Of a DNA stretch of 64,000 nt, positions 1 to 64,000 are shown in pieces (position 1 is the first letter of the stretch; every line of letters starts with the position of its first letter). The stretch lies in assembly GCA_027923965.1 (NCBI GenBank), contig AP026969.1, forward strand, positions 3,348,001 to 3,412,000, read 5' to 3'. Under the pieces are notes generated by a model. That model made no database searches. It worked only from the letters and a program-made list of their open reading frames with translations, and was not told the origin of the DNA. The DNA is from Comamonadaceae bacterium OS-1. Its GTDB lineage: Bacteria > Pseudomonadota > Gammaproteobacteria > Burkholderiales > Burkholderiaceae_C. The translations under genes were made by a program, and so were the position numbers.

Positions 1-444
1 CTGTTCGTCACCCACGACCAGGTCGAGGCCATGACGCTGGCGCAGCGCATGCTGGTGATGAACGGCGGCGTGGTCGAGCAGTACGGCACGCCCGAACAGG
101 TCTACACCCAGCCCGCCAGCACCTTTGTGGCCAGCTTCATCGGCAGCCCGCCCATGAACCTGCTGAAAAACGCCCCCAATGCCGCGCACGGCGGCCCGGC
201 CAAGGCCATCCTGGGTATCCGCCCCGAGCACCTGCACCTGAGCGAAACGGGTTGGAGCCTGGTGGTCGAAACCACCGAAATGCTGGGTGCCGAGCGCCTG
301 GTCTACGCCCGGCTGGACAGCGAGCTGCTGATCATCCGTACCGACGAGAGCACGCCTTCCCCCGCCATCGGCAGCACCATCCACGCCACGCCGCGGGCGG
401 ACCGGCTGCACTGGTTTAATAGCGAAACAGGAAAACGAATCTAA
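1..444 (+). CDS. ugpC: UgpC-like ABC transporter ATP-binding protein (C-terminal part)
   Basis: This is the last 147 residues of an ATPase subunit; the start lies left of the window. The fragment opens with the switch-histidine region (VTHDQVEAM) that follows Walker B in sugar-type ABC ATPases. A TOBE-like region ([11 protein letters not shown], about residues 67-77) follows, as in the MalK/UgpC subgroup. The stop is 2 bases before a glycerophosphodiester phosphodiesterase gene, which fits ugpC-ugpQ of the sn-glycerol-3-phosphate importer. The subunit would power uptake at the inner membrane. The symbol rests mainly on this neighbour, since MalK-family ATPases are alike; the nucleotide-binding core is not visible. 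Confidence 0.8.
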
Positions 445-446
445 CC

Positions 447-1196
447 ATGCACGTCACTGCGAAGAATTGGCCCTATCCCCGCTGGATCGCCCACCGGGGC
501 GCAGGCAAACTGGCCCCCGAAAACACCCTCGCCGCCTTCCGCCTGGGCGCACAGCACGGCTACCGCATGTTCGAATGCGACGTAAAACTCAGCGCCGACG
601 GCGTGCCCTTTTTGCTGCACGACGACACCCTGGACCGCACCAGCACCGGTAAAGGCATCGCTGGCGACCAGCCCTGGAGCGCGCTGGCGCAGCTCGATGC
701 CGGCAGCTGGCATTCGCGCAGCCAGGCCGGCGAGCCCATTCCCACGCTGGACAACATCGCCGCGTTTTGCCAGCGCAACAGCCTGTTTTTGAACATCGAG
801 ATCAAACCCTCGCCCGACACCGACCGCCTGACCGGCGAAAAAGTAGCCGATGCCGCCGCCCGCCTGTGGCAGGGCCAGGCCGTGCCGCCGCTGCTGACCT
901 CCTTCAGCGTGGCCTCGCTGGAAGGCGCCCAGGCCGCCCAACCCGGCCTGCCACGGGGCCTGTTGCTCGACACATTGTGGGACGGCTGGCTGGAAGCCGC
1001 GCAGCGCCTGGGCTGCATCGCCATCGTCTGCGACCATGCACTGTGGACGGCTGACACCGTGGGCCAGGTGAAAGCCGCCGGGCTGCGCAGCGCCAGCTAC
1101 ACCGTCAACGACGCGGTCGCGGTACAGCGCCTGACCGCGCTGGGCACCGATGCCATCATCACCGACCGGATCGACCTGTTCGCCCCGGCGGATTGA
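447..1196 (+). CDS. ugpQ: Glycerophosphodiester phosphodiesterase
   Basis: 249 residues, the usual length of cytoplasmic UgpQ, with no signal peptide. It hydrolyses glycerophosphodiesters to sn-glycerol-3-phosphate and an alcohol. Family motifs are clear: HRGAGKLAPENT (residues 16-27) with the catalytic histidine, ECDVK (43-47) with metal-binding acids, HDDTLDRTSTGKG (58-70) with the second histidine, and NIEIKP near 117. It follows the UgpC-like gene with a 2-base gap, so the two are probably co-transcribed and the enzyme acts on imported diesters. Downstream there is a 57-base gap before an unrelated signalling gene. Confidence 0.93.
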   Translation: MHVTAKNWPYPRWIAHRGAGKLAPENTLAAFRLGAQHGYRMFECDVKLSADGVPFLLHDDTLDRTSTGKGIAGDQPWSALAQLDAGSWHSRSQAGEPIPTLDNIAAFCQRNSLFLNIEIKPSPDTDRLTGEKVADAAARLWQGQAVPPLLTSFSVASLEGAQAAQPGLPRGLLLDTLWDGWLEAAQRLGCIAIVCDHALWTADTVGQVKAAGLRSASYTVNDAVAVQRLTALGTDAIITDRIDLFAPAD

Positions 1197-1253
1197 TGGC
1201 GGGCACGGCCTCGCGCGCCTCTTTCGCACACTTTTTGCTAGCATCGGCAACAC

Positions 1254-2093
1254 ATGTCCAGCCGATCCATCCCCCGCCCCGTTGACGCAGAACTGACCCC
1301 GCTGCGCCAGCGCTGTTCACGGGCGGTGGCGCGTTGGGGCGTGTGGCGCACCACGCTGGCGATGAGCGCGGTGGTGTCGCTGCTGTCGCTGGTGCTGACC
1401 TACGGCTACATCCGCGCGCTGGGCTACGACACCATGGGCGAGGCGTTTTTCATCTCGCTGCTGGTGCCGCTGCCCATGACCGTGCTGACCGGTTGGGCGA
1501 TTTTTTCGCTGATCGTGGCGCTGGAGCAGGCCCGGCATGTGGCCCATGTGCAGTCCATCACCGACAGCCTGACCGGTCTGGCCAACCGCCGCCACTTCGT
1601 CCACACGGCCCAGCGCGAGCTCGACCTGGCCCTGCGCCACCGCCTGCCCCTGGCCTTGCTGATCCTGGACATCGACCACTTCAAGCGCGTCAACGACACC
1701 CACGGCCACGACGCGGGCGACAAGGTGCTGGTGGAGGTGGCCCGCCGCTGCGCCCAGGGCCTGCGCACCACCGACCTGCTGGCGCGATGGGGTGGCGAAG
1801 AATTTGTGGTGCTGCTGCCCAACACGCCGCTGGAACACGCCCGCCAACTGGCCGAGCGCATGCGCGAAGCCGTGGCCTTTTCGGCCCAGCTCCACGCACC
1901 CAAGGATGCGGTACGCGTCACCATCAGCATGGGTGCGGCGGGCATGGCCGAAGGCGAACCCATGACCCTGGATGCCCTGGTACAGGCCGCCGACAACGCC
2001 CTGTATGACGCCAAGCGCGCGGGCCGCAACCAGGTGTCGTTGGCCACCGGCCACAGTGGCCTGTCGCGCTTTGGGCCCTTGCTAGCGACTTAG
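1254..2093 (+). CDS. Membrane diguanylate cyclase (GGDEF protein)
   Basis: 279 residues. Two hydrophobic segments (about 35-55 and 63-90) anchor it in the inner membrane, followed by one GGDEF domain starting at DSLTGLANRR (104-113). The active-site loop is GGEEF (180-184), so synthesis of cyclic di-GMP from two GTP is expected. The inhibitory-site motif RxxD is present as RTTD (171-174), five residues before GGEEF, which predicts product feedback inhibition. There is no recognisable periplasmic sensor; the loop between the helices is short, so the input signal is unknown. The end overlaps the convergent small membrane ORF by 12 bases. Confidence 0.93.
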   Translation: MSSRSIPRPVDAELTPLRQRCSRAVARWGVWRTTLAMSAVVSLLSLVLTYGYIRALGYDTMGEAFFISLLVPLPMTVLTGWAIFSLIVALEQARHVAHVQSITDSLTGLANRRHFVHTAQRELDLALRHRLPLALLILDIDHFKRVNDTHGHDAGDKVLVEVARRCAQGLRTTDLLARWGGEEFVVLLPNTPLEHARQLAERMREAVAFSAQLHAPKDAVRVTISMGAAGMAEGEPMTLDALVQAADNALYDAKRAGRNQVSLATGHSGLSRFGPLLAT

Positions 2094-2348
2094 CCGCCAC
2101 TGGCTGGTGGCACAGGCCAGCACCAGGGCGGCGTAGGTCGCCATCTTGCCGTCGTGGCCAAAGAACCACAGTCCGCCCAGCAGCACCAACAGGCACACTA
2201 CAGAATTAATAGCTGCTTGTGCATACCAGCTGAGCACGAGCGGCTTATTTTTTATAAATGCCTTGGCGGCCAGCGCCGTCAGCACGCCCACCGCCAGCGC
2301 CGGTGCGGCGAAATTCAGCAGGTGAAAAATTGAATCTATAGGTCCCAT
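2082..2348 (-). CDS. Small hypothetical membrane protein carrying a repeat-encoded segment
   Basis: 88 residues with two or three predicted membrane segments (about 12-28, 43-60, 68-85). I do not recognise a family. Bases 2207-2258 are a copy of the family 1 palindromic repeat, so about 19 central residues (roughly FIKNKPLVL through AAINS) are encoded by the repeat. Either a real small membrane protein absorbed the element or the reading frame is fortuitous. The hydrophobic pattern on both sides and the charged C-terminus (QWRLSR) favour a real protein. It converges on the diguanylate cyclase and diverges from hemA. Confidence 0.55.
2207..2258 (+). repeat. Family 1 palindromic repeat, copy 1 (inside a CDS)
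   Basis: Forward orientation: TAGCTGCTTGTGC, a partly decayed palindrome, then GAGCACGAGCGGCTTATTTT-like tail. It lies inside the 88-residue membrane ORF, which reads it on the minus strand. Confidence 0.8.
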
Positions 2349-2403
2349 AGCGGCAATTTTGAGGCTTTGGCGACGCGCTGGGGATTTGGCCCCTTACAAA
2401 TTT

Positions 2404-2409
2404 TATAAT
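2404..2409 (+). promoter_or_regulatory. Candidate -10 box just before hemA
   Basis: A perfect TATAAT ends 6 bases before the preferred hemA ATG at 2416. Transcription 6-7 bases downstream would begin at or next to the ATG, giving a leaderless message. No good -35 hexamer stands at the usual spacing, and no Shine-Dalgarno sequence precedes the ATG, so this is a suggestion only. Confidence 0.35.
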
Positions 2410-2415
2410 CTGACG

Positions 2416-3684
2416 ATGGCAGTTTGGGCATTAGGCATTAACCACACCACCGCACCTCTGGATTTGCGCGGTCGGTTTGCGTTCGCCTTGGACCAGATCG
2501 CGCCCACCCTGCACGGCCTGCGCGCCGCGCTGCAAGGCCCCGAGGCCGCCATCATCTCCACCTGCAACCGCACCGAAGTCTATTGCGCGGGCGACCGGCA
2601 GGCGCTGGAGCACACGGTGGATTGGCTGGCCCACACCGGCGGCGTATCGCCCGCACTTTTGCGCTCCCACTCCTACACCCTGCAAGATGGCCCGGTGGCG
2701 CGGCACGCCTTCCGCGTGGCCAGCGGGTTGGACTCGATGGTGCTGGGCGAGCCGCAGATTCTGGGCCAGATGAAGGACGCGATCCGCGCAGCCGAGCAGG
2801 CCGGGGCGCTGGGCAGCACGCTGAACCAGTTGTTCCAGCGCTCGTTCGCTGTAGCCAAAGAGGTACGCACCTCCACCGAGATCGGCGCGCATTCCATCAG
2901 CATGGCCGCCGCCGCCGTGCGCCTGGCGGGCCAGTTGTTTGAAGACCTCACCAAAGTACGCGTGCTGTTTGTCGGCGCGGGCGAGATGATCGAGCTGGCA
3001 GCCACCCACTTTGCCGCCAAGAATCCCAAGTCCATCGCCATTGCCAACCGCACCCTGGAGCGCGGTGAAAAGCTCGCTGTCCGTTTCGGCGGCGAGGTGA
3101 TGCGCCTGGCCGACCTGCCCAGCCGCCTGCACGAATTCGACGCGGTGGTCAGCTGCACGGCCAGCACCCTGCCCATCATCGGCCTGGGCGCGGTGGAACG
3201 GGCCCTGAAGCTGCGCAAGCACCGCCCGATCTTCATGGTCGATCTGGCCGTGCCGCGCGACATCGAGCCTGAAGTCAAGGCGCTGGAAGACGTGTACCTG
3301 TACACCGTGGACGACCTGGCCCACGTGGTGCAAAGCGGCCAGGCAAACCGCCAGGCCGCAGTGGCGCAGGCCGAGGTCATCATCGACGCGGGCGTGCAAA
3401 GCTTTTTGCACTGGATGGACCAGCGCGACCCGGTGCACGGCGTGGTGCCGCTGATCCAGCAGCTCAATGCCCAGGCCGACGAATGGCGCGCCACCGAGCT
3501 GGCCCGCGCCCGCCGTCTGCTGGCCAAGGGCGACGACATCGAAGCCGTGCTGGACATGCTGAGCAAGGGTCTGACGCAAAAAATGCTGCACGGGGCCATG
3601 GCCGAACTGCGCGCAGGCGATGCCGGCAGCCGTGAACACACGGTGCAGGCCATCCACAAGCTGTTTTTACGCAAAGAGCGTTAG
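2416..3684 (+). CDS. hemA: Glutamyl-tRNA reductase
   Basis: 422 residues from the ATG at 2416; an upstream in-frame start at 2359 would add 19 residues not typical of the family. The enzyme reduces glutamyl-tRNA(Glu) with NADPH to glutamate-1-semialdehyde, the first step of C5-pathway tetrapyrrole synthesis. The N-terminus [15 protein letters not shown] and STCNRTEVY with catalytic Cys50 are diagnostic. The nucleotide-binding segment [13 protein letters not shown] and a C-terminal helical dimerisation domain follow. It heads the conserved group hemA-prfA-prmC-grxD. Confidence 0.96.
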
Positions 3685-3767
3685 CGACGCTGCTCGCCTC
3701 CTGCGCCAGGCCCCCCCATGGGCCGTCATCCCGCCTTGGGACTGTTATTGATCTGAATTGCCTCCCT

Positions 3768-4850
3768 ATGAAACCTTTCTTACGCCAACAGCTTGAGCGC
3801 TACGTCTTTCGCCTTGCAGAACTCGACTTTTTGCTGTCCCGCGAGGACATCATGGGTGACATGAAGCAATTTTTGCTACTGTCCCGCGAGCACACCGAAG
3901 TGGGCCAGGTGGCGGCGCGCTTCACCCGCTACACCCAGCGCGAGTCCGACCTGGCCGCCGCCCAGGCCATGCAAAGTGACCCGGAAATGGCCGAGATGGC
4001 CGAGGAAGAAATTGCTTCTGCCGAGGCCGAGCTGCAAAAGTTGGAGGCCGAACTGCAACGCATGCTGTTGCCCAAGGACCCGGACGACGCACGCAACGCC
4101 TTCATGGAAATCCGCGCAGGCACCGGCGGCGACGAATCCGCCCTGTTTGCCGCCGACCTGCTGCGCATGTACACCCGCTACGCCGAACGCCAGGGCTGGA
4201 AGACCGAAATCATGAGCGAGTCGCAGAGCGAACTGGGCGGCTACAAGGAAGTGGTGCTGCGCCTGGAAGGCGATGGCGTGTACGGCCAGCTCAAGTTCGA
4301 GTCTGGTGGTCACCGGGTGCAGCGCGTGCCCGCCACCGAAACCCAGGGCCGCATCCACACCAGCGCCTGCACGGTCGCGGTGCTGGCCGAGCCCGACGAG
4401 CAGCAAGCCATCAAGATCAACCCGGCCGACCTGCGCATCGACACCTACCGCGCCAGCGGTGCCGGTGGCCAGCACATCAACAAAACCGACTCTGCGGTGC
4501 GTATCACCCACATTCCCACCGGCATCGTCGCCGAGTGCCAGGATGGCCGCAGCCAGCACAGCAACAAGGCCCAGGCGCTCAAGGTGCTGACAGCCCGCAT
4601 CCACGAAAAGGACCGCGCCGAGCGCGCTGCCAAGGATGCCGCCGAACGCAAGGGCCTGATCGGCAGCGGCGACCGCAGCGACCGCATCCGTACCTACAAC
4701 TTCCCACAGGGCCGCTGGACCGACCACCGCATCAACCTGACGCTGTACAAGCTGCTGTTCATCATGGAAGGTGACCTGACCGAAGTGCTGGATGCCCTGC
4801 GCGCGGCGCAAGAGGCAGAGCAACTGGCCGAACTCGAAACCGTCGCCTAA
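3768..4850 (+). CDS. prfA: Peptide chain release factor 1
   Basis: 360 residues, full length. RF1 reads UAA and UAG stop codons and triggers peptide release. The codon-recognition tripeptide is PAT (188-190 in [10 protein letters not shown]), the RF1 form of PxT. The catalytic GGQ is at 233-235 within [12 protein letters not shown]. Its glutamine is the substrate of the methyltransferase encoded 30 bases downstream, and the pair is normally co-transcribed. An 83-base gap separates it from hemA. Confidence 0.98.
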
Positions 4851-4880
4851 GAAGCCACAGAACAACTGACCAAGGAACCC

Positions 4881-5882
4881 ATGGCACGCTCCATCAACAA
4901 AGGCCCCAAGCCACAAGGCGGCTACGCCAAAGTGTCCAGCAAGTCCCTGAAAGACGCGAAGGAAAAAAGCGCCAAGCGCATGGCCCCGCGCCCCGAGCGC
5001 CCCGGCCTGGGCAAAGCGGCGTGGGCGGCGGCCCGTCCGGTGTCGGTCTACAGCGACGAGGCCAGCACCTTGCAGGTGGCCCTGCTGGGCGCGCAAAAGC
5101 ACGGCATAGCCAAGCTCGATGCCCGCATGCTGCTGCTGCACGCCCTGGGCAAAAGCCCGCTGGATGCCGCCTGGCTGCTGGCCCACGGCCAGGATGCACT
5201 GAACCCCGTGCAGGCAGCGGCCTTTGGCACCGCCTGCACCCGCCGTCGCGCCGGTGAGCCCGTGGCCTACATCACCGGCCAGCGCGAGTTCTACGGGCTG
5301 GACCTGCGGGTCGATGCCCGCGTGCTCGACCCCCGACCCGATACCGAGACCCTGGTGGACTGGGCACTGGAACTGTTGGCTGGCAAGACGGCCCCGCAGG
5401 TGATCGACCTGGGCACCGGCAGCGGAGCCATCGCCCTGGCCCTGCAGAAAGCCCGGCCCGATGCGCAGGTCACCGCGGTCGACAACAGCGCCGATGCGCT
5501 CGCCGTGGCCAAGGCCAATGCGACCCGGCTGGCGCTGCCCGTGGCATTCGTCCACAGTACCTGGCTGGCCCAGGTGGCGGGAACGTTCGACATGGTGGTG
5601 TCCAACCCGCCCTACATCACCGATGTCGACCCGCACCTGCCCGCACTGGCGTTCGAGCCGCGCAGCGCGCTGACGGCAGGCCCCGACGGGCTGGACGACA
5701 TCCGCCAAATCATCGCCCAGGCCCCGGCCCATCTGCGGCCCCAAGGCTGGTTGCTGCTGGAGCACGGCTACGACCAGGCCCCGGCCGTGGCGGCGCTGCT
5801 GGCGCAGGCAGGCTTTGCACAAGTGCAATCCCGGCCCGACCTGGCCGGTATCGCGCGCTGCACGGGCGGCCAATGGAAATAA
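4881..5882 (+). CDS. prmC: Release factor glutamine methyltransferase with basic N-terminal extension
   Basis: 333 residues. It methylates the GGQ glutamine of release factors using S-adenosylmethionine. SAM-binding motif DLGTGSG is at 176-182 and the catalytic NPPY at 242-245. Usual PrmC proteins are about 280 residues; here the family-like region begins near residue 62, preceded by some 60 residues rich in Lys, Arg, Pro and Ala. The start at 4881 is supported by AAGGAA six bases before the ATG, while the internal ATG at 4980 lacks a ribosome site. It lies directly downstream of prfA. Confidence 0.93.
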   Translation: MARSINKGPKPQGGYAKVSSKSLKDAKEKSAKRMAPRPERPGLGKAAWAAARPVSVYSDEASTLQVALLGAQKHGIAKLDARMLLLHALGKSPLDAAWLLAHGQDALNPVQAAAFGTACTRRRAGEPVAYITGQREFYGLDLRVDARVLDPRPDTETLVDWALELLAGKTAPQVIDLGTGSGAIALALQKARPDAQVTAVDNSADALAVAKANATRLALPVAFVHSTWLAQVAGTFDMVVSNPPYITDVDPHLPALAFEPRSALTAGPDGLDDIRQIIAQAPAHLRPQGWLLLEHGYDQAPAVAALLAQAGFAQVQSRPDLAGIARCTGGQWK

Positions 5883-5886
5883 GCGT

Positions 5887-5935
5887 TTTTTAGGCCTTTT
5901 GTGCTGATTGGATCAGCACGAGAAGCTATACAAAC
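5887..5935 (-). repeat. Family 1 palindromic repeat, copy 2
   Basis: Reverse orientation, 4 bases after the prmC stop. The core is GTGCTGATTGGATCAGCAC, a perfect 8-base stem with a 3-base loop. Flanks AGGCC and GAAGCTAT match the family. Confidence 0.85.
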
Positions 5936-6051
5936 CATAGCAAGGTAGAAAATGGTGCATCCTTGGTCTGAACGAGGGCACCCCACCGCACGCCTCCTGC
6001 CACGGCGCGCTAAGTGAAATAATAGCGGCTATATTTTCAAGGAGTCTCCCG

Positions 6052-6378
6052 ATGAGCGACACACAACAACGCATTGATGCACTGGTCAAATCCAACGACG
6101 TGGTGCTGTTTATGAAGGGCAACGCCAGCTTTCCCCAGTGCGGCTTCTCTGGACGTGCCATTCAATTGCTCAAGGCCTGCGGCGTGGACACCAAGACGGT
6201 CAAGACCGTGAACGTGCTGGAAGACGACGAAGTCCGCCAGGGCATCAAGGAATACAGCCAGTGGCCCACCATTCCACAGCTCTACATCAAGGGCGAGTTC
6301 GTAGGCGGCTCGGACATCATGATGGAAATGTACGAATCCGGCGAATTGCACCAGATGCTGGGCTCCGCGCCCGCCTGA
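6052..6378 (+). CDS. grxD: Monothiol glutaredoxin (Grx4 family)
   Basis: 108 residues. The single-cysteine CGFS site (30-33, in [10 protein letters not shown]) marks the monothiol class that carries [2Fe-2S] clusters with glutathione and BolA partners. The [19 protein letters not shown] segment supplies the cis-proline and glutathione contacts. A strong ribosome site (AAGGAG) precedes the ATG. Position after hemA-prfA-prmC is conserved in related bacteria, though a 169-base gap with a family 1 repeat suggests its own promoter. Confidence 0.96.
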
Positions 6379-6538
6379 TTCCCCACCGGCAACGCACGCT
6401 TTTGTGCGTCGCGCGCGTGGTGGCAAGCCCACAACGCGCAAATAGGCGGAACAAGCGGCACTATTGCGCAGCTTGGCCTCTGGTACGCTGGCACGGCTTA
6501 TGCTGAAATGAAACTGTGTCTGTAACCAGGAGTAATCG

Positions 6539-7534
6539 ATGGAATCCCGCAGCCTCGTTCCTCATGCGTCCTCATTCCAACTGCCCGTGGCCAACGTGCG
6601 CAGCGTCTTCCAGCCGCACGATGTCGAGCGCAAGCTCGCCAAACTGCCCAGCCGGGAGCATGAAAACCTGCGCAGCACCTATGAGCGCATGCTGGAGCGC
6701 GGCCCTGACCGCTTCCAGGTCAAGCCCTCGGGCATCCCCGAAATGTCGGCTCTCTACCAGGCCCTGCCCAATTTCACCGAGGTGCTGGACGACGTGAAAC
6801 GCCACGTCGCCCTGAGCCAGGACAGCCGCGACGGCCTGGAGGTCACCCCCATCCTGCTGCTGGGCCTGCCCGGCATCGGCAAAACCCATTTCGCCAAAAA
6901 ACTCGCCGACCTGCTGGGCACGGGTATGAACCTGGTGCCCATGAGCTCCATGACTGCAGGCTGGCTGCTGTCGGGCTCATCGTCGCAATGGAAAGGCGCC
7001 AAGCCCGGCAAGGTGTTTGAAGCGCTGATCGACGGCGAATACGCCAACCCGGTCATCGTGGTGGACGAAATCGACAAAGCCAGCGCCGATGCCCAGTACG
7101 ACCCTCTGGGCGCGCTCTACAGCCTGCTGGAGCACGATACGGCGCAGAACTTCATAGACGAATTTGCCGAAATCGCCATCGATGCCAGCCAAGTGATCTG
7201 GATCACCACGGCCAACGACCCACGGGGCATTCCCGAGCCGATTCTGAACCGCATGAACGTGTTTGAAATCGAGCCGCCCTCCCCCGAGGCCGCGCGCCAG
7301 ATTGCCCGCAACCTCTACCACTCCATCCGCGCCGAGCATGGCTGGGGCGAGCGTTTCGCGCCCGATCCGCACAGCGATCTGCAAGATGCCTTGGCCGAGC
7401 TCGCCCCACGGGAAATGCGCAGGGCGCTCATGACCGGATTTGGCAATGCCCGGCTGGATGGCCGCGATACCGTGCGGGTGGAAGATCTGCCCAAAGCCAG
7501 CCAGCACAAGGGCCGCATGGGCTTCATGCAGTAA
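6539..7534 (+). CDS. AAA+ ATPase of Lon-like ATPase-module type
   Basis: 331 residues. Walker A GLPGIGKTH (109-117), Walker B VIVVDEIDK (172-180), sensor-1 region TTAND (223-227) and an arginine in LNRM (238) define a complete AAA+ module, followed by a small helical lid. The layout recalls the ATPase part of Lon without a protease domain or Lon N-terminal domain. The first 80 residues are not recognised. CCAGGAG precedes the ATG. It is convergent with the trypsin-like protease gene 22 bases away, so not in its operon. The substrate is unknown. Confidence 0.85.
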   Translation: MESRSLVPHASSFQLPVANVRSVFQPHDVERKLAKLPSREHENLRSTYERMLERGPDRFQVKPSGIPEMSALYQALPNFTEVLDDVKRHVALSQDSRDGLEVTPILLLGLPGIGKTHFAKKLADLLGTGMNLVPMSSMTAGWLLSGSSSQWKGAKPGKVFEALIDGEYANPVIVVDEIDKASADAQYDPLGALYSLLEHDTAQNFIDEFAEIAIDASQVIWITTANDPRGIPEPILNRMNVFEIEPPSPEAARQIARNLYHSIRAEHGWGERFAPDPHSDLQDALAELAPREMRRALMTGFGNARLDGRDTVRVEDLPKASQHKGRMGFMQ

Positions 7535-7556
7535 CAAAGGAAGAGGGGAAGAGGCC

Positions 7557-8342
7557 TCAGTTGGCCTTTTGCCGCTGCACCAGTTGCTGGATGTAATTGG
7601 AGGGAATGGCGTAAGAGATGCCGGAGGGTGCACTGATGGCCGACTCTTTGGTGCCCTTCACGAACACCATGTTCACAATGCCCACCACTTCGCCCGACTC
7701 GGCATCAAACAACGGCCCGCCGCTATTGCCCGGATAGGCCGTGCCATCAAGCTGAAAAATATCGAAACTACCATCCCGGATACTGCGAATCGACTTTTCG
7801 GTCAGCAACTGACCTGAGGCCGCAGGCAGAACGATCGGCGTGATGGACGAGACCATGGCGCGGTGCGTCACCGGCGAAAACCCCAGCGCACCACCAATCG
7901 GAAAACCCATCAGCGCAACCGACTGCCCTTCACGCACGGTATTAGAGTCACGCAAGGCCAAAAAGGGCACAGGCTCACCCGCAAACCTCAGCAGCACCAG
8001 GTCGTGCAAGCGGTCTTGCTCCAGCATCACAGCCTGCCGCATCTGCAATTCGCCCTTGGGGCCGCGTACCTGTACCACCAAATCGTAACCAGAACTATCC
8101 TCCGACGGGCCGAACAAAACATGGGAATTGGTGATTGCCAAATTACCACCAAGCGCCACAAAACCCGTACCGCGCAAGTTAAACCGAGGGCTATTGGTGC
8201 TTTTGTAATAACCCACGATGAGAATCGAGGGTTTTACCTTTGCAATCGTATCTACCAACTCAGCCTGCGCAAAATGAAAGGGGGAGCAGAAAATACCCCA
8301 TACAAGAATCCATCGGATAGAAAATTTACCAGTCACATTCAT
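7557..8342 (-). CDS. Secreted trypsin-like serine protease
   Basis: About 261 residues. An N-terminal hydrophobic segment ending FHFAQAEL is a likely signal peptide. The chymotrypsin-fold triad is visible: His74 in AITNSHVL, Asp114 in RLHDLVLLRF and Ser207 in YPGNSGGPLFD. There is no PDZ domain, so it is smaller than DegP/HtrA. It is the last gene of the minus-strand run and starts about 30 bases after the prsT stop, suggesting co-transcription with the PEP-CTERM regulatory genes. The start is uncertain: TTG 8348, ATG 8342 and GTG 8336 are in frame, and GGAG is best spaced for the GTG. Confidence 0.85.
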   Translation of the reverse strand: MNVTGKFSIRWILVWGIFCSPFHFAQAELVDTIAKVKPSILIVGYYKSTNSPRFNLRGTGFVALGGNLAITNSHVLFGPSEDSSGYDLVVQVRGPKGELQMRQAVMLEQDRLHDLVLLRFAGEPVPFLALRDSNTVREGQSVALMGFPIGGALGFSPVTHRAMVSSITPIVLPAASGQLLTEKSIRSIRDGSFDIFQLDGTAYPGNSGGPLFDAESGEVVGIVNMVFVKGTKESAISAPSGISYAIPSNYIQQLVQRQKAN

Positions 8343-8371
8343 CTCCAATAGATTTTTTAAGGTATTTAAAG

Positions 8372-11146
8372 CTACAAACTCTTCAATGCTGCATCGACTT
8401 CCGCACGGGCCGTGAACTTGTCACCCAATTTAGCCAAATCGTCCAACAAAGCTTTGGCTTGCTTTTTGTCACCTGATTTTATGAAAATCTTCGCCAAGTT
8501 CAGCTTAAATACAGGATTATCCGGCTGCAAGGCAACAACCTTATTCTGCAGCTCAATAGCTTTTGCATAGTCACCCTTTTCGGATAGAAGCGTAGCCAAA
8601 GTATCCATGAACGCAGGTTGATCCGGTGCCAACTTATTGGCTTTCTCGGAGTAGGCAATCGCACTATCTTTTTTGAGCTGTCCCTCAATCCATGCCAAGT
8701 TATTGAACGCCACAGCATTGTCAGGCTGCGCCTGGACAACAGCCATGTAAAGTTTTTCAGCACTGGAAAAATCTTTTTTTACCAGCGCAGTATCTGCCAA
8801 ATAGGTAACAAACTGAATATCCTTGGGGTGGTCTTTCATCCAGGAGGCAGCGAATTTATCCGCCTCGGCCTTCCTATCCGACGTACTCAAAACTGCATGA
8901 ATTTTGGTAGCAGGCTCCAACGCAGTGGATTGTTTTAATCCTGCGCGATAAGCCGCTAAAGCATCATCCCATTTTTTCTGCGCAACATTCACATCGCCTT
9001 CCAGGATATAACCAACAATTTCTTTTGGTCTTTGTTTCTGTATGGAGCGTGCAATTTCAATTGCTTTTGGATAGCGTTCCGCAGAAATATTCAGCATAAT
9101 CAAGTTAGATTGTGCCTCTACCAAATCCGGCTTCAACTCTAATACCTTGTTGAGAGTTTGCTCTGCCGCCGCTGAATTTTTGGCAGCTATGTTCGCGCCA
9201 GCCAATCGCATCAAGGCCTGTACAGACTGTGGCTGCAAGCTCACAAGCTTGGTATACGAAGATATCGCCTGATTGGTATCACCAGAGGCGAGCTGTGCGC
9301 GACCCAAAGCGTCTAGCACCTCCAGACTGTCTGGCAATACTGTTGCGGCACTCTGTGCCGCAGTAAATGCAGCCTTGCTATCCTTATTACGCAAATAGAA
9401 ATCGACCAACAAAATTCGGGGTCCTATTTCCGAGGGGTTGGCTGCGATAGCTTTGTTAATGGCCTCTGCAATCTCGTCCTTCGTCCCGCCAGAACGTGCC
9501 CGCAACTCGGCCAAACCAAGCAAAGCTTGGTTGTTCTTGGGTTCCTTAGCCAGCAGATTTTCTAATCTCTTTTTTGCATCGTCTGGTTTTTTCTCGAAAA
9601 CATCCAAACCAGCCAGGCTGGCAATAGCGGGAAAGTAGGTAGGATTGATTGCAACGGCCTTTTCGAAATTCTTTCGGGCATTCGCATAATCGTTTTGCGA
9701 AATTTGAATTTTTCCACGCAAATTAAAAACCAAAGGATTATTAGGCTGCTTTTTTTCCATCCCATCGATGGCCTTGAGTGCCTTATCGAAATCTTGTCGC
9801 CGCAAATGTGCGCTAATCAATGCAAGATTTGCAGATATTCCCTGATCCGACGAGGCGATATCGTCCAATTCATTGAAAGCGGCTGCCGTATCGCCGCCCA
9901 TCATATGAACCAAGGCCACCGATGTCCGCTTTCTGGGATCTTTGGGATCCAGTTTAGAAGCCTTGGAAAAGTACTCACCGGCTTTTTTAATATCGCCATT
10001 TTGTAAAAAAACCTCACCCGCAATGGAATACAAAGCTGGATCTGTGGGTTCTTGCGTCAAGCCAGGAGTCAAGGCAGCAAGGGCCTTGCCAGGTTGCCCC
10101 ATGCGCAAATAGGTTGTCACCAAGAGTCTACGAGCTACCGTAAGGGTGGAATTGGTGGCAATCGCCTTGCTCAAGTAAACTTCAGCCTGCAAAAAAGAAT
10201 TTAATTGAAACTCAATTAATCCCGCCGATTGCAAGGCAACTGGGTTATCTGGAGATACTTTCAAAAGCTGCTGAGCCAAATTTCTCGCAGCCAGAAAATC
10301 TTTCTTCTGGTATGCCAGCTGCACTTCAAAGTATTTGGTTTGAGGACTTTTTTCAGCAAATTTCTTTAAACTATCAAGCTCTTTTTGGGCCTCATCCAGC
10401 TTATCCTGCTGAAACAAAATGGTTAAAATTCCAGCATACCCAGGAACGTAACCATTTTTGACTTCAGTAGATTTTTTATACGCCAATAAGGCTCCATTCG
10501 GATCATTTTTTCCCAAAAGGAGAATATCTCCCTTCATCTTTAGTGCTTCAGGATTTTCAGGATGTTTTACAATGACGGCATCAATTTGTGACAAGGCCGC
10601 CGAATAGTCATTTTTTGCAGCAAAGTCGCGAGACTTCATGATTAATGCATCTACATTATCTGGCTCATAAGAAAGCGCAGAATTTAATGCACTTTGCGAC
10701 AAGTCAGTTAATCCTTGAGCGGCGTAGGCCTTGCTCAACGACATCTTTAAGTCAGCTTTCGCAGCAATTGACTCCAACTCGATTTTGGAAAAATCATCCG
10801 TTATCTTTTTAAACTTCCCCTGCAGCAGTAATGACTGCACAATTTTCGGCACTACCAAATCATCCGAGTATTTCAAGCGGAGAGATTTATCAAATTCAAT
10901 CTCCGCAGCAGCAGGCTCACCATTTTTTAAAAGAGCAGTGCCCAGTAAAAATCTGGCCTCAGGCAAATTCGGACTTGCTTGCAGCGCATTTTTTATCTGA
11001 ATAATGGCTGTTTTTTGATCGTTTTTCTCAAGGCTTGTTTTTGCAGAAGCAATCAACACCTCCGGTTTTTCATCACCACACGCAGACAAAAATCCAGCCG
11101 CAATTAATACAGGCAGAATTTTATATATAAAAATAGATTTTTTCAT
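8372..11146 (-). CDS. prsT: PEP-CTERM system TPR-repeat lipoprotein PrsT
   Basis: 924 residues. The N-terminus is a lipoprotein signal with lipobox LSAC (Cys23), followed by about 20 tetratricopeptide-like units to the end (for example PDNPVALQSAG, PTYFPAIASLAGL, PDNAVAFNNLAWIEG). Length, lipobox and start match the PrsT family found beside exosortase loci; its role is thought to lie in envelope polysaccharide or PEP-CTERM protein export. It follows prsR by 25 bases. Base composition is markedly AT-rich, with many A/T-ending codons (AAA, ATT, GAA), unlike the GC-rich neighbours, suggesting a different history or relaxed codon selection. Confidence 0.9.
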   Translation of the reverse strand: MKKSIFIYKILPVLIAAGFLSACGDEKPEVLIASAKTSLEKNDQKTAIIQIKNALQASPNLPEARFLLGTALLKNGEPAAAEIEFDKSLRLKYSDDLVVPKIVQSLLLQGKFKKITDDFSKIELESIAAKADLKMSLSKAYAAQGLTDLSQSALNSALSYEPDNVDALIMKSRDFAAKNDYSAALSQIDAVIVKHPENPEALKMKGDILLLGKNDPNGALLAYKKSTEVKNGYVPGYAGILTILFQQDKLDEAQKELDSLKKFAEKSPQTKYFEVQLAYQKKDFLAARNLAQQLLKVSPDNPVALQSAGLIEFQLNSFLQAEVYLSKAIATNSTLTVARRLLVTTYLRMGQPGKALAALTPGLTQEPTDPALYSIAGEVFLQNGDIKKAGEYFSKASKLDPKDPRKRTSVALVHMMGGDTAAAFNELDDIASSDQGISANLALISAHLRRQDFDKALKAIDGMEKKQPNNPLVFNLRGKIQISQNDYANARKNFEKAVAINPTYFPAIASLAGLDVFEKKPDDAKKRLENLLAKEPKNNQALLGLAELRARSGGTKDEIAEAINKAIAANPSEIGPRILLVDFYLRNKDSKAAFTAAQSAATVLPDSLEVLDALGRAQLASGDTNQAISSYTKLVSLQPQSVQALMRLAGANIAAKNSAAAEQTLNKVLELKPDLVEAQSNLIMLNISAERYPKAIEIARSIQKQRPKEIVGYILEGDVNVAQKKWDDALAAYRAGLKQSTALEPATKIHAVLSTSDRKAEADKFAASWMKDHPKDIQFVTYLADTALVKKDFSSAEKLYMAVVQAQPDNAVAFNNLAWIEGQLKKDSAIAYSEKANKLAPDQPAFMDTLATLLSEKGDYAKAIELQNKVVALQPDNPVFKLNLAKIFIKSGDKKQAKALLDDLAKLGDKFTARAEVDAALKSL

Positions 11147-11171
11147 TTTTTATCTCAAAATTAAATACTAA

Positions 11172-12533
11172 TTACTTCAAGCCAAGTCGATGCATTAAAT
11201 CATAAAGCGTCGGTCGACTTACGCCCAACAATTCAGCGGCCTTGACAATATTCCCATTGACACGACCTAGGGCTGCAATCACTGCATTTTTTTCTGCAAT
11301 ATCGCGCACAGCCCTTAGATCCAATGATTTATCTGACATTTCAGACGACTGCGATTCCATACCCACATCTTCGGGAAGAATCTGGTTGCTGTCGGACATA
11401 ATCACCGCCCGCTTGATACAATTTTCGAGTTCCCGAATGTTCCCAGGCCAATTATGCTGTTCAATAAGACGTACACTTTCTTCGCTCAGGTTTAAAGAAC
11501 CTCTATTTTGTTCTCGGGCAAAGCGTCGCACAAATGCAAATGCCAATAACGCGGCATCCCCCTTGCGGGCGCGCAAAGGCGGGATATTGATGACAATTTC
11601 GGCCAAGCGATAGTACAAGTCTTCGCGAAAGCGGCTCTCTTTACTGAGCGCTTTTAAATCTTGGTGGGTGGCGCAGACGATCCGTACATCTACCGGAATT
11701 TCCTGGCGACCGCCCACGCGCTCGATGGTGCGTTCCTGGATGAACCGCAGTAACTTGGCCTGTAACGAAAAAGGCAAATCCCCAATTTCGTCCAGCATCA
11801 AGGTCCCACCATTGGCCAGTTCAATCTTTCCGAGCGTGGTTTTGGCAGCACCGGTGAATGCGCCCTTTTCGTAACCAAAGAGCTCACTTTCCAACAGGTT
11901 TTCAGGAATAGCAGCACAGTTGATAGCTACGAATTTCTCATTTTTACGCGGCGATGCCTGGTGCAGGCCCCGTGCCAAAACCTCTTTACCGGTACCGCTC
12001 TCACCCAAGAGCATGACGGTGGCGGTGGTATTAGCGACTTTTTCAATCGTGCGGCAGACGCGCAGCATCTCTGGATCGCGGGTAATCAAACCCGTTAGTG
12101 CATCCGGCTGGTACATGGACTGCAAGCGCCGGTTTTCCTTCTGCAACTCGAACATCCTGAAGGCACGTTCGATGGTCAGATTCAGCAATTCGGGCTCGAA
12201 AGGCTTTGCAAAAAAATCATAGGCCCCCAATGCCACGGCGCGCAATGCATTCGTCTGGTCGTTTTGGCCCGTCAACACAATCACCTTGGTATCCGGCTCC
12301 ACCGCCAGGATTTGCTCCAACAGGCGGAAACCCTCGGCAACGCCGTCAGCGTCCGGCGGCAGGCCCAAGTCCATAGTGACGACCGCCGGGCTATGCCTGC
12401 GCAGTTGCACCATGGCGCTGTCGCGGTCATGGGCGGTTACAGAGTCAAACTTATCGACAGACCATTTGATTTGCTTTTGGAGCGCCAAATCATCTTCCAC
12501 GATCAAAAGTGAACGTGCCACATCTGCGCTCAT
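11172..12533 (-). CDS. prsR: PEP-CTERM-box sigma-54 response regulator PrsR
   Basis: 453 residues. The receiver domain has acidic pair ED (13-15) and phospho-acceptor Asp55 in VTMDLGLPP. The AAA+ activator domain has Walker A GESGTGKE (177-184), GAFTGA (224-229) for sigma-54 contact, and Walker B LMLDEIG. A Fis-type helix-turn-helix ends the protein (VKAAELLGVSRPTLYDLM). It should activate sigma-54 promoters of PEP-CTERM genes when phosphorylated by PrsK. Its ATG overlaps the prsK stop by 4 bases. I found no convincing -24/-12 promoter within this cluster, so its targets are probably elsewhere. Confidence 0.93.
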   Translation of the reverse strand: MSADVARSLLIVEDDLALQKQIKWSVDKFDSVTAHDRDSAMVQLRRHSPAVVTMDLGLPPDADGVAEGFRLLEQILAVEPDTKVIVLTGQNDQTNALRAVALGAYDFFAKPFEPELLNLTIERAFRMFELQKENRRLQSMYQPDALTGLITRDPEMLRVCRTIEKVANTTATVMLLGESGTGKEVLARGLHQASPRKNEKFVAINCAAIPENLLESELFGYEKGAFTGAAKTTLGKIELANGGTLMLDEIGDLPFSLQAKLLRFIQERTIERVGGRQEIPVDVRIVCATHQDLKALSKESRFREDLYYRLAEIVINIPPLRARKGDAALLAFAFVRRFAREQNRGSLNLSEESVRLIEQHNWPGNIRELENCIKRAVIMSDSNQILPEDVGMESQSSEMSDKSLDLRAVRDIAEKNAVIAALGRVNGNIVKAAELLGVSRPTLYDLMHRLGLK

Positions 12534-14635
12534 GACGTCCCCAATACGTGGAGATCTGACCCCTGATGGACCTCAAACAAAGGCAATAAAAGTGTCACCA
12601 GCGTTCCTTTATTTAGCGCACTATTCACGAGAATTTTGCCTCCTAATTCCTGTACGTACTGAAAGCTTTCATAAGCACCGATACCCATCCCCGCTTGCTT
12701 GGTGGTTTGAAACGGCTTGAAAAGACGTTCCTGGACGAATTCCTCGCTCATGCCTTGCCCGGTGTCGCCAATCTCTATGCGGGCCTGCCCGTTGTGACGG
12801 TCCAGTGTCAGCCATACCCGCCCGGAGGGGTCTGTGGCATCAAAGGCATTTTGCACAATGTGTCCGATGATCCGCTCCAGGCGCTCTTCGTGGCCCCGGG
12901 TCACAATTCTGTCAGCCTGCGTTACCTCAAGGTGGCGATCACGTTTGGACGCTACCAAGGAAATACGCTGCACGATAGCACCCAAATCCACGCCCACTGC
13001 CGTTCCCGGAGGCGTAGCCCCCTCTCTTAACTGAAGCATCAGTTGGCGCATTCTGTCCAAGGAGTTTTCGACGGTCATCAGCATGTCTTGCTGAAACTCC
13101 GGATTGGCATGCAGACGTTTGGCATTTTTCAGCATAAGCGATAGCTGGGTCACAATATTTTTAAGGTCGTGCACCACAAAGGCCGACATGCGGTTGAACG
13201 CATCAAACTTGCGAACCTCCAGTAAGGCTTCAGTGGCCCGCATCTGGGCCAGATAGCTTGCCGCCTGGCGACCTGCGGTTTTAAGCAGATCGTTTACCTC
13301 CCAATTCACCTCGATATTGGTACGGGCGCGGGCCAGAACGACAAAACCGATCAGCTCTCCACCGGCCGTCAAAGGCACGATCAGCCAAGCCTGTATGACA
13401 TCTTGCAGCCACACCGGCAGCACAAGGTCTCCATAGCGCTTGGAAAAAGAACGGTACTCCTCCAGATTGATCACCCAACCACTGCGCACCAGAAACTGGC
13501 AGAACGACGATTCCGCATCCTCTTTAACCGACGTTGCCGCCAGGTTCCAGTGGGCCGTCTGGCGAAATGAGGCTTCACCGGTACTTTTCATCCACAGCCC
13601 CCCGCCAGGACTGTCCAGCATGTCGGCCAGCGCACGGACCACCTGCTGCCCCATGTCCTGCGGGGCGTTGTTGCTGGACAGCGTTTGGGTGAACTTCAGC
13701 CACTCTTCCCGGTAGTCGTAGCGGTAGCGAAAAAAGTGTTTGCCAACCAACACCCTGAGCTTGGCCCGGAAAGACCCCGACAACGCCAACACCATCAGCG
13801 CAATCAGGGCCGAAAACACCACCCCCACCTGCAGTGCACGCCCCCATTCACCACCGAAGTAGCGCACGTAATAACCCACGGCAGAAATGAAGATCAGGTA
13901 GGCACCGGCCACCAACAAGGTCGCCGAATGGAAAGCCGCCTTTTGGGATATCCGGATACTCGAAATCCAGTCGCGGCGGCGGGTGGTAGAGAGCAACAAC
14001 AGCAGCACCATCAGGGCATGCACCGCCCCGCGCACGCTCAGTGCATCGCCATCCAGGTGTTTAAACAAAACCGCTTGCGAGTACAGATACAGGTCAAACA
14101 GGAACAAGCCTGCCAGCCCCAAACTCAAAGGTTTGACGTTCCAGCGTGAATCCTCGGTCACATTGCGGTAGATCTGCTCCAACAAAACCAAGGCCAACAC
14201 CGGCAGGGCCATGGCACACATCAGCGCCATCGCCCGTATATCCCCCAAAGCGCTAAAACCAAACGGTGCCAGGGTCTGCGTGAGCAGGCTCAAAACCACC
14301 AGACCCCCCGCCATCACGGGCAGCCAGACCATGCCAGGGGGCAACTTGCCGTCCCGGCTGGAACGGCACAGCGCCAGCATGAACCCAAACCAGCAACCGT
14401 AGCGCAGTACATCGGCAAGGTTGCCCAGCAACAGCCACCACAGATTGATGATGGACAAAAGCTGGCACACGCCCCAGACGGCAGAGAACACCACCGCAAA
14501 CAGCAGATACAAGGCGGATTTGTTTCTGGGTGGGCTGGCAACCCCCATGGCCAACAAGCGCAGCGCAAAACCTACGTACGCCAAGCCCACCAGGGCGTAA
14601 CCTACGAAGGTCAAAGTCACAGTTTCTTTGTCCAT
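12530..14635 (-). CDS. prsK: PEP-CTERM system histidine kinase PrsK
   Basis: 701 residues. The first ~290 residues hold a series of hydrophobic helices forming a membrane sensor. A GAF-like region follows (about 310-450). The phospho-acceptor His489 is in VVHDLKNIVTQL, and the ATPase domain shows NAFDA, GDTGQGM and GMGIGAYES boxes. The HDLKN version of the H-box and the overall plan match PrsK of exosortase-linked systems. It overlaps prsR by 4 bases and starts 39 bases after the sugar transferase stop, so kinase and regulator are a cognate pair in one operon. Confidence 0.92.
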   Translation of the reverse strand: MDKETVTLTFVGYALVGLAYVGFALRLLAMGVASPPRNKSALYLLFAVVFSAVWGVCQLLSIINLWWLLLGNLADVLRYGCWFGFMLALCRSSRDGKLPPGMVWLPVMAGGLVVLSLLTQTLAPFGFSALGDIRAMALMCAMALPVLALVLLEQIYRNVTEDSRWNVKPLSLGLAGLFLFDLYLYSQAVLFKHLDGDALSVRGAVHALMVLLLLLSTTRRRDWISSIRISQKAAFHSATLLVAGAYLIFISAVGYYVRYFGGEWGRALQVGVVFSALIALMVLALSGSFRAKLRVLVGKHFFRYRYDYREEWLKFTQTLSSNNAPQDMGQQVVRALADMLDSPGGGLWMKSTGEASFRQTAHWNLAATSVKEDAESSFCQFLVRSGWVINLEEYRSFSKRYGDLVLPVWLQDVIQAWLIVPLTAGGELIGFVVLARARTNIEVNWEVNDLLKTAGRQAASYLAQMRATEALLEVRKFDAFNRMSAFVVHDLKNIVTQLSLMLKNAKRLHANPEFQQDMLMTVENSLDRMRQLMLQLREGATPPGTAVGVDLGAIVQRISLVASKRDRHLEVTQADRIVTRGHEERLERIIGHIVQNAFDATDPSGRVWLTLDRHNGQARIEIGDTGQGMSEEFVQERLFKPFQTTKQAGMGIGAYESFQYVQELGGKILVNSALNKGTLVTLLLPLFEVHQGSDLHVLGTS

Positions 14636-14674
14636 GGATTCACCTGGCGTGCGGCAACAACCGCATGCTGCCCT

Positions 14675-16054
14675 TCAGCGTGCGCCCTTGGCCATCAGCA
14701 CCACGCCAACGGTTTCAAACAAGATGATGATGTCCAAAAAGAGCGAATGGTTTTTGACGTAATACAGGTCGTATTGCAGCTTTTCTGCAGAATCTTCCAG
14801 GGTGGCACCGTAGTGGTAACGGACCTGGGCCCAGCCCGTCACCCCAGGCTTGACGCTCTGGCGCACCGCATAGTAGGGTATTTGGCGTGTCAACTGATCG
14901 ACAAAATAAGGCCGCTCGGGCCGTGGCCCGACCATGCTCATGTCGCCATTGAGCACGCAAAACAACTGCGGCAACTCGTCGATACGCACCTTGCGGATGA
15001 ACTTGCCGACCTTGGTGACACGGTCGTCCTTGGCGGCGGCCCAACGGGGGGTTCCATCTTTCTCGGCATCGGCGCGCATGCTGCGAAACTTCACCACATT
15101 GAACAATCGGCCATTGAAGCCCACCCGTTCCTGGCGGTAAAAGATCGGACCTGGGCTTTCCAGTACCACTAGCAACATGGTGATGAGCATGATGGGCAGG
15201 CTGAGCAGAATCAGCACCAAGGCGCTGAAAATATCGAACAGGCGCTTCACTGCGGTACGCACGCCGCCCTGGCTGAAACCGTCGCCAAAAATCAACCACC
15301 CGGCATTCACCGAATCCAGGCGGATCTGGCCTTTGGTTTTTTCGAAATGCGTGGCTACATCCACCACCCGCACACCATGCAGCTTGCAGTCCAGCAGCTC
15401 GCGTAAGGGCATGCTGCCCCCCCGGCGCTCCACCAGCGCCACCACAATTTCATCCACTTCCAGTTCCAGCGCGGTGTCGGTCAAAGACTTGTGCTTGGAC
15501 AATATTCCCCACGCCGACACCTCGGACTCGGCCTCGTTCGGGCTGGCGTAGTAACCCACCACATCCACATGCGGATCTTCATTCTTGAGCGTTTTTCCTA
15601 CCAGGGCCGCGCGGGGCCCGGTGCCAAATACCAGCACCCGGTGGCGCATCATGGACTGCGGCATCGAATGGACCACGTACACCCGGTGCAATATCACCAC
15701 CACGAAGCCCACCATCGCAGCCATGGCCAGGGTCTCCCGGCTGGTAGAGCTCTGAGGGAAAAGGGAAAAGACGCCGTAGGTCAGCGGCAATGCCAGCACC
15801 AGGGACAACACCGCACGCGCACGCGACTGGTTCAGCGAACGGTTATGGATGCGCTGGTAAAAGCCCAAAGCCGAATTGATCACCAGCATGCCCAGCGACA
15901 GCAAACTGGCATGCCCCAGTAGAGACACCACCGAGGTGAAATCTTCACCTTTCCAAATGGCTACAGCCAAAACGGCCAGAACAACCAGCGCCAGATCGAA
16001 AAAAACCTGCTGGAGCGTGCGCCTATGCAGATAGTGGTTAAATATTTTGATCAC
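14675..16054 (-). CDS. Undecaprenyl-phosphate sugar phosphotransferase, PEP-CTERM-associated type
   Basis: 459 residues from a GTG start preceded by GGCGGCAGGT. N-terminal membrane helices and a nucleotide-fold region (VFGTGPRAALVG) precede the C-terminal sugar transferase domain: KRLFDIFSALVLILLSLP, then FRSMRADAE, RIDELPQL, MSMVGPRPERP and GVTGWAQV. Such enzymes attach the first sugar-1-phosphate to the lipid carrier for exopolysaccharide synthesis. The form seen here is the EpsB-like type that accompanies exosortase/EPS clusters. It is the first gene of the minus-strand run, but the rest of an EPS operon is absent. Confidence 0.9.
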   Translation of the reverse strand: MIKIFNHYLHRRTLQQVFFDLALVVLAVLAVAIWKGEDFTSVVSLLGHASLLSLGMLVINSALGFYQRIHNRSLNQSRARAVLSLVLALPLTYGVFSLFPQSSTSRETLAMAAMVGFVVVILHRVYVVHSMPQSMMRHRVLVFGTGPRAALVGKTLKNEDPHVDVVGYYASPNEAESEVSAWGILSKHKSLTDTALELEVDEIVVALVERRGGSMPLRELLDCKLHGVRVVDVATHFEKTKGQIRLDSVNAGWLIFGDGFSQGGVRTAVKRLFDIFSALVLILLSLPIMLITMLLVVLESPGPIFYRQERVGFNGRLFNVVKFRSMRADAEKDGTPRWAAAKDDRVTKVGKFIRKVRIDELPQLFCVLNGDMSMVGPRPERPYFVDQLTRQIPYYAVRQSVKPGVTGWAQVRYHYGATLEDSAEKLQYDLYYVKNHSLFLDIIILFETVGVVLMAKGAR

Positions 16055-16422
16055 ACCTGCCGCCCATCTGCTGCAATAACTCTACGACCCGGTCAATTAA
16101 CCGCAGTTCAGTGTCTAGATTTTTTAGAAAACGCATCGAATATCGGTTGGTCCAATGGAATATGGTTTGAATATAAAGCGCATTTGACAGGATTTTTAGG
16201 TGCTTTGGCCCAATGCGGTGATCTGTAAATTTGGCTGCTGCATTATGGGCTTTTTTTGAGTCAGTCATGGGGCGCCGGGGCAAGCGCTCTGTTCACTTTT
16301 TAGATGCATACAAGGCATTGGTCACACCTTGGCCCGGTACATTGCAGGCTTATACCTGCTGCTGCGTGCTCGTGCACCGGGCGGTGCAAAGACGGCACCC
16401 GCAGGCACGGCAAAATCGCTCC
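16055..16422. other. Divergent intergenic region between sugar transferase and flavin monooxygenase
   Basis: This 368-base gap is AT-rich in its first half, like prsT, and GC-rich afterwards. It must hold the promoter for the minus-strand sugar transferase operon. I saw no sigma-54 -24/-12 site and no clear sigma-70 pair. A minus-strand ORF of 81 codons (16038-16283) ends overlapping the transferase start but lacks a ribosome site and a recognisable family, so it is not called. Confidence 0.5.
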
Positions 16423-17604
16423 ATGGTTCAACATTTACTGATCTCGGGCGCCGGCATTGGCGGCATGGCAGCCGCCGTGGCAGGTGCCCGGGCCGGGTGG
16501 AGCGTGCGCATGTTTGAGCGCGCGCCTGTCTTGAGCGAAGTGGGCGCGGGCATCCAGATCGGCCCCAACGTGACCCGGCTGCTGCACGGCTGGGGTCTGC
16601 AGGACGCTTTGGCCGCCGTGGCCGCCTTTCCCCCGCATCTGCAGGTGCGTGACGCTTTGACCGCCCACGGACTGGGCCGTCTGACCCTGGGCACGGATAT
16701 GCAGCAGCGCTACGGCGCGCCCTACGCCACACTGCATCGGGCCGACCTGTTGGCGCTATTGCACACCGCCGTACAACAAACCAACACCCAACTGCATCTC
16801 GACCACCCGCTACAGCATTTCAGCCAGACCCCCATTGGCGTGTCGGTACGCGGCAGCACAACCGAAGAAGTCCACGGCGATGCCCTGGTGGGTGCCGACG
16901 GCCTGTGGAGCCCCGTACGCCAATGGCTGCTGCACGACGGCCCACCCCGCAGCACCGGCCACCTGGCTTACCGCACCCTGGTACGCCAGGCGGACCTGCC
17001 ACCGGGCCTGCGCTCGCAGCACGTCACGGCGTGGCTCGGCCCGGCGTTGCATGTGGTGCAGTACCCCGTATGCGGCGGCGATTGGCTCAACGTCGTGGCC
17101 ATCGTGCACGGCCAATTGCCGCCACAACACACCAGCCTGGAACACTGGGACCACAGCGCCAACGCCGCCGACCTGCGCGCCAGCCTGGCGGGCGTGTGCC
17201 GCCCGCTGCAGGACCTGTTGCAGGCCATCCCCGCCTGGCGCTTGTGGGTGCTGTGCGACCGCCCGCCCATGGCCGGAGCCCACCAGCAGGCGCAGGGCCA
17301 TGTCGCGTTGCTGGGCGATGCAGCCCATCCGATGCGGCCCTACCTGGCCCAGGGCGCGGGCATGGCGATAGAAGATGCCGCCGCACTGGCCAACGTGCTG
17401 CAACCTGGTACTGATATCCCTGCCGCGCTGGCCGAATACGCCCGCCAACGCTGGCAACGCAACGCACGGGTGCAGGCCCGCGCCATCCGCAATGGCCGCA
17501 TCTTCCACGCCACGGGCCTGGTGCGCTGGGGCCGGGACCGGGCCATGCAGCTGGGCGGCGAACGCCTGCTGGATCTGCCCTGGCTGTACGCTGCGGGCCA
17601 ATAG
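16423..17604 (+). CDS. FAD-dependent aromatic monooxygenase (salicylate hydroxylase-like)
   Basis: 393 residues from the ATG at 16423; upstream in-frame codons lack similarity. The N-terminal dinucleotide fold is ISGAGIGGMAAAVAG with the acidic strand end FERAP. The second FAD motif is VALLGDAAHPMRPYLAQGAG, whose GD binds the ribityl chain. It belongs to class A flavoprotein hydroxylases such as salicylate or 3-hydroxybenzoate 6-hydroxylases, which use NAD(P)H and oxygen. The substrate cannot be read from the sequence, and no ring-cleavage genes flank it. A family 1 repeat starts 7 bases after its stop. Confidence 0.88.
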   Translation: MVQHLLISGAGIGGMAAAVAGARAGWSVRMFERAPVLSEVGAGIQIGPNVTRLLHGWGLQDALAAVAAFPPHLQVRDALTAHGLGRLTLGTDMQQRYGAPYATLHRADLLALLHTAVQQTNTQLHLDHPLQHFSQTPIGVSVRGSTTEEVHGDALVGADGLWSPVRQWLLHDGPPRSTGHLAYRTLVRQADLPPGLRSQHVTAWLGPALHVVQYPVCGGDWLNVVAIVHGQLPPQHTSLEHWDHSANAADLRASLAGVCRPLQDLLQAIPAWRLWVLCDRPPMAGAHQQAQGHVALLGDAAHPMRPYLAQGAGMAIEDAAALANVLQPGTDIPAALAEYARQRWQRNARVQARAIRNGRIFHATGLVRWGRDRAMQLGGERLLDLPWLYAAGQ

Positions 17605-17610
17605 CTATTA

Positions 17611-17667
17611 AATATATAGCTGCTTATGCTGATGGAATCAGCACAGGCGGTCTATTTTCTTTAAATC
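17611..17667 (+). repeat. Family 1 palindromic repeat, copy 3
   Basis: Forward orientation: ATAGCTGCTTATGCTGATGG, then AATCAGCACAGGCGG and TCTATTTTCTTTAAA. The stem GCTGAT/ATCAGC differs from the GCTTAT/ATAAGC version at paired positions. It lies 7 bases after the monooxygenase stop. Confidence 0.88.
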
Positions 17668-17712
17668 CGGGATTCCAAAGTACGCCCGCCCGCACAGCAT
17701 TTCTGGCATCTG

Positions 17713-17741
17713 CCCTTGAAACGTCACAACTTGCCCTTATC
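17713..17741 (+). promoter_or_regulatory. groES heat-shock promoter candidate
   Basis: CCCTTGAA (17713-17720), 13 bases, then CCCTTATC (17734-17741) resembles the sigma-32 consensus. The overlapping TTGAAA (17716-17721), 17 bases, TATCAT (17739-17744) also reads as a sigma-70 promoter. It sits immediately before the CIRCE operator. Confidence 0.65.
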
Positions 17742-17742
17742 A

Positions 17743-17769
17743 TTAGCACTCGTAGGGGTTGAGTGCTAG
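17743..17769 (+). promoter_or_regulatory. CIRCE operator (HrcA binding site)
   Basis: Inverted repeat TTAGCACTC-N9-GAGTGCTAG, one mismatch from the CIRCE consensus, 47 bases before the groES start. HrcA is expected to repress groESL here; it overlaps the promoter's -10/start region. Confidence 0.95.
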
Positions 17770-17816
17770 CACCCACCCCACGCCCCTTTTTTACCGTTCC
17801 ATTTTTAGGAGACTCT

Positions 17817-18107
17817 ATGAACCTACGTCCTCTCGGCGACCGCGTGATCGTCAAGCGTATCGACAGCGAAACCAAGACCGCTTCCGGCATCGTGATCCCT
17901 GACTCGGCTGCTGAAAAGCCAGACCAAGGCGAAATCCTGGCTGTCGGCCCCGGCAAAAAGAACGACAAGGGTGAAATTTCCGCCCTGACCGTCAAGGTTG
18001 GCGACCGCGTCTTGTTCGGCAAGTACAGCGGCCAGACCGTCAAGGTCGAAGGCGACGAACTGCTGGTGATGAAGGAAGACGACCTGTTTGCAGTCGTAGA
18101 GAAGTAA
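17817..18107 (+). CDS. groES: Co-chaperonin GroES
   Basis: 96 residues from ATG 17817 after TTAGGAG. It caps the GroEL ring during ATP-driven protein folding in the cytoplasm. The N-terminus [14 protein letters not shown], the mobile loop region [14 protein letters not shown], and the C-terminal [16 protein letters not shown] are typical. An upstream in-frame start (17763) is rejected because it lies within the CIRCE/promoter region. groL follows after 53 bases. Confidence 0.98.
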
Positions 18108-18136
18108 TTTCTCGCCTCACACCCTCCCCTTTTTAA

Positions 18137-19810
<1,674 letters not shown>

Positions 19811-19861
19811 TAGGGGGTCGCCGCGAAACGGATCGCTGGCGGCGTTGCAGCGCCTAGTCCT

Positions 19862-19886
19862 CCGATAACGCTGTAAGCGTTATCGG
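19862..19886. other. Perfect hairpin after groL
   Basis: CCGATAACGC-TGTAA-GCGTTATCGG, a 10-base perfect stem 51 bases after the groL stop. No U-tract follows, so it is more likely an RNA-stabilising or regulatory hairpin than a terminator. Confidence 0.6.
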
Positions 19887-19987
19887 ACACAGCGTTGCTA
19901 CTGCCTTCGTTGCTGCGCCTTGCCATCGAACCGTTGCGCGACGAGGTTGGCATCCCTGTTGTAAGACGGGGACCACAACTTCCTCCA

Positions 19988-20021
19988 AACCCCGCAGAGT
20001 GCGAACTCTGCGGGGTTTTTT
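19988..20021 (+). terminator. groESL transcription terminator
   Basis: Stem AACCCCGCAGAG / CTCTGCGGGGTT (12 base pairs) with loop TGCGAA, followed by a run of six T. The 331-base gap 19811-20141 holds this, the hairpin at 19862 and the leader of the isochorismatase gene; nothing else is recognised there. Confidence 0.93.
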
Positions 20022-20141
20022 CATTTTGGGTCCAATTCATGGCTCAAAATGATCGAAACTGGGCTGATCGTGGATGGCCTGTGGGCCGCTCGTGCTGAAG
20101 AATAGAGTACAACCAATCACCACTGCCAAAGGCCATACACC

Positions 20142-20702
20142 ATGCAAACCTGTCTGATTTTGATCGATGCCCAGGAATCCTTTCGGCAACGGCCCTACTT
20201 CAACCCGGCCACGCTGCCCGGCTACCTGGCGAAACAAAACGCGCTGATCGACGGCTGCGTGGCGCGGGGGATTCCTGTCGTGCGCATCTTCCATGTGGAT
20301 GGGCCCAAGACGGCCGACAACGCGTTTGCGGTCGAGTCCGGCCACATCCAACCCATCGCAGGGCTGGCTGCGTTCGAGCCTGCCGCCACCTTCACCAAAA
20401 GCCGCCACAGCGCGCTGGTCGGCACCGGGCTGGACGTGTGGCTGACATCGCACGGCATCCGCCGCCTGATCGTCAGCGGCATCCGCACCGAGCAATGCTG
20501 CGAAACCACCACCCGCCACGCGTCCGACCTGGGCTGGACGGTGGACTACTGCCTGGAGGCCACGCTGACCTGGGATATGCAGCACCTGGACGGCACGGTG
20601 CTGCCCGCCGCCGACATCATGGCCCGCACCGCCGCCGTGCTCACCGAGCGCTTCGCCCGCATCTGCACGGTGGAACAGGCCCTGGCCGGAGCCGCGGCAT
20701 GA
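20142..20702 (+). CDS. Isochorismatase-family cysteine hydrolase
   Basis: 186 residues. The family triad is visible: Asp9 in LILIDAQE, Lys86 in FTKSRHSAL and Cys119 in RTEQCCETT. Members hydrolyse amide-like or vinyl-ether bonds (nicotinamidase, isochorismatase and others); the true substrate is unknown. Its stop overlaps the ATG of the next DJ-1-type gene by 4 bases (ATGA), and that gene overlaps an AraC-type regulator, so the three form one tight operon. Confidence 0.9.
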   Translation: MQTCLILIDAQESFRQRPYFNPATLPGYLAKQNALIDGCVARGIPVVRIFHVDGPKTADNAFAVESGHIQPIAGLAAFEPAATFTKSRHSALVGTGLDVWLTSHGIRRLIVSGIRTEQCCETTTRHASDLGWTVDYCLEATLTWDMQHLDGTVLPAADIMARTAAVLTERFARICTVEQALAGAAA

Positions 20703-21304
20703 CGCACCGTGTTGCCATCCTGGTATTCGACGACGTGGAAGCCCTGGACTTTGCCGGACCCTACGAAGTCTTCACCACCGCCAGCCGCGTGCATGGCCGC
20801 AGCCATCCACACGACCCACCGCTGTTTGCTACACAATGCGTAGCACGTCATGCTGATCCAGTGAGCGCAAGGGCCGGATTACGCATACTTCCCGACAGCA
20901 CGTTTACCGCGTGCACCACAACCGACGTACTGATCGTCCCCGGCGGTGTGGTGGATGCCGCGATGGCTTGCGAACAGACCATCGCCTGGATTGCCGCCAC
21001 CGCTGCCACGGTCACCACCGTGGCCTCGGTCTGCACGGGGGCATTTCTGCTGGCGCGCAGCGGCGTGCTCACCCACGGCCCGGTCACCACGCACTGGGAA
21101 GACCTGGAGGACCTGCAGCGCATGTTCCCGGCCCTGCAGGTACAAGCCGGCAAGCGTTGGGTTAGCCAAGGCCACATCACCACCTCGGCGGGCATCAGCG
21201 CGGGCATCGACATGTGCTTGCACCTGGTGGCCAGGCTGGCGGGCCAGGATCTGGCGGTCCGCACCGCCCGGCAAATGGACTACGCATGGCAGCTCCAGCC
21301 CTGA
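20699..21304 (+). CDS. DJ-1/PfpI-family protein (isonitrile hydratase-like)
   Basis: 201 residues, one DJ-1/PfpI domain. The nucleophile Cys112 is in SVCTGAFLLA, with Glu14 in the first-strand turn region VEALDFAGPYEVF. The VTTHWEDLEDL segment is as in isonitrile hydratases and GlxA-type regulators, but there is no DNA-binding domain. Bases 20824-20880 (residues ~42-61) look like a degraded family 1 repeat, a position where relatives are expected to vary. It is translationally coupled to the hydrolase before and the regulator after. Confidence 0.83.
   Translation: MTHRVAILVFDDVEALDFAGPYEVFTTASRVHGRSHPHDPPLFATQCVARHADPVSARAGLRILPDSTFTACTTTDVLIVPGGVVDAAMACEQTIAWIAATAATVTTVASVCTGAFLLARSGVLTHGPVTTHWEDLEDLQRMFPALQVQAGKRWVSQGHITTSAGISAGIDMCLHLVARLAGQDLAVRTARQMDYAWQLQP
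20824..20880 (+). repeat. Family 1 repeat, degraded copy 4 (inside a CDS)
   Basis: Forward orientation. TAGCACGTCATGCTGATCCA, then GTGAGCGCAAGGGCCGGATT, matches the intragenic pgeF copy in spacing and much of its bases, but the stem is broken. Confidence 0.55.
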
Positions 21305-22281
21305 TCCAAGTTCTTTTCGTCCTGCTGCCCAACAGCCTGATCCTCGACTGGGCAGGCCCGGCGGAAGCCCTGCGCATCGCCAACCAATGCCTGCTGGCGC
21401 AGGGCCAGCCAGAGCGCTTTGCCCTGCAGTTTGTCGGGCCGGATGGCAGTACCGCCACCTCCGTCGGCGCCCAGCTCACCGGGCTGCAGCCCTTGCCCAA
21501 CGCACTGACCGCCCACCCGGCCACGCCCCACTGGGTGGTGCTGGTCGGCCTGCCTGGCAGCACCATCGCAGTCGACAACACCCCAGCCCGCACCGTGCTG
21601 CACTGGCTGCGCGGCCTGCGCCTGGCCACCCACCAGCTGGAGCTGGTGACGGTGTGCGCAGGCACCCTGCTGGCGGCGCACGCCGGGCTGCTCAAAGGCC
21701 GCCGGGTCACTACCCACCACCAGCACCTGGACGAGCTGCGCACCGCGGAGCCGCAGTGCGAGGTGGTGGCCAACCGGGTGTTTGTGGAAGACGCGCCGGT
21801 CTACAGCAGCGCGGGCGTGACCACCGGCATCGACCTGGTGCTGCAACGCATAGCAGACACCTGCGGCGAGCCCATCGCAGCGCAGGTCGCCCAGACCATG
21901 GTGGTAGCGCTGCGCCGCGGCCCGCACGACCCCGAGCTGTCGCCATTTTTAAGCTACCGCAACCACCTGCACCCCGCCCTGCACCGGGTGCAGGATGCCG
22001 TCAGCCAGGACCCGCGCGCAGGCTGGACGGTGCCGCGCATGGCCGACATGGCCCACACCTCGCCGCGCCACCTGACCCGTTTATTCATGGAGTACGCGCA
22101 GATTGCACCGCTGCAGTACCTGCGCCGCATCCGCCTGGCGGTGGCGCAGACGGCGCTGCAGTCGGGCCACAACGTCAACCATGCCGCCGAGCTGGCGGGT
22201 TTCAGCTCAGATACCCAATTGCGCCGCGCCTGGCACCAATTGGGCTTGCCCGGGGCACCGTCGCAGGCCCGGCAACGCTAA
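21286..22281 (+). CDS. GlxA-type AraC-family regulator with DJ-1/PfpI domain
   Basis: 331 residues from ATG 21286. Residues ~5-190 are a DJ-1/PfpI-like domain (VCAGTLLAAHAGLLKGRRVTT) acting as a sensory module. The C-terminal ~100 residues hold a two-helix-turn-helix AraC domain (WTVPRMADMAHTSPRHLTRL and AAELAGFSSDTQLRRAW). It overlaps the upstream DJ-1 gene by 19 bases. The likely role is control of this small operon in response to an unknown metabolite. Confidence 0.9.
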   Translation: MAAPALIQVLFVLLPNSLILDWAGPAEALRIANQCLLAQGQPERFALQFVGPDGSTATSVGAQLTGLQPLPNALTAHPATPHWVVLVGLPGSTIAVDNTPARTVLHWLRGLRLATHQLELVTVCAGTLLAAHAGLLKGRRVTTHHQHLDELRTAEPQCEVVANRVFVEDAPVYSSAGVTTGIDLVLQRIADTCGEPIAAQVAQTMVVALRRGPHDPELSPFLSYRNHLHPALHRVQDAVSQDPRAGWTVPRMADMAHTSPRHLTRLFMEYAQIAPLQYLRRIRLAVAQTALQSGHNVNHAAELAGFSSDTQLRRAWHQLGLPGAPSQARQR

Positions 22282-22444
22282 CGGGGCGGCCTGGCCGGAG
22301 TCACGCAGGCGACAAATCGGCCCGCGCAGGCCAGATTAGTCGGCGAAACCCCAAATATGTCGCGAACCCAAAATACACAGATTGTTACGTCTGGAACAAA
22401 ATTACCCGGCCAGTAAAGCCGCTGGTATTTTTTGGACCTACCGA

Positions 22445-23254
22445 GTGAACCACCCGACGACTCCCGCACGCCCTGCCACCGCCCTGGCCCCTCTAAAAGA
22501 GGCAAACTCAAGCGGCATTCTGGCAAAACTGCGCCTGGACGCCACCACTTCGGAACCCTACTACCAGCAGCTCAAACGCCAGATCCAGGGCATGGTCCAC
22601 AGCGGCGACATTCCCACCGGCAGCAACCTGCCGTCCGAACGGGTGCTGGCCGAAGCCCTAGGTGTCAGCCGCACCACCATCAAGCGCTGCTACAACGACC
22701 TGCGCCACGCCCGCCTGCTCAGCACCCATGGCCGGGGCGGCACGCAGGTACAGGCCGTGCAAACGTCCCCCCACCCGGTGGGCAAACTCAAAGGCTTTGC
22801 CGAAGACATGCGCGAGCGGGGCATGGCCGCCAGCACCCAGTTGGTGGCCCACGACGTGGTGCAGGACCGCATGATTGCATCCATCTTCGGCCGGCCTTCG
22901 GTGAACAGTTTTGCCAAGCTGGTACGCATCCGCCTGGCCGACGGCCAGCCCCTGGCCCGCGAAGTCGCCTGGTACGACCTGGCCCTGGCTCCGCCCATGG
23001 CCGACTGGGACACCCGCGGCTCGGTTTACACCTTTTTGCAAGAGCATTGCGGCCTGGCCCTGACCAGCGCCGAGCAAACCATTGAAGCCGTGATGAGCAG
23101 CGAAGCCGAAGCCAAGGCCTTCCACTACACCGCGCCCGCGCCCTGCCTGCTGCTCAAGCGCAAGTCTTTCAGCAGCGACAACAAACTGGTCGAGTACATC
23201 GAAAGCACCTACCGGGGCGAGGCCTACGCCTACCACCTGAACCTGGCGGGCTAG
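22445..23254 (+). CDS. GntR-family transcriptional regulator with UTRA domain
   Basis: About 269 residues from GTG 22445; an upstream TTG (22382) would add 21 residues. The N-terminal winged helix (PYYQQLKRQIQGMVHSGDI, then PSERVLAEALGVSRTTIK) is GntR-type. The C-terminal half is a UTRA ligand domain with the usual LVRIRLADGQPLAREV and AFHYTAPAPCLLLKRKSF strands. UTRA regulators bind small effectors such as sugar phosphates, histidine-pathway intermediates or phosphonates; which one is not clear. It converges on the ABM gene 6 bases away. Confidence 0.88.
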   Translation: MNHPTTPARPATALAPLKEANSSGILAKLRLDATTSEPYYQQLKRQIQGMVHSGDIPTGSNLPSERVLAEALGVSRTTIKRCYNDLRHARLLSTHGRGGTQVQAVQTSPHPVGKLKGFAEDMRERGMAASTQLVAHDVVQDRMIASIFGRPSVNSFAKLVRIRLADGQPLAREVAWYDLALAPPMADWDTRGSVYTFLQEHCGLALTSAEQTIEAVMSSEAEAKAFHYTAPAPCLLLKRKSFSSDNKLVEYIESTYRGEAYAYHLNLAG

Positions 23255-23260
23255 CGCGCA

Positions 23261-23590
23261 CTAACGCGTGCGGCTGTTGGGCGTGAGGTGGGCAAACGCC
23301 CCATCGCCGTACGAGCGCACCACTTCCGATATAACGATGTGAAAGCCCTTGTACCAGCGGCTGTACTGGCGCTGGGCTTCCAGGTGGTCGGGGTGGCGCG
23401 AGAAGGCCTTCAACGTATCCAGGCTGTCCCAGTAATAGGTGGCGTTGCGGCGCTTGCCGTCTTCGCTCACCCATAACTCCACCCCCAAAAATCCCGGCAT
23501 GGCCCGGGCGGCGGCCTCGATCAGGCCGTCCAGCCGCAGGAACTCGGCGTCGTACTGGCCTGGCTCGAAGATGAAAGCAGCGCTGAACAC
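23261..23590 (-). CDS. ABM-family (antibiotic biosynthesis monooxygenase-like) small protein
   Basis: 109 residues with a GTG start. Ferredoxin-like ABM fold features: MPGFLGVELWVSEDGKRRNA, then YYWDSLDTLKAFSRHPDHLEAQ and YKGFHIVISEVVRSYG. Family members are heme-degrading or quinone-forming monooxygenases, or unknown-function dimers. It begins directly at the end of pgi (no gap), so it is probably the last gene of the tal-pgi transcript. Confidence 0.8.
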   Translation of the reverse strand: MFSAAFIFEPGQYDAEFLRLDGLIEAAARAMPGFLGVELWVSEDGKRRNATYYWDSLDTLKAFSRHPDHLEAQRQYSRWYKGFHIVISEVVRSYGDGAFAHLTPNSRTR

Positions 23591-25156
23591 CTAGCGCAGC
23601 TTGGCCAGCAAGCCCGCCGTGGAGCCGTCCAGCCCGGACACATCGCCCGACTGCAGGCGCGGCTCGATGTCCTTGGCCAGCACCTTGCCCAGCTCCACGC
23701 CCCACTGGTCAAAGCTGTTGATGCCCCACAGCGCGCCGCTCACAAACACCCGGTGCTCTTGCAGCGCAATCAGTGCGCCCAAACTGGCGGGGGTCAGGTC
23801 GTCCAGCAGCAGGAAGGTGCTGGGGCGGTTACCGGGGAAGTTGCGGTGGCCGCCCGCGTCCACTTTGCCGACCATCAGCGCCTGGGCCTGGGCGACTACG
23901 TTGGACAGCAGGGTGTTGTGGTGGCCGGGCAGGCTGTGGCGGGCCTTCTTGACGGCGATGAACTCCACCGGTACCACGTCCGTACCCTGGTGCAGCATCT
24001 GGAAGTAGGCGTGCTGGCCGTTGGTGCCGGGCTCGCCCCAGAGCACGCACGAGGTGCCAAACGGCAGCTTCTGGCCCTGCATGTCCACCTGCTTACCGTT
24101 GCTCTCCATATCCAGCTGCTGCAGGTAGGCGGGCAGGCGGCGCAGGGCGCTGTGGTACGGGGCGATGCTGCGGCTGGTGAAGCCGTGGAAGTTGCGGTAC
24201 CACACGTCCAGCAGGCCCAGGCGCATGGGCAGGTTGTGCTCCAGCGGGGCGGTACGGAAATGCTCGTCCATGGCTTCGGCACCGGCCAGAAACTCACGGA
24301 AGTGCGCCGCGCCGATGGCAATCGCCACCGGCAGGCCAATCGCCGACCACACCGAATAGCGCCCGCCCACCCAGTCCCAGAAACCAAAGGTGGTGCTGAT
24401 GCCAAACGCATTGGCTGCCGCCACATTGGTGGTGAGTGCCGCAAAGTGGCGCGCGGTGTTAGTGCCGCCCTGCGCCTCGAACCAGGCCTTGGCCGAGCGG
24501 GCGTTGGTCATGGTCTCGGTGGTGGTGAAGGTCTTGGAGGCGATCAAAAACAGCGTGCTGTCGGCCTTCAGGCGCGGCAACAACGCGGCCAGCTCGTGGC
24601 CGTCCACGTTGGACACAAAGTGCATGCGTTTGGTGGGCGTGGCAAACGCGTCGAGCGCCAGCGTAGCCATCAGCGGGCCCAAATCAGAGCCGCCAATGCC
24701 GATGTTGACCACGTCGGTGATGGCCGCATCGGCCCGCGTGGCTTCGGCAAAGGCCAGCATCGCGTCCAGCGTGGCGTGCACCTCGGCCAAATCATTTTTG
24801 ATAGCTGCTGGTGCTGGATTGGCGGGCGTGGGAGCACTTTTTCTTAACAAGAAATGCATCACCGCCCGGTCTTCGGTGGTGTTGATCTTGGCACCGGCAA
24901 ACATCGCGTCGCGCAGCACTTCCACGCCGGTCTGGCGGGCCAGGTCGAACAGCAGGCTTTGGGTGGCCGCGTCGAGCAGATTCTTCGACATATCGGCAAA
25001 CACGTGGGGCGCGTCCTGGCTGAAGGCGGCAAAGCGGCCGGGGTCGGCGGCAAAGGCCGCGCGCAAATCCAGCGCCGCACCGCTGGACGCGTGCTGGGCT
25101 TGCAATTGCGCCCAGGCGGGCACGGTGTCACAACGGGGGCGGTGGAGTGCGTCCAT
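23591..25156 (-). CDS. pgi: Glucose-6-phosphate isomerase
   Basis: 521 residues from ATG 25156 with AAGGAAC upstream. It interconverts glucose-6-phosphate and fructose-6-phosphate. Motifs VVNIGIGGSDLGPLMA and GEPGTNGQHAYFQMLHQGTD are diagnostic. Bases 24791-24848 are a family 1 repeat, so roughly 18 residues (RKSAPTPANPAPAAIKN) before EVHATLDAM are repeat-encoded, in a loop where family members vary. It starts 14 bases after the tal stop; both probably share the operator-like palindrome upstream of tal. Confidence 0.97.
   Translation of the reverse strand: MDALHRPRCDTVPAWAQLQAQHASSGAALDLRAAFAADPGRFAAFSQDAPHVFADMSKNLLDAATQSLLFDLARQTGVEVLRDAMFAGAKINTTEDRAVMHFLLRKSAPTPANPAPAAIKNDLAEVHATLDAMLAFAEATRADAAITDVVNIGIGGSDLGPLMATLALDAFATPTKRMHFVSNVDGHELAALLPRLKADSTLFLIASKTFTTTETMTNARSAKAWFEAQGGTNTARHFAALTTNVAAANAFGISTTFGFWDWVGGRYSVWSAIGLPVAIAIGAAHFREFLAGAEAMDEHFRTAPLEHNLPMRLGLLDVWYRNFHGFTSRSIAPYHSALRRLPAYLQQLDMESNGKQVDMQGQKLPFGTSCVLWGEPGTNGQHAYFQMLHQGTDVVPVEFIAVKKARHSLPGHHNTLLSNVVAQAQALMVGKVDAGGHRNFPGNRPSTFLLLDDLTPASLGALIALQEHRVFVSGALWGINSFDQWGVELGKVLAKDIEPRLQSGDVSGLDGSTAGLLAKLR
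24791..24848 (+). repeat. Family 1 palindromic repeat, copy 5 (inside pgi)
   Basis: Forward orientation: TTTTTGATAGCTGCTGGTGC, then a decayed stem and GGGAGCACTTTTTCTTAAC. pgi reads it on the minus strand in the same frame as the copies in pgeF and the small membrane ORF. Confidence 0.75.
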
Positions 25157-25170
25157 TTTCAAGTTCCTTC

Positions 25171-26118
25171 TTAGGCGGCGAGTAACAGCTTGTCCAGTTT
25201 GATGGCATCGGTGACGAAGCCGCGGATGCCTTCGGCCAGCTTCTCGGTGGCCATGGCATCCTGGTTCAGGGCGAAGCGGAAACCGGCTTCGTCCAACTTC
25301 ACCTCTTCCAGGTCCATGGCCTGGGCGGCCTTCGCATCCAGGGCTCGGGTCAGTGGGGCATCGCTGGCGGCCAGCAGGGCCAGCAGGTCGGGGCTGATGG
25401 TCAGCAGGTCGCAGCCCGCCAGCGCGGTGATCTGGCCCACGTTGCGAAAGCTCGCGCCCATGACTTCGGTTTTGATGCCAAAGCGCTTGTAGTAGTTGTA
25501 GATCTGCGTGACCGACACCACGCCGGGGTCCTTGGCTTCGGCCATGTCGGCCTCGACCCAGGCGGCACCGGCGGTCTTTTTGTACCAGTCGTAGATGCGG
25601 CCCACAAACGGCGAGATCAGTTGCACCTTGGCCTGGCCGCAGGCCACGGCCTGGGCAAAGCTGAACAGCAGCGTGAGGTTGGTGCGGATGCCTGCGCGCT
25701 CCAGCTCGGCCGCGGCCTGGATGCCTTCCCAGGTGGAGGCCACCTTGATAAGGATGCGCTCCTTGGCGATGCCTTCGCTGGCGTACATCTCGATCAGGCG
25801 CTTGCCGCGGGCCACGGTAGCGGCGGTGTCAAAGCTCAGGCGCGCATCGACTTCGGTGGACACGCGGCCCGGCACGATGGACAAGATCTCGCAGCCAAAG
25901 CGCACGATCAGGCGGTCGCACACCTCATCCAGCGGGCGGCCCTTGTACTTGGCCACGGCCTCGGCCAGCAGCGGCGCGTAGTCGGGCTTTTGCACCGCCT
26001 TGAGGATCAGCGACGGGTTTGTGGTGGCATCGGTGGGCAGAAACACGCCCAACTGTTTGAAGTCGCCGGTATCGGCCACCACGGTGGTGAACTGCTTGAG
26101 GGAGTCGAGTTGGGTCAT
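25171..26118 (-). CDS. tal: Transaldolase
   Basis: 315 residues, the usual length of class I transaldolase (TalB type). It transfers a dihydroxyacetone unit between sedoheptulose-7-phosphate and glyceraldehyde-3-phosphate in the pentose phosphate pathway. The Schiff-base lysine lies in [12 protein letters not shown]; the N-terminal [13 protein letters not shown] and the [13 protein letters not shown] strand are typical. It is the first gene of a tal-pgi-ABM group, with a GTAAC...GTTAC palindrome 12 bases before its ATG. Confidence 0.98.
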
Positions 26119-26130
26119 GGTGTGCTTTCG

Positions 26131-26143
26131 GTAACTTGGTTAC
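26131..26143. promoter_or_regulatory. HexR-like operator before tal
   Basis: Perfect palindrome GTAAC-TTG-GTTAC, 12 bases upstream of the tal ATG. It matches the zwf-upstream site at 13 of 15 positions in an extended alignment and resembles the site before the ABC binding-protein gene. Confidence 0.6.
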
Positions 26144-26274
26144 AGAACCCTAGGGAAAAAGAACGCGGGGTTCCATCGCTGGAAAGGGATGCGCCATCGG
26201 TGACGCAGCCTTCGATGGTACAAACAAAAATTGCCCAAAGTGTGAGTAAGTACCCGTGCGCAGCATCATTCGGG

Positions 26275-27321
26275 TTACGAAACCCCCACCACCGACACCC
26301 CGTGGTCGGCCAGGCGCAGCACCACCTCGGTGCCCAGGGGCAGCACATCGGCCAGGTCGGGCGACACCACGAAGATGCTGCCCAACTCGGTGTCAAAGGT
26401 GTATTCGAAAAAGCTGCCCAGGTAGGAGGACTTGCGCAGCGTGGCCAGCATGCCTGGGCCGCCGTGGGTGATCAGCCAGGCCTCGGGGCGCACAGCCACC
26501 TTCACCGGGCCGGAAGTAACTCCGGGGCGTGGTGCCAGGCGCAGGGGCCCGAGCTGCACGCTGCCGTCTGCGGCGGCCTCGCCGGGGAACAGCATGGCCT
26601 CGCCCATGAAACCGGCCACAAATTCGGTCTGCGGGCGCTCGTACATGTCTTGCGGGGTGCCGCTCTGGGCGATCAGGCCCTGGTGCATGACGATGATCTG
26701 GTCGCTCACCGCCAGCGCCTCGCTCTGGTCGTGCGTCACATAGGCCACGGTGAGCTGCAGGCGCTGCTGCAGGGCGCGGATTTCTTCGCGCATTTCGCGG
26801 CGCAGCCGGGCATCCAGGTTGCTCAGCGGCTCGTCGAACAGCAGCACCGCGGGCTCCAGCACCAGCGCACGGGCCAGGGCCACCCGCTGCTGCTGGCCGC
26901 CGGACAGTTCGCTGGGCAGGCGCTCGTCAAAACCCACCAGGCCCACGCTGGTGAGCATGGCCTGGGCACGGCGCAGGATCTCGGGCTTGCTGACACCGCC
27001 CATCTTCAACCCATAACCCACGTTGGCCAGCACGTCCATGTGCGGAAACAGCGCGTAACTTTGGAACATCATGCTGACGTTGCGCTGCGCCGGGCCCAGC
27101 GTGGTCACGTCCTGGCCGTCCATGAAGATCTGGCCGCCCGTGGGCGACTCCAGCCCGGCGATCATGCGCAGCGTGGTGGTCTTGCCGCAGCCCGAGGGGC
27201 CGAGGATGGTGGTCAGCGTGCCCTTGGGTACCGCGAAGCTGATGCCCTTGACCGCCAGCGGAGCCGATGCGTCGCTGCCGTAGCGCTTGGTGACGTTTTT
27301 GAATTCAATACCGTGCTGCAT
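26275..27321 (-). CDS. ABC transporter ATP-binding protein (AfuC/FbpC-like)
   Basis: 348 residues. Walker A GPSGCGKTTT (41-50), signature LSGGQQQR (139-146), Walker B AVLLFDEPLSNLD (158-170) and the switch histidine in YVTHDQSEALA are all intact; a TOBE-like tail follows. It is the third gene of a minus-strand importer operon (binding protein, fused permease, ATPase), separated from the permease by a family 1 repeat. Similarity is to the ferric/2-aminoethylphosphonate/sugar-phosphate branch; substrate is discussed under the binding protein. Confidence 0.9.
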   Translation of the reverse strand: MQHGIEFKNVTKRYGSDASAPLAVKGISFAVPKGTLTTILGPSGCGKTTTLRMIAGLESPTGGQIFMDGQDVTTLGPAQRNVSMMFQSYALFPHMDVLANVGYGLKMGGVSKPEILRRAQAMLTSVGLVGFDERLPSELSGGQQQRVALARALVLEPAVLLFDEPLSNLDARLRREMREEIRALQQRLQLTVAYVTHDQSEALAVSDQIIVMHQGLIAQSGTPQDMYERPQTEFVAGFMGEAMLFPGEAAADGSVQLGPLRLAPRPGVTSGPVKVAVRPEAWLITHGGPGMLATLRKSSYLGSFFEYTFDTELGSIFVVSPDLADVLPLGTEVVLRLADHGVSVVGVS

Positions 27322-27340
27322 GCGAAAAACCTGTTTGCTA

Positions 27341-27399
27341 TTTAATTAGTAGCTACTCACGCTTATGGAATAAGCATGAGAGCCTTATTTTTTATAAAT
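27341..27399 (+). repeat. Family 1 palindromic repeat, copy 6
   Basis: Forward orientation: TTAGTAGCTACTCACGCTTA, then TGGAATAAGCATGAGAGCCT and TATTTTTTATAAA. Stem GCTTAT/ATAAGC. It fills the gap between permease and ATPase genes of one operon, so it is transcribed. Confidence 0.88.
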
Positions 27400-29598
27400 T
27401 CAATGCGCTGCAGCCAACGCCGCTCCCTTGCGCCGCCCCAGCTTGCGTTCGCCCACCAGCAGCTGGATCAGCCCCATGGCCGCCGACATCAGGATGATCA
27501 GCACCGTGCAATAGGCCAGCGCCACGCCGTAGTCGCCCTGCCCCACCCGGCCAATGATGTAGGTGGTGGCCAGCTCGTTTTCGGCAGTGACCAGAAACAC
27601 CACCGCCGACACCGTGGTCATGGCCCGCACAAAGCTGTAGACCAGCGCGGCAATCAGCGCCGGTTTCAGCAGCGGCAGCACCACGTGGATGAGGGTTTGC
27701 AGCGTAGAGGCGCGCAGCATCAGCGAGACCTCGTCCAGCGACTTGTCGAGCTGCTTGAAGGCTGCCGTACCCGCCCGCACGCCCACCGGCAGGTTGCGGA
27801 ACATGAAGCACAGCACGATCACCAGCCCGGTGCCGGTGAGCTCCAGCGGCGGCACGTTGAAGGCCAGGATGTAGCTCACGCCCAGCACCGTGCCGGGAAT
27901 GGCAAAGGCCAGCAGCGCCATGAACTCGAACAGGCCCTGGCCCTTGAACTCGGTGCGCGCCAGCAGGTAGGCAATCAGCAGGCCCAGCAGCGCCGTGATG
28001 GGGGCCGAGGCACCCGCCAGCTGCAAGGTGGTGAACAGCGAACTCCAGGCCGTACCCACCCACTGCAGGCCAAACTGGCCCCACTCCAGCGCAAACGCGG
28101 TCTTGAAGTGGCCCAGGGTCAGCGTGTAGTCGCGGCCCCAGGTTTGCACAAAGCCGCCCGCAAACGCAAACAGGTAGACGATGACGGTAAACGCCATCCA
28201 CGGCAGCGCCACCGCGTAAATACTGCGGCGCACCCCGTCGGGCAGCGGCATGGGCAGGCCGGAGTCGCCCTTGCCGCTGACGGTGGTAAAGCTGCTCTTG
28301 CCCAGCAAAGCCCGCTGCGCCACAAACACCGCCAGCGCAAACAGCGTCAAGATCCAGGCCAGCGAAGCCGCCTTGCCCTGGTCGTACTGCGCGCCCACGA
28401 TGGCAAAAAAGATCTCGGTAGACAGCACGGCAAATTGCCCGCCCACCACCACCGGGTTGCCGAAGTCGGCCATGCTCTCGATGAAGCCCACCAGGAAGGC
28501 ATTCGCCAGCCCCGGCTTGAGCAGGGGCAAGGTGACGGTCCAGAAGGTGCTGCTGCGGTCGGCGCGCAGGGTGAGCGCGGCCTCTTCCAGGCTGGGGGCC
28601 ACGCCCTGCACCACACCGCGCATGATCATGAAGGCGATGGGCGTGAAGGCAAACAGCTGCGCAATCCACACCCCGAACATGCCGTAAAACCAGCGCGTGG
28701 GCTGGATGCCAAAGGCCGACTCCAGCAGCTGGTTGACCACGCCCGCGCGGCCAAACAGCAAGATCAGGCCCAGCCCCACCACAAACGGCGGGGTGATGAT
28801 GGGCAGCATGGCCAGCAGTTTCAGCGGGCCTTGCAGGCGCGCCGCACCCCGCTCGGCCATCAGCGCCATCATGGTGCCCAGCACCACCGTGCCGCTGGCC
28901 GTCAACAAGCCCAGGGCCAATGTGTTCCAGGCCACACCGCAGCGCAATCCCCCGGCCACGCAGCCCAGGCCCCAGATGCGCTCATTGCCCACCCGCTCGG
29001 CCAGTGCCGCCAGCGACCACTGCCCGTCTTCGTTCAGAAACGCGCCATACAGCGCCTTGGTGACCGGGTAGGCAATAAACAGCAACAGCAGCGCGCCGCA
29101 GCCCACCACACTGGCCGCCACAAACAGGTCGCCCTTGAAGTAGCCACAGCGCGCCAGCCCAAACGCTGCCAGTACCAGCAAGGCCACGATCGCCAGGCTG
29201 CCGCCGATGCCGATGCCAAACTGGTGGGTGGCCAGCTCACCAAACTGCCCGTTCAGCGCCTCGAACGCCCAGCCCTTGGCGCGGATCAGAAAGCCACTGA
29301 CCACCAGCCCCAGCGCGCCCAGGCCGCCGCCCAGCACCAGCCAGCCGCCCTGCTGCTTGCCCGCCGGCATGCCCAGCCCCACCGTGGCCAGCAGCAAACC
29401 CGCCAGACCCAGCAGCAGCCACTTGCGCCCATGCACCAGGGTCTGCACCAGCCCGTTGCCCGTCTCCGGCCCGGCAAACACCTGGCCCCACACCGATACC
29501 CAGCTGCTGTCCTGCTGCGCATACCACGGCAGCCCCACGTAGGCCAGCAGCCCGATAACGACCCACACCCGGATCGCAAAATTGGAATTTGGATTCAA
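27400..29598 (-). CDS. Fused ABC transporter permease (AfuB-like, two permease domains)
   Basis: 732 residues with many hydrophobic helices. Two permease domains are joined head to tail, each with an EAA-type loop: EEAALTLRADRSSTFWTVTLP in the first and DEVSLMLRASTLQTLIHVVLP in the second. An additional ~200-residue N-terminal membrane region precedes them. Single-chain double permeases of this size are typical of the FbpB/AfuB group. The binding-protein gene lies upstream and the ATPase gene downstream on the same strand. Confidence 0.9.
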   Translation of the reverse strand: MNPNSNFAIRVWVVIGLLAYVGLPWYAQQDSSWVSVWGQVFAGPETGNGLVQTLVHGRKWLLLGLAGLLLATVGLGMPAGKQQGGWLVLGGGLGALGLVVSGFLIRAKGWAFEALNGQFGELATHQFGIGIGGSLAIVALLVLAAFGLARCGYFKGDLFVAASVVGCGALLLLFIAYPVTKALYGAFLNEDGQWSLAALAERVGNERIWGLGCVAGGLRCGVAWNTLALGLLTASGTVVLGTMMALMAERGAARLQGPLKLLAMLPIITPPFVVGLGLILLFGRAGVVNQLLESAFGIQPTRWFYGMFGVWIAQLFAFTPIAFMIMRGVVQGVAPSLEEAALTLRADRSSTFWTVTLPLLKPGLANAFLVGFIESMADFGNPVVVGGQFAVLSTEIFFAIVGAQYDQGKAASLAWILTLFALAVFVAQRALLGKSSFTTVSGKGDSGLPMPLPDGVRRSIYAVALPWMAFTVIVYLFAFAGGFVQTWGRDYTLTLGHFKTAFALEWGQFGLQWVGTAWSSLFTTLQLAGASAPITALLGLLIAYLLARTEFKGQGLFEFMALLAFAIPGTVLGVSYILAFNVPPLELTGTGLVIVLCFMFRNLPVGVRAGTAAFKQLDKSLDEVSLMLRASTLQTLIHVVLPLLKPALIAALVYSFVRAMTTVSAVVFLVTAENELATTYIIGRVGQGDYGVALAYCTVLIILMSAAMGLIQLLVGERKLGRRKGAALAAAH

Positions 29599-29672
29599 AA
29601 AATCACCTTACGCAAATGGAATAAACCGCCCTTCCCAAGGCAAGCGCAGCGAAGCCCGTTGGTGAACAGCGC

Positions 29673-29814
29673 GGATCTGGCTCCGCCAGTCCACTGCTGT
29701 TGCCCCCTGCGTGTCGCCTCGGTTTTTCAAACCGATCCGAGGGGGGTTGGCGAAAACATGCGTTATCGCCCCTTTGGGCCGATTCCGGGGAAGTGTGTAG
29801 CCTGGGGGTGTGCC
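29673..29814 (-). repeat. Family 2 element, copy 1 (3'-adjacent)
   Basis: Shares CTGGCTCCGCCAG, TTGCCCCCTGC, GGGGGTTGGCGAAA and AGCCTGGGGGTGTGCC with the copy at 38551. It begins 2 bases after the stop of the binding-protein gene (minus strand) and fills most of the gap to the permease. It contains an extra hairpin (CTCGG..CCGAG, 29718-29741) not in the other copy. Confidence 0.75.
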
Positions 29815-29816
29815 AA

Positions 29817-30842
29817 TCACCGGGGTAAAGAGTTGACTTCTTTTTCCCAGCGCGCAATCAGGCGGCGGCGCTCGGCGCTGGCACCGTATTTGGCGTAGTC
29901 GTAGTTGATGAATTTGATCTTCTTGAAGTCGGGCATGCGCTCGTCGAGCTTGGTGGACTTGTTGCTGGGCAGCTGGAACTGCTTGGCGGCCACGGCCAGC
30001 TCTTGCGCGGCGGGGGTCAACGCCCAGTCGTAGAACTTCTTGGCGGCTTCTAGGTTGCGCGCGCCTTTGACCAGGCTCATGGAGCCGATTTCAGCGCCGG
30101 TGCCTTCGGTGGGAGTCATGGTTTCCACCGGAAAGCCCTGCATCTTCTCGCCCGGCGCGTCGTGCACAAAGCTGATGGACACGGCGGTTTCACCCCGCGC
30201 CACGGCCTTGATGGGGCCGACACCGCTGCGGGTGTACTGGCTGATGTTCTTGTGCAGGCCCTTGAGGTATTCAAACGCCTTGTCTTCGCCCATGAGCTGC
30301 ACCAGGGTGGCGATCATGGTGTAGGCCGTGCCGCTGGACGCCGGGTTGGCCACCTGGATATCACCCTTGTATTCGGGCTTGAGCAGGTCGGCCCAGGCCT
30401 TGGGGATGGGCAGCTTCTTCTTGGCGACCAGCTCGGTGTTGTAGCCAAAACCCAACGGGCCGGAATAGATACCGACCGTTTTGTAGCCTGCCTGCTGGGC
30501 CTGCTGCTGCGCCCAGGGGTAGAGCTGGGGCAGCAAGGGGGATTTGTACTCGGTGCTCAGGCCCAGTTCGGCGGCCTGCATGTGCGGGTCGCCGGTGCCG
30601 CCGTACCAAAGGTCGGTTTTGGGGTTTTCCTTTTCGGCGATCAACTGCGCCAGTGCTTCGCCCGAACCCTTGAGCGACATGTTCACCTTGACCCCGGTGA
30701 TGCGCGTGTAGACCGTGCCCATCATGTTGCAACCTTCAGCCTGGGCCGAGCAAATGATGTTGATCTGGCCCTGAGCCAGAGCGGGCGCCGCCGCGGTAGC
30801 CGTTAGAAATGCCAGGCTTGCGCTGTATACAATTTTGTTCAT
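29817..30842 (-). CDS. Periplasmic ABC substrate-binding protein (AfuA-like)
   Basis: 341 residues with a signal peptide ending PALAQ (about residue 24). The mature start binds like family 1 solute-binding proteins (INIICSAQAEGCNMM, two cysteines 31 and 38). Ferric FbpA proteins carry a tyrosine pair for iron; I see no such pair, and the comparable strand reads SISFVHDAPGEKMQ with an HD pair (227-228). AfuA homologues bind hexose and heptose phosphates. The gene lies between pgi/tal and zwf/hexR, whose enzymes use those sugars, so phosphorylated sugar is the more likely ligand (inference). Confidence 0.85.
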   Translation of the reverse strand: MNKIVYSASLAFLTATAAAPALAQGQINIICSAQAEGCNMMGTVYTRITGVKVNMSLKGSGEALAQLIAEKENPKTDLWYGGTGDPHMQAAELGLSTEYKSPLLPQLYPWAQQQAQQAGYKTVGIYSGPLGFGYNTELVAKKKLPIPKAWADLLKPEYKGDIQVANPASSGTAYTMIATLVQLMGEDKAFEYLKGLHKNISQYTRSGVGPIKAVARGETAVSISFVHDAPGEKMQGFPVETMTPTEGTGAEIGSMSLVKGARNLEAAKKFYDWALTPAAQELAVAAKQFQLPSNKSTKLDERMPDFKKIKFINYDYAKYGASAERRRLIARWEKEVNSLPR

Positions 30843-30855
30843 TGAAAATATTTGA

Positions 30856-30868
30856 GTAACAAGATTAC
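30856..30868. promoter_or_regulatory. HexR-like operator before the ABC binding-protein gene
   Basis: GTAACAAGATTAC, an imperfect palindrome 13 bases upstream of the ATG (minus strand), nearly the same position as the site before tal. Confidence 0.5.
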
Positions 30869-30967
30869 CAACCCAGCTTAGACCGCAGTTTGAAAGAGCT
30901 GCAATCGGGAAAACACTGAGAAAAACCCATAAAAAAACTATTTTCCACGCCCATATTTTCAGAATCC

Positions 30968-30982
30968 TGAAACTAAGTTACA
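30968..30982. promoter_or_regulatory. HexR-like operator upstream of zwf
   Basis: TGAAACT-A-AGTTACA, a palindrome with one mismatch, about 130 bases before the zwf ATG and 125 before the divergent binding-protein ATG. It matches the HexR consensus TGTAATTAAATTACA at 12 of 15 positions. Confidence 0.6.
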
Positions 30983-31031
30983 TTGGCGACCACCCTTGGG
31001 ACCCGTGCACCGCACAGGTCGTGACCCCCAC

Positions 31032-31091
31032 GGGACTGGCGCAATCCCCTGTATGCAGCCCCATGGGCGCACACCGGGACTTGCGCAAGTC
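31032..31091. repeat. Family 3 nested hairpin, copy 1
   Basis: GGGACTGGCGCAA, CCCCTGTA, GCCC-cat-GGGC, then GGGACTTGCGCAAGTC follows the same plan as the hairpin at 40072-40134, but with a weaker stem. It lies in the zwf leader, ending 22 bases before the ATG. Confidence 0.6.
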
Positions 31092-31113
31092 TTGCCCCTT
31101 TTGGATGAAAACT

Positions 31114-32574
31114 ATGAGCTTTGATCTCGTCTTGTTTGGCGGCACCGGCGACCTCGCCTGGCGCAAGTTGATGCCCGCCCTGTTCCAATCTTTCCGCCAC
31201 GGCACGCTGCCCGAGGGTGGTCGCATCATCGGCGTGGGCCGCGACGACCTCAGCCACGAACAGTACCGTGAGCAGATCCAGTCGCGCTTCAACAGCGTCG
31301 AAGAATCCAAGCGTCCCAATGCCGAAGAATTCGCGCGCTTTGCCGCGCTGCTGGAATTCCAGCGCATGGACCTTTCCAAGCCCGACGACTACGCCGCGCT
31401 GAAATCCATGTTGGAAGCCCGCAACGCCGACTCGGTGGTGATGTACGTGGCCACTGCGCCCGGCCTGTTCACCACCGTCTGCGAGCAGCTGGCCGCCGCC
31501 GGTTTGAACAGCCCGCACACCCGCATCGTGCTGGAGAAGCCGCTGGGCCACGACCTGGCCTCCAACCGCGCCATCAACGACACCGTGCGCCGCTGTTTCA
31601 CGGAAAAACAGGTTTTCCGCATCGACCACTATCTGGGCAAGCCCTCGGTACAAAACCTGTTTGCGTTGCGCTTTGGCAACGCCTTGTTCGAACCGCTGTG
31701 GAAGCGCGAACACATCGCCAACATCCAGATCACCATCGCCGAAGACCTGGGCGTGGAAAAGCGCGGTGCCTTTTACGAAAACACCGGTGCCCTGCGCGAC
31801 ATGGTGCAAAACCATGCGCTGCAACTGCTGTGCGCCATCGGCATGGAGCCGCCCATCAATGCGCACGCCGATGCCATCCGCGACGAAAAACTCAAGGTGC
31901 TGCGCTCGCTCAAGCCCTGGACGGCCGAAACCCTGTCGCAGCACGTGATCCGCGGCCAGTACAGCGCAGGCAAGTCCAGCGGCGTGGCCGTGCCCGGCTA
32001 CCGTGAAGAGCTGGGCGTGAGCCCCGACAGCCAGACCGAAACCTTTGTCGCCCTGCGCACCGAAATTGCCAACTGGCGCTGGGCCGGTGTGCCCTTCTAC
32101 ATCCGTACCGGCAAGCGCCTGGCCGGACGCGATGCGCACATCGTGGTCAACTTCCACCAGACCCCGCACCCGATCTTCAACGCCCCGGTGGGCGCGGCGA
32201 ATCGCCTGGTCATCAACCTGCAACCCAAGGACGGCCTGGAGCTGCACCTGCTGGCGCAAGCCCAGGGCAACCGCAGCCGCGCCGCCAGCCAGTCGCTGGC
32301 CCCGGTGCAGCTGGACCTGGACTTCGACAAACGCTTCGGCACCGAACGCGTGGGTGCCTACGAGCGCCTGCTGCTCGACGTGCTGGACGGCCGCCTGAAC
32401 CTGTTTGTGCGCAGCGACGAGCAAGAAGAAGCCTGGCGCTGGGTCGAACCCATCATCGAACACTGGAAGAACGACGCCGCGGGCCCGCGCCCCTACGTGG
32501 CAGGCACCTGGGGCCCCAGCGCTTCCAGCGCCATGATTGCCCGCGACGGCTACTGCTGGAGCGAAGAGTCGTAA
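31114..32574 (+). CDS. zwf: Glucose-6-phosphate 1-dehydrogenase
   Basis: 486 residues from ATG 31114; upstream in-frame codons run through a repeat and are unlikely to be translated (ATG 31105 is an alternative). It oxidises glucose-6-phosphate to 6-phosphogluconolactone with NADP+ and is the entry to the oxidative pentose phosphate and Entner-Doudoroff routes. Coenzyme fold LFGGTGDLAWRKLMPAL, EKPLG (141-145) and the substrate motif RIDHYLGK (169-176) are intact. hexR follows 3 bases later. Confidence 0.97.
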   Translation: MSFDLVLFGGTGDLAWRKLMPALFQSFRHGTLPEGGRIIGVGRDDLSHEQYREQIQSRFNSVEESKRPNAEEFARFAALLEFQRMDLSKPDDYAALKSMLEARNADSVVMYVATAPGLFTTVCEQLAAAGLNSPHTRIVLEKPLGHDLASNRAINDTVRRCFTEKQVFRIDHYLGKPSVQNLFALRFGNALFEPLWKREHIANIQITIAEDLGVEKRGAFYENTGALRDMVQNHALQLLCAIGMEPPINAHADAIRDEKLKVLRSLKPWTAETLSQHVIRGQYSAGKSSGVAVPGYREELGVSPDSQTETFVALRTEIANWRWAGVPFYIRTGKRLAGRDAHIVVNFHQTPHPIFNAPVGAANRLVINLQPKDGLELHLLAQAQGNRSRAASQSLAPVQLDLDFDKRFGTERVGAYERLLLDVLDGRLNLFVRSDEQEEAWRWVEPIIEHWKNDAAGPRPYVAGTWGPSASSAMIARDGYCWSEES

Positions 32575-32577
32575 TCC

Positions 32578-33426
32578 ATGCTGGACCGCATCAAAGCTTC
32601 CCTCTCGTCGCTGGCCCCGGCGGAGCAGCGGGTGGGCAAGCTGGTGCTGGCCGACCCGCGCGCCTTTGCCAACCTGCCGGTCAGCGAGCTCTCTGACCGG
32701 GCCCACGTCAGCAAGCCCACCGTGGTGCGGTTTTGCCGCAGCATGGGCTACGACGGCCTGAGCGACTTCAAACTCAAGCTGGCCGGCAGTGTGAGCGAGG
32801 GCGTGCCCTTCATCCACCGCAGCGTCGATCTGGACGACAAAACCAGCGACGTGATGGTCAAGGTGATCGACAACACCGTCGCCGCCTTCCTCAAATACCG
32901 CAACGATGCCAGCACCACGGCGCTGGAGAAGGCCGCCGAAATCCTGGCCGAGACCTACAAGACCGGCAAGCGCATCGAGTTCTACGGCGCGGGCAATTCA
33001 GGCATCGTGGCGCAGGACGCGCAGCACAAGTTCTTCCGCCTGGGCGTGCACGCCATCGCCTACAGCGACGGCCACATGCAGGTGATGGGCGCGTCCATGC
33101 TCGGCCCGGGCGACTGTGTGGTGGTGATATCCAACTCTGGTCGAACCCGCGACCTGATGGATGCCTGCGACATCGCCCGCAAAAACGGCGCCACCACCAT
33201 CGTCATCACCACCAGTGGCTCACCGCTGGCCGCTGCCGGGCATGTGCACCTCGCCGCCAACCACCCCGAAGGCTACGAGCGCTACAGCCCCATGGTGTCG
33301 CGCCTGCTGCACCTGTTGATCATCGACATCCTGGCCACCTGCGTAGCCCTGCGCATCGGCGGCTCGACCCTGCAGCCCAAGTTGCAAGAGATCAAGAACA
33401 ACCTGCGCAGCAAACGTTACACCTGA
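32578..33426 (+). CDS. hexR: HexR, RpiR-family regulator of glucose metabolism
   Basis: 282 residues: N-terminal RpiR helix-turn-helix (LSDRAHVSKPTVVRFCRSMG, about 38-60) and C-terminal SIS sugar-isomerase domain (IEFYGAGNSGIVAQDAQHKF and VVISNSGRTRDLMDAC). HexR represses zwf, edd-eda and related genes and releases DNA when it binds 2-keto-3-deoxy-6-phosphogluconate. Three palindromes close to its consensus lie before tal, the ABC binding-protein gene and zwf. It is coupled to zwf with a 3-base gap. Confidence 0.92.
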   Translation: MLDRIKASLSSLAPAEQRVGKLVLADPRAFANLPVSELSDRAHVSKPTVVRFCRSMGYDGLSDFKLKLAGSVSEGVPFIHRSVDLDDKTSDVMVKVIDNTVAAFLKYRNDASTTALEKAAEILAETYKTGKRIEFYGAGNSGIVAQDAQHKFFRLGVHAIAYSDGHMQVMGASMLGPGDCVVVISNSGRTRDLMDACDIARKNGATTIVITTSGSPLAAAGHVHLAANHPEGYERYSPMVSRLLHLLIIDILATCVALRIGGSTLQPKLQEIKNNLRSKRYT

Positions 33427-33487
33427 TTTATAAGAAATAAGCCTCTCGCGCTTATTCCATAAGCATTAGCAGCTACCAAATTAGTAG
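33427..33487 (-). repeat. Family 1 palindromic repeat, copy 7
   Basis: Reverse orientation, starting directly after the hexR stop: TTTATAAGAAATAAGCCTCT, CGCGCTTATTCCATAAGC, then AGCAGCTACCAAATTAGTAG. Stem GCTTAT/ATAAGC is intact. Confidence 0.9.
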
Positions 33488-33536
33488 CACCCATGGCGGG
33501 CGATACACTCCCCTTTTTTTCACCAGGGGAGTTGCC

Positions 33537-33914
33537 ATGAACCAAGAACTTTTCGACAAAGGCCTGCAAACCCGCCGCGAGGTGCTGGGGGCCGCGTATG
33601 TGGACGCGGCCATCCAGAACGCCGACGCGTTCAGCATGGACATCCAGGAACTGGTCACCCAGTACGCCTGGGGCGACGTGTGGAACCGCCCCGGCCTGGA
33701 CCGCAAAACCCGCAGCCTGCTGAACCTGGCCATGCTGACCGCCCTGAACCGCCCGCACGAACTCAAGCTACACCTGCGCGGCGCGCTGACCAACGGCGTG
33801 AGCCAGGACGAGATCAAAGAGGTGTTTTTGCAAACCGCCATCTACTGCGGGGCACCGGCGGCCATCGACAGCTTCCGCACCGCCAAAGAGGTGTTCAAAG
33901 AGTTGGGGGTGTAG
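33537..33914 (+). CDS. pcaC: 4-carboxymuconolactone decarboxylase
   Basis: 125 residues, typical for PcaC. It converts 4-carboxymuconolactone to 3-oxoadipate enol-lactone in protocatechuate breakdown. Motifs WGDVWNRPGLDRKTRSLLN and NRPHELKLHLRGALTNG, with EVFLQTAIYCGAPAAID, match the family, including the conserved Cys/His-containing helix. AGGGGAG precedes the ATG. No other pca genes are nearby, so it is isolated or part of a scattered pathway. Its end overlaps the convergent EAL gene by 20 bases. Confidence 0.9.
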   Translation: MNQELFDKGLQTRREVLGAAYVDAAIQNADAFSMDIQELVTQYAWGDVWNRPGLDRKTRSLLNLAMLTALNRPHELKLHLRGALTNGVSQDEIKEVFLQTAIYCGAPAAIDSFRTAKEVFKELGV

Positions 33915-35526
33915 CGCCCGCATCGCAGGCGCGCAGGTAGGCCAAAAAAGCCTCCAGCGCCATGGGCTTGGCAAAGTAGTAGCCCTGGCCAAAGGGCACG
34001 CCCAAGGCGCGTAACTGGCCGGCCTGGGCGGCGTTTTCTATGCCTTCGGCGACCACCTGGCTGTTCACCGCCTTGGCGATGGCGATGATCTCCGGGATCA
34101 GGCTGGAGCGCAGGCTGGCATCTTCCATCTCGAACACAAACGACTTGTCGATCTTCAAGAAGTCGGGCGCGACGCGTTTGACCATGCCCAGGTTCGAATA
34201 CCCGGTGCCGAAGTCGTCGATGGAGATGTAGTAGCCGTCAGCCTTGAGGCGCTGCAGCTCGGGCACGATCTCGGGCGAAAAGTTGTATTCGGTGACTTCC
34301 AGCTCCACCTGCAGGTCGCTGCGGCCCAGCGCCTGCAGGCTGGCGCGCAGGTGCGGCTCGATGGCATCGCGCCGCAAGTTTTGCGGAAAGAAGTTCAGCG
34401 CCACCTTGAAGGGCCCGCGCGCAGGCAAGGCCGCCCCCAGCTCCTGCAGCGCCCGGGTGCTGACCGCCGCGTCAAACGCCCAGGTGCGGTTCTCGGCAAT
34501 CAGGGCCGGGATGAAATGGTCGGGATAGACCAGTTGGCCCGCATCCATCAGCCGGGCCAGCACCTCGCAGCCTATCGGTTGGCCCGTGGCCAGGTCGATG
34601 ATGGGCTGGTAGTGGCAGACCACATTGGCCGGTTGGCACAAAAAGCGGATGCGGTAGGCCATGGACTGGAAATGCTGGCAGCGCTGCGTCACTGCACCCT
34701 GCACCAGCAGCCCCAGCAGCAGGCACACCAGGGCCGCCCCGGCCAGCACCTCGAAATGGTTGCGGTACAGGTCTTGTGGCAGCAGCACCGACTGCACCGA
34801 GATCGGGCTGACGCCCGGCAGCGTGGTGGTCACCAGCAAGGCGATGCGGTCTGGATGCCGACGCAGATGGGGGGTGGCCGGGGTGACCAGGCGGTCGGTC
34901 CACACGCCCCGGGCACTCTGGAACACCCGCGTGCGCTGGCTGGCGCGACCGGCCCATACGGCGTCGGCATAGCGCACGCGGATGTCCTGGGTGGCGTTGG
35001 GCTGCATCACCACCTGGAAGCGCCCCCGCTCGACCAGGGCGGCGCGCACCGTGCCCTGCGACAAAGGCAGGGGGGCGTTCAGGTAGTAATGGCCGATGGA
35101 GCCTTCAATACCGCCTTGGGCGGCGGCGCTGGGGGTGTCCAGCAGGCCGATGTTAGTGGTGCAGAACAACTGGCGCTGCGGGTTCAGCAGGCCGATGTCG
35201 CGTGCGTAGCGGTGGGTGAACATCAGGCTGCGCAGCCGGTTCAGGTTGTCGGGCGTGCACACCGGAGCAAAAGACGCATTGACTTCGTCCAGCAGCAGGC
35301 CGATATCGGCCTGCAGTTCCTGCATGCTGGCAATCACCTGTGCGTGGCCACTGTCGATGGCCTGCAGCCGCAGGTGCAGGGCGGCCAGCAGCACGGCCAG
35401 CGCCATCAACAGACCCGCCGCGTAGCCGCAGAGGGTGCCCACGGTTCGGGGGTAGCGCCCCATGAAGCGGCTCAGCCCAAACAGGCCGGTGCCGGGTGCT
35501 GGAGAAGTCGCTGTCAGGCGCGGCAT
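33895..35526 (-). CDS. CSS-motif EAL-domain cyclic di-GMP phosphodiesterase
   Basis: About 543 residues from ATG 35526 (GTG 35541 also possible). One membrane helix near the N-terminus, a periplasmic domain with two cysteines (VCTPDN and LFCTTN) as in redox-sensing CSS domains, a second helix (LEVLAGAALVCLLLGLLVQ), then an EAL domain. Catalytic positions appear intact: EVL in place of EAL, NFFPQNLR, ELEVTEYN, IDDFGTGYSN, LKIDKSF, VAEGIEN and GQGYYFAKP. It should hydrolyse cyclic di-GMP to pGpG, opposing the cyclase at 1254. Confidence 0.9.
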   Translation of the reverse strand: MPRLTATSPAPGTGLFGLSRFMGRYPRTVGTLCGYAAGLLMALAVLLAALHLRLQAIDSGHAQVIASMQELQADIGLLLDEVNASFAPVCTPDNLNRLRSLMFTHRYARDIGLLNPQRQLFCTTNIGLLDTPSAAAQGGIEGSIGHYYLNAPLPLSQGTVRAALVERGRFQVVMQPNATQDIRVRYADAVWAGRASQRTRVFQSARGVWTDRLVTPATPHLRRHPDRIALLVTTTLPGVSPISVQSVLLPQDLYRNHFEVLAGAALVCLLLGLLVQGAVTQRCQHFQSMAYRIRFLCQPANVVCHYQPIIDLATGQPIGCEVLARLMDAGQLVYPDHFIPALIAENRTWAFDAAVSTRALQELGAALPARGPFKVALNFFPQNLRRDAIEPHLRASLQALGRSDLQVELEVTEYNFSPEIVPELQRLKADGYYISIDDFGTGYSNLGMVKRVAPDFLKIDKSFVFEMEDASLRSSLIPEIIAIAKAVNSQVVAEGIENAAQAGQLRALGVPFGQGYYFAKPMALEAFLAYLRACDAGATPPTL

Positions 35527-35690
35527 ACCCGCCGGGTGCACTGGCCGCGTGGGAGATCTGATCCGAACCGCAAGCCCTGCATGTGTTTTCCTTCAAACAA
35601 GCCGTGTCGGGAAATTATGGATTAATTACAGTTGCAATTTGTTGCAGTATGGAATCGGTACCAAATTTAATTGTGCGCCCGCCACCGCAT

Positions 35691-36275
35691 TCACCCGGCA
35701 TGCACCACCACCAGCCAGGCGGTGGCCTCGACCTGGCCCGGGTTGCGGATGGCGTGGGGCCGGTCGGCGGCGTAGCGGGCGGTCTCGCCCGGAGCCAGGT
35801 GCTGGTGTGTATCGCCCGACACCACATCCAGCGCGCCGGTCAGCAGCGTCAGGTGTTCGCGGGTACCGGCCTCGTGCGGTTGCGATTCCAGCGCACCGCC
35901 GGGCTGTACGGTCAGTGCATACCACTCAAACTGGCCTGCCAGGTCGATGGGGCCCAGGATGCGCAGCTCGCAGGCACCGTCCGGGTGGCGGAGCGACGGC
36001 GTGGCGTGGGCGGGCACCACGGTGATGGCGGGCTCGGCAGGCGCGGGCGCAGACCCCAGCAGATCGCCCAGCGGCACCCCCAGCGCATTCGCCAGCCGCC
36101 AGACCACCGCCACCGTGGGATTGGCCTGGGCGCGCTCGATCTGCGACAGCATGGATTTGGACACCCCGGCCTTGCGCGACAAGGCATCCAGCGACAAGGC
36201 CTGGGCCTGGCGCAGCGCGGCCAGGGTGTCGCCCACGCGGGGCGGCTCGGCGGGTGGGAGGGAAGATTTACGCAT
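35691..36275 (-). CDS. XRE-family regulator with cupin sensor domain
   Basis: 194 residues from ATG 36275. N-terminal helix-turn-helix (LSLDALSRKAGVSKSMLSQI) and C-terminal cupin barrel (HEAGTREHLTLLTGALDV, then HQHLAPGETARY). Such regulators often control neighbouring amino-acid or polyamine genes. It is divergent from kbl-tdh with a short palindrome in the 77-base gap, so control of threonine breakdown is the natural guess. The 164 bases between its stop and the EAL gene start show no gene or clear signal. Confidence 0.85.
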   Translation of the reverse strand: MRKSSLPPAEPPRVGDTLAALRQAQALSLDALSRKAGVSKSMLSQIERAQANPTVAVVWRLANALGVPLGDLLGSAPAPAEPAITVVPAHATPSLRHPDGACELRILGPIDLAGQFEWYALTVQPGGALESQPHEAGTREHLTLLTGALDVVSGDTHQHLAPGETARYAADRPHAIRNPGQVEATAWLVVVHAG

Positions 36276-36298
36276 GCGGGATTTCCAATATATTGACT

Positions 36299-36310
36299 TA
36301 TCGTTCGATA
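36299..36310. promoter_or_regulatory. Candidate operator between XRE-cupin gene and kbl
   Basis: TATCG-TT-CGATA palindrome in the AT-rich divergent gap, 43 bases before the kbl ATG. Suitable in size and place for the XRE-cupin protein. Confidence 0.4.
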
Positions 36311-36352
36311 TAAAGAACAATTTCGATTTACTGCAACTGCATTGTGCCTGCC

Positions 36353-37573
36353 ATGACCACCACCACCTCAGACTTTTACACCCACCTCCAGCAAGAACTG
36401 CAAGCCATCCGCGATGCCGGCCTGTACAAGGCCGAGCGGGTGATCTCCAGCGCCCAGGGGCCGCGCATCCAGACGGTGGCCGCCGATGGCAGCACCCGCG
36501 AGGTGCTCAACCTGTGCGCCAACAACTACCTGGGCCTGTCCAGCCACCCCGCCGTGGTGGCCGCGGCGGCGGAGGCTTTGCACACCCACGGCTACGGCCT
36601 GAGCTCGGTGCGCTTCATCTGCGGCACGCAAGACATCCACAAAACCCTGGAAGCGCGCCTGTCGAAGTTCCTGGGCACCGAGGACACCATCCTCTACGCC
36701 GCGGCCTTCGATGCCAACGGCGGCCTGTTCGAACCCCTGCTGGGCGAGGACGATGCCATCATCAGCGACGCGCTGAACCACGCCAGCATCATCGACGGCA
36801 TCCGCCTGTGCAAAGCCAAGCGCTTGCGCTACGCCCACAACGACATGGCCGACCTGGAGCGCCAGCTGCAGCAGGCTAAAGCCGATGGCGCACGCCACAC
36901 CCTGGTGTTTACCGACGGGGTGTTTTCCATGGACGGCACCATCGCCCAGCTCGATGTGATGCGCCGCCTGTGCGACCAGTACGGCGCACTGCTGGGGGTG
37001 GACGAATGCCATGCCAGCGGCTTTATGGGGGCCACCGGGCGCGGCACGCACGAGCACCGGGGCGTGTTTGGCAAGGTGGACATCATCACCGGCACGCTGG
37101 GCAAGGCCCTGGGCGGCGCGTCGGGCGGCTTCACCAGTGCCCGGCGCGAAGTGGTGGAGCTGCTGCGCCAGCGCTCGCGGCCCTACCTGTTCAGCAACAC
37201 CGTGGCCCCCAGCATCGTGGGCGCTTCCATTGCCGTGCTCGACCTGCTGGAGGCCTCTACCGCCCTGCGCGACACCCTGGCCGACAACACCGTCTACTTC
37301 CGCAGCGCCCTGGTGCAGGCCGGGTTCGACATCAAGCCCGGCGAACACCCCATCGTGCCCATCATGGTGTTTGATGCGGTGGTGGCGCAAAAGTTGGCGG
37401 CGCGCATGCTGGAGCTGGGGGTGTACGTGGTGGGCTTCTTCTTCCCGGTGGTGCCCAAGGGCCAGGCGCGCATCCGCGTGCAGATGAGCGCGGCCCACAC
37501 CCGGCCGGATCTGGAACGTGCCGTGGAGGCCTTCATCCAGGCCGGGCGCGAACTCGGGTTGATAGCCGCATGA
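36353..37573 (+). CDS. kbl: Glycine C-acetyltransferase (2-amino-3-ketobutyrate CoA ligase)
   Basis: 406 residues from ATG 36353 (GTG 36344 possible). It cleaves 2-amino-3-ketobutyrate with CoA to glycine and acetyl-CoA, the second step of threonine degradation. It is a PLP enzyme of the alpha-oxoamine synthase family: [30 protein letters not shown] and the PLP lysine K251 in [14 protein letters not shown]. Its stop overlaps the dehydrogenase start (ATGA), ensuring joint production of both enzymes. Confidence 0.96.
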
Positions 37574-38514
37574 ACCCGCGTATTTTGATCATTGGTGCCA
37601 ACGGCCAGATCGGCACCGAACTCACCCATGCCCTGGTGCAGCGCCATGGCCCGGAGGCTGTCATCACCAGCGACATGGTGCCCAAGGGCCGGGTGCAAGG
37701 CCTGCGCCACGAAATGCTGGACGTGACCGAGACACAAGCCCTGACCGAAGTGGTCGAACGCCACCACGTCACCCAGATCTACCTGCTGGCGGCGGCCCTG
37801 TCGGCGCGCGGCGAGCAGCACCCCAAATGGGCCTGGGACCTGAACATGAAAAGCCTGCTCAACGTGCTGGAGCTGGCCCGCACCCACACGCTGGACAAGG
37901 TGTTCTGGCCCAGCTCCATCGCCGCCTTCGGCCCGAACACCCCGCGCGACCACACGCCGCAGCACACGGTGATGGACCCCACCACGGTCTACGGCGTGTC
38001 CAAGCTGGCAGGCGAAGGCTGGTGCAACTGGTACCACCGCAACCACGGCGTGGACGTGCGCAGCCTGCGCTACCCCGGCCTGGTGAGCTGGAAAACCGCG
38101 CCCGGCGGCGGCACCACCGACTACGCGGTCGAGATCTTCCACGCCGCGCTCAAGGTGGGCCGCTACACCAGCTTCCTGGCGAGCGACACGGCCCTGCCGA
38201 TGATGTACATGCCCGATGCCATCCGCGCCACGCTGGAGTTGATGGAAGCGCCCAGCGACCAGGTGCGCGAACGCGGCTCGTACAACCTGGGCGGCATCAG
38301 CTTCACCCCCGCACAGATCGCCGAGGCGATTGCACGCTACGTGCCGGGCTTCAGCCTGGACTGCGTGCCCGATTTTCGGCAGGCCATTGCCAACAGCTGG
38401 CCCCGCTCCATCGATGACACGGCGGCCCAGCAAGACTGGGGGTGGAAGGCGGAATACGACCTGGACGCAATGGTCCAGGACATGCTGAAAAATTTAAAGA
38501 ATCAACAGGCCTAA
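37570..38514 (+). CDS. tdh: L-threonine 3-dehydrogenase, SDR type
   Basis: 314 residues. It oxidises L-threonine to 2-amino-3-ketobutyrate with NAD+. This is the short-chain/epimerase-like form rather than the zinc enzyme of E. coli: GANGQIG (9-15), SS (115-116), and catalytic YGVSK (Tyr141, Lys145). Substrate-side motifs [20 protein letters not shown] and [10 protein letters not shown] are characteristic. It is coupled to kbl; a family 2 element follows its stop by about 36 bases. Confidence 0.92.
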
Positions 38515-38550
38515 CGACCCAGCCTCCTCCAAAGCCAAAACGCGCGCCTT

Positions 38551-38647
38551 CCAGAAACACCGCAGAACTGGCTTTGCCAGGCTGCTGGTGTTGCCCCCTG
38601 CAAGGGGGTTGGCGAAAGACGCGAAGCGCTGCAGCCTGGGGGTGTGC
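38551..38647 (-). repeat. Family 2 element, copy 2 (3'-adjacent)
   Basis: Contains CTGGCTTTGCCAG hairpin (38568-38580), CCCCC..GGGGG hairpin (38594-38608) and the closing AGCCTGGGGGTGTGCC. It abuts the stop codon of the minus-strand cupin gene, in the same relation as copy 1 to its gene. Confidence 0.75.
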
Positions 38648-39016
38648 CTATTCCCTGCCGTAGTCGTCCTGCAGGCGGACGATGTCGTCTTCGCCCAGGT
38701 AGTCGCCAAACTGCACTTCCATGATTTCCACCGGGCCGGTGGTCTTGTTGGCCAGGCGGTGGACCGCACCCAGGGCGATGTCGATGTGCTGGCCGGGGGC
38801 CATCTCCAGCACCTGGTCGCCCACGGTGACGATGGCGGTGCCGACCACCACCACCCAATGTTCGGCGCGCCGGTGGTGCAGTTGCAGGCTGAGCTGCTGG
38901 CCGGGGTGCACGCCGATGCGCTTGATCTTGTGGCCAGGGGCTTCAAACATGGTTTCATACCAGCCCCAGGGGCGTTCGGTACGTTCGATGGCGACGGTGC
39001 GGGTAGAGGTTTGCAT
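38648..39016 (-). CDS. Cupin protein of the mannose-6-phosphate isomerase type II family
   Basis: 122 residues, matching only the C-terminal cupin domain of bifunctional mannose-6-phosphate isomerase/GDP-mannose pyrophosphorylases. Motifs: RPWGWYETMFEAPGHKIKRI, HPGQQLSLQLHHRRAEHWVV and HRLANKTTGPVEIMEVQFGDYLGEDDI, here shortened. Metal-binding histidines and glutamate (HHRRAEHW) are intact. The free-standing domain may isomerise a sugar phosphate or bind one; no nucleotidyltransferase half is nearby. Confidence 0.83.
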   Translation of the reverse strand: MQTSTRTVAIERTERPWGWYETMFEAPGHKIKRIGVHPGQQLSLQLHHRRAEHWVVVVGTAIVTVGDQVLEMAPGQHIDIALGAVHRLANKTTGPVEIMEVQFGDYLGEDDIVRLQDDYGRE

Positions 39017-39100
39017 GGCGTGCAGATTCCTATAAACAAAAAGCCAGTTTGTCCAGCCATGATAACCCGTGAAATTGCGGTAAAGCCACCCTGTATTTTT

Positions 39101-39160
39101 TAAGAAAAAATTACCTCCTGCGCTTATTCCATCAGCACAAGCAGCTATTTATTTGATAGC
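39101..39160 (-). repeat. Family 1 palindromic repeat, copy 8
   Basis: Reverse orientation: CTGCGCTTATTCCATCAGC, then ACAAGCAGCTATTTATTTGA. The stem has a GCTTAT/ATCAGC mismatch. It sits in the 292-base gap before the first BON gene, in which nothing else is recognised. Confidence 0.85.
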
Positions 39161-39308
39161 AACTTCAAAGTACCCACAAATACAAGGGTTAACGCGTAAA
39201 TTGCAAATGCAACACGGGCGGGCCGCATCCGTCACAGACACAGCTGCTGCGGGCGAGAAGATCGGCCCATCGCAACACTGTGGTTGCGCACTTCGCAAGG
39301 AACCCGCC

Positions 39309-39671
39309 ATGACAGTCTCTTTCCAACGTATCGCTGCCATCGCCCTGGTCGCTCTGGCCACCGGCCCCCTGTTCACCGCCTCCAGCATGGCAGCGACCGA
39401 CGCGGTGGTGGTGGCCAGCGCCGCCAGCACCAGCGCCTCCGCCAATGGCGACAAGGCCCTGGCTTCTGCGGTGGCCAACGCCATCAGCCAGTCCATGGGC
39501 AGCCAGGTGAAGAACGTGGCAGTCTCCAGCAACGACGGCACCGTCACCCTCAGCGGCTGGATCACCGGCCCCGACCAGGAATCCCAGGTCCGCCACATCG
39601 CGGCCAACGTGCCCGGCACCACCCGGGTCTACAGCCGCCTGCGCACCTGGTCCAGCGAAACCATTCACTGA
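39309..39671 (+). CDS. Secreted BON-domain protein, paralogue 1
   Basis: 120 residues. A signal peptide ending SSMAA is followed by one BON domain (KNVAVSSNDGTVTLSGWITG and VPGTTRVYSRLRTW). BON domains bind membranes or phospholipids and occur in envelope-stress proteins such as OsmY. A clear paralogue follows 72 bases downstream, so this is a tandem duplication. AAGGAA precedes the ATG. Confidence 0.82.
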   Translation: MTVSFQRIAAIALVALATGPLFTASSMAATDAVVVASAASTSASANGDKALASAVANAISQSMGSQVKNVAVSSNDGTVTLSGWITGPDQESQVRHIAANVPGTTRVYSRLRTWSSETIH

Positions 39672-39743
39672 TAGCCTACAGACTGCTTGCCCCCGGCGGG
39701 CAGATTGCCTAAGCTGTTTTTATTTCTACCCCCAGGAGCCGCC

Positions 39744-40067
39744 ATGCACAGCCCTCTCAGCCGCCCATTGACCCGACTTGCCGCCAGCGCCGTGCTGGCC
39801 TTGGCCGCAGGCCCCCTGATGGTGGTGCCCAGCATTGCCTCCACCAGCGACGAGGCTTTGCAGAGCGCAGCCCTGCAGGCCGTGCAGCAATCGCTGGGCT
39901 ACCAGGGCAAAAACATCACGGTCACGGCAGAAAACGGCACGCTGGTGCTGCACGGCTGGGTCCATGGCGCGCGCCAGGTATCCCAGGCCCGCACCGTGGC
40001 CAGTACGGTTCCCGGTGCCACCGACGTGTACAGCCACCTGCGCGTTTGGTCGACGTTTGCCGAATAG
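39744..40067 (+). CDS. Secreted BON-domain protein, paralogue 2
   Basis: 107 residues, signal peptide to about residue 30, then a BON domain aligned with its upstream paralogue (KNITVTAENGTLVLHGWVHG and VPGATDVYSHLRVW). CCCAGGAG lies before the ATG. The two differ at most positions outside the core, so the duplication is not recent. A nested hairpin follows its stop. Confidence 0.8.
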   Translation: MHSPLSRPLTRLAASAVLALAAGPLMVVPSIASTSDEALQSAALQAVQQSLGYQGKNITVTAENGTLVLHGWVHGARQVSQARTVASTVPGATDVYSHLRVWSTFAE

Positions 40068-40071
40068 TCAC

Positions 40072-40134
40072 AGGACTTACGCAAGTTCCCCCCTGTAAGC
40101 CCGAAGGGCAATACAGGGGCGCTGCGTAAGTCCT
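40072..40134. terminator. Family 3 nested hairpin, copy 2 (likely bidirectional terminator)
   Basis: Three nested stems: AGGACTTACGCA/TGCGTAAGTCCT (12 bp), CCCCTGTA/TACAGGGG (8 bp) and GCCC-GAA-GGGC (4 bp). It fills the gap between convergent BON and response regulator genes. There is no U-tract, so termination is inferred from position. Confidence 0.7.
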
Positions 40135-40137
40135 AAG

Positions 40138-40869
40138 TCAATACAAGGTTTCCACCTCGCTGGCCAGCAGGTAGCCCGCGCCGCGCTCGGTGACGATCAG
40201 CACCGGGTTGGCCGAATCCACCTCCACCTTGAGGCGCAGGCGGCGAATTTGCACGTCGATGGTGCGGTCATAGACCTCGGCCTCGTGCAGGCGCGACATC
40301 GACAGCAGCTGGTCGCGCGACAGCACCCGCTGCGGGGCCCGGCACATGGCCCCCAGCAGGCTGAATTCGCCGTTCGACAGCTCCACCGACACGCCTGCGG
40401 GCGACACCAGGCGGCGGGTGCGCAGGTTCAGCTCCCAGCCCGAGAAGCGGAAGGCGCGGCGGCTGTTGTCGCGCTCGGGCAGCGTGGCCTGCACCTGGTA
40501 GCGGCGCAGCACGGCGCGCACCCGGGCCAGCAGCTCGCGCGGGCTGAAGGGCTTGGTGACGTAGTCGTCGGCCCCCAGCTCCAGGCCCATCACCCGGTCG
40601 GCCTCTTCGTTGCGGCCGGTCAGGAAGATGATGGGTACGCTGGCGCGTTCGCGCAGGGTGCGGGCCAGTTGCATGCCGTCTTCGCCAGGCAGCTTCAGGT
40701 CCAGCAGCACCAGGTCGATGGCTTCGCGGTCGATGACTTCGAACATTTCGCGGCCCGAAGCGGCGGCGCTGACGCGCAGGTCGTTGTCGCCCAGGTATTC
40801 GACCACCAGCTCGCGGATGGTCGGGTCGTCGTCGATTACTAGAATGTGCGGAGCGGTAGGGGTGGTCAT
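40138..40869 (-). CDS. OmpR-family response regulator
   Basis: 243 residues from ATG 40869. Receiver domain with acidic DDD (13-15), phospho-acceptor Asp57 in LVLLDLKLPG and Lys in TKPFSPREL; C-terminal winged helix (LLSMSRLHEAEVYDRTIDVQ, then LRLKVEVDSANPVLIVTERG). It is divergent from a hybrid histidine kinase whose reading frame begins about 40 bases away, so they are probable partners. The regulated genes are unknown. Confidence 0.92.
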   Translation of the reverse strand: MTTPTAPHILVIDDDPTIRELVVEYLGDNDLRVSAAASGREMFEVIDREAIDLVLLDLKLPGEDGMQLARTLRERASVPIIFLTGRNEEADRVMGLELGADDYVTKPFSPRELLARVRAVLRRYQVQATLPERDNSRRAFRFSGWELNLRTRRLVSPAGVSVELSNGEFSLLGAMCRAPQRVLSRDQLLSMSRLHEAEVYDRTIDVQIRRLRLKVEVDSANPVLIVTERGAGYLLASEVETLY

Positions 40870-40908
40870 GGTGTCGTCATGATGGGTGATTCGCAAACAG
40901 GAACCAGG

Positions 40909-43008
40909 ATGAGTATGCAACGTATTTGGCACGCCGGGCGCTCCTGCCTGCTGTGGCGCTGGGCGCTACCCACCGCCTTGGGGCTGGGGTTGCTGCTGGC
41001 CGCGGTGGGCGTGGTCAGCCACCTGCGCGGCGAGGCCATCCGTAGCCAGTCGCGCGAGCTGGGCCTGCTGTCGCTGGCGCTGAGCGACGAGATCCACCGC
41101 GAGCTGCGCGGCATGAACGCCGGGCTGCGCGCCATGCAGGTCGAGCTGGCCGAGGGCACCCTGCCCACCCGCGGCACGGCCGCCTCCCGCGCCCTGCAAA
41201 CCCGCACCGAGTTGATGGCCATCGTGGACACCCTGGCCTTGACCGACCGCCAGGGCCAGTTGCTGGCGTCCTCCGGCCCCAGCGCCATGGCCGACCTGGC
41301 CAGCTTCTACCCCGGCCTGAACCAGCTGGAGCACGACGCGGTGGCCGTCAGCCGCCCGTTTGCCGATCCGCGCACCCAGGCCCCGCTGGTGACCCTGGCC
41401 GTGCCTTTTTCCGACGCCACCGGCCAGCACGGCGGCTGGATTCTGGCCACCCTGCGCTCGCATGCGCTGCTCGGGGCCTTCACCGTGGCCCAGCCCGGTA
41501 CCGATGCCCGCATGGCCGTGTTCCGGCGCGACGGCGTGCTGTTGGCGGGCACGCTGGACATCCAGCCCATGCTGGACGAAGCCAGCATCGCCCGCCGCCT
41601 GGCCGACCAGAAAGGCACCGAACTGCGCCGCTTGCCCGACGGCAGCGAGCGCCTGATTGCCCTGCGCAGCCTGGAGCGCTACGGCCTGGAAGTGGTCTTT
41701 ACCCGCGACCTGCCGGTGGTATTGCAGGCCTGGACCGACACCGCCCGCCTGGTGGCCGTGGCCGTGCTGCTGCTGCTGGGCGGGCTGGCCGCATCGGCCA
41801 CCCTGGTGCAGCGCGCCAACCAGCGCCGCGCCGCCGCCCAGGCGGCCCTCACCACCCAAAGCACCCGGGCCAACAAGCTGGAGTCGCTGGGCGAACTGGC
41901 GGGCGGCGTGGCGCACGACTTCAACAACGTGCTGGCGGCCATCGTCGGCTTTGGCGAAATGGCGCAAGATGCCGCCCCCCCCGGTAGTGCCCAGGCCCGC
42001 CACCTGGACAAAGTGCTGGGCGCGGCCCTGCGCGGCAAGGCGCTGGTGGAGCGCATCCTGTCGTTTGGCCGGGGCGGTGGCTGCGCCTCCACGGTGTTCG
42101 AGCTGGAGCCCATCGTGGCCGAAGTACTGGCCCTGCTGGCCGCCACCCTGCGCCCCGGTGTGGTACTGGAGAGTGGCCTGGAAGCCCCTGGCGCGCTGCT
42201 ACGTGGCGATCCCACCCAGGCCTTTGAAGCGGTGATGAACCTGTGCACCAACGCCATGCAGGCCATGCCCAACGGTGGCATGGTGCAGGTGCAAGTGGTG
42301 CGCCAGCAGGTGGCGCAGCGCCGGGTGCTGTCACACACCCAGCTGTCCGCCGGGTCCTATGTGGTGCTGACCGTGACCGACCAGGGCAGCGGCATCACCC
42401 CCGAGGTCATGGAGCGGCTGTTTGAGCCCTTCTTCACCACCCGCAGTGCCACCTCGGGCACCGGCCTGGGCCTGGCCGTGGTGCACGGCGTGGTGGCCGA
42501 GTTTGGCGGTGCCATCGATGTACAAAGCCAGCCCGGCCAGGGGGCCCGCTTCACCCTGTACTTCCCCGAGTGCACCGACGCGCCCAGCCCGCGCCGCGCC
42601 ACCGCCCTGCCCAATTCCAACGGCACCGGACAAGCCCTGCTGGTGGTGGACGACGAACCCACCCTGGTGGCCCTGGCCGAAGAAATGTTCACCAGCCTGG
42701 GCTACCAGCCCGTGGGTTTCACCGACCCGGTGGCCGCCCTGCAGGCCTTGCGCGCCGACCCGCAGCGCTTTGCCGCTGTGGTCACCGACGAAGTCATGCC
42801 GAGCCTCACCGGCATCGAACTCACCCAAGCCATCCGCCGGTTTGCCCCCGCCCTGCCCATTCTGATGGTCAGCGGCTACGGTGGTGCCGCGCTGGCCGAG
42901 CGGGCCGCCGCCGCCGGGGTGTCGCGCCTGCTGACCAAGCCGCTGCAGCGCGAGGAGCTGGCCCGCGCCATGGCGCTCTTGCTCAAGCCCCTGCTGCAGC
43001 CTGTATGA
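40909..43008 (+). CDS. Hybrid sensor histidine kinase with C-terminal receiver
   Basis: About 699 residues from ATG 40909; 40879 and 40915 are alternatives. Two membrane helices (about 18-38 and 278-300) enclose a ~240-residue periplasmic sensor. The H-box is LAGGVAHDFNNVLAAIVGF, followed by ATPase motifs NLCTNAMQAMP, TDQGSGITPEVMERLFEPFF and GTGLGLAVVHGV. A receiver domain ends the protein (VVDDEPTL, phospho-Asp in VVTDEVMPS, LLTKPLQ). The NtrB-like HDFNN box differs from EnvZ-type kinases usually paired with OmpR regulators, so the partnership is likely but not certain. Confidence 0.9.
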   Translation: MSMQRIWHAGRSCLLWRWALPTALGLGLLLAAVGVVSHLRGEAIRSQSRELGLLSLALSDEIHRELRGMNAGLRAMQVELAEGTLPTRGTAASRALQTRTELMAIVDTLALTDRQGQLLASSGPSAMADLASFYPGLNQLEHDAVAVSRPFADPRTQAPLVTLAVPFSDATGQHGGWILATLRSHALLGAFTVAQPGTDARMAVFRRDGVLLAGTLDIQPMLDEASIARRLADQKGTELRRLPDGSERLIALRSLERYGLEVVFTRDLPVVLQAWTDTARLVAVAVLLLLGGLAASATLVQRANQRRAAAQAALTTQSTRANKLESLGELAGGVAHDFNNVLAAIVGFGEMAQDAAPPGSAQARHLDKVLGAALRGKALVERILSFGRGGGCASTVFELEPIVAEVLALLAATLRPGVVLESGLEAPGALLRGDPTQAFEAVMNLCTNAMQAMPNGGMVQVQVVRQQVAQRRVLSHTQLSAGSYVVLTVTDQGSGITPEVMERLFEPFFTTRSATSGTGLGLAVVHGVVAEFGGAIDVQSQPGQGARFTLYFPECTDAPSPRRATALPNSNGTGQALLVVDDEPTLVALAEEMFTSLGYQPVGFTDPVAALQALRADPQRFAAVVTDEVMPSLTGIELTQAIRRFAPALPILMVSGYGGAALAERAAAAGVSRLLTKPLQREELARAMALLLKPLLQPV

Positions 43009-43074
43009 CAAATGCAATAAAGCCGTTGTAGTGGCGACACAGGGAAACGGGCCTGCCGCGTGCAAGATAGGCGT

Positions 43075-43449
43075 ATGTCCAACGTGCCCCGTTCCACCCC
43101 CCTGCCCGATGCCAGCCTGGTGATCCACGCCGCCGCCGACCCGGCCGAGCGCGGGACGCTGTTTGCCGCGCCGCTGGAGTGGTGGTACTGGCTGCGCAGC
43201 CTGTACACCCCCAGCCCCAACCCGGCCACCAAACCCGAGGGGCCGCTGCGCCTGCACATCGACAACCTGCAAGGCCAGCGGGTGTTTACCGCCGACGACG
43301 CGGGGCCGCTGGTCGAGCTGGCCCTGCCCGTAGGCACCTACCACGTGACCGCCGTGCTGGGCACCTTGTGCCGGGGCTACACCCTGACGCTGGTGGAAGG
43401 CGCACCCAACGACCTCTATCTGTGCCCTACCCTGTGCAACAGCAAGTAG
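43075..43449 (+). CDS. Hypothetical protein, beta-rich with C-terminal cysteines
   Basis: 124 residues. I do not recognise a family. There is no signal peptide or membrane helix. The middle looks like a small beta sandwich (LRLHIDNLQGQRVFTADDAG, then VELALPVGTYHVTAVL and GYTLTLVEG), and the end has cysteines in YLCPTLCNSK. It starts 66 bases after the hybrid kinase and may share its transcript. A family 1 repeat follows. Confidence 0.65.
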   Translation: MSNVPRSTPLPDASLVIHAAADPAERGTLFAAPLEWWYWLRSLYTPSPNPATKPEGPLRLHIDNLQGQRVFTADDAGPLVELALPVGTYHVTAVLGTLCRGYTLTLVEGAPNDLYLCPTLCNSK

Positions 43450-43463
43450 GCAGCTCTTTTGGA

Positions 43464-43527
43464 TTTACAAAGAAAATCGGCACTCCACGCTTATCCCATA
43501 AGCGCAAGCAGCTATTCATCTGATAGC
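43464..43527 (-). repeat. Family 1 palindromic repeat, copy 9 (supplies a stop codon)
   Basis: Reverse orientation: CCACGCTTATCCCATAAGCG, then CAAGCAGCTATTCATCTGAT. The TAG of its TAGCTGCTTG motif is the stop codon of the minus-strand amidohydrolase (43512-43514). Confidence 0.88.
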
Positions 43528-44747
43528 GGCATGAACTGCTCGGCCAGGCTGGCGTGCATGGCGGCCCCCAGCGGCAAAATGGCATCGTTGAAGTCGTAGC
43601 GGTTGTTGTGCAGCGCGCAGCTGCCCACGCCGTTCTCGGTGCCCTGGCCGATGCGCATGTAGGCACCGGGCTTGACCTGCAGCATGAAAGAAAAGTCTTC
43701 CGAGCCCATGCTCGGGTCCAGATCGCGCACCAGCTGCGACGAACCCACCAGGCCCTCGGCCACCCGCATCATGAACAGCGCCTCGGCGGTGCTGTTGATG
43801 GTGGGCGGGTACAGGCGCTCGTACTTCACCGAGGCGGTGGCCCCAAAGCCCAGGGCCACAGCGCTGCACAGCTCGGTGATACGCCGCTCGATCAGCTCTT
43901 GCACCGCAGGGTTGAAAGTGCGCACCGTGCCCACCAGCGTGGCCTTGCTGGGCACCACGCTCATGGCGTTCAGGTCGCCCGTCTGCACCGCGCAGATGCT
44001 GACCACCCCACTGTCAATGGCGCGGATGTTGCGCGACACCACGCTTTGCAGCGCAGTGATGGTGTGGGCCGCGACCAGCACCGGATCGATGTTCTGGTAG
44101 GGGTGCGCGCCGTGGCCGCCCCGGCCGGTGATCTCGATGGTGACGCGGTCCGACGCGGCCATCATCGCGCCGGCATTGAGGCCGATGGTGCCGGGCCGCA
44201 TGTGGGGCCAGTTGTGCATGGCAAATACGGCCTGCACCGGAAAGCGCTCGAACAGGCCGTCGTCGATCATCGCCTTGGCCCCGGCGTAGCCTTCTTCGCC
44301 GGGCTGGAAGATCAGCGCCACCGTGCCGTCGAAGTTGCGCGTTTCGGCCAGGTAGCGGGCCGCGCCCACCAGCATGGCCACATGGCCGTCGTGGCCGCAG
44401 CCGTGCATCAGGCCGCCCTTGGCCGACTTCCAGGCGAAGTCGTTTTGCTCGGTCATGGGCAGCGCATCCATGTCGGCGCGCAGGCCGACCATCTTGCCGC
44501 TGGTGTTGCCCTTGGAATGGTTGCGCCCATGGATGATGCCGACCACGCCGGTCTTGCCGATGCCGGTATGCACCTCGTCCACGCCGCACAGCCTGAGCGC
44601 CTGGGTCACGCGCTCTGCCGTGTACACCTCTTCATAGCCCAGCTCAGGGTGGGCGTGCAGGTCGCGGCGCAGCGCCGTCAACTCCGGGTGGAACTGGGCA
44701 ATGTGCGCAAATGCGCGCCCGTTGGCTTGGAGCAAAGGTGTGGACAT
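43512..44747 (-). CDS. M20-family amidohydrolase (hippurate hydrolase-like)
   Basis: 411 residues. It hydrolyses N-acyl amino acids or similar amides with bound metal ions. Metal-site motifs: VGLRADMDALPM, HGCGHDGHVAML, and PGEEGYAGAKAM; a dimerisation domain lies between. The last residues and the stop lie within a family 1 repeat, so the natural C-terminus may have been altered by insertion. The substrate is unknown; annotations as hippurate hydrolase or N-acetylcysteine deacetylase would be equally plausible. Confidence 0.93.
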   Translation of the reverse strand: MSTPLLQANGRAFAHIAQFHPELTALRRDLHAHPELGYEEVYTAERVTQALRLCGVDEVHTGIGKTGVVGIIHGRNHSKGNTSGKMVGLRADMDALPMTEQNDFAWKSAKGGLMHGCGHDGHVAMLVGAARYLAETRNFDGTVALIFQPGEEGYAGAKAMIDDGLFERFPVQAVFAMHNWPHMRPGTIGLNAGAMMAASDRVTIEITGRGGHGAHPYQNIDPVLVAAHTITALQSVVSRNIRAIDSGVVSICAVQTGDLNAMSVVPSKATLVGTVRTFNPAVQELIERRITELCSAVALGFGATASVKYERLYPPTINSTAEALFMMRVAEGLVGSSQLVRDLDPSMGSEDFSFMLQVKPGAYMRIGQGTENGVGSCALHNNRYDFNDAILPLGAAMHASLAEQFMPLSDE

Positions 44748-44757
44748 GGGGGCCTTT

Positions 44758-44802
44758 AACTTTCATGGACTCGGACGCAGAGCGCCCCGAGCCATGAAAG
44801 TT
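44758..44802. other. Long inverted repeat upstream of the amidohydrolase
   Basis: AACTTTCATGG (44758-44768) pairs perfectly with CCATGAAAGTT (44792-44802), with inner CTCGG/CCGAG and CGC/GCG pairs. It sits 10 bases upstream of the amidohydrolase ATG, suitable as an operator or a leader hairpin. Confidence 0.6.
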
Positions 44803-44820
44803 GGTTACGTTAAAGCAGAA

Positions 44821-44847
44821 GTGCCGAAACTGTACAAGCTTCGGCAC
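44821..44847 (-). terminator. Hairpin after the multi-domain hydrolase
   Basis: GTGCCGAA / TTCGGCAC stem with an 11-base loop, 19 bases beyond the minus-strand hydrolase stop. On that strand it is followed by TTCTGCTTTAACG, a poor U-tract, so terminator strength is unclear. Confidence 0.5.
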
Positions 44848-44866
44848 CTGGCCCCACCCTGCAGCG

Positions 44867-47815
44867 CTAAAAGCCCCGCAAATCGTCCACCGGTTGAAGC
44901 AGCTTGCCGCCCAGCACCACCTGCAGCGTGCGGGTGATGGCATCGATGTTGTTGTCGAAGCTGCCGTGGTCGGCGGGGATCATCACGTTGCTGGGGTCGT
45001 CGCGGCGCGGGTCGGCCAGGGCGGTGCAGACTTTGTCGGTGGTGACTTCCACCAGTCGGCCCGCGCTCTTGAGCTTGGCGTCTTGCACCGCGCGCCGCCA
45101 GACGTTCAGGCTCTCGTTGGTACTGGAGCTACCGTCCCAGCCGCCATCGCCCGTGCCATAGACCTTGGCCATGCCCGCGATGGGGGTGCGCAGGTCGGTT
45201 TCCAGCGCGCCCGACACCAAGTACAGCAGCGATTTGCGGTAGATGCCCGCCACGCTATCGGCACGCTCCCGGGCATCGGACAGCATCGACAGGTACAGCC
45301 GCTCCATGACCTGCTTGTTGCTGGCGTAGCACTGGTTGGCAAAGGCCACACTGCAAGCGGGTGCGTACAGGTGGATGGAGTTGATCTTTTCGATCGGCAC
45401 TTTGCGGTAGGCCAGGCCGTTCAGCATGTGGCCCAGAATGATCGAGCCCGCCGAGTGGCCCACCAGGTGGATTTCCAGCTGGTCGCCCCAGGTGTCCATG
45501 AGCTGCTGCAGGGCGCGGATGATTTGCTCGCCGCCACGCCGGGTTTCAAATGCCAGCGCGGCCACGTCTTTCATCTGCGTCCAGACCGGGCGCACCAGGC
45601 TGCGGCCAATGCTGGACTCGACGGCCAGGTCGGTTTTTTCGGTCACCGCCTCGGCCAGCTCGTCAAACCAGCCGCCCGCCATGCCCGGCGCCTCGCGGCT
45701 TTGCTTGTGCAGAATGCCGCTGATGGATTCCAGCAGGCCGGTCTTCCAGACCAGAAACAACGGGTAGCAGCCATTGGCCTCGAAATGCCGCCCCATGGCG
45801 CGGGCCCGCTTGATGGCATCGGCCTCGCTGTTGAGGCCGCCGTGGGCGTAGATGACGATGCGCTTCTTGCCGTCCAGCGGGCCGTGGGCCGGGTCGCGGA
45901 ACCAGGCATTGGGCAGCTCGCACACCTGGTGGGCCAAGGTGCGGCTAAGCCCGTCTTCGGTCAGATAGTGGCCCACGCGGCCATCGTCGCCCAGCACCAC
46001 GCTGTGCTGGTAGGCCTGGTCGGCACTCCACCACAGGCCGGTGTTGACCGCCCCGGCCCGGGCGTGCGCGCCGTCGGAGGCGGTGACGCTGATGCGCCCT
46101 TCCACCACGCCGGGCACGCCTAGCGCCACCACCCAGGCATCCATGCCATTGGCCAGCCAGTCGGCATAGCCCAGCACGGCAAAACCGCCCATGCCGAACT
46201 GGGTGCCCCAGGAGTTCTGCACGATGAAGCCCTGGGCATTGAAGCCCACCAGCGCAAACGCATGGCCTCCGCCTTCGGCCGGGCGGCCATCGAAGGCGAT
46301 CAGCGGAAGATCCTTGTGCCCGCTGGGGACCGATGGGATGGTCGGTAGGTTGTGCCAACCGTCATGGGTCAGGGCCGACACATACACCGCGCCCACGGCC
46401 TGGATGGCGGCCTGCAGGTCGGTGATGGATTGCAGGGCGATGCGGTAGTACACGCCCAGGGTCTGGTCGGTGGCGTTCTTGGCGAAGCCGTAGCGGGGTT
46501 GCGGCGCATCTTTGCGCCAGTAGTCGTCCAGGCACACGCCATGGTTGAACCAGCCTTTGAGCGCGCCCCGGCAGCTGGAGCCGCTGTAGTCTTCGCCCGC
46601 ATATTCGTCGTAGCGGCGGGCGTAGCTGTAGAGCATGCGCGGGCTGACGGAATCGATCTTGCTTTTGTCGGCGGCCTTGTACCAGCGCAGGTAGTTGACC
46701 ACGCAGGCCAGGCCGTAGCCGGTGCAGGCGCCTTCATTGCCCTGGTCCAGGATCAGCCCGGCGGCGGTGTAGGCGGCCAGGTATTTTTTGATGTCGGCAT
46801 CGCTGGGGTAGGCCCCCTGCAGGCCCAGCGGCGGCGGCAGGTAGGCGCGGTCGTTCAGGTCGATGGGGTCTTTGCGCACCTTGAGCTGGCGCTCGGCTCC
46901 GAGCCTGGGGGGCACGGCGGCCGGGGTCGCCTTGCCCCCCTTGGCCGACTTGGAGGCACCTGCACCCACATTCCGGGCCGGAGCCGCTTTGCCCACCAGC
47001 GGCTCGGCCCGCGCAAAAACATCCTTGAATCGGTCCAGCCCGTGTGCGCCGCCGTTGACCAGCTTGCGCGCCGCCGCCAGGTTGCCGGTGGCCAGCGCGG
47101 CCCGGATAGGCTCGGCCTTGTCGGCCAGAAACCGGGCCAGCAACAGGGCGGCGATCTCCGGGGCGTTGGCCAGATCGGCATTGGCGGCCTGCGCCACGCC
47201 CAGGTCGATGCCCAGGGCATTGCCATAGCGGCTGTAGTTGTCGCGCCCGGTCAGTTGCACAAAGCCACGCCCTTTGAAACGGGCTCCATCGCCCGCCTGG
47301 GTATTGCCCACGCGCCTGCCCGGCCCGGTGCCCGGTTCGTACAGGCCAAACGGCATGCCGCCGGGCGCGGTATTGAACTGCGACTGGAATTCAGAAATCG
47401 GCAAAAAACCCTCGGTCTCGGCGCGGATGCTGCCCAGAGCGGCGCAGACCATGGGCCAGTCGGTCAGGTCCAGCGCATCCAGCGCGGCGGCCACGTAGGG
47501 CAGGTAGCGGGCGATGTTGGCGGGCTTGGTGGCCGGGAACAACTGCCGCACCAGCTCCAGGGTCAGCGGTACTTTGAAACGGGGCGCCGGGCGCAGCGCC
47601 AGCAGTTGCAGGCAATACGGCCCCACCACCCCATCGGCCACCAGCCCCACACCCGACTGCCAGCGCCGGGCGGCGGCCTCTACATCCACCGTCATCTCGT
47701 CGCCCAGATCCAGACCCGGAAAGGCCTGGGCATCCGCGCCCAGTTCATTGAACAAGGCGGTACGCAGTTTTTGCACTGCCGGGCCTTGGCTGCCCCGCAC
47801 CAAAAGTGTGTCCAT
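44867..47815 (-). CDS. Multi-domain hydrolase: GH19-like lysozyme, papain-like protease, lipase-like domain
   Basis: 982 residues from ATG 47815, after GAGGAG. No signal peptide or membrane helix. Residues 1-75 resemble a peptidoglycan-binding domain (RGSQGPAVQKLRTALF). Residues ~85-275 resemble GH19 chitinase/endolysin: IRAETEGF with candidate catalytic Glu133/135, and GRGFVQLTGRDNY (182-194). A linker rich in Ala, Gly and Lys (276-320) follows. Residues ~330-570 look like a C1 peptidase: Cys364 in DQGNEGACTGYG, His518 in GGGHAFALVGF, Asn534 in VQNSWG. Residues ~650-960 look like an alpha/beta hydrolase: HGG (658-660), Ser788 in GHSAG, His950 candidate. The role is unknown; no immunity gene or secretion system is adjacent. 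Confidence 0.88.
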   Translation of the reverse strand: MDTLLVRGSQGPAVQKLRTALFNELGADAQAFPGLDLGDEMTVDVEAAARRWQSGVGLVADGVVGPYCLQLLALRPAPRFKVPLTLELVRQLFPATKPANIARYLPYVAAALDALDLTDWPMVCAALGSIRAETEGFLPISEFQSQFNTAPGGMPFGLYEPGTGPGRRVGNTQAGDGARFKGRGFVQLTGRDNYSRYGNALGIDLGVAQAANADLANAPEIAALLLARFLADKAEPIRAALATGNLAAARKLVNGGAHGLDRFKDVFARAEPLVGKAAPARNVGAGASKSAKGGKATPAAVPPRLGAERQLKVRKDPIDLNDRAYLPPPLGLQGAYPSDADIKKYLAAYTAAGLILDQGNEGACTGYGLACVVNYLRWYKAADKSKIDSVSPRMLYSYARRYDEYAGEDYSGSSCRGALKGWFNHGVCLDDYWRKDAPQPRYGFAKNATDQTLGVYYRIALQSITDLQAAIQAVGAVYVSALTHDGWHNLPTIPSVPSGHKDLPLIAFDGRPAEGGGHAFALVGFNAQGFIVQNSWGTQFGMGGFAVLGYADWLANGMDAWVVALGVPGVVEGRISVTASDGAHARAGAVNTGLWWSADQAYQHSVVLGDDGRVGHYLTEDGLSRTLAHQVCELPNAWFRDPAHGPLDGKKRIVIYAHGGLNSEADAIKRARAMGRHFEANGCYPLFLVWKTGLLESISGILHKQSREAPGMAGGWFDELAEAVTEKTDLAVESSIGRSLVRPVWTQMKDVAALAFETRRGGEQIIRALQQLMDTWGDQLEIHLVGHSAGSIILGHMLNGLAYRKVPIEKINSIHLYAPACSVAFANQCYASNKQVMERLYLSMLSDARERADSVAGIYRKSLLYLVSGALETDLRTPIAGMAKVYGTGDGGWDGSSSTNESLNVWRRAVQDAKLKSAGRLVEVTTDKVCTALADPRRDDPSNVMIPADHGSFDNNIDAITRTLQVVLGGKLLQPVDDLRGF

Positions 47816-47891
47816 GGTTGTCTCCTCGCAAAGGAATACTTCCATTGTGGACACCCGGGGCTTTGGGGGCATCCCTCTTTTGGGGGAAGGA

Positions 47892-49139
47892 TTAGGGCCT
47901 TGCCACCTCCAGCTCGGTCACGCCCGCGGCGTGGTTGCCCCAGGAGGTGCGGATAAAGCTCAGCACGGCGGCGATGTCGGCATCGTTCAGCACCAGCACA
48001 TACGGCGGCATGCCAAACGGGCGCGGGTTGCCGGCGGTGGCCGGGGCAAAGCCGCCATTGCGCACCGCATGCACCAGGTTCGCGGTGCTGGCCATGGTGA
48101 TGGCACGGTTGCCCGCCAGCGGCGGGTAGGCCCCCACCACGCCCTGGCCCTGGGCGCCATGGCATTGGGTGCAATGCTGCTCGTACAGCTTGGCACCGCG
48201 TTGGACATCACCTGCCGTGGTGGGCACGGCGCGCGCAGGCGGTGCCGCGGTCTGCGGCAAGGCTTTCAGGTAGGTGGCCATGGCGGTCAGGTCCTGGGTG
48301 CTCAGGTACTGGGTGCTCTGCTGCACCACCTCGGCCATGGGGCCCAGCACCGTGCCCTGCGGGGCCTGGCCGGTTTGCAGCAGACGCACGGCATCTTGCA
48401 GCGGCCAATCGTGCAGGCTGGCTTCCTGGGGGGCGGTGAGCGAGGGGGCGTACCAGTTTTGCACCGGAATCAGCCCGCCTGCCAGGTCCAGCCGGGTATC
48501 GGTTGCGCCCAGGGCGTTGCGGGCGGTGTGGCAGGCACCGCAGTGGCCCAGGCCGCGCACCAGGTAGGCACCGCGGTTCCACTCGGCCGACTGGGCCGGT
48601 TCCGGCTGGAAAGTGGCGGGGCTGAAGTACAGCGCACGCCACACGGCCAGCGCCGCCTGTTGGTTGAACGGCCAGCGCAGCGCGTGCGGTGGGGCGGGCT
48701 GGGCGGTGGCGGGCAGGCTGTGCAGGTAGGCGTAGAGCGCGTCCGAGTCGGGCCGGGTCACCGTGGTGTAGCTGGGATAGGGAAAGGCCGGGTACAGCAG
48801 CCGCCCGTCTTTGGAGCGGCCGTTGTGCAGGGCCCGCCAGAACTCTGCCGCCGACCAGCTGCCGATACCGGTGCGCACATCGGGCGTGAGGTTGCTGCTG
48901 TAGACCGTGCCAAACGGCGTATCGATGCCGCGCCCTCCCGCATACGGCGTGCCGCCGCGCACCGTGTGGCAGGCCGCGCAGTTGCCCGCCCGGGCCAGGT
49001 AGGCACCGCGCGCCAGCAGCTCGGGCGTGGCGTTGATGGCAGTGGCGGACAACTCCGGCTCGTCGCGGGTGTTCAGGTGCCACACCAGGGCGGCCAGGGC
49101 CAGGATGACGACGCACAGGCCCAGCGCAATTTTCTTCAT
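47892..49139 (-). CDS. Triheme cytochrome c (alcohol dehydrogenase cytochrome subunit-like)
   Basis: 415 residues from ATG 49139. An N-terminal signal/anchor helix (ALGLCVVILALAALVWHL) is followed by three CxxCH heme sites: CAACH, CGACH and CTQCH, plus GMPPYVLVL with a distal methionine. This matches membrane-bound triheme subunits of quinohaem-type alcohol/aldehyde/gluconate dehydrogenases, which pass electrons to ubiquinone. No dehydrogenase subunit is adjacent. It overlaps the upstream diheme cytochrome gene by 4 bases. Confidence 0.92.
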   Translation of the reverse strand: MKKIALGLCVVILALAALVWHLNTRDEPELSATAINATPELLARGAYLARAGNCAACHTVRGGTPYAGGRGIDTPFGTVYSSNLTPDVRTGIGSWSAAEFWRALHNGRSKDGRLLYPAFPYPSYTTVTRPDSDALYAYLHSLPATAQPAPPHALRWPFNQQAALAVWRALYFSPATFQPEPAQSAEWNRGAYLVRGLGHCGACHTARNALGATDTRLDLAGGLIPVQNWYAPSLTAPQEASLHDWPLQDAVRLLQTGQAPQGTVLGPMAEVVQQSTQYLSTQDLTAMATYLKALPQTAAPPARAVPTTAGDVQRGAKLYEQHCTQCHGAQGQGVVGAYPPLAGNRAITMASTANLVHAVRNGGFAPATAGNPRPFGMPPYVLVLNDADIAAVLSFIRTSWGNHAAGVTELEVARP

Positions 49140-49834
49140 GGCGCGCTCCCGCAGGCAATGGCCTGGGCACCGGGCAGCAAGGCGGGCAGCGCGGTAGCTG
49201 GGTGGGTACTGGCAGGCAAGGGCTGGGCGGCCAGCCAGCTGGCGGCGGCGTTCACCTCGTCGGGGCTGAGCTGGCGCGCTACCGTGCCCATGCAGTCGGG
49301 CGCGTGGGCCCGGCGCTGGCCGGTGCGCCAGGCCCCGAGCTGGGCGTTCAGGTAGTCGCGCGGCAGTCCCAGCAGGCCGGGGATGTGGGGGGCCACGCCG
49401 GTGAGCGCCGTACCGTGGCATTGCACGCAGGCGGGGATCTGCCGGGTGGCATCGCCCTGCTGTACCAGTACCTGGCCACGGCGCAGTACCTCGTTGGTGG
49501 CGTTGGTGGGCTGGGGTGCGGGGTACGGCAGGTCCAGCTGCGAGAAATACTGGGCGATCTCCAGCAGGTAGGCATCGCTGAGCGGATCGACCATCTGCAC
49601 CATCAACCCGTAGTGGCGGCGGCCCTCGCGGAAGTTGAGCAACTGGTTGTACAAATAGCCCGCCGGTTTGCCCGCGATGCGCGGGTAGTAGCCGTCGCTG
49701 GCGGCGCGGCCCTCTTTGCCGTGGCAGGCAGTGCAGGCCTGGGTGCGCTGGGCGATGGTGTCTTCAAACGGAGGCGGGGCGGCCTGGCTGGCGGTGGCCG
49801 CAAGCAGGAGCAGGGCAGTACAAATTTTTTTCAC
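49136..49834 (-). CDS. Diheme cytochrome c (c4-like)
   Basis: 232 residues. Signal peptide ending TASQA, then two heme sites CTACH and CVQCH, with IAGKPAGYLYNQLLNFREG and IPGLLGLPRDYLNAQL repeats typical of cytochrome c4-type dihemes. It is periplasmic and probably passes electrons between the triheme partner and a terminal oxidase. Gene order puts it first in a two-gene operon. The MocR regulator is divergent 112 bases away and might control it. Confidence 0.92.
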   Translation of the reverse strand: MKKICTALLLLAATASQAAPPPFEDTIAQRTQACTACHGKEGRAASDGYYPRIAGKPAGYLYNQLLNFREGRRHYGLMVQMVDPLSDAYLLEIAQYFSQLDLPYPAPQPTNATNEVLRRGQVLVQQGDATRQIPACVQCHGTALTGVAPHIPGLLGLPRDYLNAQLGAWRTGQRRAHAPDCMGTVARQLSPDEVNAAASWLAAQPLPASTHPATALPALLPGAQAIACGSAP

Positions 49835-49946
49835 GATAGGGAATCATGCCCCAGCCCGGCCCGCAGGGACAGCACCAGTGGCCAACTTAAAAACCATACC
49901 AGATGCCAAAAATGTAAAAATCTACAGCTCAGATGAAACGCTACGC

Positions 49947-51359
49947 ATGAAACTTTACGAGCAAATGGCCGACCTGCTGGCCGCCGACATCCGCTCGGGC
50001 CAGCGCGCGCCGGGCAGCCGCATGCCGTCCATCCGGACGCTGACCGCGCAGCACGGTATCAGCCCGTCCACGGCCTTCCAGGCCTACTACCGGCTGGAGG
50101 AAAAGGGCCTGGTGCGGGCCCGCGAACGCTCGGGCTATTTCGTCACAGGGGCTGTCGCCCTGCCCGCTCCGGCACCTCGGGTGGTGGCCGCGCCCGCGCA
50201 GGTGGCGGCCAAGGTGGACATCAGCGGCCTGGTGTTTGCGGTGCTGGACGCGGCCCAGCAGCGCGACATTGCGCCGCTGGGTTCGGCCTTTCCCTCGCCC
50301 GCGCTGTTTCCGCTGCAGCGCCTGGCCCAGTCGCTGGGGCGCAGCATGCGCCGCAGCTCGCCCTGGGAATCGGTGCAGCACCTGCCGCAGGGCCATGCCG
50401 GGCTGCGCCAGCAGATTGCGCTGCGCTACCTGGCCATGGGCATGGCCCAGCCGCCGGAGGACCTGGTGGTGACCAGCGGTGCGCTTGAAGCGCTGAACCT
50501 GTGCCTGGCCGCCGTGGCCCAACCCGGCGATCTGGTGGCAGTGGAGTCGCCCGGCTTTTACGCCAGCCTGCAGACGCTGGAGCGGCTGAAGATGCGGGCG
50601 CTGGAAATCCCCGTGCACCCGCAGCACGGCCTGGACCTGGACGCGCTGGAGCAGGCGTTGGGCCGCCACCCGGTCAAGGCCTGCTGGTTCATGACCAGCT
50701 TCCAGAACCCCACCGGCATCAGCATGTCGGCAGCCCATAAAGAGCGGCTGGTGGCCCTGCTGGCGGCCCACCAGATCCCGCTGATCGAAGACGACGTGTA
50801 CGGCGAGCTGTACTTCGGCAACCAGGCCCCACTGCCCGCCAAGGCCTACGACCGACAGGGCCTGGTGATGCATTGCAGTTCCTTCAGCAAAACCCTGGCC
50901 CCCGGCTACCGGGTGGGCTGGGTCGCGCCCGGGCGCTTTGGCCCGCGGATTGCGCAGCTCAAGCTGATGACCACCCTGGGCGCCAGCCTGCCCGCCCAGG
51001 CCGCCCTGGCCGACTACCTGCAGCACGGCGGCTACGACAAACACCTGCGCCGCCTGCGCCACGTGCTGGAGTCGCAGCACGCCAGCCTGGTGGCGGCCAT
51101 CGCCCGCTACTTTCCCGCCGATGTGCAGGTCTCGCAGCCCGGTGGTGGCTATTTTGTGTGGGTGGCTTTTGCGCCCGCCTTCGACAGCCTGGCGCTGCAC
51201 CAGCAGGCGCTGGCCCAGGGCATCAGCATCGCGCCGGGCCCGATGTTCTCAGCCCGGCAGGGTCTGCGCCACTGCATCCGCCTGAACTTTGGCCACCCCT
51301 GGCATGCCCGCATGGAAGCCGCCATGGCTACGCTGGGAGCGCTGGTACAAAATTTATAA
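49947..51359 (+). CDS. MocR/PdxR-type regulator (GntR helix-turn-helix plus aminotransferase-like domain)
   Basis: 470 residues from ATG 49947. N-terminal GntR winged helix (SRMPSIRTLTAQHGISPSTA) joined by a linker to a class I aminotransferase-like domain with PLP lysine K315 in SSFSKTLAPGYRVGW. MocR proteins sense PLP or amino compounds and regulate transcription; aminotransferase activity is usually lost or weak. The stop codon (TAA, 51357-51359) lies inside a family 1 repeat, so the last residues (QNL) are repeat-derived. Confidence 0.92.
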   Translation: MKLYEQMADLLAADIRSGQRAPGSRMPSIRTLTAQHGISPSTAFQAYYRLEEKGLVRARERSGYFVTGAVALPAPAPRVVAAPAQVAAKVDISGLVFAVLDAAQQRDIAPLGSAFPSPALFPLQRLAQSLGRSMRRSSPWESVQHLPQGHAGLRQQIALRYLAMGMAQPPEDLVVTSGALEALNLCLAAVAQPGDLVAVESPGFYASLQTLERLKMRALEIPVHPQHGLDLDALEQALGRHPVKACWFMTSFQNPTGISMSAAHKERLVALLAAHQIPLIEDDVYGELYFGNQAPLPAKAYDRQGLVMHCSSFSKTLAPGYRVGWVAPGRFGPRIAQLKLMTTLGASLPAQAALADYLQHGGYDKHLRRLRHVLESQHASLVAAIARYFPADVQVSQPGGGYFVWVAFAPAFDSLALHQQALAQGISIAPGPMFSARQGLRHCIRLNFGHPWHARMEAAMATLGALVQNL

Positions 51360-51414
51360 GAAATTGGCAGTCTGTGCTTATGGAATAAGCGTAAGAAGCT
51401 ATCAAAATAATAGT
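51353..51414 (-). repeat. Family 1 palindromic repeat, copy 10 (supplies a stop codon)
   Basis: Reverse orientation: TTTATAAGAAATTGGCAGTC, TGTGCTTATGGAATAAGCG, then TAAGAAGCTATCAAA. Stem GCTTAT/ATAAGC. It provides the TAA of the MocR gene. Confidence 0.88.
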
Positions 51415-51497
51415 ATGGGCAGGGATGTGTGCGCCGCCGCACAGACGGCTAAACCACAAAAGCGCATATTGGTGTTTTGCCCACCCAGGATTCCAAC

Positions 51498-51884
51498 ATG
51501 TCCATTCGCACCGCCTTACTTGTGACCGCACTGCTGTGCACCGCTGCCGCACAGGCCGCCGACCCCGCGGCATCACCGGCTGCCCAAGCCCGCTTCAAGC
51601 AAGACATGGCGCTGTGCAATAGCGGAAAGTCCAACCAGAACGCCGCCACCTGCAAGATCGAAGCCGAGCGCGCCCTGGCCGAGGCCCGCCGCGGCGGCCT
51701 GACGGCAGCCGCACCGTCGGAGTACCAGCAAAACGCCTTGCGCCGCTGCGCGGTGTTCCAGGGTGATGAACGCACCGCCTGCGAAGTGCGCATGCAAAAA
51801 CCCGAGGGCGTGGAGGGCAGCGCGCAAAGCGGCGGCGTGTTGCGCGAGAGCGTCACCATCGTGCCGGTGCCCGCCCCACAATAA
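51498..51884 (+). CDS. Small secreted protein of unknown function
   Basis: 128 residues. A signal peptide (TALLVTALLCTAAAQAA) is followed by a charged helical region with three cysteines (LCNSGKSNQNAATCKIEAER and RRCAVFQGDERTACEVRM, four in total), suggesting disulfides in the periplasm. I do not recognise a function, though similar small cysteine-containing exported proteins are common in Burkholderiales. A strong terminator lies at its end. Confidence 0.75.
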   Translation: MSIRTALLVTALLCTAAAQAADPAASPAAQARFKQDMALCNSGKSNQNAATCKIEAERALAEARRGGLTAAAPSEYQQNALRRCAVFQGDERTACEVRMQKPEGVEGSAQSGGVLRESVTIVPVPAPQ

Positions 51885-51908
51885 AAAAACCCGCCGAAGC
51901 GGGTTTTT
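51885..51908. terminator. Bidirectional terminator between the small secreted protein and phaB
   Basis: AAAAACCCGC-CGAA-GCGGGTTTTT: a GC-rich stem with A and T tracts on both sides, working for the convergent genes on each strand. Confidence 0.95.
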
Positions 51909-51927
51909 GGGAGCTGCGCCTGGGCGA

Positions 51928-52665
51928 TCAGCCCATGTGCAAACCACCGTTGACCGAGAAGTCCGCGCCGGTAGCGTAGCCACCTTCTTCGGACGCCAGC
52001 CAGGCGATGATGGAGGCGATTTCGCTGGGCTTGCCCAGGCGCTTGACGGGCACGGTGGCCACGATCTTGGCCAGCACGTCTTCGCGGATGGCGTTGACCA
52101 TGTCGGTGCCGATGTAGCCGGGGCTGACGGTGTTGACCGTCACGCCCTTGGTGGCCAGCTCTTGCGCCAGGGCCATCGAGAAACCGTGCATACCGGCCTT
52201 GGCAGCCGAATAGTTGGTCTGGCCCGCCTGGCCTTTTTCGCCGTTGACCGAAGAGATGTTGATGATGCGGCCCCAGCCCTTTTCCACCATGTCGGCCACC
52301 ACTTGCTTGGTGACATTGAACATGCTGTTCAGGTTGGTTTCGATCACCGAATCCCAGTCTTCGCGGCTCATCTTCAGGAACATGCGGTCCTTGGTGATAC
52401 CGGCGTTGTTCACCAAAATATCGATCGTGCCGTGCTCGGCCTTGGTCTTGGCGAAGGCTTCGACGGTGGAATCCCACGCACCCACATTGCCCGCCGAGGC
52501 GTAAAAGGTAAAGCCCAGTGCCGCCTGCTCGGCGATCCACTTGGCGTGGTCGCGGGTAGGGCCGCAACCGGCGATGACCTTGAAGCCGTCGGCATGCAGA
52601 CGCTGGCAGATGGCGGTCCCGATGCCACCCATACCACCGGTCACGTAAGCTACTTTTTGAGTCAT
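51928..52665 (-). CDS. phaB: Acetoacetyl-CoA reductase
   Basis: 245 residues. It reduces acetoacetyl-CoA to (R)-3-hydroxybutyryl-CoA with NADPH for polyhydroxybutyrate synthesis. The SDR fold shows YVTGGMGGIGTA, NNAG (LVNNAGITKD), and the catalytic Ser/Tyr/Lys region NISSVNGEKGQAGQTNYSAAK. It is the last gene of phaC-phaA-phaB and starts 40 bases after phaA's stop, ending at a strong terminator. Confidence 0.97.
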   Translation of the reverse strand: MTQKVAYVTGGMGGIGTAICQRLHADGFKVIAGCGPTRDHAKWIAEQAALGFTFYASAGNVGAWDSTVEAFAKTKAEHGTIDILVNNAGITKDRMFLKMSREDWDSVIETNLNSMFNVTKQVVADMVEKGWGRIINISSVNGEKGQAGQTNYSAAKAGMHGFSMALAQELATKGVTVNTVSPGYIGTDMVNAIREDVLAKIVATVPVKRLGKPSEIASIIAWLASEEGGYATGADFSVNGGLHMG

Positions 52666-52705
52666 GTTGTTCTCCTGTTTGTTGTAAAAAATCTAAAAAA
52701 TCGGA

Positions 52706-53884
52706 TCAGCGTTCGATGGTGAGCGCAACGCCCATGCCGCCGCCAATGCACAGCGAGGCAATGCCCTTCTTGGCATCGCGGCGCTGCATTTCGTGCAGCA
52801 GCGTGACCAAAATACGGCAGCCGGACGCACCGATGGGGTGGCCAATGGCAATCGCGCCGCCGTTGACGTTGACCTTGCTGGTGTCCCAACCCATTTCGTT
52901 GTTCACGGCACACGCTTGGGCGGCAAAGGCTTCGTTGATTTCCAGCAGATCCAGGTCTTGTGCCTTCCAGCCCGCGCGGGCCAGGGCTTTGGTGGACGCA
53001 GGCACGGGGCCCATGCCCATGATGGCGGGGTCCAGGCCGGTGGTGGCAAAGCTGGCAATGCGGCCCAGCGGGGTCAGGCCCAGGGCGGCGGCTTTCTTGG
53101 CGGTCATCACCATCACGGCGGCAGCACCGTCGTTCAGGCCGGAGGCATTGCCCGCGGTCACGCCACCAGCTTTGTCGAACGCGGGGCGCAGGCCGGCCAG
53201 GGCTTCGGCGGTGGTCTTCTTGTTGATGAACTCGTCGGACGAGAAGATGATCGGGTCGCCCTTGCGCTGGGCAATGCTGAACGGGGCGATTTCGGCCACG
53301 AACTTGCCTGCTTCCTGTGCAGCAGCGGCTTTTTGCTGGCTGGCCAGGGCCAGAGCGTCTTGCATGTCGCGGGTGATGCCGTATTTCTTGGCCACGTTTT
53401 CGGCGGTGATGCCCATGTGGTACTGGTTGTACACGTCCCACAGGCCGTCCACGATCATGGTGTCGGTCATCTTCCAGTCGCCCATACGCTGGCCGTCGCG
53501 GCTGCCCAGCAGCACGTGGGGCGAAGCGCTCATGTTTTCCTGGCCACCGGCGATGACGATTTCACTGTCGCCATAAGCCACGGCCTGGGCCGCCAGCATC
53601 ACGGCTTTCAGGCCGGAGCCGCACACGGCGTTGATGGTCAGGCCAGGCGTGCCTTGCTGCAGGCCACCTTTGAGCACCGACTGGCGGGCCGGGTTCTGGC
53701 CCGCGCCTGCAGCCAGCACCTGGCCCATGATGACTTCACCGATTTGCTCGGCGCTCAGGCCGCTGCGGGCCAGCACTTCCTTGATGACGTGGGCACCCAG
53801 CTCGGTGGCGGGGGTCTTGGCGAGGCTGCCGCCAAATTTGCCTACGGCAGTACGGGCAGCTGCAACGATGACGATATCTTCCAT
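52706..53884 (-). CDS. phaA: Acetyl-CoA acetyltransferase (beta-ketothiolase)
   Basis: 392 residues. It condenses two acetyl-CoA to acetoacetyl-CoA, the first step of polyhydroxybutyrate synthesis. The nucleophilic cysteine is in NAVCGSGLKAV, with the GHPIGASGCRIL and SLCIGGGMGVAL motifs carrying the second histidine and cysteine. It lies between phaC and phaB, as in the classical operon; a hairpin in the gap behind phaC may tune its expression. Confidence 0.97.
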   Translation of the reverse strand: MEDIVIVAAARTAVGKFGGSLAKTPATELGAHVIKEVLARSGLSAEQIGEVIMGQVLAAGAGQNPARQSVLKGGLQQGTPGLTINAVCGSGLKAVMLAAQAVAYGDSEIVIAGGQENMSASPHVLLGSRDGQRMGDWKMTDTMIVDGLWDVYNQYHMGITAENVAKKYGITRDMQDALALASQQKAAAAQEAGKFVAEIAPFSIAQRKGDPIIFSSDEFINKKTTAEALAGLRPAFDKAGGVTAGNASGLNDGAAAVMVMTAKKAAALGLTPLGRIASFATTGLDPAIMGMGPVPASTKALARAGWKAQDLDLLEINEAFAAQACAVNNEMGWDTSKVNVNGGAIAIGHPIGASGCRILVTLLHEMQRRDAKKGIASLCIGGGMGVALTIER

Positions 53885-53940
53885 TTTTTGCTCCTGGGTC
53901 TAGTTGGTAATAAAAGGTCTGTCGAAGGAATCGGGTGCTA

Positions 53941-53986
53941 GCCCCACATTTGTACGAAATGGTTAATTCGCATTGCAGTGTGGGGC
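53941..53986 (-). other. Hairpin between phaC and phaA
   Basis: GCCCCACA (53941-53948) pairs with TGTGGGGC (53979-53986) around a 30-base AT-rich loop that also contains CGAA/TTCG. It lies within the 130-base phaC-phaA gap, where it could act as attenuator or RNA-processing site. Confidence 0.5.
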
Positions 53987-54014
53987 AAGTCGTGCACTTT
54001 TTGTATACGGATTT

Positions 54015-55736
54015 CTACTGTGCCCGGGCTTTTACGTAGCGGCCTGGGGCGGGTTCAATCGCCTTGTAATCGGCGCTGCCGTACTCGGTGGGCGCAGCAA
54101 TTTGCTTGCCAGCGTGGCCTTTGAGCCAGGTGGACCAGTCGGTCCACCAGCTACCGGCGTGCTCGGTGGACGTGGCGATCCAGTCCTCGGCCTTGGCCGG
54201 GAAGGTGGTGGCATCGCTGATCCAGTGGCTGCGCTTCTTTTTGGCCGGGGGGTTGATGACTCCGGCGATGTGGCCGGATGCACCCATCACAAAACGCTTG
54301 TTGCCCGGCAGGTGCTGGGTGGAAGCGTAGGCACCGCCAATCGGCACGATGTGGTCTTCGCGCGAGCCGTAGATGTAGGCCGGGATGTCGATCTTGCGCA
54401 GGTCGATCTTTTCGCCGCAAACGGTGAGTTGGCCCGGCTGCACCAGCTTGTTTTCCAGGTAGGTATTGCGCAGGTACCAGGTGTAGAAAGGGCCGGGCAG
54501 ATTGGTGGAATCACTGTTCCAGTACAGCAGGTCGAACGGTGGCGGGGTTTCACCCTTGAGGTAGTTGCCCACCACGTAGTTCCACACCAGGTCGTTGGGC
54601 CGCAAAAAGCTGAAGGTGCTGGACAGGTCGCCGCCGGGCAGCATGCCGCCTTTGCCCATTTGCTGCTCACGGTATTTCACCATCGCCTCATCCACAAAGA
54701 TGTCGATGATGCCGGTGTCGGTGAAGTCCAGCAGCGTGGTCAGCAGGGTCAAGCTGGAAACCGGCTTTTCGCCGCGTGCGGCCAGCACGGCCAGTGCGGT
54801 GCTCAGGATGGTGCCCCCCACGCAAAAGCCCAAGGCATTGAGGGTCTTGGCACCGGTGATCTCCTGGGTCACGGCGATGGCCTTGATGACCGCGTCTTCG
54901 ATGTAGTTGTCCCAGGTCTTGTTGCCCATGGACTTGTCGGGGTTGCGCCAACTGACTACAAAGGTGCGGTGGCCCTGCTCCACCGCATAGCGGATCAGCG
55001 AGTTTTCGGGCTGCAGGTCGAGGATGTAGTACTTGTTGATGCAGGGCGGCACCAGCAAAAACGGCTTGGCGTACACCTTGGCCGTGAGCGGCTTGTACTC
55101 GATGAGCTGGAACAGGTCGTTTTCAAACACCACCGCGCCTTCGGTGGTGGCCACGTTGCGGCCCACCTCGAACAGGCTTTCGTCGGTCATGGACATATGG
55201 CCCTGCTGCATGTCGTGCATCAGGTTCTTCAGTCCCTTGGCCAGGCTTTCGCCTTGCGTTTCGATGAGCTTCTTTTGCGCTTCGGCGTTCATCGCCAGGT
55301 AGTTGCTGGGCGCAGACGCGGCCATCCACTGCTCGACCGCAAACTGGATGCGGGCACGGGTTTTGTCGTCGGCCTCGACCGCATCGGCCAGCCCCATCAG
55401 GGTGCGGCTGGTGAGCAGGTAAGAGGCAGCGGTGTAAGCGGTGAGGGGGTTTTCGGCCCATGCCTTGGCAGAAAAACGCCGGTCCTTGGCCAGGCTACCG
55501 GCATCCATGCTCTGGTTCCACAGCGCGGCGGACTCTTCCAGGTACTGCTTTTGCAAGGCCTGCAGCTTGGTGGCGGAGAAATTGATCTGGGGTGCAGCGG
55601 GCATGCCGCCTGCCGGTACGCCCAAATCCAGCCCCTGTATCGGCTTGATGGCATCGGCCCAAGCCCGCGACCAACTGTCGCCCAAGGTTTGCTGGAATTG
55701 CTGGGCAGTTTTGGCCCAGTCTGGATCAGAATGCAT
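54015..55736 (-). CDS. phaC: Class I poly(3-hydroxyalkanoate) synthase
   Basis: 573 residues from ATG 55736; an in-frame start at 55781 would add 15 residues. It polymerises (R)-3-hydroxyacyl-CoA at the granule surface. The lipase-like box is GFCVGG with Cys305; the catalytic aspartate and histidine regions are DFTDTGIIDIFVDE and GASGHIAGVINPP. Length and sequence fit class I enzymes acting alone. It is the first gene of phaCAB on the minus strand. Confidence 0.97.
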   Translation of the reverse strand: MHSDPDWAKTAQQFQQTLGDSWSRAWADAIKPIQGLDLGVPAGGMPAAPQINFSATKLQALQKQYLEESAALWNQSMDAGSLAKDRRFSAKAWAENPLTAYTAASYLLTSRTLMGLADAVEADDKTRARIQFAVEQWMAASAPSNYLAMNAEAQKKLIETQGESLAKGLKNLMHDMQQGHMSMTDESLFEVGRNVATTEGAVVFENDLFQLIEYKPLTAKVYAKPFLLVPPCINKYYILDLQPENSLIRYAVEQGHRTFVVSWRNPDKSMGNKTWDNYIEDAVIKAIAVTQEITGAKTLNALGFCVGGTILSTALAVLAARGEKPVSSLTLLTTLLDFTDTGIIDIFVDEAMVKYREQQMGKGGMLPGGDLSSTFSFLRPNDLVWNYVVGNYLKGETPPPFDLLYWNSDSTNLPGPFYTWYLRNTYLENKLVQPGQLTVCGEKIDLRKIDIPAYIYGSREDHIVPIGGAYASTQHLPGNKRFVMGASGHIAGVINPPAKKKRSHWISDATTFPAKAEDWIATSTEHAGSWWTDWSTWLKGHAGKQIAAPTEYGSADYKAIEPAPGRYVKARAQ

Positions 55737-55872
55737 GGAAGCTCCTCGCAAAGCGGAATTTTTTGGGCCTGTGCAGGACACGGGCCGTTTTTAGGTTGTA
55801 GACGGTAACTGACAGCAGGGCATAAAACCCTGCGGGTACTGCGTAGACCTCCCCGAATTTGAAACAATTTGT

Positions 55873-56145
55873 ATGTATATCGTTCCGATTGGATGGCTGT
55901 ACGTGGCCCTCATGATGGCTGTCGCCGAGGCGACCAATACTAACGGTACTGTACTGGGCGGCATCTTCACGTTTCTACTGTACGGGCTGGGCCCGGTGGC
56001 GCTGGTGGTCTACCTGATGGGCGCACCCGCGCGGCGCAAGGCGATCAAGCGGCGTGAAGCAGCGGAACAAGCCTTAGCCCTGCAGCCAGATACAGGCGGC
56101 CATGCGCCCGCAGACCCCGCTGCGCCGGTACGAGAAGAAGCGTGA
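55873..56145 (+). CDS. Small hypothetical membrane protein
   Basis: 90 residues with two membrane helices (about 5-18 and 28-48) and a charged tail (GAPARRKAIKRREAAEQALA). I do not recognise a family, although similar two-helix proteins occur beside pha operons in related genomes as I recall. Its last 72 bases overlap the convergent pgeF gene, so the annotated C-terminus may be too long or both may be real. Confidence 0.6.
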   Translation: MYIVPIGWLYVALMMAVAEATNTNGTVLGGIFTFLLYGLGPVALVVYLMGAPARRKAIKRREAAEQALALQPDTGGHAPADPAAPVREEA

Positions 56146-56853
56146 GGGCTGGCTGACGGTGCACCAGTCCAGGCTGCCGTCGTTGCCATAGATGCCCTGT
56201 AGACCCAGCGCCTGCAAACGCAGTCGGGCCAGGCCGGGCAGGTTGGCCAGCCATTTGCCGGGGCCGTGGCGCACAAACAACGCGGCGGCCTCGGGCTGCT
56301 GGGCGATGAAGGCGGCGGGCACCTCCGGCCCCACCTCGAAGGCCGTCGGCCCGATGCACGGACCCAGCCACGCTATTATTTCAGTAGCTGCTTGTGCTGG
56401 TCCAGCAAGCGCAAGAGCCTTTATTTCCTTGTAAGTGGCTTCCAGCACACCCTGCCCGTCCACCCCCAGCAGGCCGCGCCAGCCCGCGTGTGCGGCGGCC
56501 ACCACCGTGCCCTGCATGTCGGTAAACAGCACCGGCAGGCAGTCGGCCACCATGGCGGTGCAGGCCACGCCGGGCTGGGTGGTGAGGCTGGCATCGGCCA
56601 CCCGGGTATCAAGGGTCGGCCCGGTCAGGTGGGCCACCACGCGGCCATGCACCTGTTGCAGGAACACCGGCTGGGCGGCTATTGCGGTGGCCAGCCAGGC
56701 GCGGTTGGCCTGCACGTCGGCCAGCGCATCGCCCACGTGGTCGCCCAAATTCAGCGCGTCATACGGCGCGGCAGATATGCCCCCGGCGCGGGTGGTGAAC
56801 ACGGCGCGCACCCGCTCGGGCGCAGGCCAGTCGGGCACGATCCAGTCGGTCAT
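56074..56853 (-). CDS. pgeF: Peptidoglycan editing factor PgeF (YfiH, multicopper-oxidase-like)
   Basis: 259 residues. PgeF corrects misincorporated amino acids in peptidoglycan precursors; relatives act as purine nucleosidases or laccases. Metal-site motifs are QQVHGRVV, VADCLPVLF and AAAHAGWRGLL. Bases 56372-56434 are a family 1 repeat, so about 19 residues (YKEIKALALAGPAQAATEI) after GVLEAT are repeat-encoded in the same frame as copies in pgi and the 2082 ORF. The stop overlaps the flanking small membrane ORF. Confidence 0.92.
   Translation of the reverse strand: MTDWIVPDWPAPERVRAVFTTRAGGISAAPYDALNLGDHVGDALADVQANRAWLATAIAAQPVFLQQVHGRVVAHLTGPTLDTRVADASLTTQPGVACTAMVADCLPVLFTDMQGTVVAAAHAGWRGLLGVDGQGVLEATYKEIKALALAGPAQAATEIIAWLGPCIGPTAFEVGPEVPAAFIAQQPEAAALFVRHGPGKWLANLPGLARLRLQALGLQGIYGNDGSLDWCTVSQPSRFFSYRRSGVCGRMAACIWLQG
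56372..56434 (+). repeat. Family 1 palindromic repeat, copy 11 (inside pgeF)
   Basis: Forward orientation: TTCAGTAGCTGCTTGTGCTG, GTCCAGCAAGCGCAAGAGCC, then TTTATTTCCTTGTAAG. The core GCTGGTCCAGC is still palindromic. Confidence 0.82.
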
Positions 56854-57350
56854 TCAAACGACGAGGTCGGCGCAACGCCCACCTCCAGCGTGTCCACCGC
56901 GAACTGGCCGCGCTCGAACACCAGGCCCTTGCCGGGGCGGCTGCCGCAGGCATCGATCTGGCCGATCAAAATGTCGTGGTCCCCGGCGGTCATGGTTTGC
57001 TGCAGCGTGCAGTCGAACCAGGCCAGCGCGTCCACCAGTTGCAGGCGCTGGTTTGCCAGCCGCACAAACTGCCCCGCCGCAAAGCGCTCGGCCTGGGTGC
57101 CCCGGGCAAAGGCCTGGGCCAGTTCCTTGTGCTCGATGCCCAGCACGCTGACCGTGTAGCCGCCGCCGCGCACAAAAGCCTCATGGCTGGCGCTGCTGTG
57201 GCGGATGTTCCACAGCACCAGGGCCGGGTCCAGCGACACGGCATTGAACGAGCTGCAGGTCATGCCCCAGTCCTGCCCGTTCCAGTGGGTGGTGACCAGC
57301 GTCACCCCGGTGGCAAAGCAGCCAAACGCATCACGCAGTGCACGGCTCAT
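56850..57350 (-). CDS. Flavin reductase family protein (FMN-binding)
   Basis: 166 residues. Features of the flavin reductase-like fold: RDAFGCFATGVTLVTT, MTCSSFNAVSLDPALVLW and FVRGGGYTVSVLG. Such proteins reduce FMN or FAD with NAD(P)H for a monooxygenase partner or serve as reductases themselves. Its stop overlaps the pgeF start by 4 bases, so the two are coupled. No monooxygenase is adjacent. Confidence 0.88.
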   Translation of the reverse strand: MSRALRDAFGCFATGVTLVTTHWNGQDWGMTCSSFNAVSLDPALVLWNIRHSSASHEAFVRGGGYTVSVLGIEHKELAQAFARGTQAERFAAGQFVRLANQRLQLVDALAWFDCTLQQTMTAGDHDILIGQIDACGSRPGKGLVFERGQFAVDTLEVGVAPTSSFE

Positions 57351-57476
57351 GGGGTCGGTGTCCTGGAGATGGAAAAGCCCGAGGGCTTCTGTAAATGGAT
57401 GTACATGGAACCAGTTTACCTACATACGATGACCCAGAAGCCGCCAGGTATAAACCGACTAAAGTACGCTCATTCC

Positions 57477-58133
57477 ATGCCACCCCCCATGCAACTTGTC
57501 CCCCACGCCATCCTCTGCGAAGGCTGCGACGCGGTCTATCCCAAGACGCGGCTGCAGCCAGGCGAAACCGCGCGCTGCACACGCTGCGGCACGGAACTGG
57601 AGCGCTACCAGGGCGATGCCCACAAACGCATGCTGCCGCTGGTACTGGCGGGCCTGCTGATGTTTGCGGTGGCCAACCTGTTCCCCATTGTGTCCATCGT
57701 GATTGGCGGCCAGGCCAGCGACACCACCCTGGTGGGCGCGGTGGCGGCACTCACCGACGAAGGCCTGGGCGAGGTGGCGGCCCTGGTGCTGGCCACCACG
57801 CTGCTGTTTCCGCTGCTGCAGTTGCTGGTGCTGCTGTACTTGCTGCTGCCCCAGCCGCGCCTGCTGCGCCAGAACCGCCAGAGCCAGCCACTGGGCTTTG
57901 CCGCGCTGGTGAAACTGCTGCAAATGCTGCAGCCCTGGGGCATGGTGGAGGTATTTTTGCTGGGCGTGCTGGTGGCCATCGTCAAGCTGACCAGCTCGGC
58001 CGAGGTGATTGCCGGCCCGGCGCTGGGCGCGTTTGTGGCGCTGACGGTGCTGCTCACGGCCATTTTGTCCTTCCCGCCGCGCAATTTCTGGCATCTGGCC
58101 TTTGACAAGGTGTCTGATGCGCCAAACCCATGA
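57477..58133 (+). CDS. pqiA: PqiA-family membrane protein, first half
   Basis: 218 residues from ATG 57477 (57489 possible). A zinc-ribbon-like start (CEGCDAVYPKTRL, then CTRCGTELE) precedes four membrane helices. E. coli PqiA is a single ~417-residue protein with two such halves; here the halves are separate genes overlapping by 4 bases. It sits at the head of a pqiA-pqiA-pqiB-pqiC lipid-transport operon of the inner membrane and periplasm. Confidence 0.9.
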   Translation: MPPPMQLVPHAILCEGCDAVYPKTRLQPGETARCTRCGTELERYQGDAHKRMLPLVLAGLLMFAVANLFPIVSIVIGGQASDTTLVGAVAALTDEGLGEVAALVLATTLLFPLLQLLVLLYLLLPQPRLLRQNRQSQPLGFAALVKLLQMLQPWGMVEVFLLGVLVAIVKLTSSAEVIAGPALGAFVALTVLLTAILSFPPRNFWHLAFDKVSDAPNP

Positions 58134-58789
58134 GTGAACTGCAAACCGCCCAGTCGCTAGGTTTGATCGCCTGCCACCCCTGCGGCGCGGTCTGGCGGGG
58201 GGCCACCGAGGGCGCAGCCTGCGCCCGCTGCGGCAGCAAACTGCACCGCCGCAAACCCGATAGCCTGAACCGCACCTGGGCGCTGCTGGTCGCGGCCTAC
58301 CTGATGTACCTGCCCGCCAACCTGCTGCCGGTGATGGTCACCAGCAACCTGCTCAACACCAAGCAAGACACCATCTTGAGCGGGGTGATCTACTTCTGGG
58401 TCACCGGGGCCTGGGGCCTGGCCGCAGTGGTGTTTGTGGCCAGCTTTCTGGTGCCGCTGTTCAAGCTGGGCGCGCTGACCACCCTGGCCTGGATGGCCCA
58501 GCGGCACAGCGCCCACAACCGGGCCGACCGGGCGCGGCTGTACCGCATCGTCGAGGTGATTGGCCGCTGGTCGATGCTGGACGTGTTTGTGGTGGCGCTG
58601 CTGGCCGGGCTGGTGCGCATCCAGGGGCTGGCCGAAGTCACCGCCGGGCTGGGCATTGCCGCCTTTGCCACGGTGGTGGTGCTGACCATGCTGGCCTCGC
58701 TGAGCTTTGACCCGCGCCTGACCTGGGACGATGCCCCGCCGCTTTCTACCGAAAACCTTTTGGATCCTCCACCGCATGAGCCCGCCTGA
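58130..58789 (+). CDS. pqiA: PqiA-family membrane protein, second half
   Basis: 219 residues with a second cysteine-rich ribbon (CHPCGAVWRGATEGAACARC) and four membrane helices (for example LLVAAYLMYLPANLLPVMV). It overlaps both the first PqiA-like gene (4 bases) and the following MCE gene (14 bases), so all are probably translated together. Together the two would form the inner-membrane component. Confidence 0.9.
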   Translation: MSELQTAQSLGLIACHPCGAVWRGATEGAACARCGSKLHRRKPDSLNRTWALLVAAYLMYLPANLLPVMVTSNLLNTKQDTILSGVIYFWVTGAWGLAAVVFVASFLVPLFKLGALTTLAWMAQRHSAHNRADRARLYRIVEVIGRWSMLDVFVVALLAGLVRIQGLAEVTAGLGIAAFATVVVLTMLASLSFDPRLTWDDAPPLSTENLLDPPPHEPA

Positions 58790-60440
58790 ACCTTTGCCCC
58801 CCGATCTTCCCGCCGACCTGCCCGCCCCCACCGTCACCCGCACGCGCCGCTGGCTGCCGTCGCTGGTCTGGATCGTCCCCATCGTGGCCGCGCTGGTGGG
58901 CATCACCCTGGTGGTCAAAACCCTGCGCGACCGCGGGCCGGTGATTGACATCAGCTTCAACACCGCCGAAGGGCTGGTGGCAGGCAAGACCAAGGTCAAA
59001 TACAAAGACGTGGAGATCGGCGCGGTCACCGCCATCACCCTGGCCGAGGACCGCTCCCGCATCATCGCCACCGTGCAGCTGCAAAAAGAGGCCAAAAGCT
59101 TTGTGGCCAGCGACACCCGTTTCTGGGTCATCCGGCCCCGGCTGGAAGCCGCCGGGGTCAGCGGCCTGGGCACCTTGCTGTCAGGCGCCTATATCCGCGC
59201 CGACGCGGGTACGTCGGATGAGACCCGCAGCACCTTTACCGGGCTGGAAGTGGCCCCCATCGTCACCCGCGATGCCTCGGGGCGGCAGTTTGTGCTGCGC
59301 GCCAGCAATATCGGCTCGCTCGACATCGGCAGCCCGCTGTACTTTCGCCGCATCAAGGTCGGCCAGGTGGCGGCCTTTGCGCTGGACGAAGACGGCAAGG
59401 GCGTGACCCTGCGCGTCTTCGTCAACACCCCGTATGAGAAGTTCGTGGGGGCCAACACCCGCTTCTGGCACGCCAGCGGGGTGGATGTGGAGGTGAACGC
59501 CAGCGGCTTCAAGCTGCGCACCCAGTCGCTGGCCACCGTGGCGCTGGGCGGCATCGCCCTGCAAGCCCCCCTGGATGCGACCGGCCCGCAGGCCACCGAG
59601 AACACCAGCTTCACCCTGGCCGACGACGAAACCACCGCCCTCAAGGCCCCCGACGGCCCGGCCCAGACCCTGCTGCTCAACTTCAACCAGTCGCTGCGCG
59701 GCCTGAGCCCGGGCGCGGCGGTGGACTTCCGCGGCGTGGTGCTGGGCAAGGTGGTGTCCATCGGCGTGGAATTCGACCGCAGCAAACGCCAGTTGCGCAT
59801 GCCCGTGCTGGTGGAAATCTACCCCGACCGCCTGGGTTCCGCGTCCGGTGCCCTGCCGTCCGAGACCCCCGCGGTGCAGCAGCAACGCCTGCAGCAGATG
59901 GTGGCCCGGGGCCTGCGCGCCCAGCTGCGCACCGGCAGCCTGCTGACCGGCCAGCTGTACGTGGCGCTGGACTTCTTCCCCAAAGCCCCCGCGGTGGAGC
60001 TGGCCAGCCGCAAGGGCAACGACCCCGTGGAGATACCCACCCTGCCCAACGGCCTGGATGAGCTGCAAACCCAGGTGTCCGAGATCGTCACCAAGATCAA
60101 CAAAGTGCCGTTCGAGCAGCTCAGCAGCGACCTGCGCAAAACCCTGGCCACGCTGGACAAGACCCTGGCCGGTGCCGAGCAGCTGGTGCAAAAGCTCAAC
60201 AACGACGTAGCCCCCGCGCTCACCGCCGCCATGCAAGACGCGCGCACTACCCTGAGCGCCGCCAACCGCACGCTGGGTTCGGCCGAGCGCACCCTGGCCG
60301 ACGACGCGCCGCTGCAACAAGACCTGCGCCAGACCCTGCGCGAAGTCAACCGCGCCGCCGCCTCCATCAAAGTGCTGACCGACACCCTGGAGCAGCACCC
60401 CGAGTCGCTGCTGCGCGGCAAATCCGAGGAGAAGAAATGA
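58776..60440 (+). CDS. pqiB: PqiB-type MCE protein
   Basis: 554 residues from ATG 58776. One N-terminal membrane helix (SLVWIVPIVAALVGITLVV) anchors a periplasmic part with repeated MCE domains (first near GPVIDISFNTAEGLVAGKTK, second near RQFVLRASNIGSLDIGSPLY, third near LLLNFNQSLRGLSPGAAVDF). A long coiled region follows (ELQTQVSEIVTKINKVPFEQ onward). PqiB forms a syringe-like tube for lipid transport across the periplasm. Confidence 0.94.
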   Translation: MSPPEPLPPDLPADLPAPTVTRTRRWLPSLVWIVPIVAALVGITLVVKTLRDRGPVIDISFNTAEGLVAGKTKVKYKDVEIGAVTAITLAEDRSRIIATVQLQKEAKSFVASDTRFWVIRPRLEAAGVSGLGTLLSGAYIRADAGTSDETRSTFTGLEVAPIVTRDASGRQFVLRASNIGSLDIGSPLYFRRIKVGQVAAFALDEDGKGVTLRVFVNTPYEKFVGANTRFWHASGVDVEVNASGFKLRTQSLATVALGGIALQAPLDATGPQATENTSFTLADDETTALKAPDGPAQTLLLNFNQSLRGLSPGAAVDFRGVVLGKVVSIGVEFDRSKRQLRMPVLVEIYPDRLGSASGALPSETPAVQQQRLQQMVARGLRAQLRTGSLLTGQLYVALDFFPKAPAVELASRKGNDPVEIPTLPNGLDELQTQVSEIVTKINKVPFEQLSSDLRKTLATLDKTLAGAEQLVQKLNNDVAPALTAAMQDARTTLSAANRTLGSAERTLADDAPLQQDLRQTLREVNRAAASIKVLTDTLEQHPESLLRGKSEEKK

Positions 60441-61027
60441 AGTGGACCGTTCCCGTCTTGGCCGTAGTGGCCCTGGTGCTGGCAGGCTGCGCCACCCCGC
60501 CCGCCACCCGCTACTACAGCCTGGCCACCGCCCTGCCACCGGCCCCGGCCAGCGCGCTGCAAATCGAGGTGCCGCCCATCGCCCTGCCCGAGCGCCTGGT
60601 GCGCCCCCAGCTGGTGGTGCGCAGCGCGACCAATCCGTTCGAGGTGCTGGACCAGCACCGCTGGGCCGCCCCGTTTCCCAGCGAGCTGCACGACGCGCTG
60701 GCCAGCGGCATCGCCCAGCAGCTCGGCGCCATCGACGTGAGCACCGGCGGCCGCCTGGCCGGGCAGCCGGTCTACCGCATCGCCGTGCAGTTGCGCCAGT
60801 GGGATGCCGCCGTGGACCAGCAGGTGCAGGCCAGCTTCAGCTGGACCATCCGCCGCAGCGACGGTGCGCGCAACCTGGCCTGCCAGTGGAGCCAGTCCGA
60901 GCCCGCAGGTTCTGGCATCGCCGCCCTGGCCCAGGGTGCCCAGCGCCTGACCCAGCGTGCTGCGCAGAGCATGGCGGCATCGGTCAAGGCCCTGGAAGCA
61001 GACGCTGCCGCCACCTGCCCTGGCTAA
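60437..61027 (+). CDS. pqiC: PqiC-type outer-membrane lipoprotein
   Basis: 196 residues. Lipobox LAGC near residue 18, then the PqiC/YmbA domain beginning PATRYYSLATALP; the RLVRPQLVVRSATNPFEVL and DQHRWAAPFPSELHDALASG segments are typical. It would tether the PqiB tube to the outer membrane. It overlaps pqiB by 4 bases and ends the operon. Confidence 0.9.
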   Translation: MKWTVPVLAVVALVLAGCATPPATRYYSLATALPPAPASALQIEVPPIALPERLVRPQLVVRSATNPFEVLDQHRWAAPFPSELHDALASGIAQQLGAIDVSTGGRLAGQPVYRIAVQLRQWDAAVDQQVQASFSWTIRRSDGARNLACQWSQSEPAGSGIAALAQGAQRLTQRAAQSMAASVKALEADAAATCPG

Positions 61028-61032
61028 TGCCT

Positions 61033-61094
61033 TGCTATCGTTAAAGTAGCTGCTTGTGCTTATCTGATCAGCACAGGCGGCCTATTTCGTTGAC
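61033..61094 (+). repeat. Family 1 palindromic repeat, copy 12 (supplies a stop codon)
   Basis: Forward orientation: AAAGTAGCTGCTTGTGCTTA, TCTGATCAGCACAGGCGGCC, TATTTCGTTGAC. The TAG of AAATAGGCC (minus strand) is the stop of the MFS gene (61082-61084). Confidence 0.88.
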
Positions 61095-62311
61095 AGCTTA
61101 GAGGCGGGCGGGGCGAAGTGCACGATCTTCCACACCACCGCAGTAAACCCCAGCACCACCAGCAGCATGCAGCCATAGGCCCAGCGCAGCCCCACCCAGT
61201 CCGACAGGCTGCCCACCACCACCCCGGCCAACTGCGAGCCCAGGCTGAAGCCCAGCATCAGCAGGGCCGACAGCCGTGAGGCCTGGCCCGGAGCCGCGTC
61301 GATCATGGTGGCCAGCAGCACCGGAAACACCACCCCCACGCCCAGGCCAAACAGCAGATTGCCCGCCGCCGGCAGCCCCCAGCCACCCACGCCCGGCAGC
61401 AGCACATTCAGCGCCATGCCCGCCAGCGCCAGCAGGTTCAGCCGCCACAGCTTTTGCCGAATCGACCAACTGCTGTGAAAAAACGCCTGCCACAGCCGTG
61501 CCGCCACCATGCCCGCCACAAAAAACTGCAAACCCACCCGCGCGCTGTTGGGGCTGAGGTGCTGGGCACTGATGCCGTAGCTCACGTACCAAAAGTTCTG
61601 GCCCCACTCCAAGAAGCCCGCCAGCACCCCACCGCCCACCGTCCAGGCGATCACCGGGCGGCGCAAGAGCTGCACATAGCTCAGCCCACCGCCCGCTTCC
61701 TCGGCCGCGTGGTGTGGCGCGGCCAGCTGGGCAAAATACCGGCGCGGCCAGAACAGCAGCAGCACCGCCAGCAACGGCAGCAGATACAGCGCATAGGGCG
61801 CACGCCAGTTGGTGTTGACCGTCTGCACGCCAATCACCAGCAAGGGCGACAGCAGATTGCCCAGGCTGAAGGCCACGTCCACCATGCTCAGCAGCCGGGC
61901 GCGCAGCTCGGGCTGCGGGCTGACATCGGCCAGGATGCCGTGCGCCAGCGTGAACAGCGCCGTCTCCACCAGCGCCACCACAAAAAACCCCAGCAGCAGC
62001 GTGCCGAAGTTGGGCGACAGCACGATCAGCGCAATCGAGGCCAACGCCACAGCGGTGTAGCCCAAAAACAAAGGCCGGGGCGGGTAGCGCTGCGCCATGC
62101 GCCCGCCCTGCAAAGCCCCCAGCACCGACCCACTGGACCAGACCATCATCAGGATGCCGAGCTGCTGGTAGTTGTCCAGCTCCTCGCGCAGCTCGGGCGT
62201 GACAGCCCCCAGAATGGCTGCAAAAATGCCCGCGCAGAACGCGGTGTAGATCACCACCCAGGCGAGGTAGGGGATGGTGCGGATGAAGTCTTTGAATTTC
62301 ACGGTAGGCAA
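61082..62311 (-). CDS. Major facilitator superfamily transporter
   Basis: 409 residues with about 12 hydrophobic helices in two halves. The loop after helix 2 reads GRMAQRYPPRPLF, a reduced form of the MFS signature. Substrate unknown; overall features suit the small-molecule/drug efflux groups. The final residues (KLSTK) and the stop come from a family 1 repeat. The lipoprotein gene is divergent 235 bases away; that gap holds no recognised signal apart from the lipoprotein leader. Confidence 0.85.
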   Translation of the reverse strand: MPTVKFKDFIRTIPYLAWVVIYTAFCAGIFAAILGAVTPELREELDNYQQLGILMMVWSSGSVLGALQGGRMAQRYPPRPLFLGYTAVALASIALIVLSPNFGTLLLGFFVVALVETALFTLAHGILADVSPQPELRARLLSMVDVAFSLGNLLSPLLVIGVQTVNTNWRAPYALYLLPLLAVLLLFWPRRYFAQLAAPHHAAEEAGGGLSYVQLLRRPVIAWTVGGGVLAGFLEWGQNFWYVSYGISAQHLSPNSARVGLQFFVAGMVAARLWQAFFHSSWSIRQKLWRLNLLALAGMALNVLLPGVGGWGLPAAGNLLFGLGVGVVFPVLLATMIDAAPGQASRLSALLMLGFSLGSQLAGVVVGSLSDWVGLRWAYGCMLLVVLGFTAVVWKIVHFAPPASKLSTK

Positions 62312-62546
62312 TACAGGGCCCGCGCCGCCACGGTGGGCGGGTTGGCAGGCAAAAGCGACAAGGGGATTTGCAGGGCGATTCCGTCGCGGAGCCCTGCGCT
62401 AGGCAGTGTGCGATTGTCGCCGCATGCACCCGGTTCACGCTGGCGGCGGAACCCATACCGGGGATGCCCTGTCAACCATCCACCATGTGGCGCGTCATAG
62501 GAAGCACGGCTTCGCAAGCTCTCACTTACTCCAGGAACACCTCCCC

Positions 62547-63065
62547 ATGCGCTTTACCACCACCGTCCTCACCGCCACCCTGCTCGCCTCCGGCCTCAGC
62601 GCTTGCGTGGTCGCACCGCCCCACCAGCAGACGTCATACCCACAACCCGGCTACCAGCAGCCCGGCTACCCGCAACCGACTTACCAACAGGCTCCCCAGC
62701 CCATGCAGCAAGTGCAGCGGGTGGACACTGGCCGCGTGGCGCAAATGGAACTCGTCCGCACCCAAGAGCGGGCCCAGCCCACCGGCGGCGGTGCCGTGAT
62801 TGGCGGTATCCTCGGCGCGGTGATCGGCCACCAGATCGGTGGCGGCATGGGCAAAAGCGCAGCCACGGTGCTGGGCGGCGTAGGTGGCGCCTTGGCCGGC
62901 AATGCGATTGAAGGCCAGCAGCAGGGCGGCCAGCTGAACGAGTCCTACCGCGTAGGCGTGCAGGGCGACGACGGCAGCTACCGCTATTTCAGCGTGCCCG
63001 TGCAGTCCGACCTGCGCATCGGCGACCGCGTGCGCATGGGCAATGGCCAACTTTTTCGGTATTGA
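62547..63065 (+). CDS. Glycine-zipper outer-membrane lipoprotein (SlyB/OmpA-like 2TM family)
   Basis: 172 residues from ATG 62547 with AGGAACACC upstream. Lipobox LSAC near residue 20. A Pro/Gln/Tyr-rich stretch with repeated QPGYQQP units follows, then a glycine-zipper pair (GGGAVIGGILGAVIGHQIGG and VLGGVGGALAGNAIEG). The SlyB family stabilises the outer membrane under stress. The C-terminal YRVGVQGDDGSYRYFSVPV part is typical of relatives in this group. Confidence 0.9.
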   Translation: MRFTTTVLTATLLASGLSACVVAPPHQQTSYPQPGYQQPGYPQPTYQQAPQPMQQVQRVDTGRVAQMELVRTQERAQPTGGGAVIGGILGAVIGHQIGGGMGKSAATVLGGVGGALAGNAIEGQQQGGQLNESYRVGVQGDDGSYRYFSVPVQSDLRIGDRVRMGNGQLFRY

Positions 63066-63070
63066 TCGAT

Positions 63071-63132
63071 TCAAGCCTTTTAGGGCGCTAGCGCTTATTC
63101 CATAAGCGTTAGAAGCTACTCTTTAGATAGCA
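63071..63132 (-). repeat. Family 1 palindromic repeat, copy 13 (supplies a stop codon)
   Basis: Reverse orientation: GCTAGCGCTTATTCCATAAG, CGTTAGAAGCTACTCTTTAG. Stem GCTTAT/ATAAGC intact; it overlaps the stop of the cysteine desulfurase gene (63116-63118) and begins 6 bases past the lipoprotein stop. Confidence 0.9.
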
Positions 63133-64000
63133 ACTGCCACACAGGCGCATAGCCGAGTTGCCGCAGGGTGTGCACTGCACGCTGGCTGCGCTGGCCGCTG
63201 CGGCACACGAAGACCAGCGGTTGGGGAGTGGCATCCAGCCAGTCGGCCAAATGGTCCTCCAGACTCCCCAACGGCACGTTCAGCGCCGGGCGGCCACAGC
63301 CCAGAGGCTGGGGGTCGGCGGCATGCTCCTGGGGTTCGCGCACATCCACCAATACCGCACTGGGGTGTTGCTGGAAAAAGTCGTCCAGTTGGGCGGGCAC
63401 CAGGTGCATGGCCGGGTCCAGGTCCAGCGGCGGGCCACGGCGCAGTACCTCAGTGGCTGCGGCGCGGGCTTGCAATGCGCTGCCGCACTGGGCGATGCGG
63501 GCGCAGGCGGCAGCGATAAAGTCCGCATCGGCCATCGCCCCAAACGACATGCGCACCGCCGATGCCGCCTGCCACTCGGGCACGCCCATGGCCTGCAGCA
63601 CGTAGCTGGGCGCCGCCTTCTTGGCCGAACACGCGCTGCCCGCGCTGACCTGCACGCCCACGGCACCCAGGGCATCCACCACCGCGCTGCCGGGCAGGCC
63701 GGGCACCGAGAAGTTCAGGGTGGTGGGCAGGCTGTCGTCCAAACTGGCGTTAAAGACAATTTCAGGCCATACCGCCCGCAGGCTAAGCGTGAGAAGCTCT
63801 CGAAACTGTAGCATTTGGGTGGGGCTGCTGAAGCTGCCGCCGTCCTCCAGCGCCTGCAGCACCGCGCCCAGGGCCGCGATGCCCACCATGTTTTCGGTCC
63901 CCGAGCGCAAGCCGTCCTCTTGCCCACCCCCGGCCATCAGCGGGGTGAACGGCGCGCCGGGGCGCACATACAGCAGGCCAATGCCCTTGGGCGCGTACAG
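63116..64000 (-). CDS. Cysteine desulfurase fused to a rhodanese domain (C-terminal part; N-terminus beyond the window)
   Basis: The visible 294 residues lack the N-terminal part. The PLP-enzyme section contains GGGQEDGLRSGTENMVGIAA and the mobile-loop catalytic cysteine in VSAGSACSAKKAAPSYVL. After residue ~185 (counted from the window edge) a rhodanese domain follows, with VLVDVREPQEHAA and the active cysteine loop VFVCRSGQRS. One chain can therefore take sulfur from cysteine and pass it as persulfide. Residues near LQFRELLTLSLRAV coincide with a partial family 1 repeat, and the stop lies in another. Confidence 0.9.
   Translation of the reverse strand: MYAPKGIGLLYVRPGAPFTPLMAGGGQEDGLRSGTENMVGIAALGAVLQALEDGGSFSSPTQMLQFRELLTLSLRAVWPEIVFNASLDDSLPTTLNFSVPGLPGSAVVDALGAVGVQVSAGSACSAKKAAPSYVLQAMGVPEWQAASAVRMSFGAMADADFIAAACARIAQCGSALQARAAATEVLRRGPPLDLDPAMHLVPAQLDDFFQQHPSAVLVDVREPQEHAADPQPLGCGRPALNVPLGSLEDHLADWLDATPQPLVFVCRSGQRSQRAVHTLRQLGYAPVWQLLSKE
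63775..63815 (-). repeat. Family 1 repeat, partial copy 14 (inside the cysteine desulfurase gene)
   Basis: TAAGCGTGAGAAGCTCTCGA resembles the TAAGCGTTAGAAGCTACTCT half of the neighbouring intact copy. The other arm is not recognisable, so it may be a remnant or chance similarity. Confidence 0.4.

What the first reader, a model, noticed from the sequence alone, without database searches (positions are those of the whole stretch)
44867..47815. Single protein combining GH19-like lysozyme, papain-like protease and lipase-like hydrolase
One 982-residue chain carries a peptidoglycan-binding start, GRGFVQLTGRDNY lysozyme motif, a C1 Cys/His/Asn set (Cys364, His518, Asn534) and a GHSAG serine hydrolase (Ser788). 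This combination attacks wall, protein and ester/lipid and is not a domain order I know. It has no signal peptide. It could be a bacteriocin-like or type VI effector, a predation enzyme, or a phage-derived lysin that gained domains. This is my best candidate for an undescribed system.
Basis: partly seen in the sequence, partly recalled or inferred. Interest (0 to 1): 0.75.

Follow-up and report, generated by a model that had tools for sequence, protein, structure and literature searches.

The report
Three-in-one wall, protein, ester hydrolase
A soil and freshwater bacterium encodes one large protein that carries a cell-wall cutter, a papain-like protease and a lipase-like enzyme; relatives in other Proteobacteria rebuild the same kind of trio from different parts, which suggests a little-studied class of enzymes for taking bacterial cells apart.

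Summary
The minus-strand gene (window 44867-47815, 982 aa) joins a peptidoglycan-binding start, a GH19 endolysin-type lysozyme, a papain-fold C1 protease and a GHSAG alpha/beta hydrolase (ABH). The recognisable catalytic residues are invariant in 48 of 48 aligned relatives (45 distinct). No row has a hydrophobic N-terminus.

It is a chromosomal gene of Beta- and Gammaproteobacteria. No phage or plasmid record matched over 80% of its length. A type VI marker is in 16 of 34 carrier genomes; no neighbour family recurs widely.

The surprise is the wider family. On an ABH tree, supported branches force five switches between a core without a wall enzyme and fused forms, each to a different partner: PGBD+GH19, another GH19, a GH24-like lysozyme, N-acetylmuramidase, and Amidase_2 with a caspase domain instead of papain. 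Six of 25 unfused cores lie beside wall-hydrolase or PGBD genes. A caspase gene precedes the window-type gene in one genome; a GDSL-lipase/caspase/M15 protein follows a C1-ABH gene in another.

Most likely this is a modular tri-hydrolase lysin held in the cytosol, probably for self-lysis; delivery to other cells is not excluded. A metacaspase-amidase-lipase protein was noted in 2012; this papain/GH19/ABH branch is a new variant.

The parts
44867..47815 (-). whole coding sequence, 982 aa plus stop
   Evidence: dN/dS 0.075 against L003
47591..47815 (-). peptidoglycan-binding-like N-terminal domain, residues 1-75
   Evidence: PG_binding_1 in relatives L057, L079 and L152; profile hit to 1lbu
46991..47572 (-). 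GH19 endolysin-type lysozyme domain, residues 82-275
   Evidence: phrog_181 E 4e-27; 4ok7
47417..47419 (-). probable GH19 catalytic Glu133 (RAETEGF)
   Evidence: 48 of 48 relatives; role by family knowledge
46883..46990 (-). Ala/Lys-rich linker, residues 276-311
   Evidence: pLDDT below 50 over 278-313; highest dN/dS of the regions
46106..46882 (-). papain-fold C1 cysteine protease domain, residues 312-570
   Evidence: 3ois; Foldseek to papain/cathepsins, best E 2.5e-7
46742..46744 (-). C1 oxyanion Gln358
   Evidence: 48 of 48 and 27 of 27
46724..46726 (-). C1 nucleophile Cys364
   Evidence: 48 of 48 and 27 of 27
46262..46264 (-). C1 His518
   Evidence: 48 of 48 and 27 of 27
46214..46216 (-). 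C1 Asn534
   Evidence: 48 of 48 and 27 of 27
44870..46042 (-). alpha/beta serine hydrolase region, residues 592-982
   Evidence: weak DUF900; model pTM 0.82; weak cutinase/esterase matches
45836..45844 (-). HGG motif, His658-Gly659-Gly660
   Evidence: 48 of 48; oxyanion role inferred
45452..45454 (-). ABH nucleophile Ser788 (GHSAG)
   Evidence: 48 of 48 and 27 of 27
44966..44968 (-). probable ABH catalytic His950 (HGSFD)
   Evidence: 48 of 48 and 27 of 27; role inferred
44870..44887 (-). conserved C-terminal tail DDLRGF
   Evidence: DDLxG[FY] in 49 of 49 rows including the window

Best explanation
The gene encodes a modular 'tri-hydrolase' lysin: a peptidoglycan hydrolase (here PGBD+GH19, cutting glycan strands), a papain-like cysteine protease and an alpha/beta ester hydrolase on one chain. 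It is made without an export signal and so stays harmless in the cytosol, away from the wall. When the cell is committed to lysis (damage, infection or starvation; trigger unknown), the ester hydrolase attacks membrane lipid or other esters, the wall enzyme reaches the sacculus, and the protease degrades or activates proteins, perhaps by cutting the poorly conserved linker at 276-311. Shown: architecture, intact conserved active sites, no hydrophobic N-terminal segment, repeated pairing of the same core with different peptidoglycan hydrolases, papain exchanged for caspase in one branch, caspase genes beside it in two genomes. Inferred: enzymatic activities, substrates, use on the cell's own envelope rather than a victim's, and any trigger.
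For: Catalytic residues invariant. No hydrophobic N-terminus in 49 of 49 rows. ABH tree: the core-only label needs 5 changes, all forced by well-supported branches, to PGBD+GH19 (12 sampled rows; 49), GH24-like (3 rows), a second GH19 (1 row; E 1.5e-9), Muramidase (1 row; E 2.5e-61) and Amidase_2+ABH+caspase (4 rows). Unfused cores beside peptidoglycan-hydrolase or PGBD genes in 6 of 25 loci: L098 Amidase_2 16 bp upstream, L095/L099/L100 PGBD, L096 M15, L087 CHAP+PGBD. Caspase links: in G275 a caspase gene directly upstream of the window-type gene; in G654 one protein with GDSL lipase, caspase and M15, 21 bp after a C1-ABH gene. Precedent: metacaspase+Amidase_2, once with GDSL lipase, linked by its authors to autolysis and cell death (PMC3501461, passages). 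No immunity-like neighbour recurs: the widest neighbour cluster spans 10 of 69 loci and looks like a response regulator.
Against: No trigger, regulator or sensor domain was found; five proteins of the family and its neighbours gave no hit in PADLOC. Neighbours in the window (cytochromes c, M20-type amidohydrolase, named by eye) suggest nothing. The ABH target is unproven, its fold match is weak and its catalytic acid is not assigned (D847, E850 or D853). Two of the five fusion types rest on one genome each, the caspase neighbours on one genome each; 19 of 25 core-only loci showed no peptidoglycan-hydrolase neighbour, though the family tally shown was cut at 25 of 151 families. The eCIS neighbourhood in P. 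fluorescens PS833 points rather to use against other cells.
Confidence: 0.42

Rival explanations
1. An antibacterial or predation weapon delivered to other cells, by an injection device such as eCIS or by release from lysed sister cells; the three enzymes attack the victim's envelope.
For: In P. fluorescens PS833 the gene lies 641 bp from, and divergent to, a sheath-like gene (named by eye) of an eCIS locus that also holds PF14065, T4_baseplate and eCIS_core genes. In Luteibacter and Dyella PF14065 lies about 16 and 21 kb away. PF14065 is in 11 of 22 carriers tested against 50 of 399 in the order draw. An eCIS_core gene follows a C1-ABH gene in L103. Predicted eCIS toxins include 68 with a peptidoglycan-binding domain (PMC11297309, passage).
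Against: Within the order draw the association is not significant: 7 of 35 core carriers, own genome included, against 43 of 364 others, p = 0.18. In the other 8 positive genomes the two genes lie on different contigs; so do those of 4 of the 5 further positive carriers, and in the fifth they are about 1.2 Mb apart. The window's genome and 10 others of the 22 lack PF14065. No recurrent immunity-like neighbour; no eCIS_core domain in the protein.
Confidence: 0.3
2. A type VI or Xanthomonadales-type IV secretion effector.
For: PGBD+lysozyme proteins without signal peptide are typical of such effectors (recalled); the window's genome has TssC.
Against: TssC in 16 of 34 distinct GH19-type carriers; absent from the single-contig genome G005 with a 97% identical gene. 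Some carriers are incomplete drafts, so 16 is a lower bound. XVIPCD in 1 of 22 genomes and not in the protein. No VgrG, Hcp or PAAR family among the 25 of 110 neighbour families shown.
Confidence: 0.06
3. A phage endolysin captured by the host that gained two domains, now a relic or prophage gene.
For: The lysozyme part is closest to phage endolysins.
Against: No relative in the viral contigs scan; 36 phage records match, none over 80% of the query, and the 20 listed match only in the lysozyme part. No phage genes recognised by eye next to it in the window; purifying selection.
Confidence: 0.04
4. A housekeeping or scavenging enzyme for recycling envelope debris or storage material in the cytosol.
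For: Solitary chromosomal gene, conserved, in many free-living species; no recurrent partner.
Against: A lysozyme with a wall-binding domain has no intact wall to cut in the cytosol; repeated pairing with endolysin-type enzymes and caspases is odd for recycling.
Confidence: 0.18

Closest known systems
Metacaspase + Amidase_2 (+ GDSL lipase) proteins of Polaromonas, Nitrosococcus, Chitinophaga, Desulfobacterium (PMC3501461, passages read)
   Same: Protease and peptidoglycan hydrolase, and in Chitinophaga a lipase, on one chain. L153-L156 carry a caspase, the ABH core of the window protein and (by Pfam in three of four) Amidase_2.
   Different: Window protein has papain instead of caspase and GH19 instead of amidase; the passages seen mention no ABH core and no papain-type proteins. 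Whether the named species' proteins hold the ABH core was not tested.
GH19 endolysins (SPN1S, 4ok7; PHROG 181)
   Same: Same lysozyme family.
   Different: Not in a phage; fused to protease and hydrolase; holin genes were not searched for.
Xylellain (3ois) and short bacterial C1A peptidases
   Same: Closest solved C1 relative by sequence; Q-C-H-N set.
   Different: The 3ois chain is a 291-aa cysteine protease without the other domains.
Mycobacteriophage LysA/LysB pair (recalled)
   Same: Wall hydrolase working with an alpha/beta esterase.
   Different: Two proteins, mycobacterial target; no homology tested.
eCIS-associated toxins (PMC8213781, PMC11297309, passages)
   Same: Some are peptidoglycan hydrolases, peptidases or alpha/beta hydrolases.
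   Different: Most carriers tested show no eCIS linkage; no eCIS_core domain in the window protein.

Membership tests
C1 papain-like peptidase | Gln-Cys-His-Asn catalytic set | tested here: met
   Q358, C364, H518, N534
C1 papain-like peptidase | papain fold | tested here: met
   Foldseek TMt 0.52-0.78 to cathepsins, papain and kin in the 50 hits shown
GH19 lysozyme/endolysin | homology and conserved catalytic Glu | tested here: met
GH19 lysozyme/endolysin | muramidase activity | not testable with these tools
   needs assay
alpha/beta hydrolase | GxSxG serine and late His | tested here: met
   S788, H950 invariant
alpha/beta hydrolase | fold and catalytic acid | tested here: inconclusive
   DUF900 below cut-off; domain model matches cutinases and esterases at E 0.003-0.03, mixed with unrelated folds, none at E <= 0.001; acid not assigned
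type VI secretion effector | T6SS present in carriers | tested here: not met
   16 of 34 distinct carriers
X-T4SS effector | C-terminal XVIPCD | tested here: not met
   absent from the protein; 1 of 22 genomes
eCIS cargo | gene within an eCIS locus or eCIS_core domain | tested here: inconclusive
   adjacent in one genome, PF14065 at 16-21 kb in two, unlinked in the other positives
phage endolysin | encoded in phage or prophage | tested here: not met
   prophage context judged by eye only
metacaspase-amidase-lipase proteins | caspase domain and Amidase_2 | tested here: not met
   window protein has neither; shares the ABH core with L153-L156

The most novel reading that the evidence does not exclude
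Proteobacteria carry an undescribed class of executioner lysins built from three interchangeable slots (ester hydrolase; papain- or caspase-fold protease; any of several peptidoglycan hydrolases) that dismantle a cell from within, a single-protein programmed-lysis machine that needs no phage holin because its own esterase opens the membrane.
Probability: 0.3. Interest if true: 0.85.

Novelty: new variant of a known kind. Interest (0 to 1): 0.62.

Why it matters
If the three activities work together, this is a self-contained bacterial demolition enzyme that links caspase- and papain-type proteases to wall and ester breakdown. The repeated exchange of parts around one core gives a direct way to test what prokaryotic caspases and papain-like proteases do in cell death, and the family is a source of natural multi-enzyme lysins.

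Tried and rejected
Conserved operon partner: neighbour clustering over 582 neighbours in 69 loci gave at most 10 loci per cluster; an earlier, cruder caller gave at most 6. Type VI and X-T4SS were tested and rejected as a general rule. eCIS was the strongest delivery lead but is not significant in the order draw and mostly unlinked. In one search I had counted the own genome as a non-carrier (p = 0.17); one search corrects this (p = 0.18). Phage or plasmid origin: viral scan without relatives; phages (36 records, 20 listed) and plasmids (33 records, 20 listed) match parts only. Anti-phage defence models: no hit for five proteins. Promoter and terminator scans: nothing above shuffles. DNA repeats in the locus: judged chance-like, no test. 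Pfam tallies of neighbours show only the 25 commonest of 151 and 110 families, so absence there is not proof. Gene calls in unannotated loci are my own codon-usage calls, so gaps and starts are approximate. No PDB match for the GH24-like domain. Rows dropped: fragments L009, L015, L018, L074, L075, L082 from the counts; these, plus L001 (the window's own copy), L017 and L089 from the core tree; L038 from the ABH tree; L151 was not put in a tree. Fold search in the viral library was never accepted and the VIA-align library was absent.
Full report
What is there. The gene lies on the minus strand, 44867..47815, and encodes 982 aa. The lysozyme part matches endolysin profiles (phrog_181, E 4e-27, residues 82-296) and the solved SPN1S endolysin; the middle matches xylellain 3ois; the C-terminal part has a sub-threshold DUF900 alpha/beta hydrolase match. 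Pfam reports nothing above cut-off for the window protein itself. An AlphaFold model from 40 aligned sequences has mean pLDDT 75 and pTM 0.49: the domains are usable, their mutual placement is not. Foldseek puts the C1 domain on papain and cathepsins (all 50 hits shown are of that fold). A second model of residues 594-982 has pTM 0.82 but finds only weak matches, cutinases and esterases at E 0.003-0.03 among some unrelated folds and none at E <= 0.001; the hydrolase is therefore divergent, and the fold is supported rather than proven.

It is conserved. Within the genus 7 of 8 genomes, the window's own included, hold a full-length gene; the one miss is 73% complete. A scan of genome contigs gave 45 loci, of which the 40 loci L040-L079 are of the window type (L074 and L075 partial), in Comamonadaceae, Sphaerotilaceae, Rhodocyclaceae, Rhodanobacteraceae, Pseudomonadaceae and others. 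I aligned 48 full-length relatives, of which 45 are distinct. E133, Q358, C364, H518, N534, H658, S788 and H950 are invariant in all 48. In 27 relatives without this GH19 domain (three of them the Geminicoccaceae proteins below) Q358, C364, H518, N534, S788 and H950 are 27 of 27 and H658 26 of 27. For the acid of the hydrolase, E850 and D853 are invariant in both sets, D847 is 46 of 48 and 25 of 27. dN/dS is 0.075 against L003, 0.14 against L004 and 0.38 against L005, and highest in the linker each time. No row has a hydrophobic stretch in its first 60 residues (49 of 49).

The wider family. The C1-ABH core without lysozyme is common in Burkholderiales and occurs in Alphaproteobacteria. A tree of the core (79 rows) puts all 49 PGBD-GH19 rows in one group with support 100 and the three Geminicoccaceae rows, which carry a different, GH24-like lysozyme domain, in another (the GH24-like assignment rests on a sub-threshold Phage_lysozyme hit in L080, E 0.004, and phrog_7 in L081, E 7e-6). 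A phylum-wide search (398 genomes, 14 with a match, own genome included) added two further fusions, a GH19 without PGBD (L146; E 1.5e-9) and an N-acetylmuramidase (L147; E 2.5e-61), and two proteins, L153 and L154, which like L155 and L156 from the order draw carry the ABH domain and a caspase domain (four of four, E <= 7e-20) and Amidase_2 (three of four, E <= 7e-10; in L155 by eye only). A search with L156 in 300 genomes of the order found full-length relatives in G145 itself, G080 and G305; the other 33 genomes with a match hold partial ones. On an ABH tree of 53 rows (12 GH19 rows sampled) the core-only label needs five changes and well-supported branches force all five. Since each change leads to a different partner, I read them as about five separate joinings with peptidoglycan hydrolases; one old GH19 fusion lost elsewhere is possible for the two GH19 branches but less economical. 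In one branch the protease is a caspase instead of papain. The muramidase and second-GH19 branches are one genome each, and the root is by midpoint.

Neighbours. Among 25 core-only loci examined, six have a peptidoglycan-hydrolase or PGBD gene within two genes: L098 (Amidase_2, 16 bp upstream), L095/L099/L100 (PGBD gene, one genus), L096 (M15), L087 (CHAP+PGBD, divergent). PG_binding_1 is the commonest family among the 91 neighbours scanned (4 members); among 101 neighbours of 28 fused loci no such family is in the 25 of 110 shown. Caspase-fold genes recur: in G275, the first branch of the window's own family in the midpoint-rooted tree, a 269-aa caspase gene (E 3e-26) lies immediately upstream on the same strand; in G654 a single protein with GDSL lipase, caspase and M15 peptidase starts 21 bp after a C1-ABH gene; CHAT domains match 3 of the 101 neighbours of fused loci, one of them identified as a gene downstream of L054. 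A 2012 survey (PMC3501461; passages only) reports four metacaspase proteins with Amidase_2, one of them also with a GDSL lipase, and links them to autolysis and cell death. The window protein is therefore a papain/GH19/ABH variant of a theme glimpsed before but not described in this form in what my ten paper searches showed (open-access papers, mostly with all terms required).

Delivery. Type VI: TssC in 2 of 12 carriers and 16 of 26; after removing two genomes counted twice and two of another architecture, 16 of 34; drafts may hide more. XVIPCD: 1 of 22. eCIS marker PF14065: 11 of 22 carriers, 50 of 399 in the order draw; in that draw 7 of 35 core carriers against 43 of 364 others, p = 0.18. 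In P. fluorescens PS833 the gene is next to a sheath-like gene of an eCIS locus, in Luteibacter and Dyella PF14065 lies 16 and 21 kb away; in the other positive carriers the two genes are on different contigs or, in G159, about 1.2 Mb apart. I read this as an open lead, not a rule. The window's own genome has TssC and no PF14065.

Mechanism. I favour a cytosolic lysin that acts on the cell's own envelope: no export signal, no recurrent immunity-like neighbour, a solitary conserved gene, repeated company of endolysin-type enzymes and caspases. The ester hydrolase could open the membrane in place of a holin; this step is pure inference. Release onto neighbours, or eCIS delivery, would use the same chemistry and is the main rival.

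Novelty and limits. The parts are known; the combination and the slot-like exchange were not found in the papers I could search. Gene calls are mine, genome draws are samples, and no activity has been measured.

Noticed in passing
L079 / G429:C6:38581-44423: In P. fluorescens PS833 the full-length gene lies 641 bp from, and divergent to, a sheath-like gene of an eCIS locus with an eCIS_core (DUF4157) protein.
   Followed up: partly
L103:4832-5911: An eCIS_core (DUF4157) gene follows a C1-ABH gene on the same strand; the genome's PF14065 gene is on another contig.
   Followed up: no
G225:C1:3553036-3554994: A caspase-domain match lies within about 700 bases of a PF14065 (Pvc16_N) gene.
   Followed up: no
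L089:5193-6905 and L149:4933-6714: Two C1-ABH genes have an animal-type haem peroxidase gene directly upstream on the same strand.
   Followed up: no
L155:9826-11688 and L156:9595-11520: Both caspase-type genes are followed on the same strand by genes of 620 and 641 aa that look alike by eye and have no Pfam hit; possible partners.
   Followed up: no
window 44870-44887: The extreme C-terminus DDLxG[FY] is conserved in 49 of 49 fused rows, and many core-only relatives also end in an aromatic residue; possible docking or self-inhibition tail.
   Followed up: partly
L151:2811-6194: One 1128-aa protein combines GDSL lipase, caspase and M15 peptidase, right after a C1-ABH gene.
   Followed up: partly
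window 39309-40067: Two tandem small secreted proteins of similar sequence, BON-like by eye (recalled), beside a response regulator and a sensor kinase.
   Followed up: no
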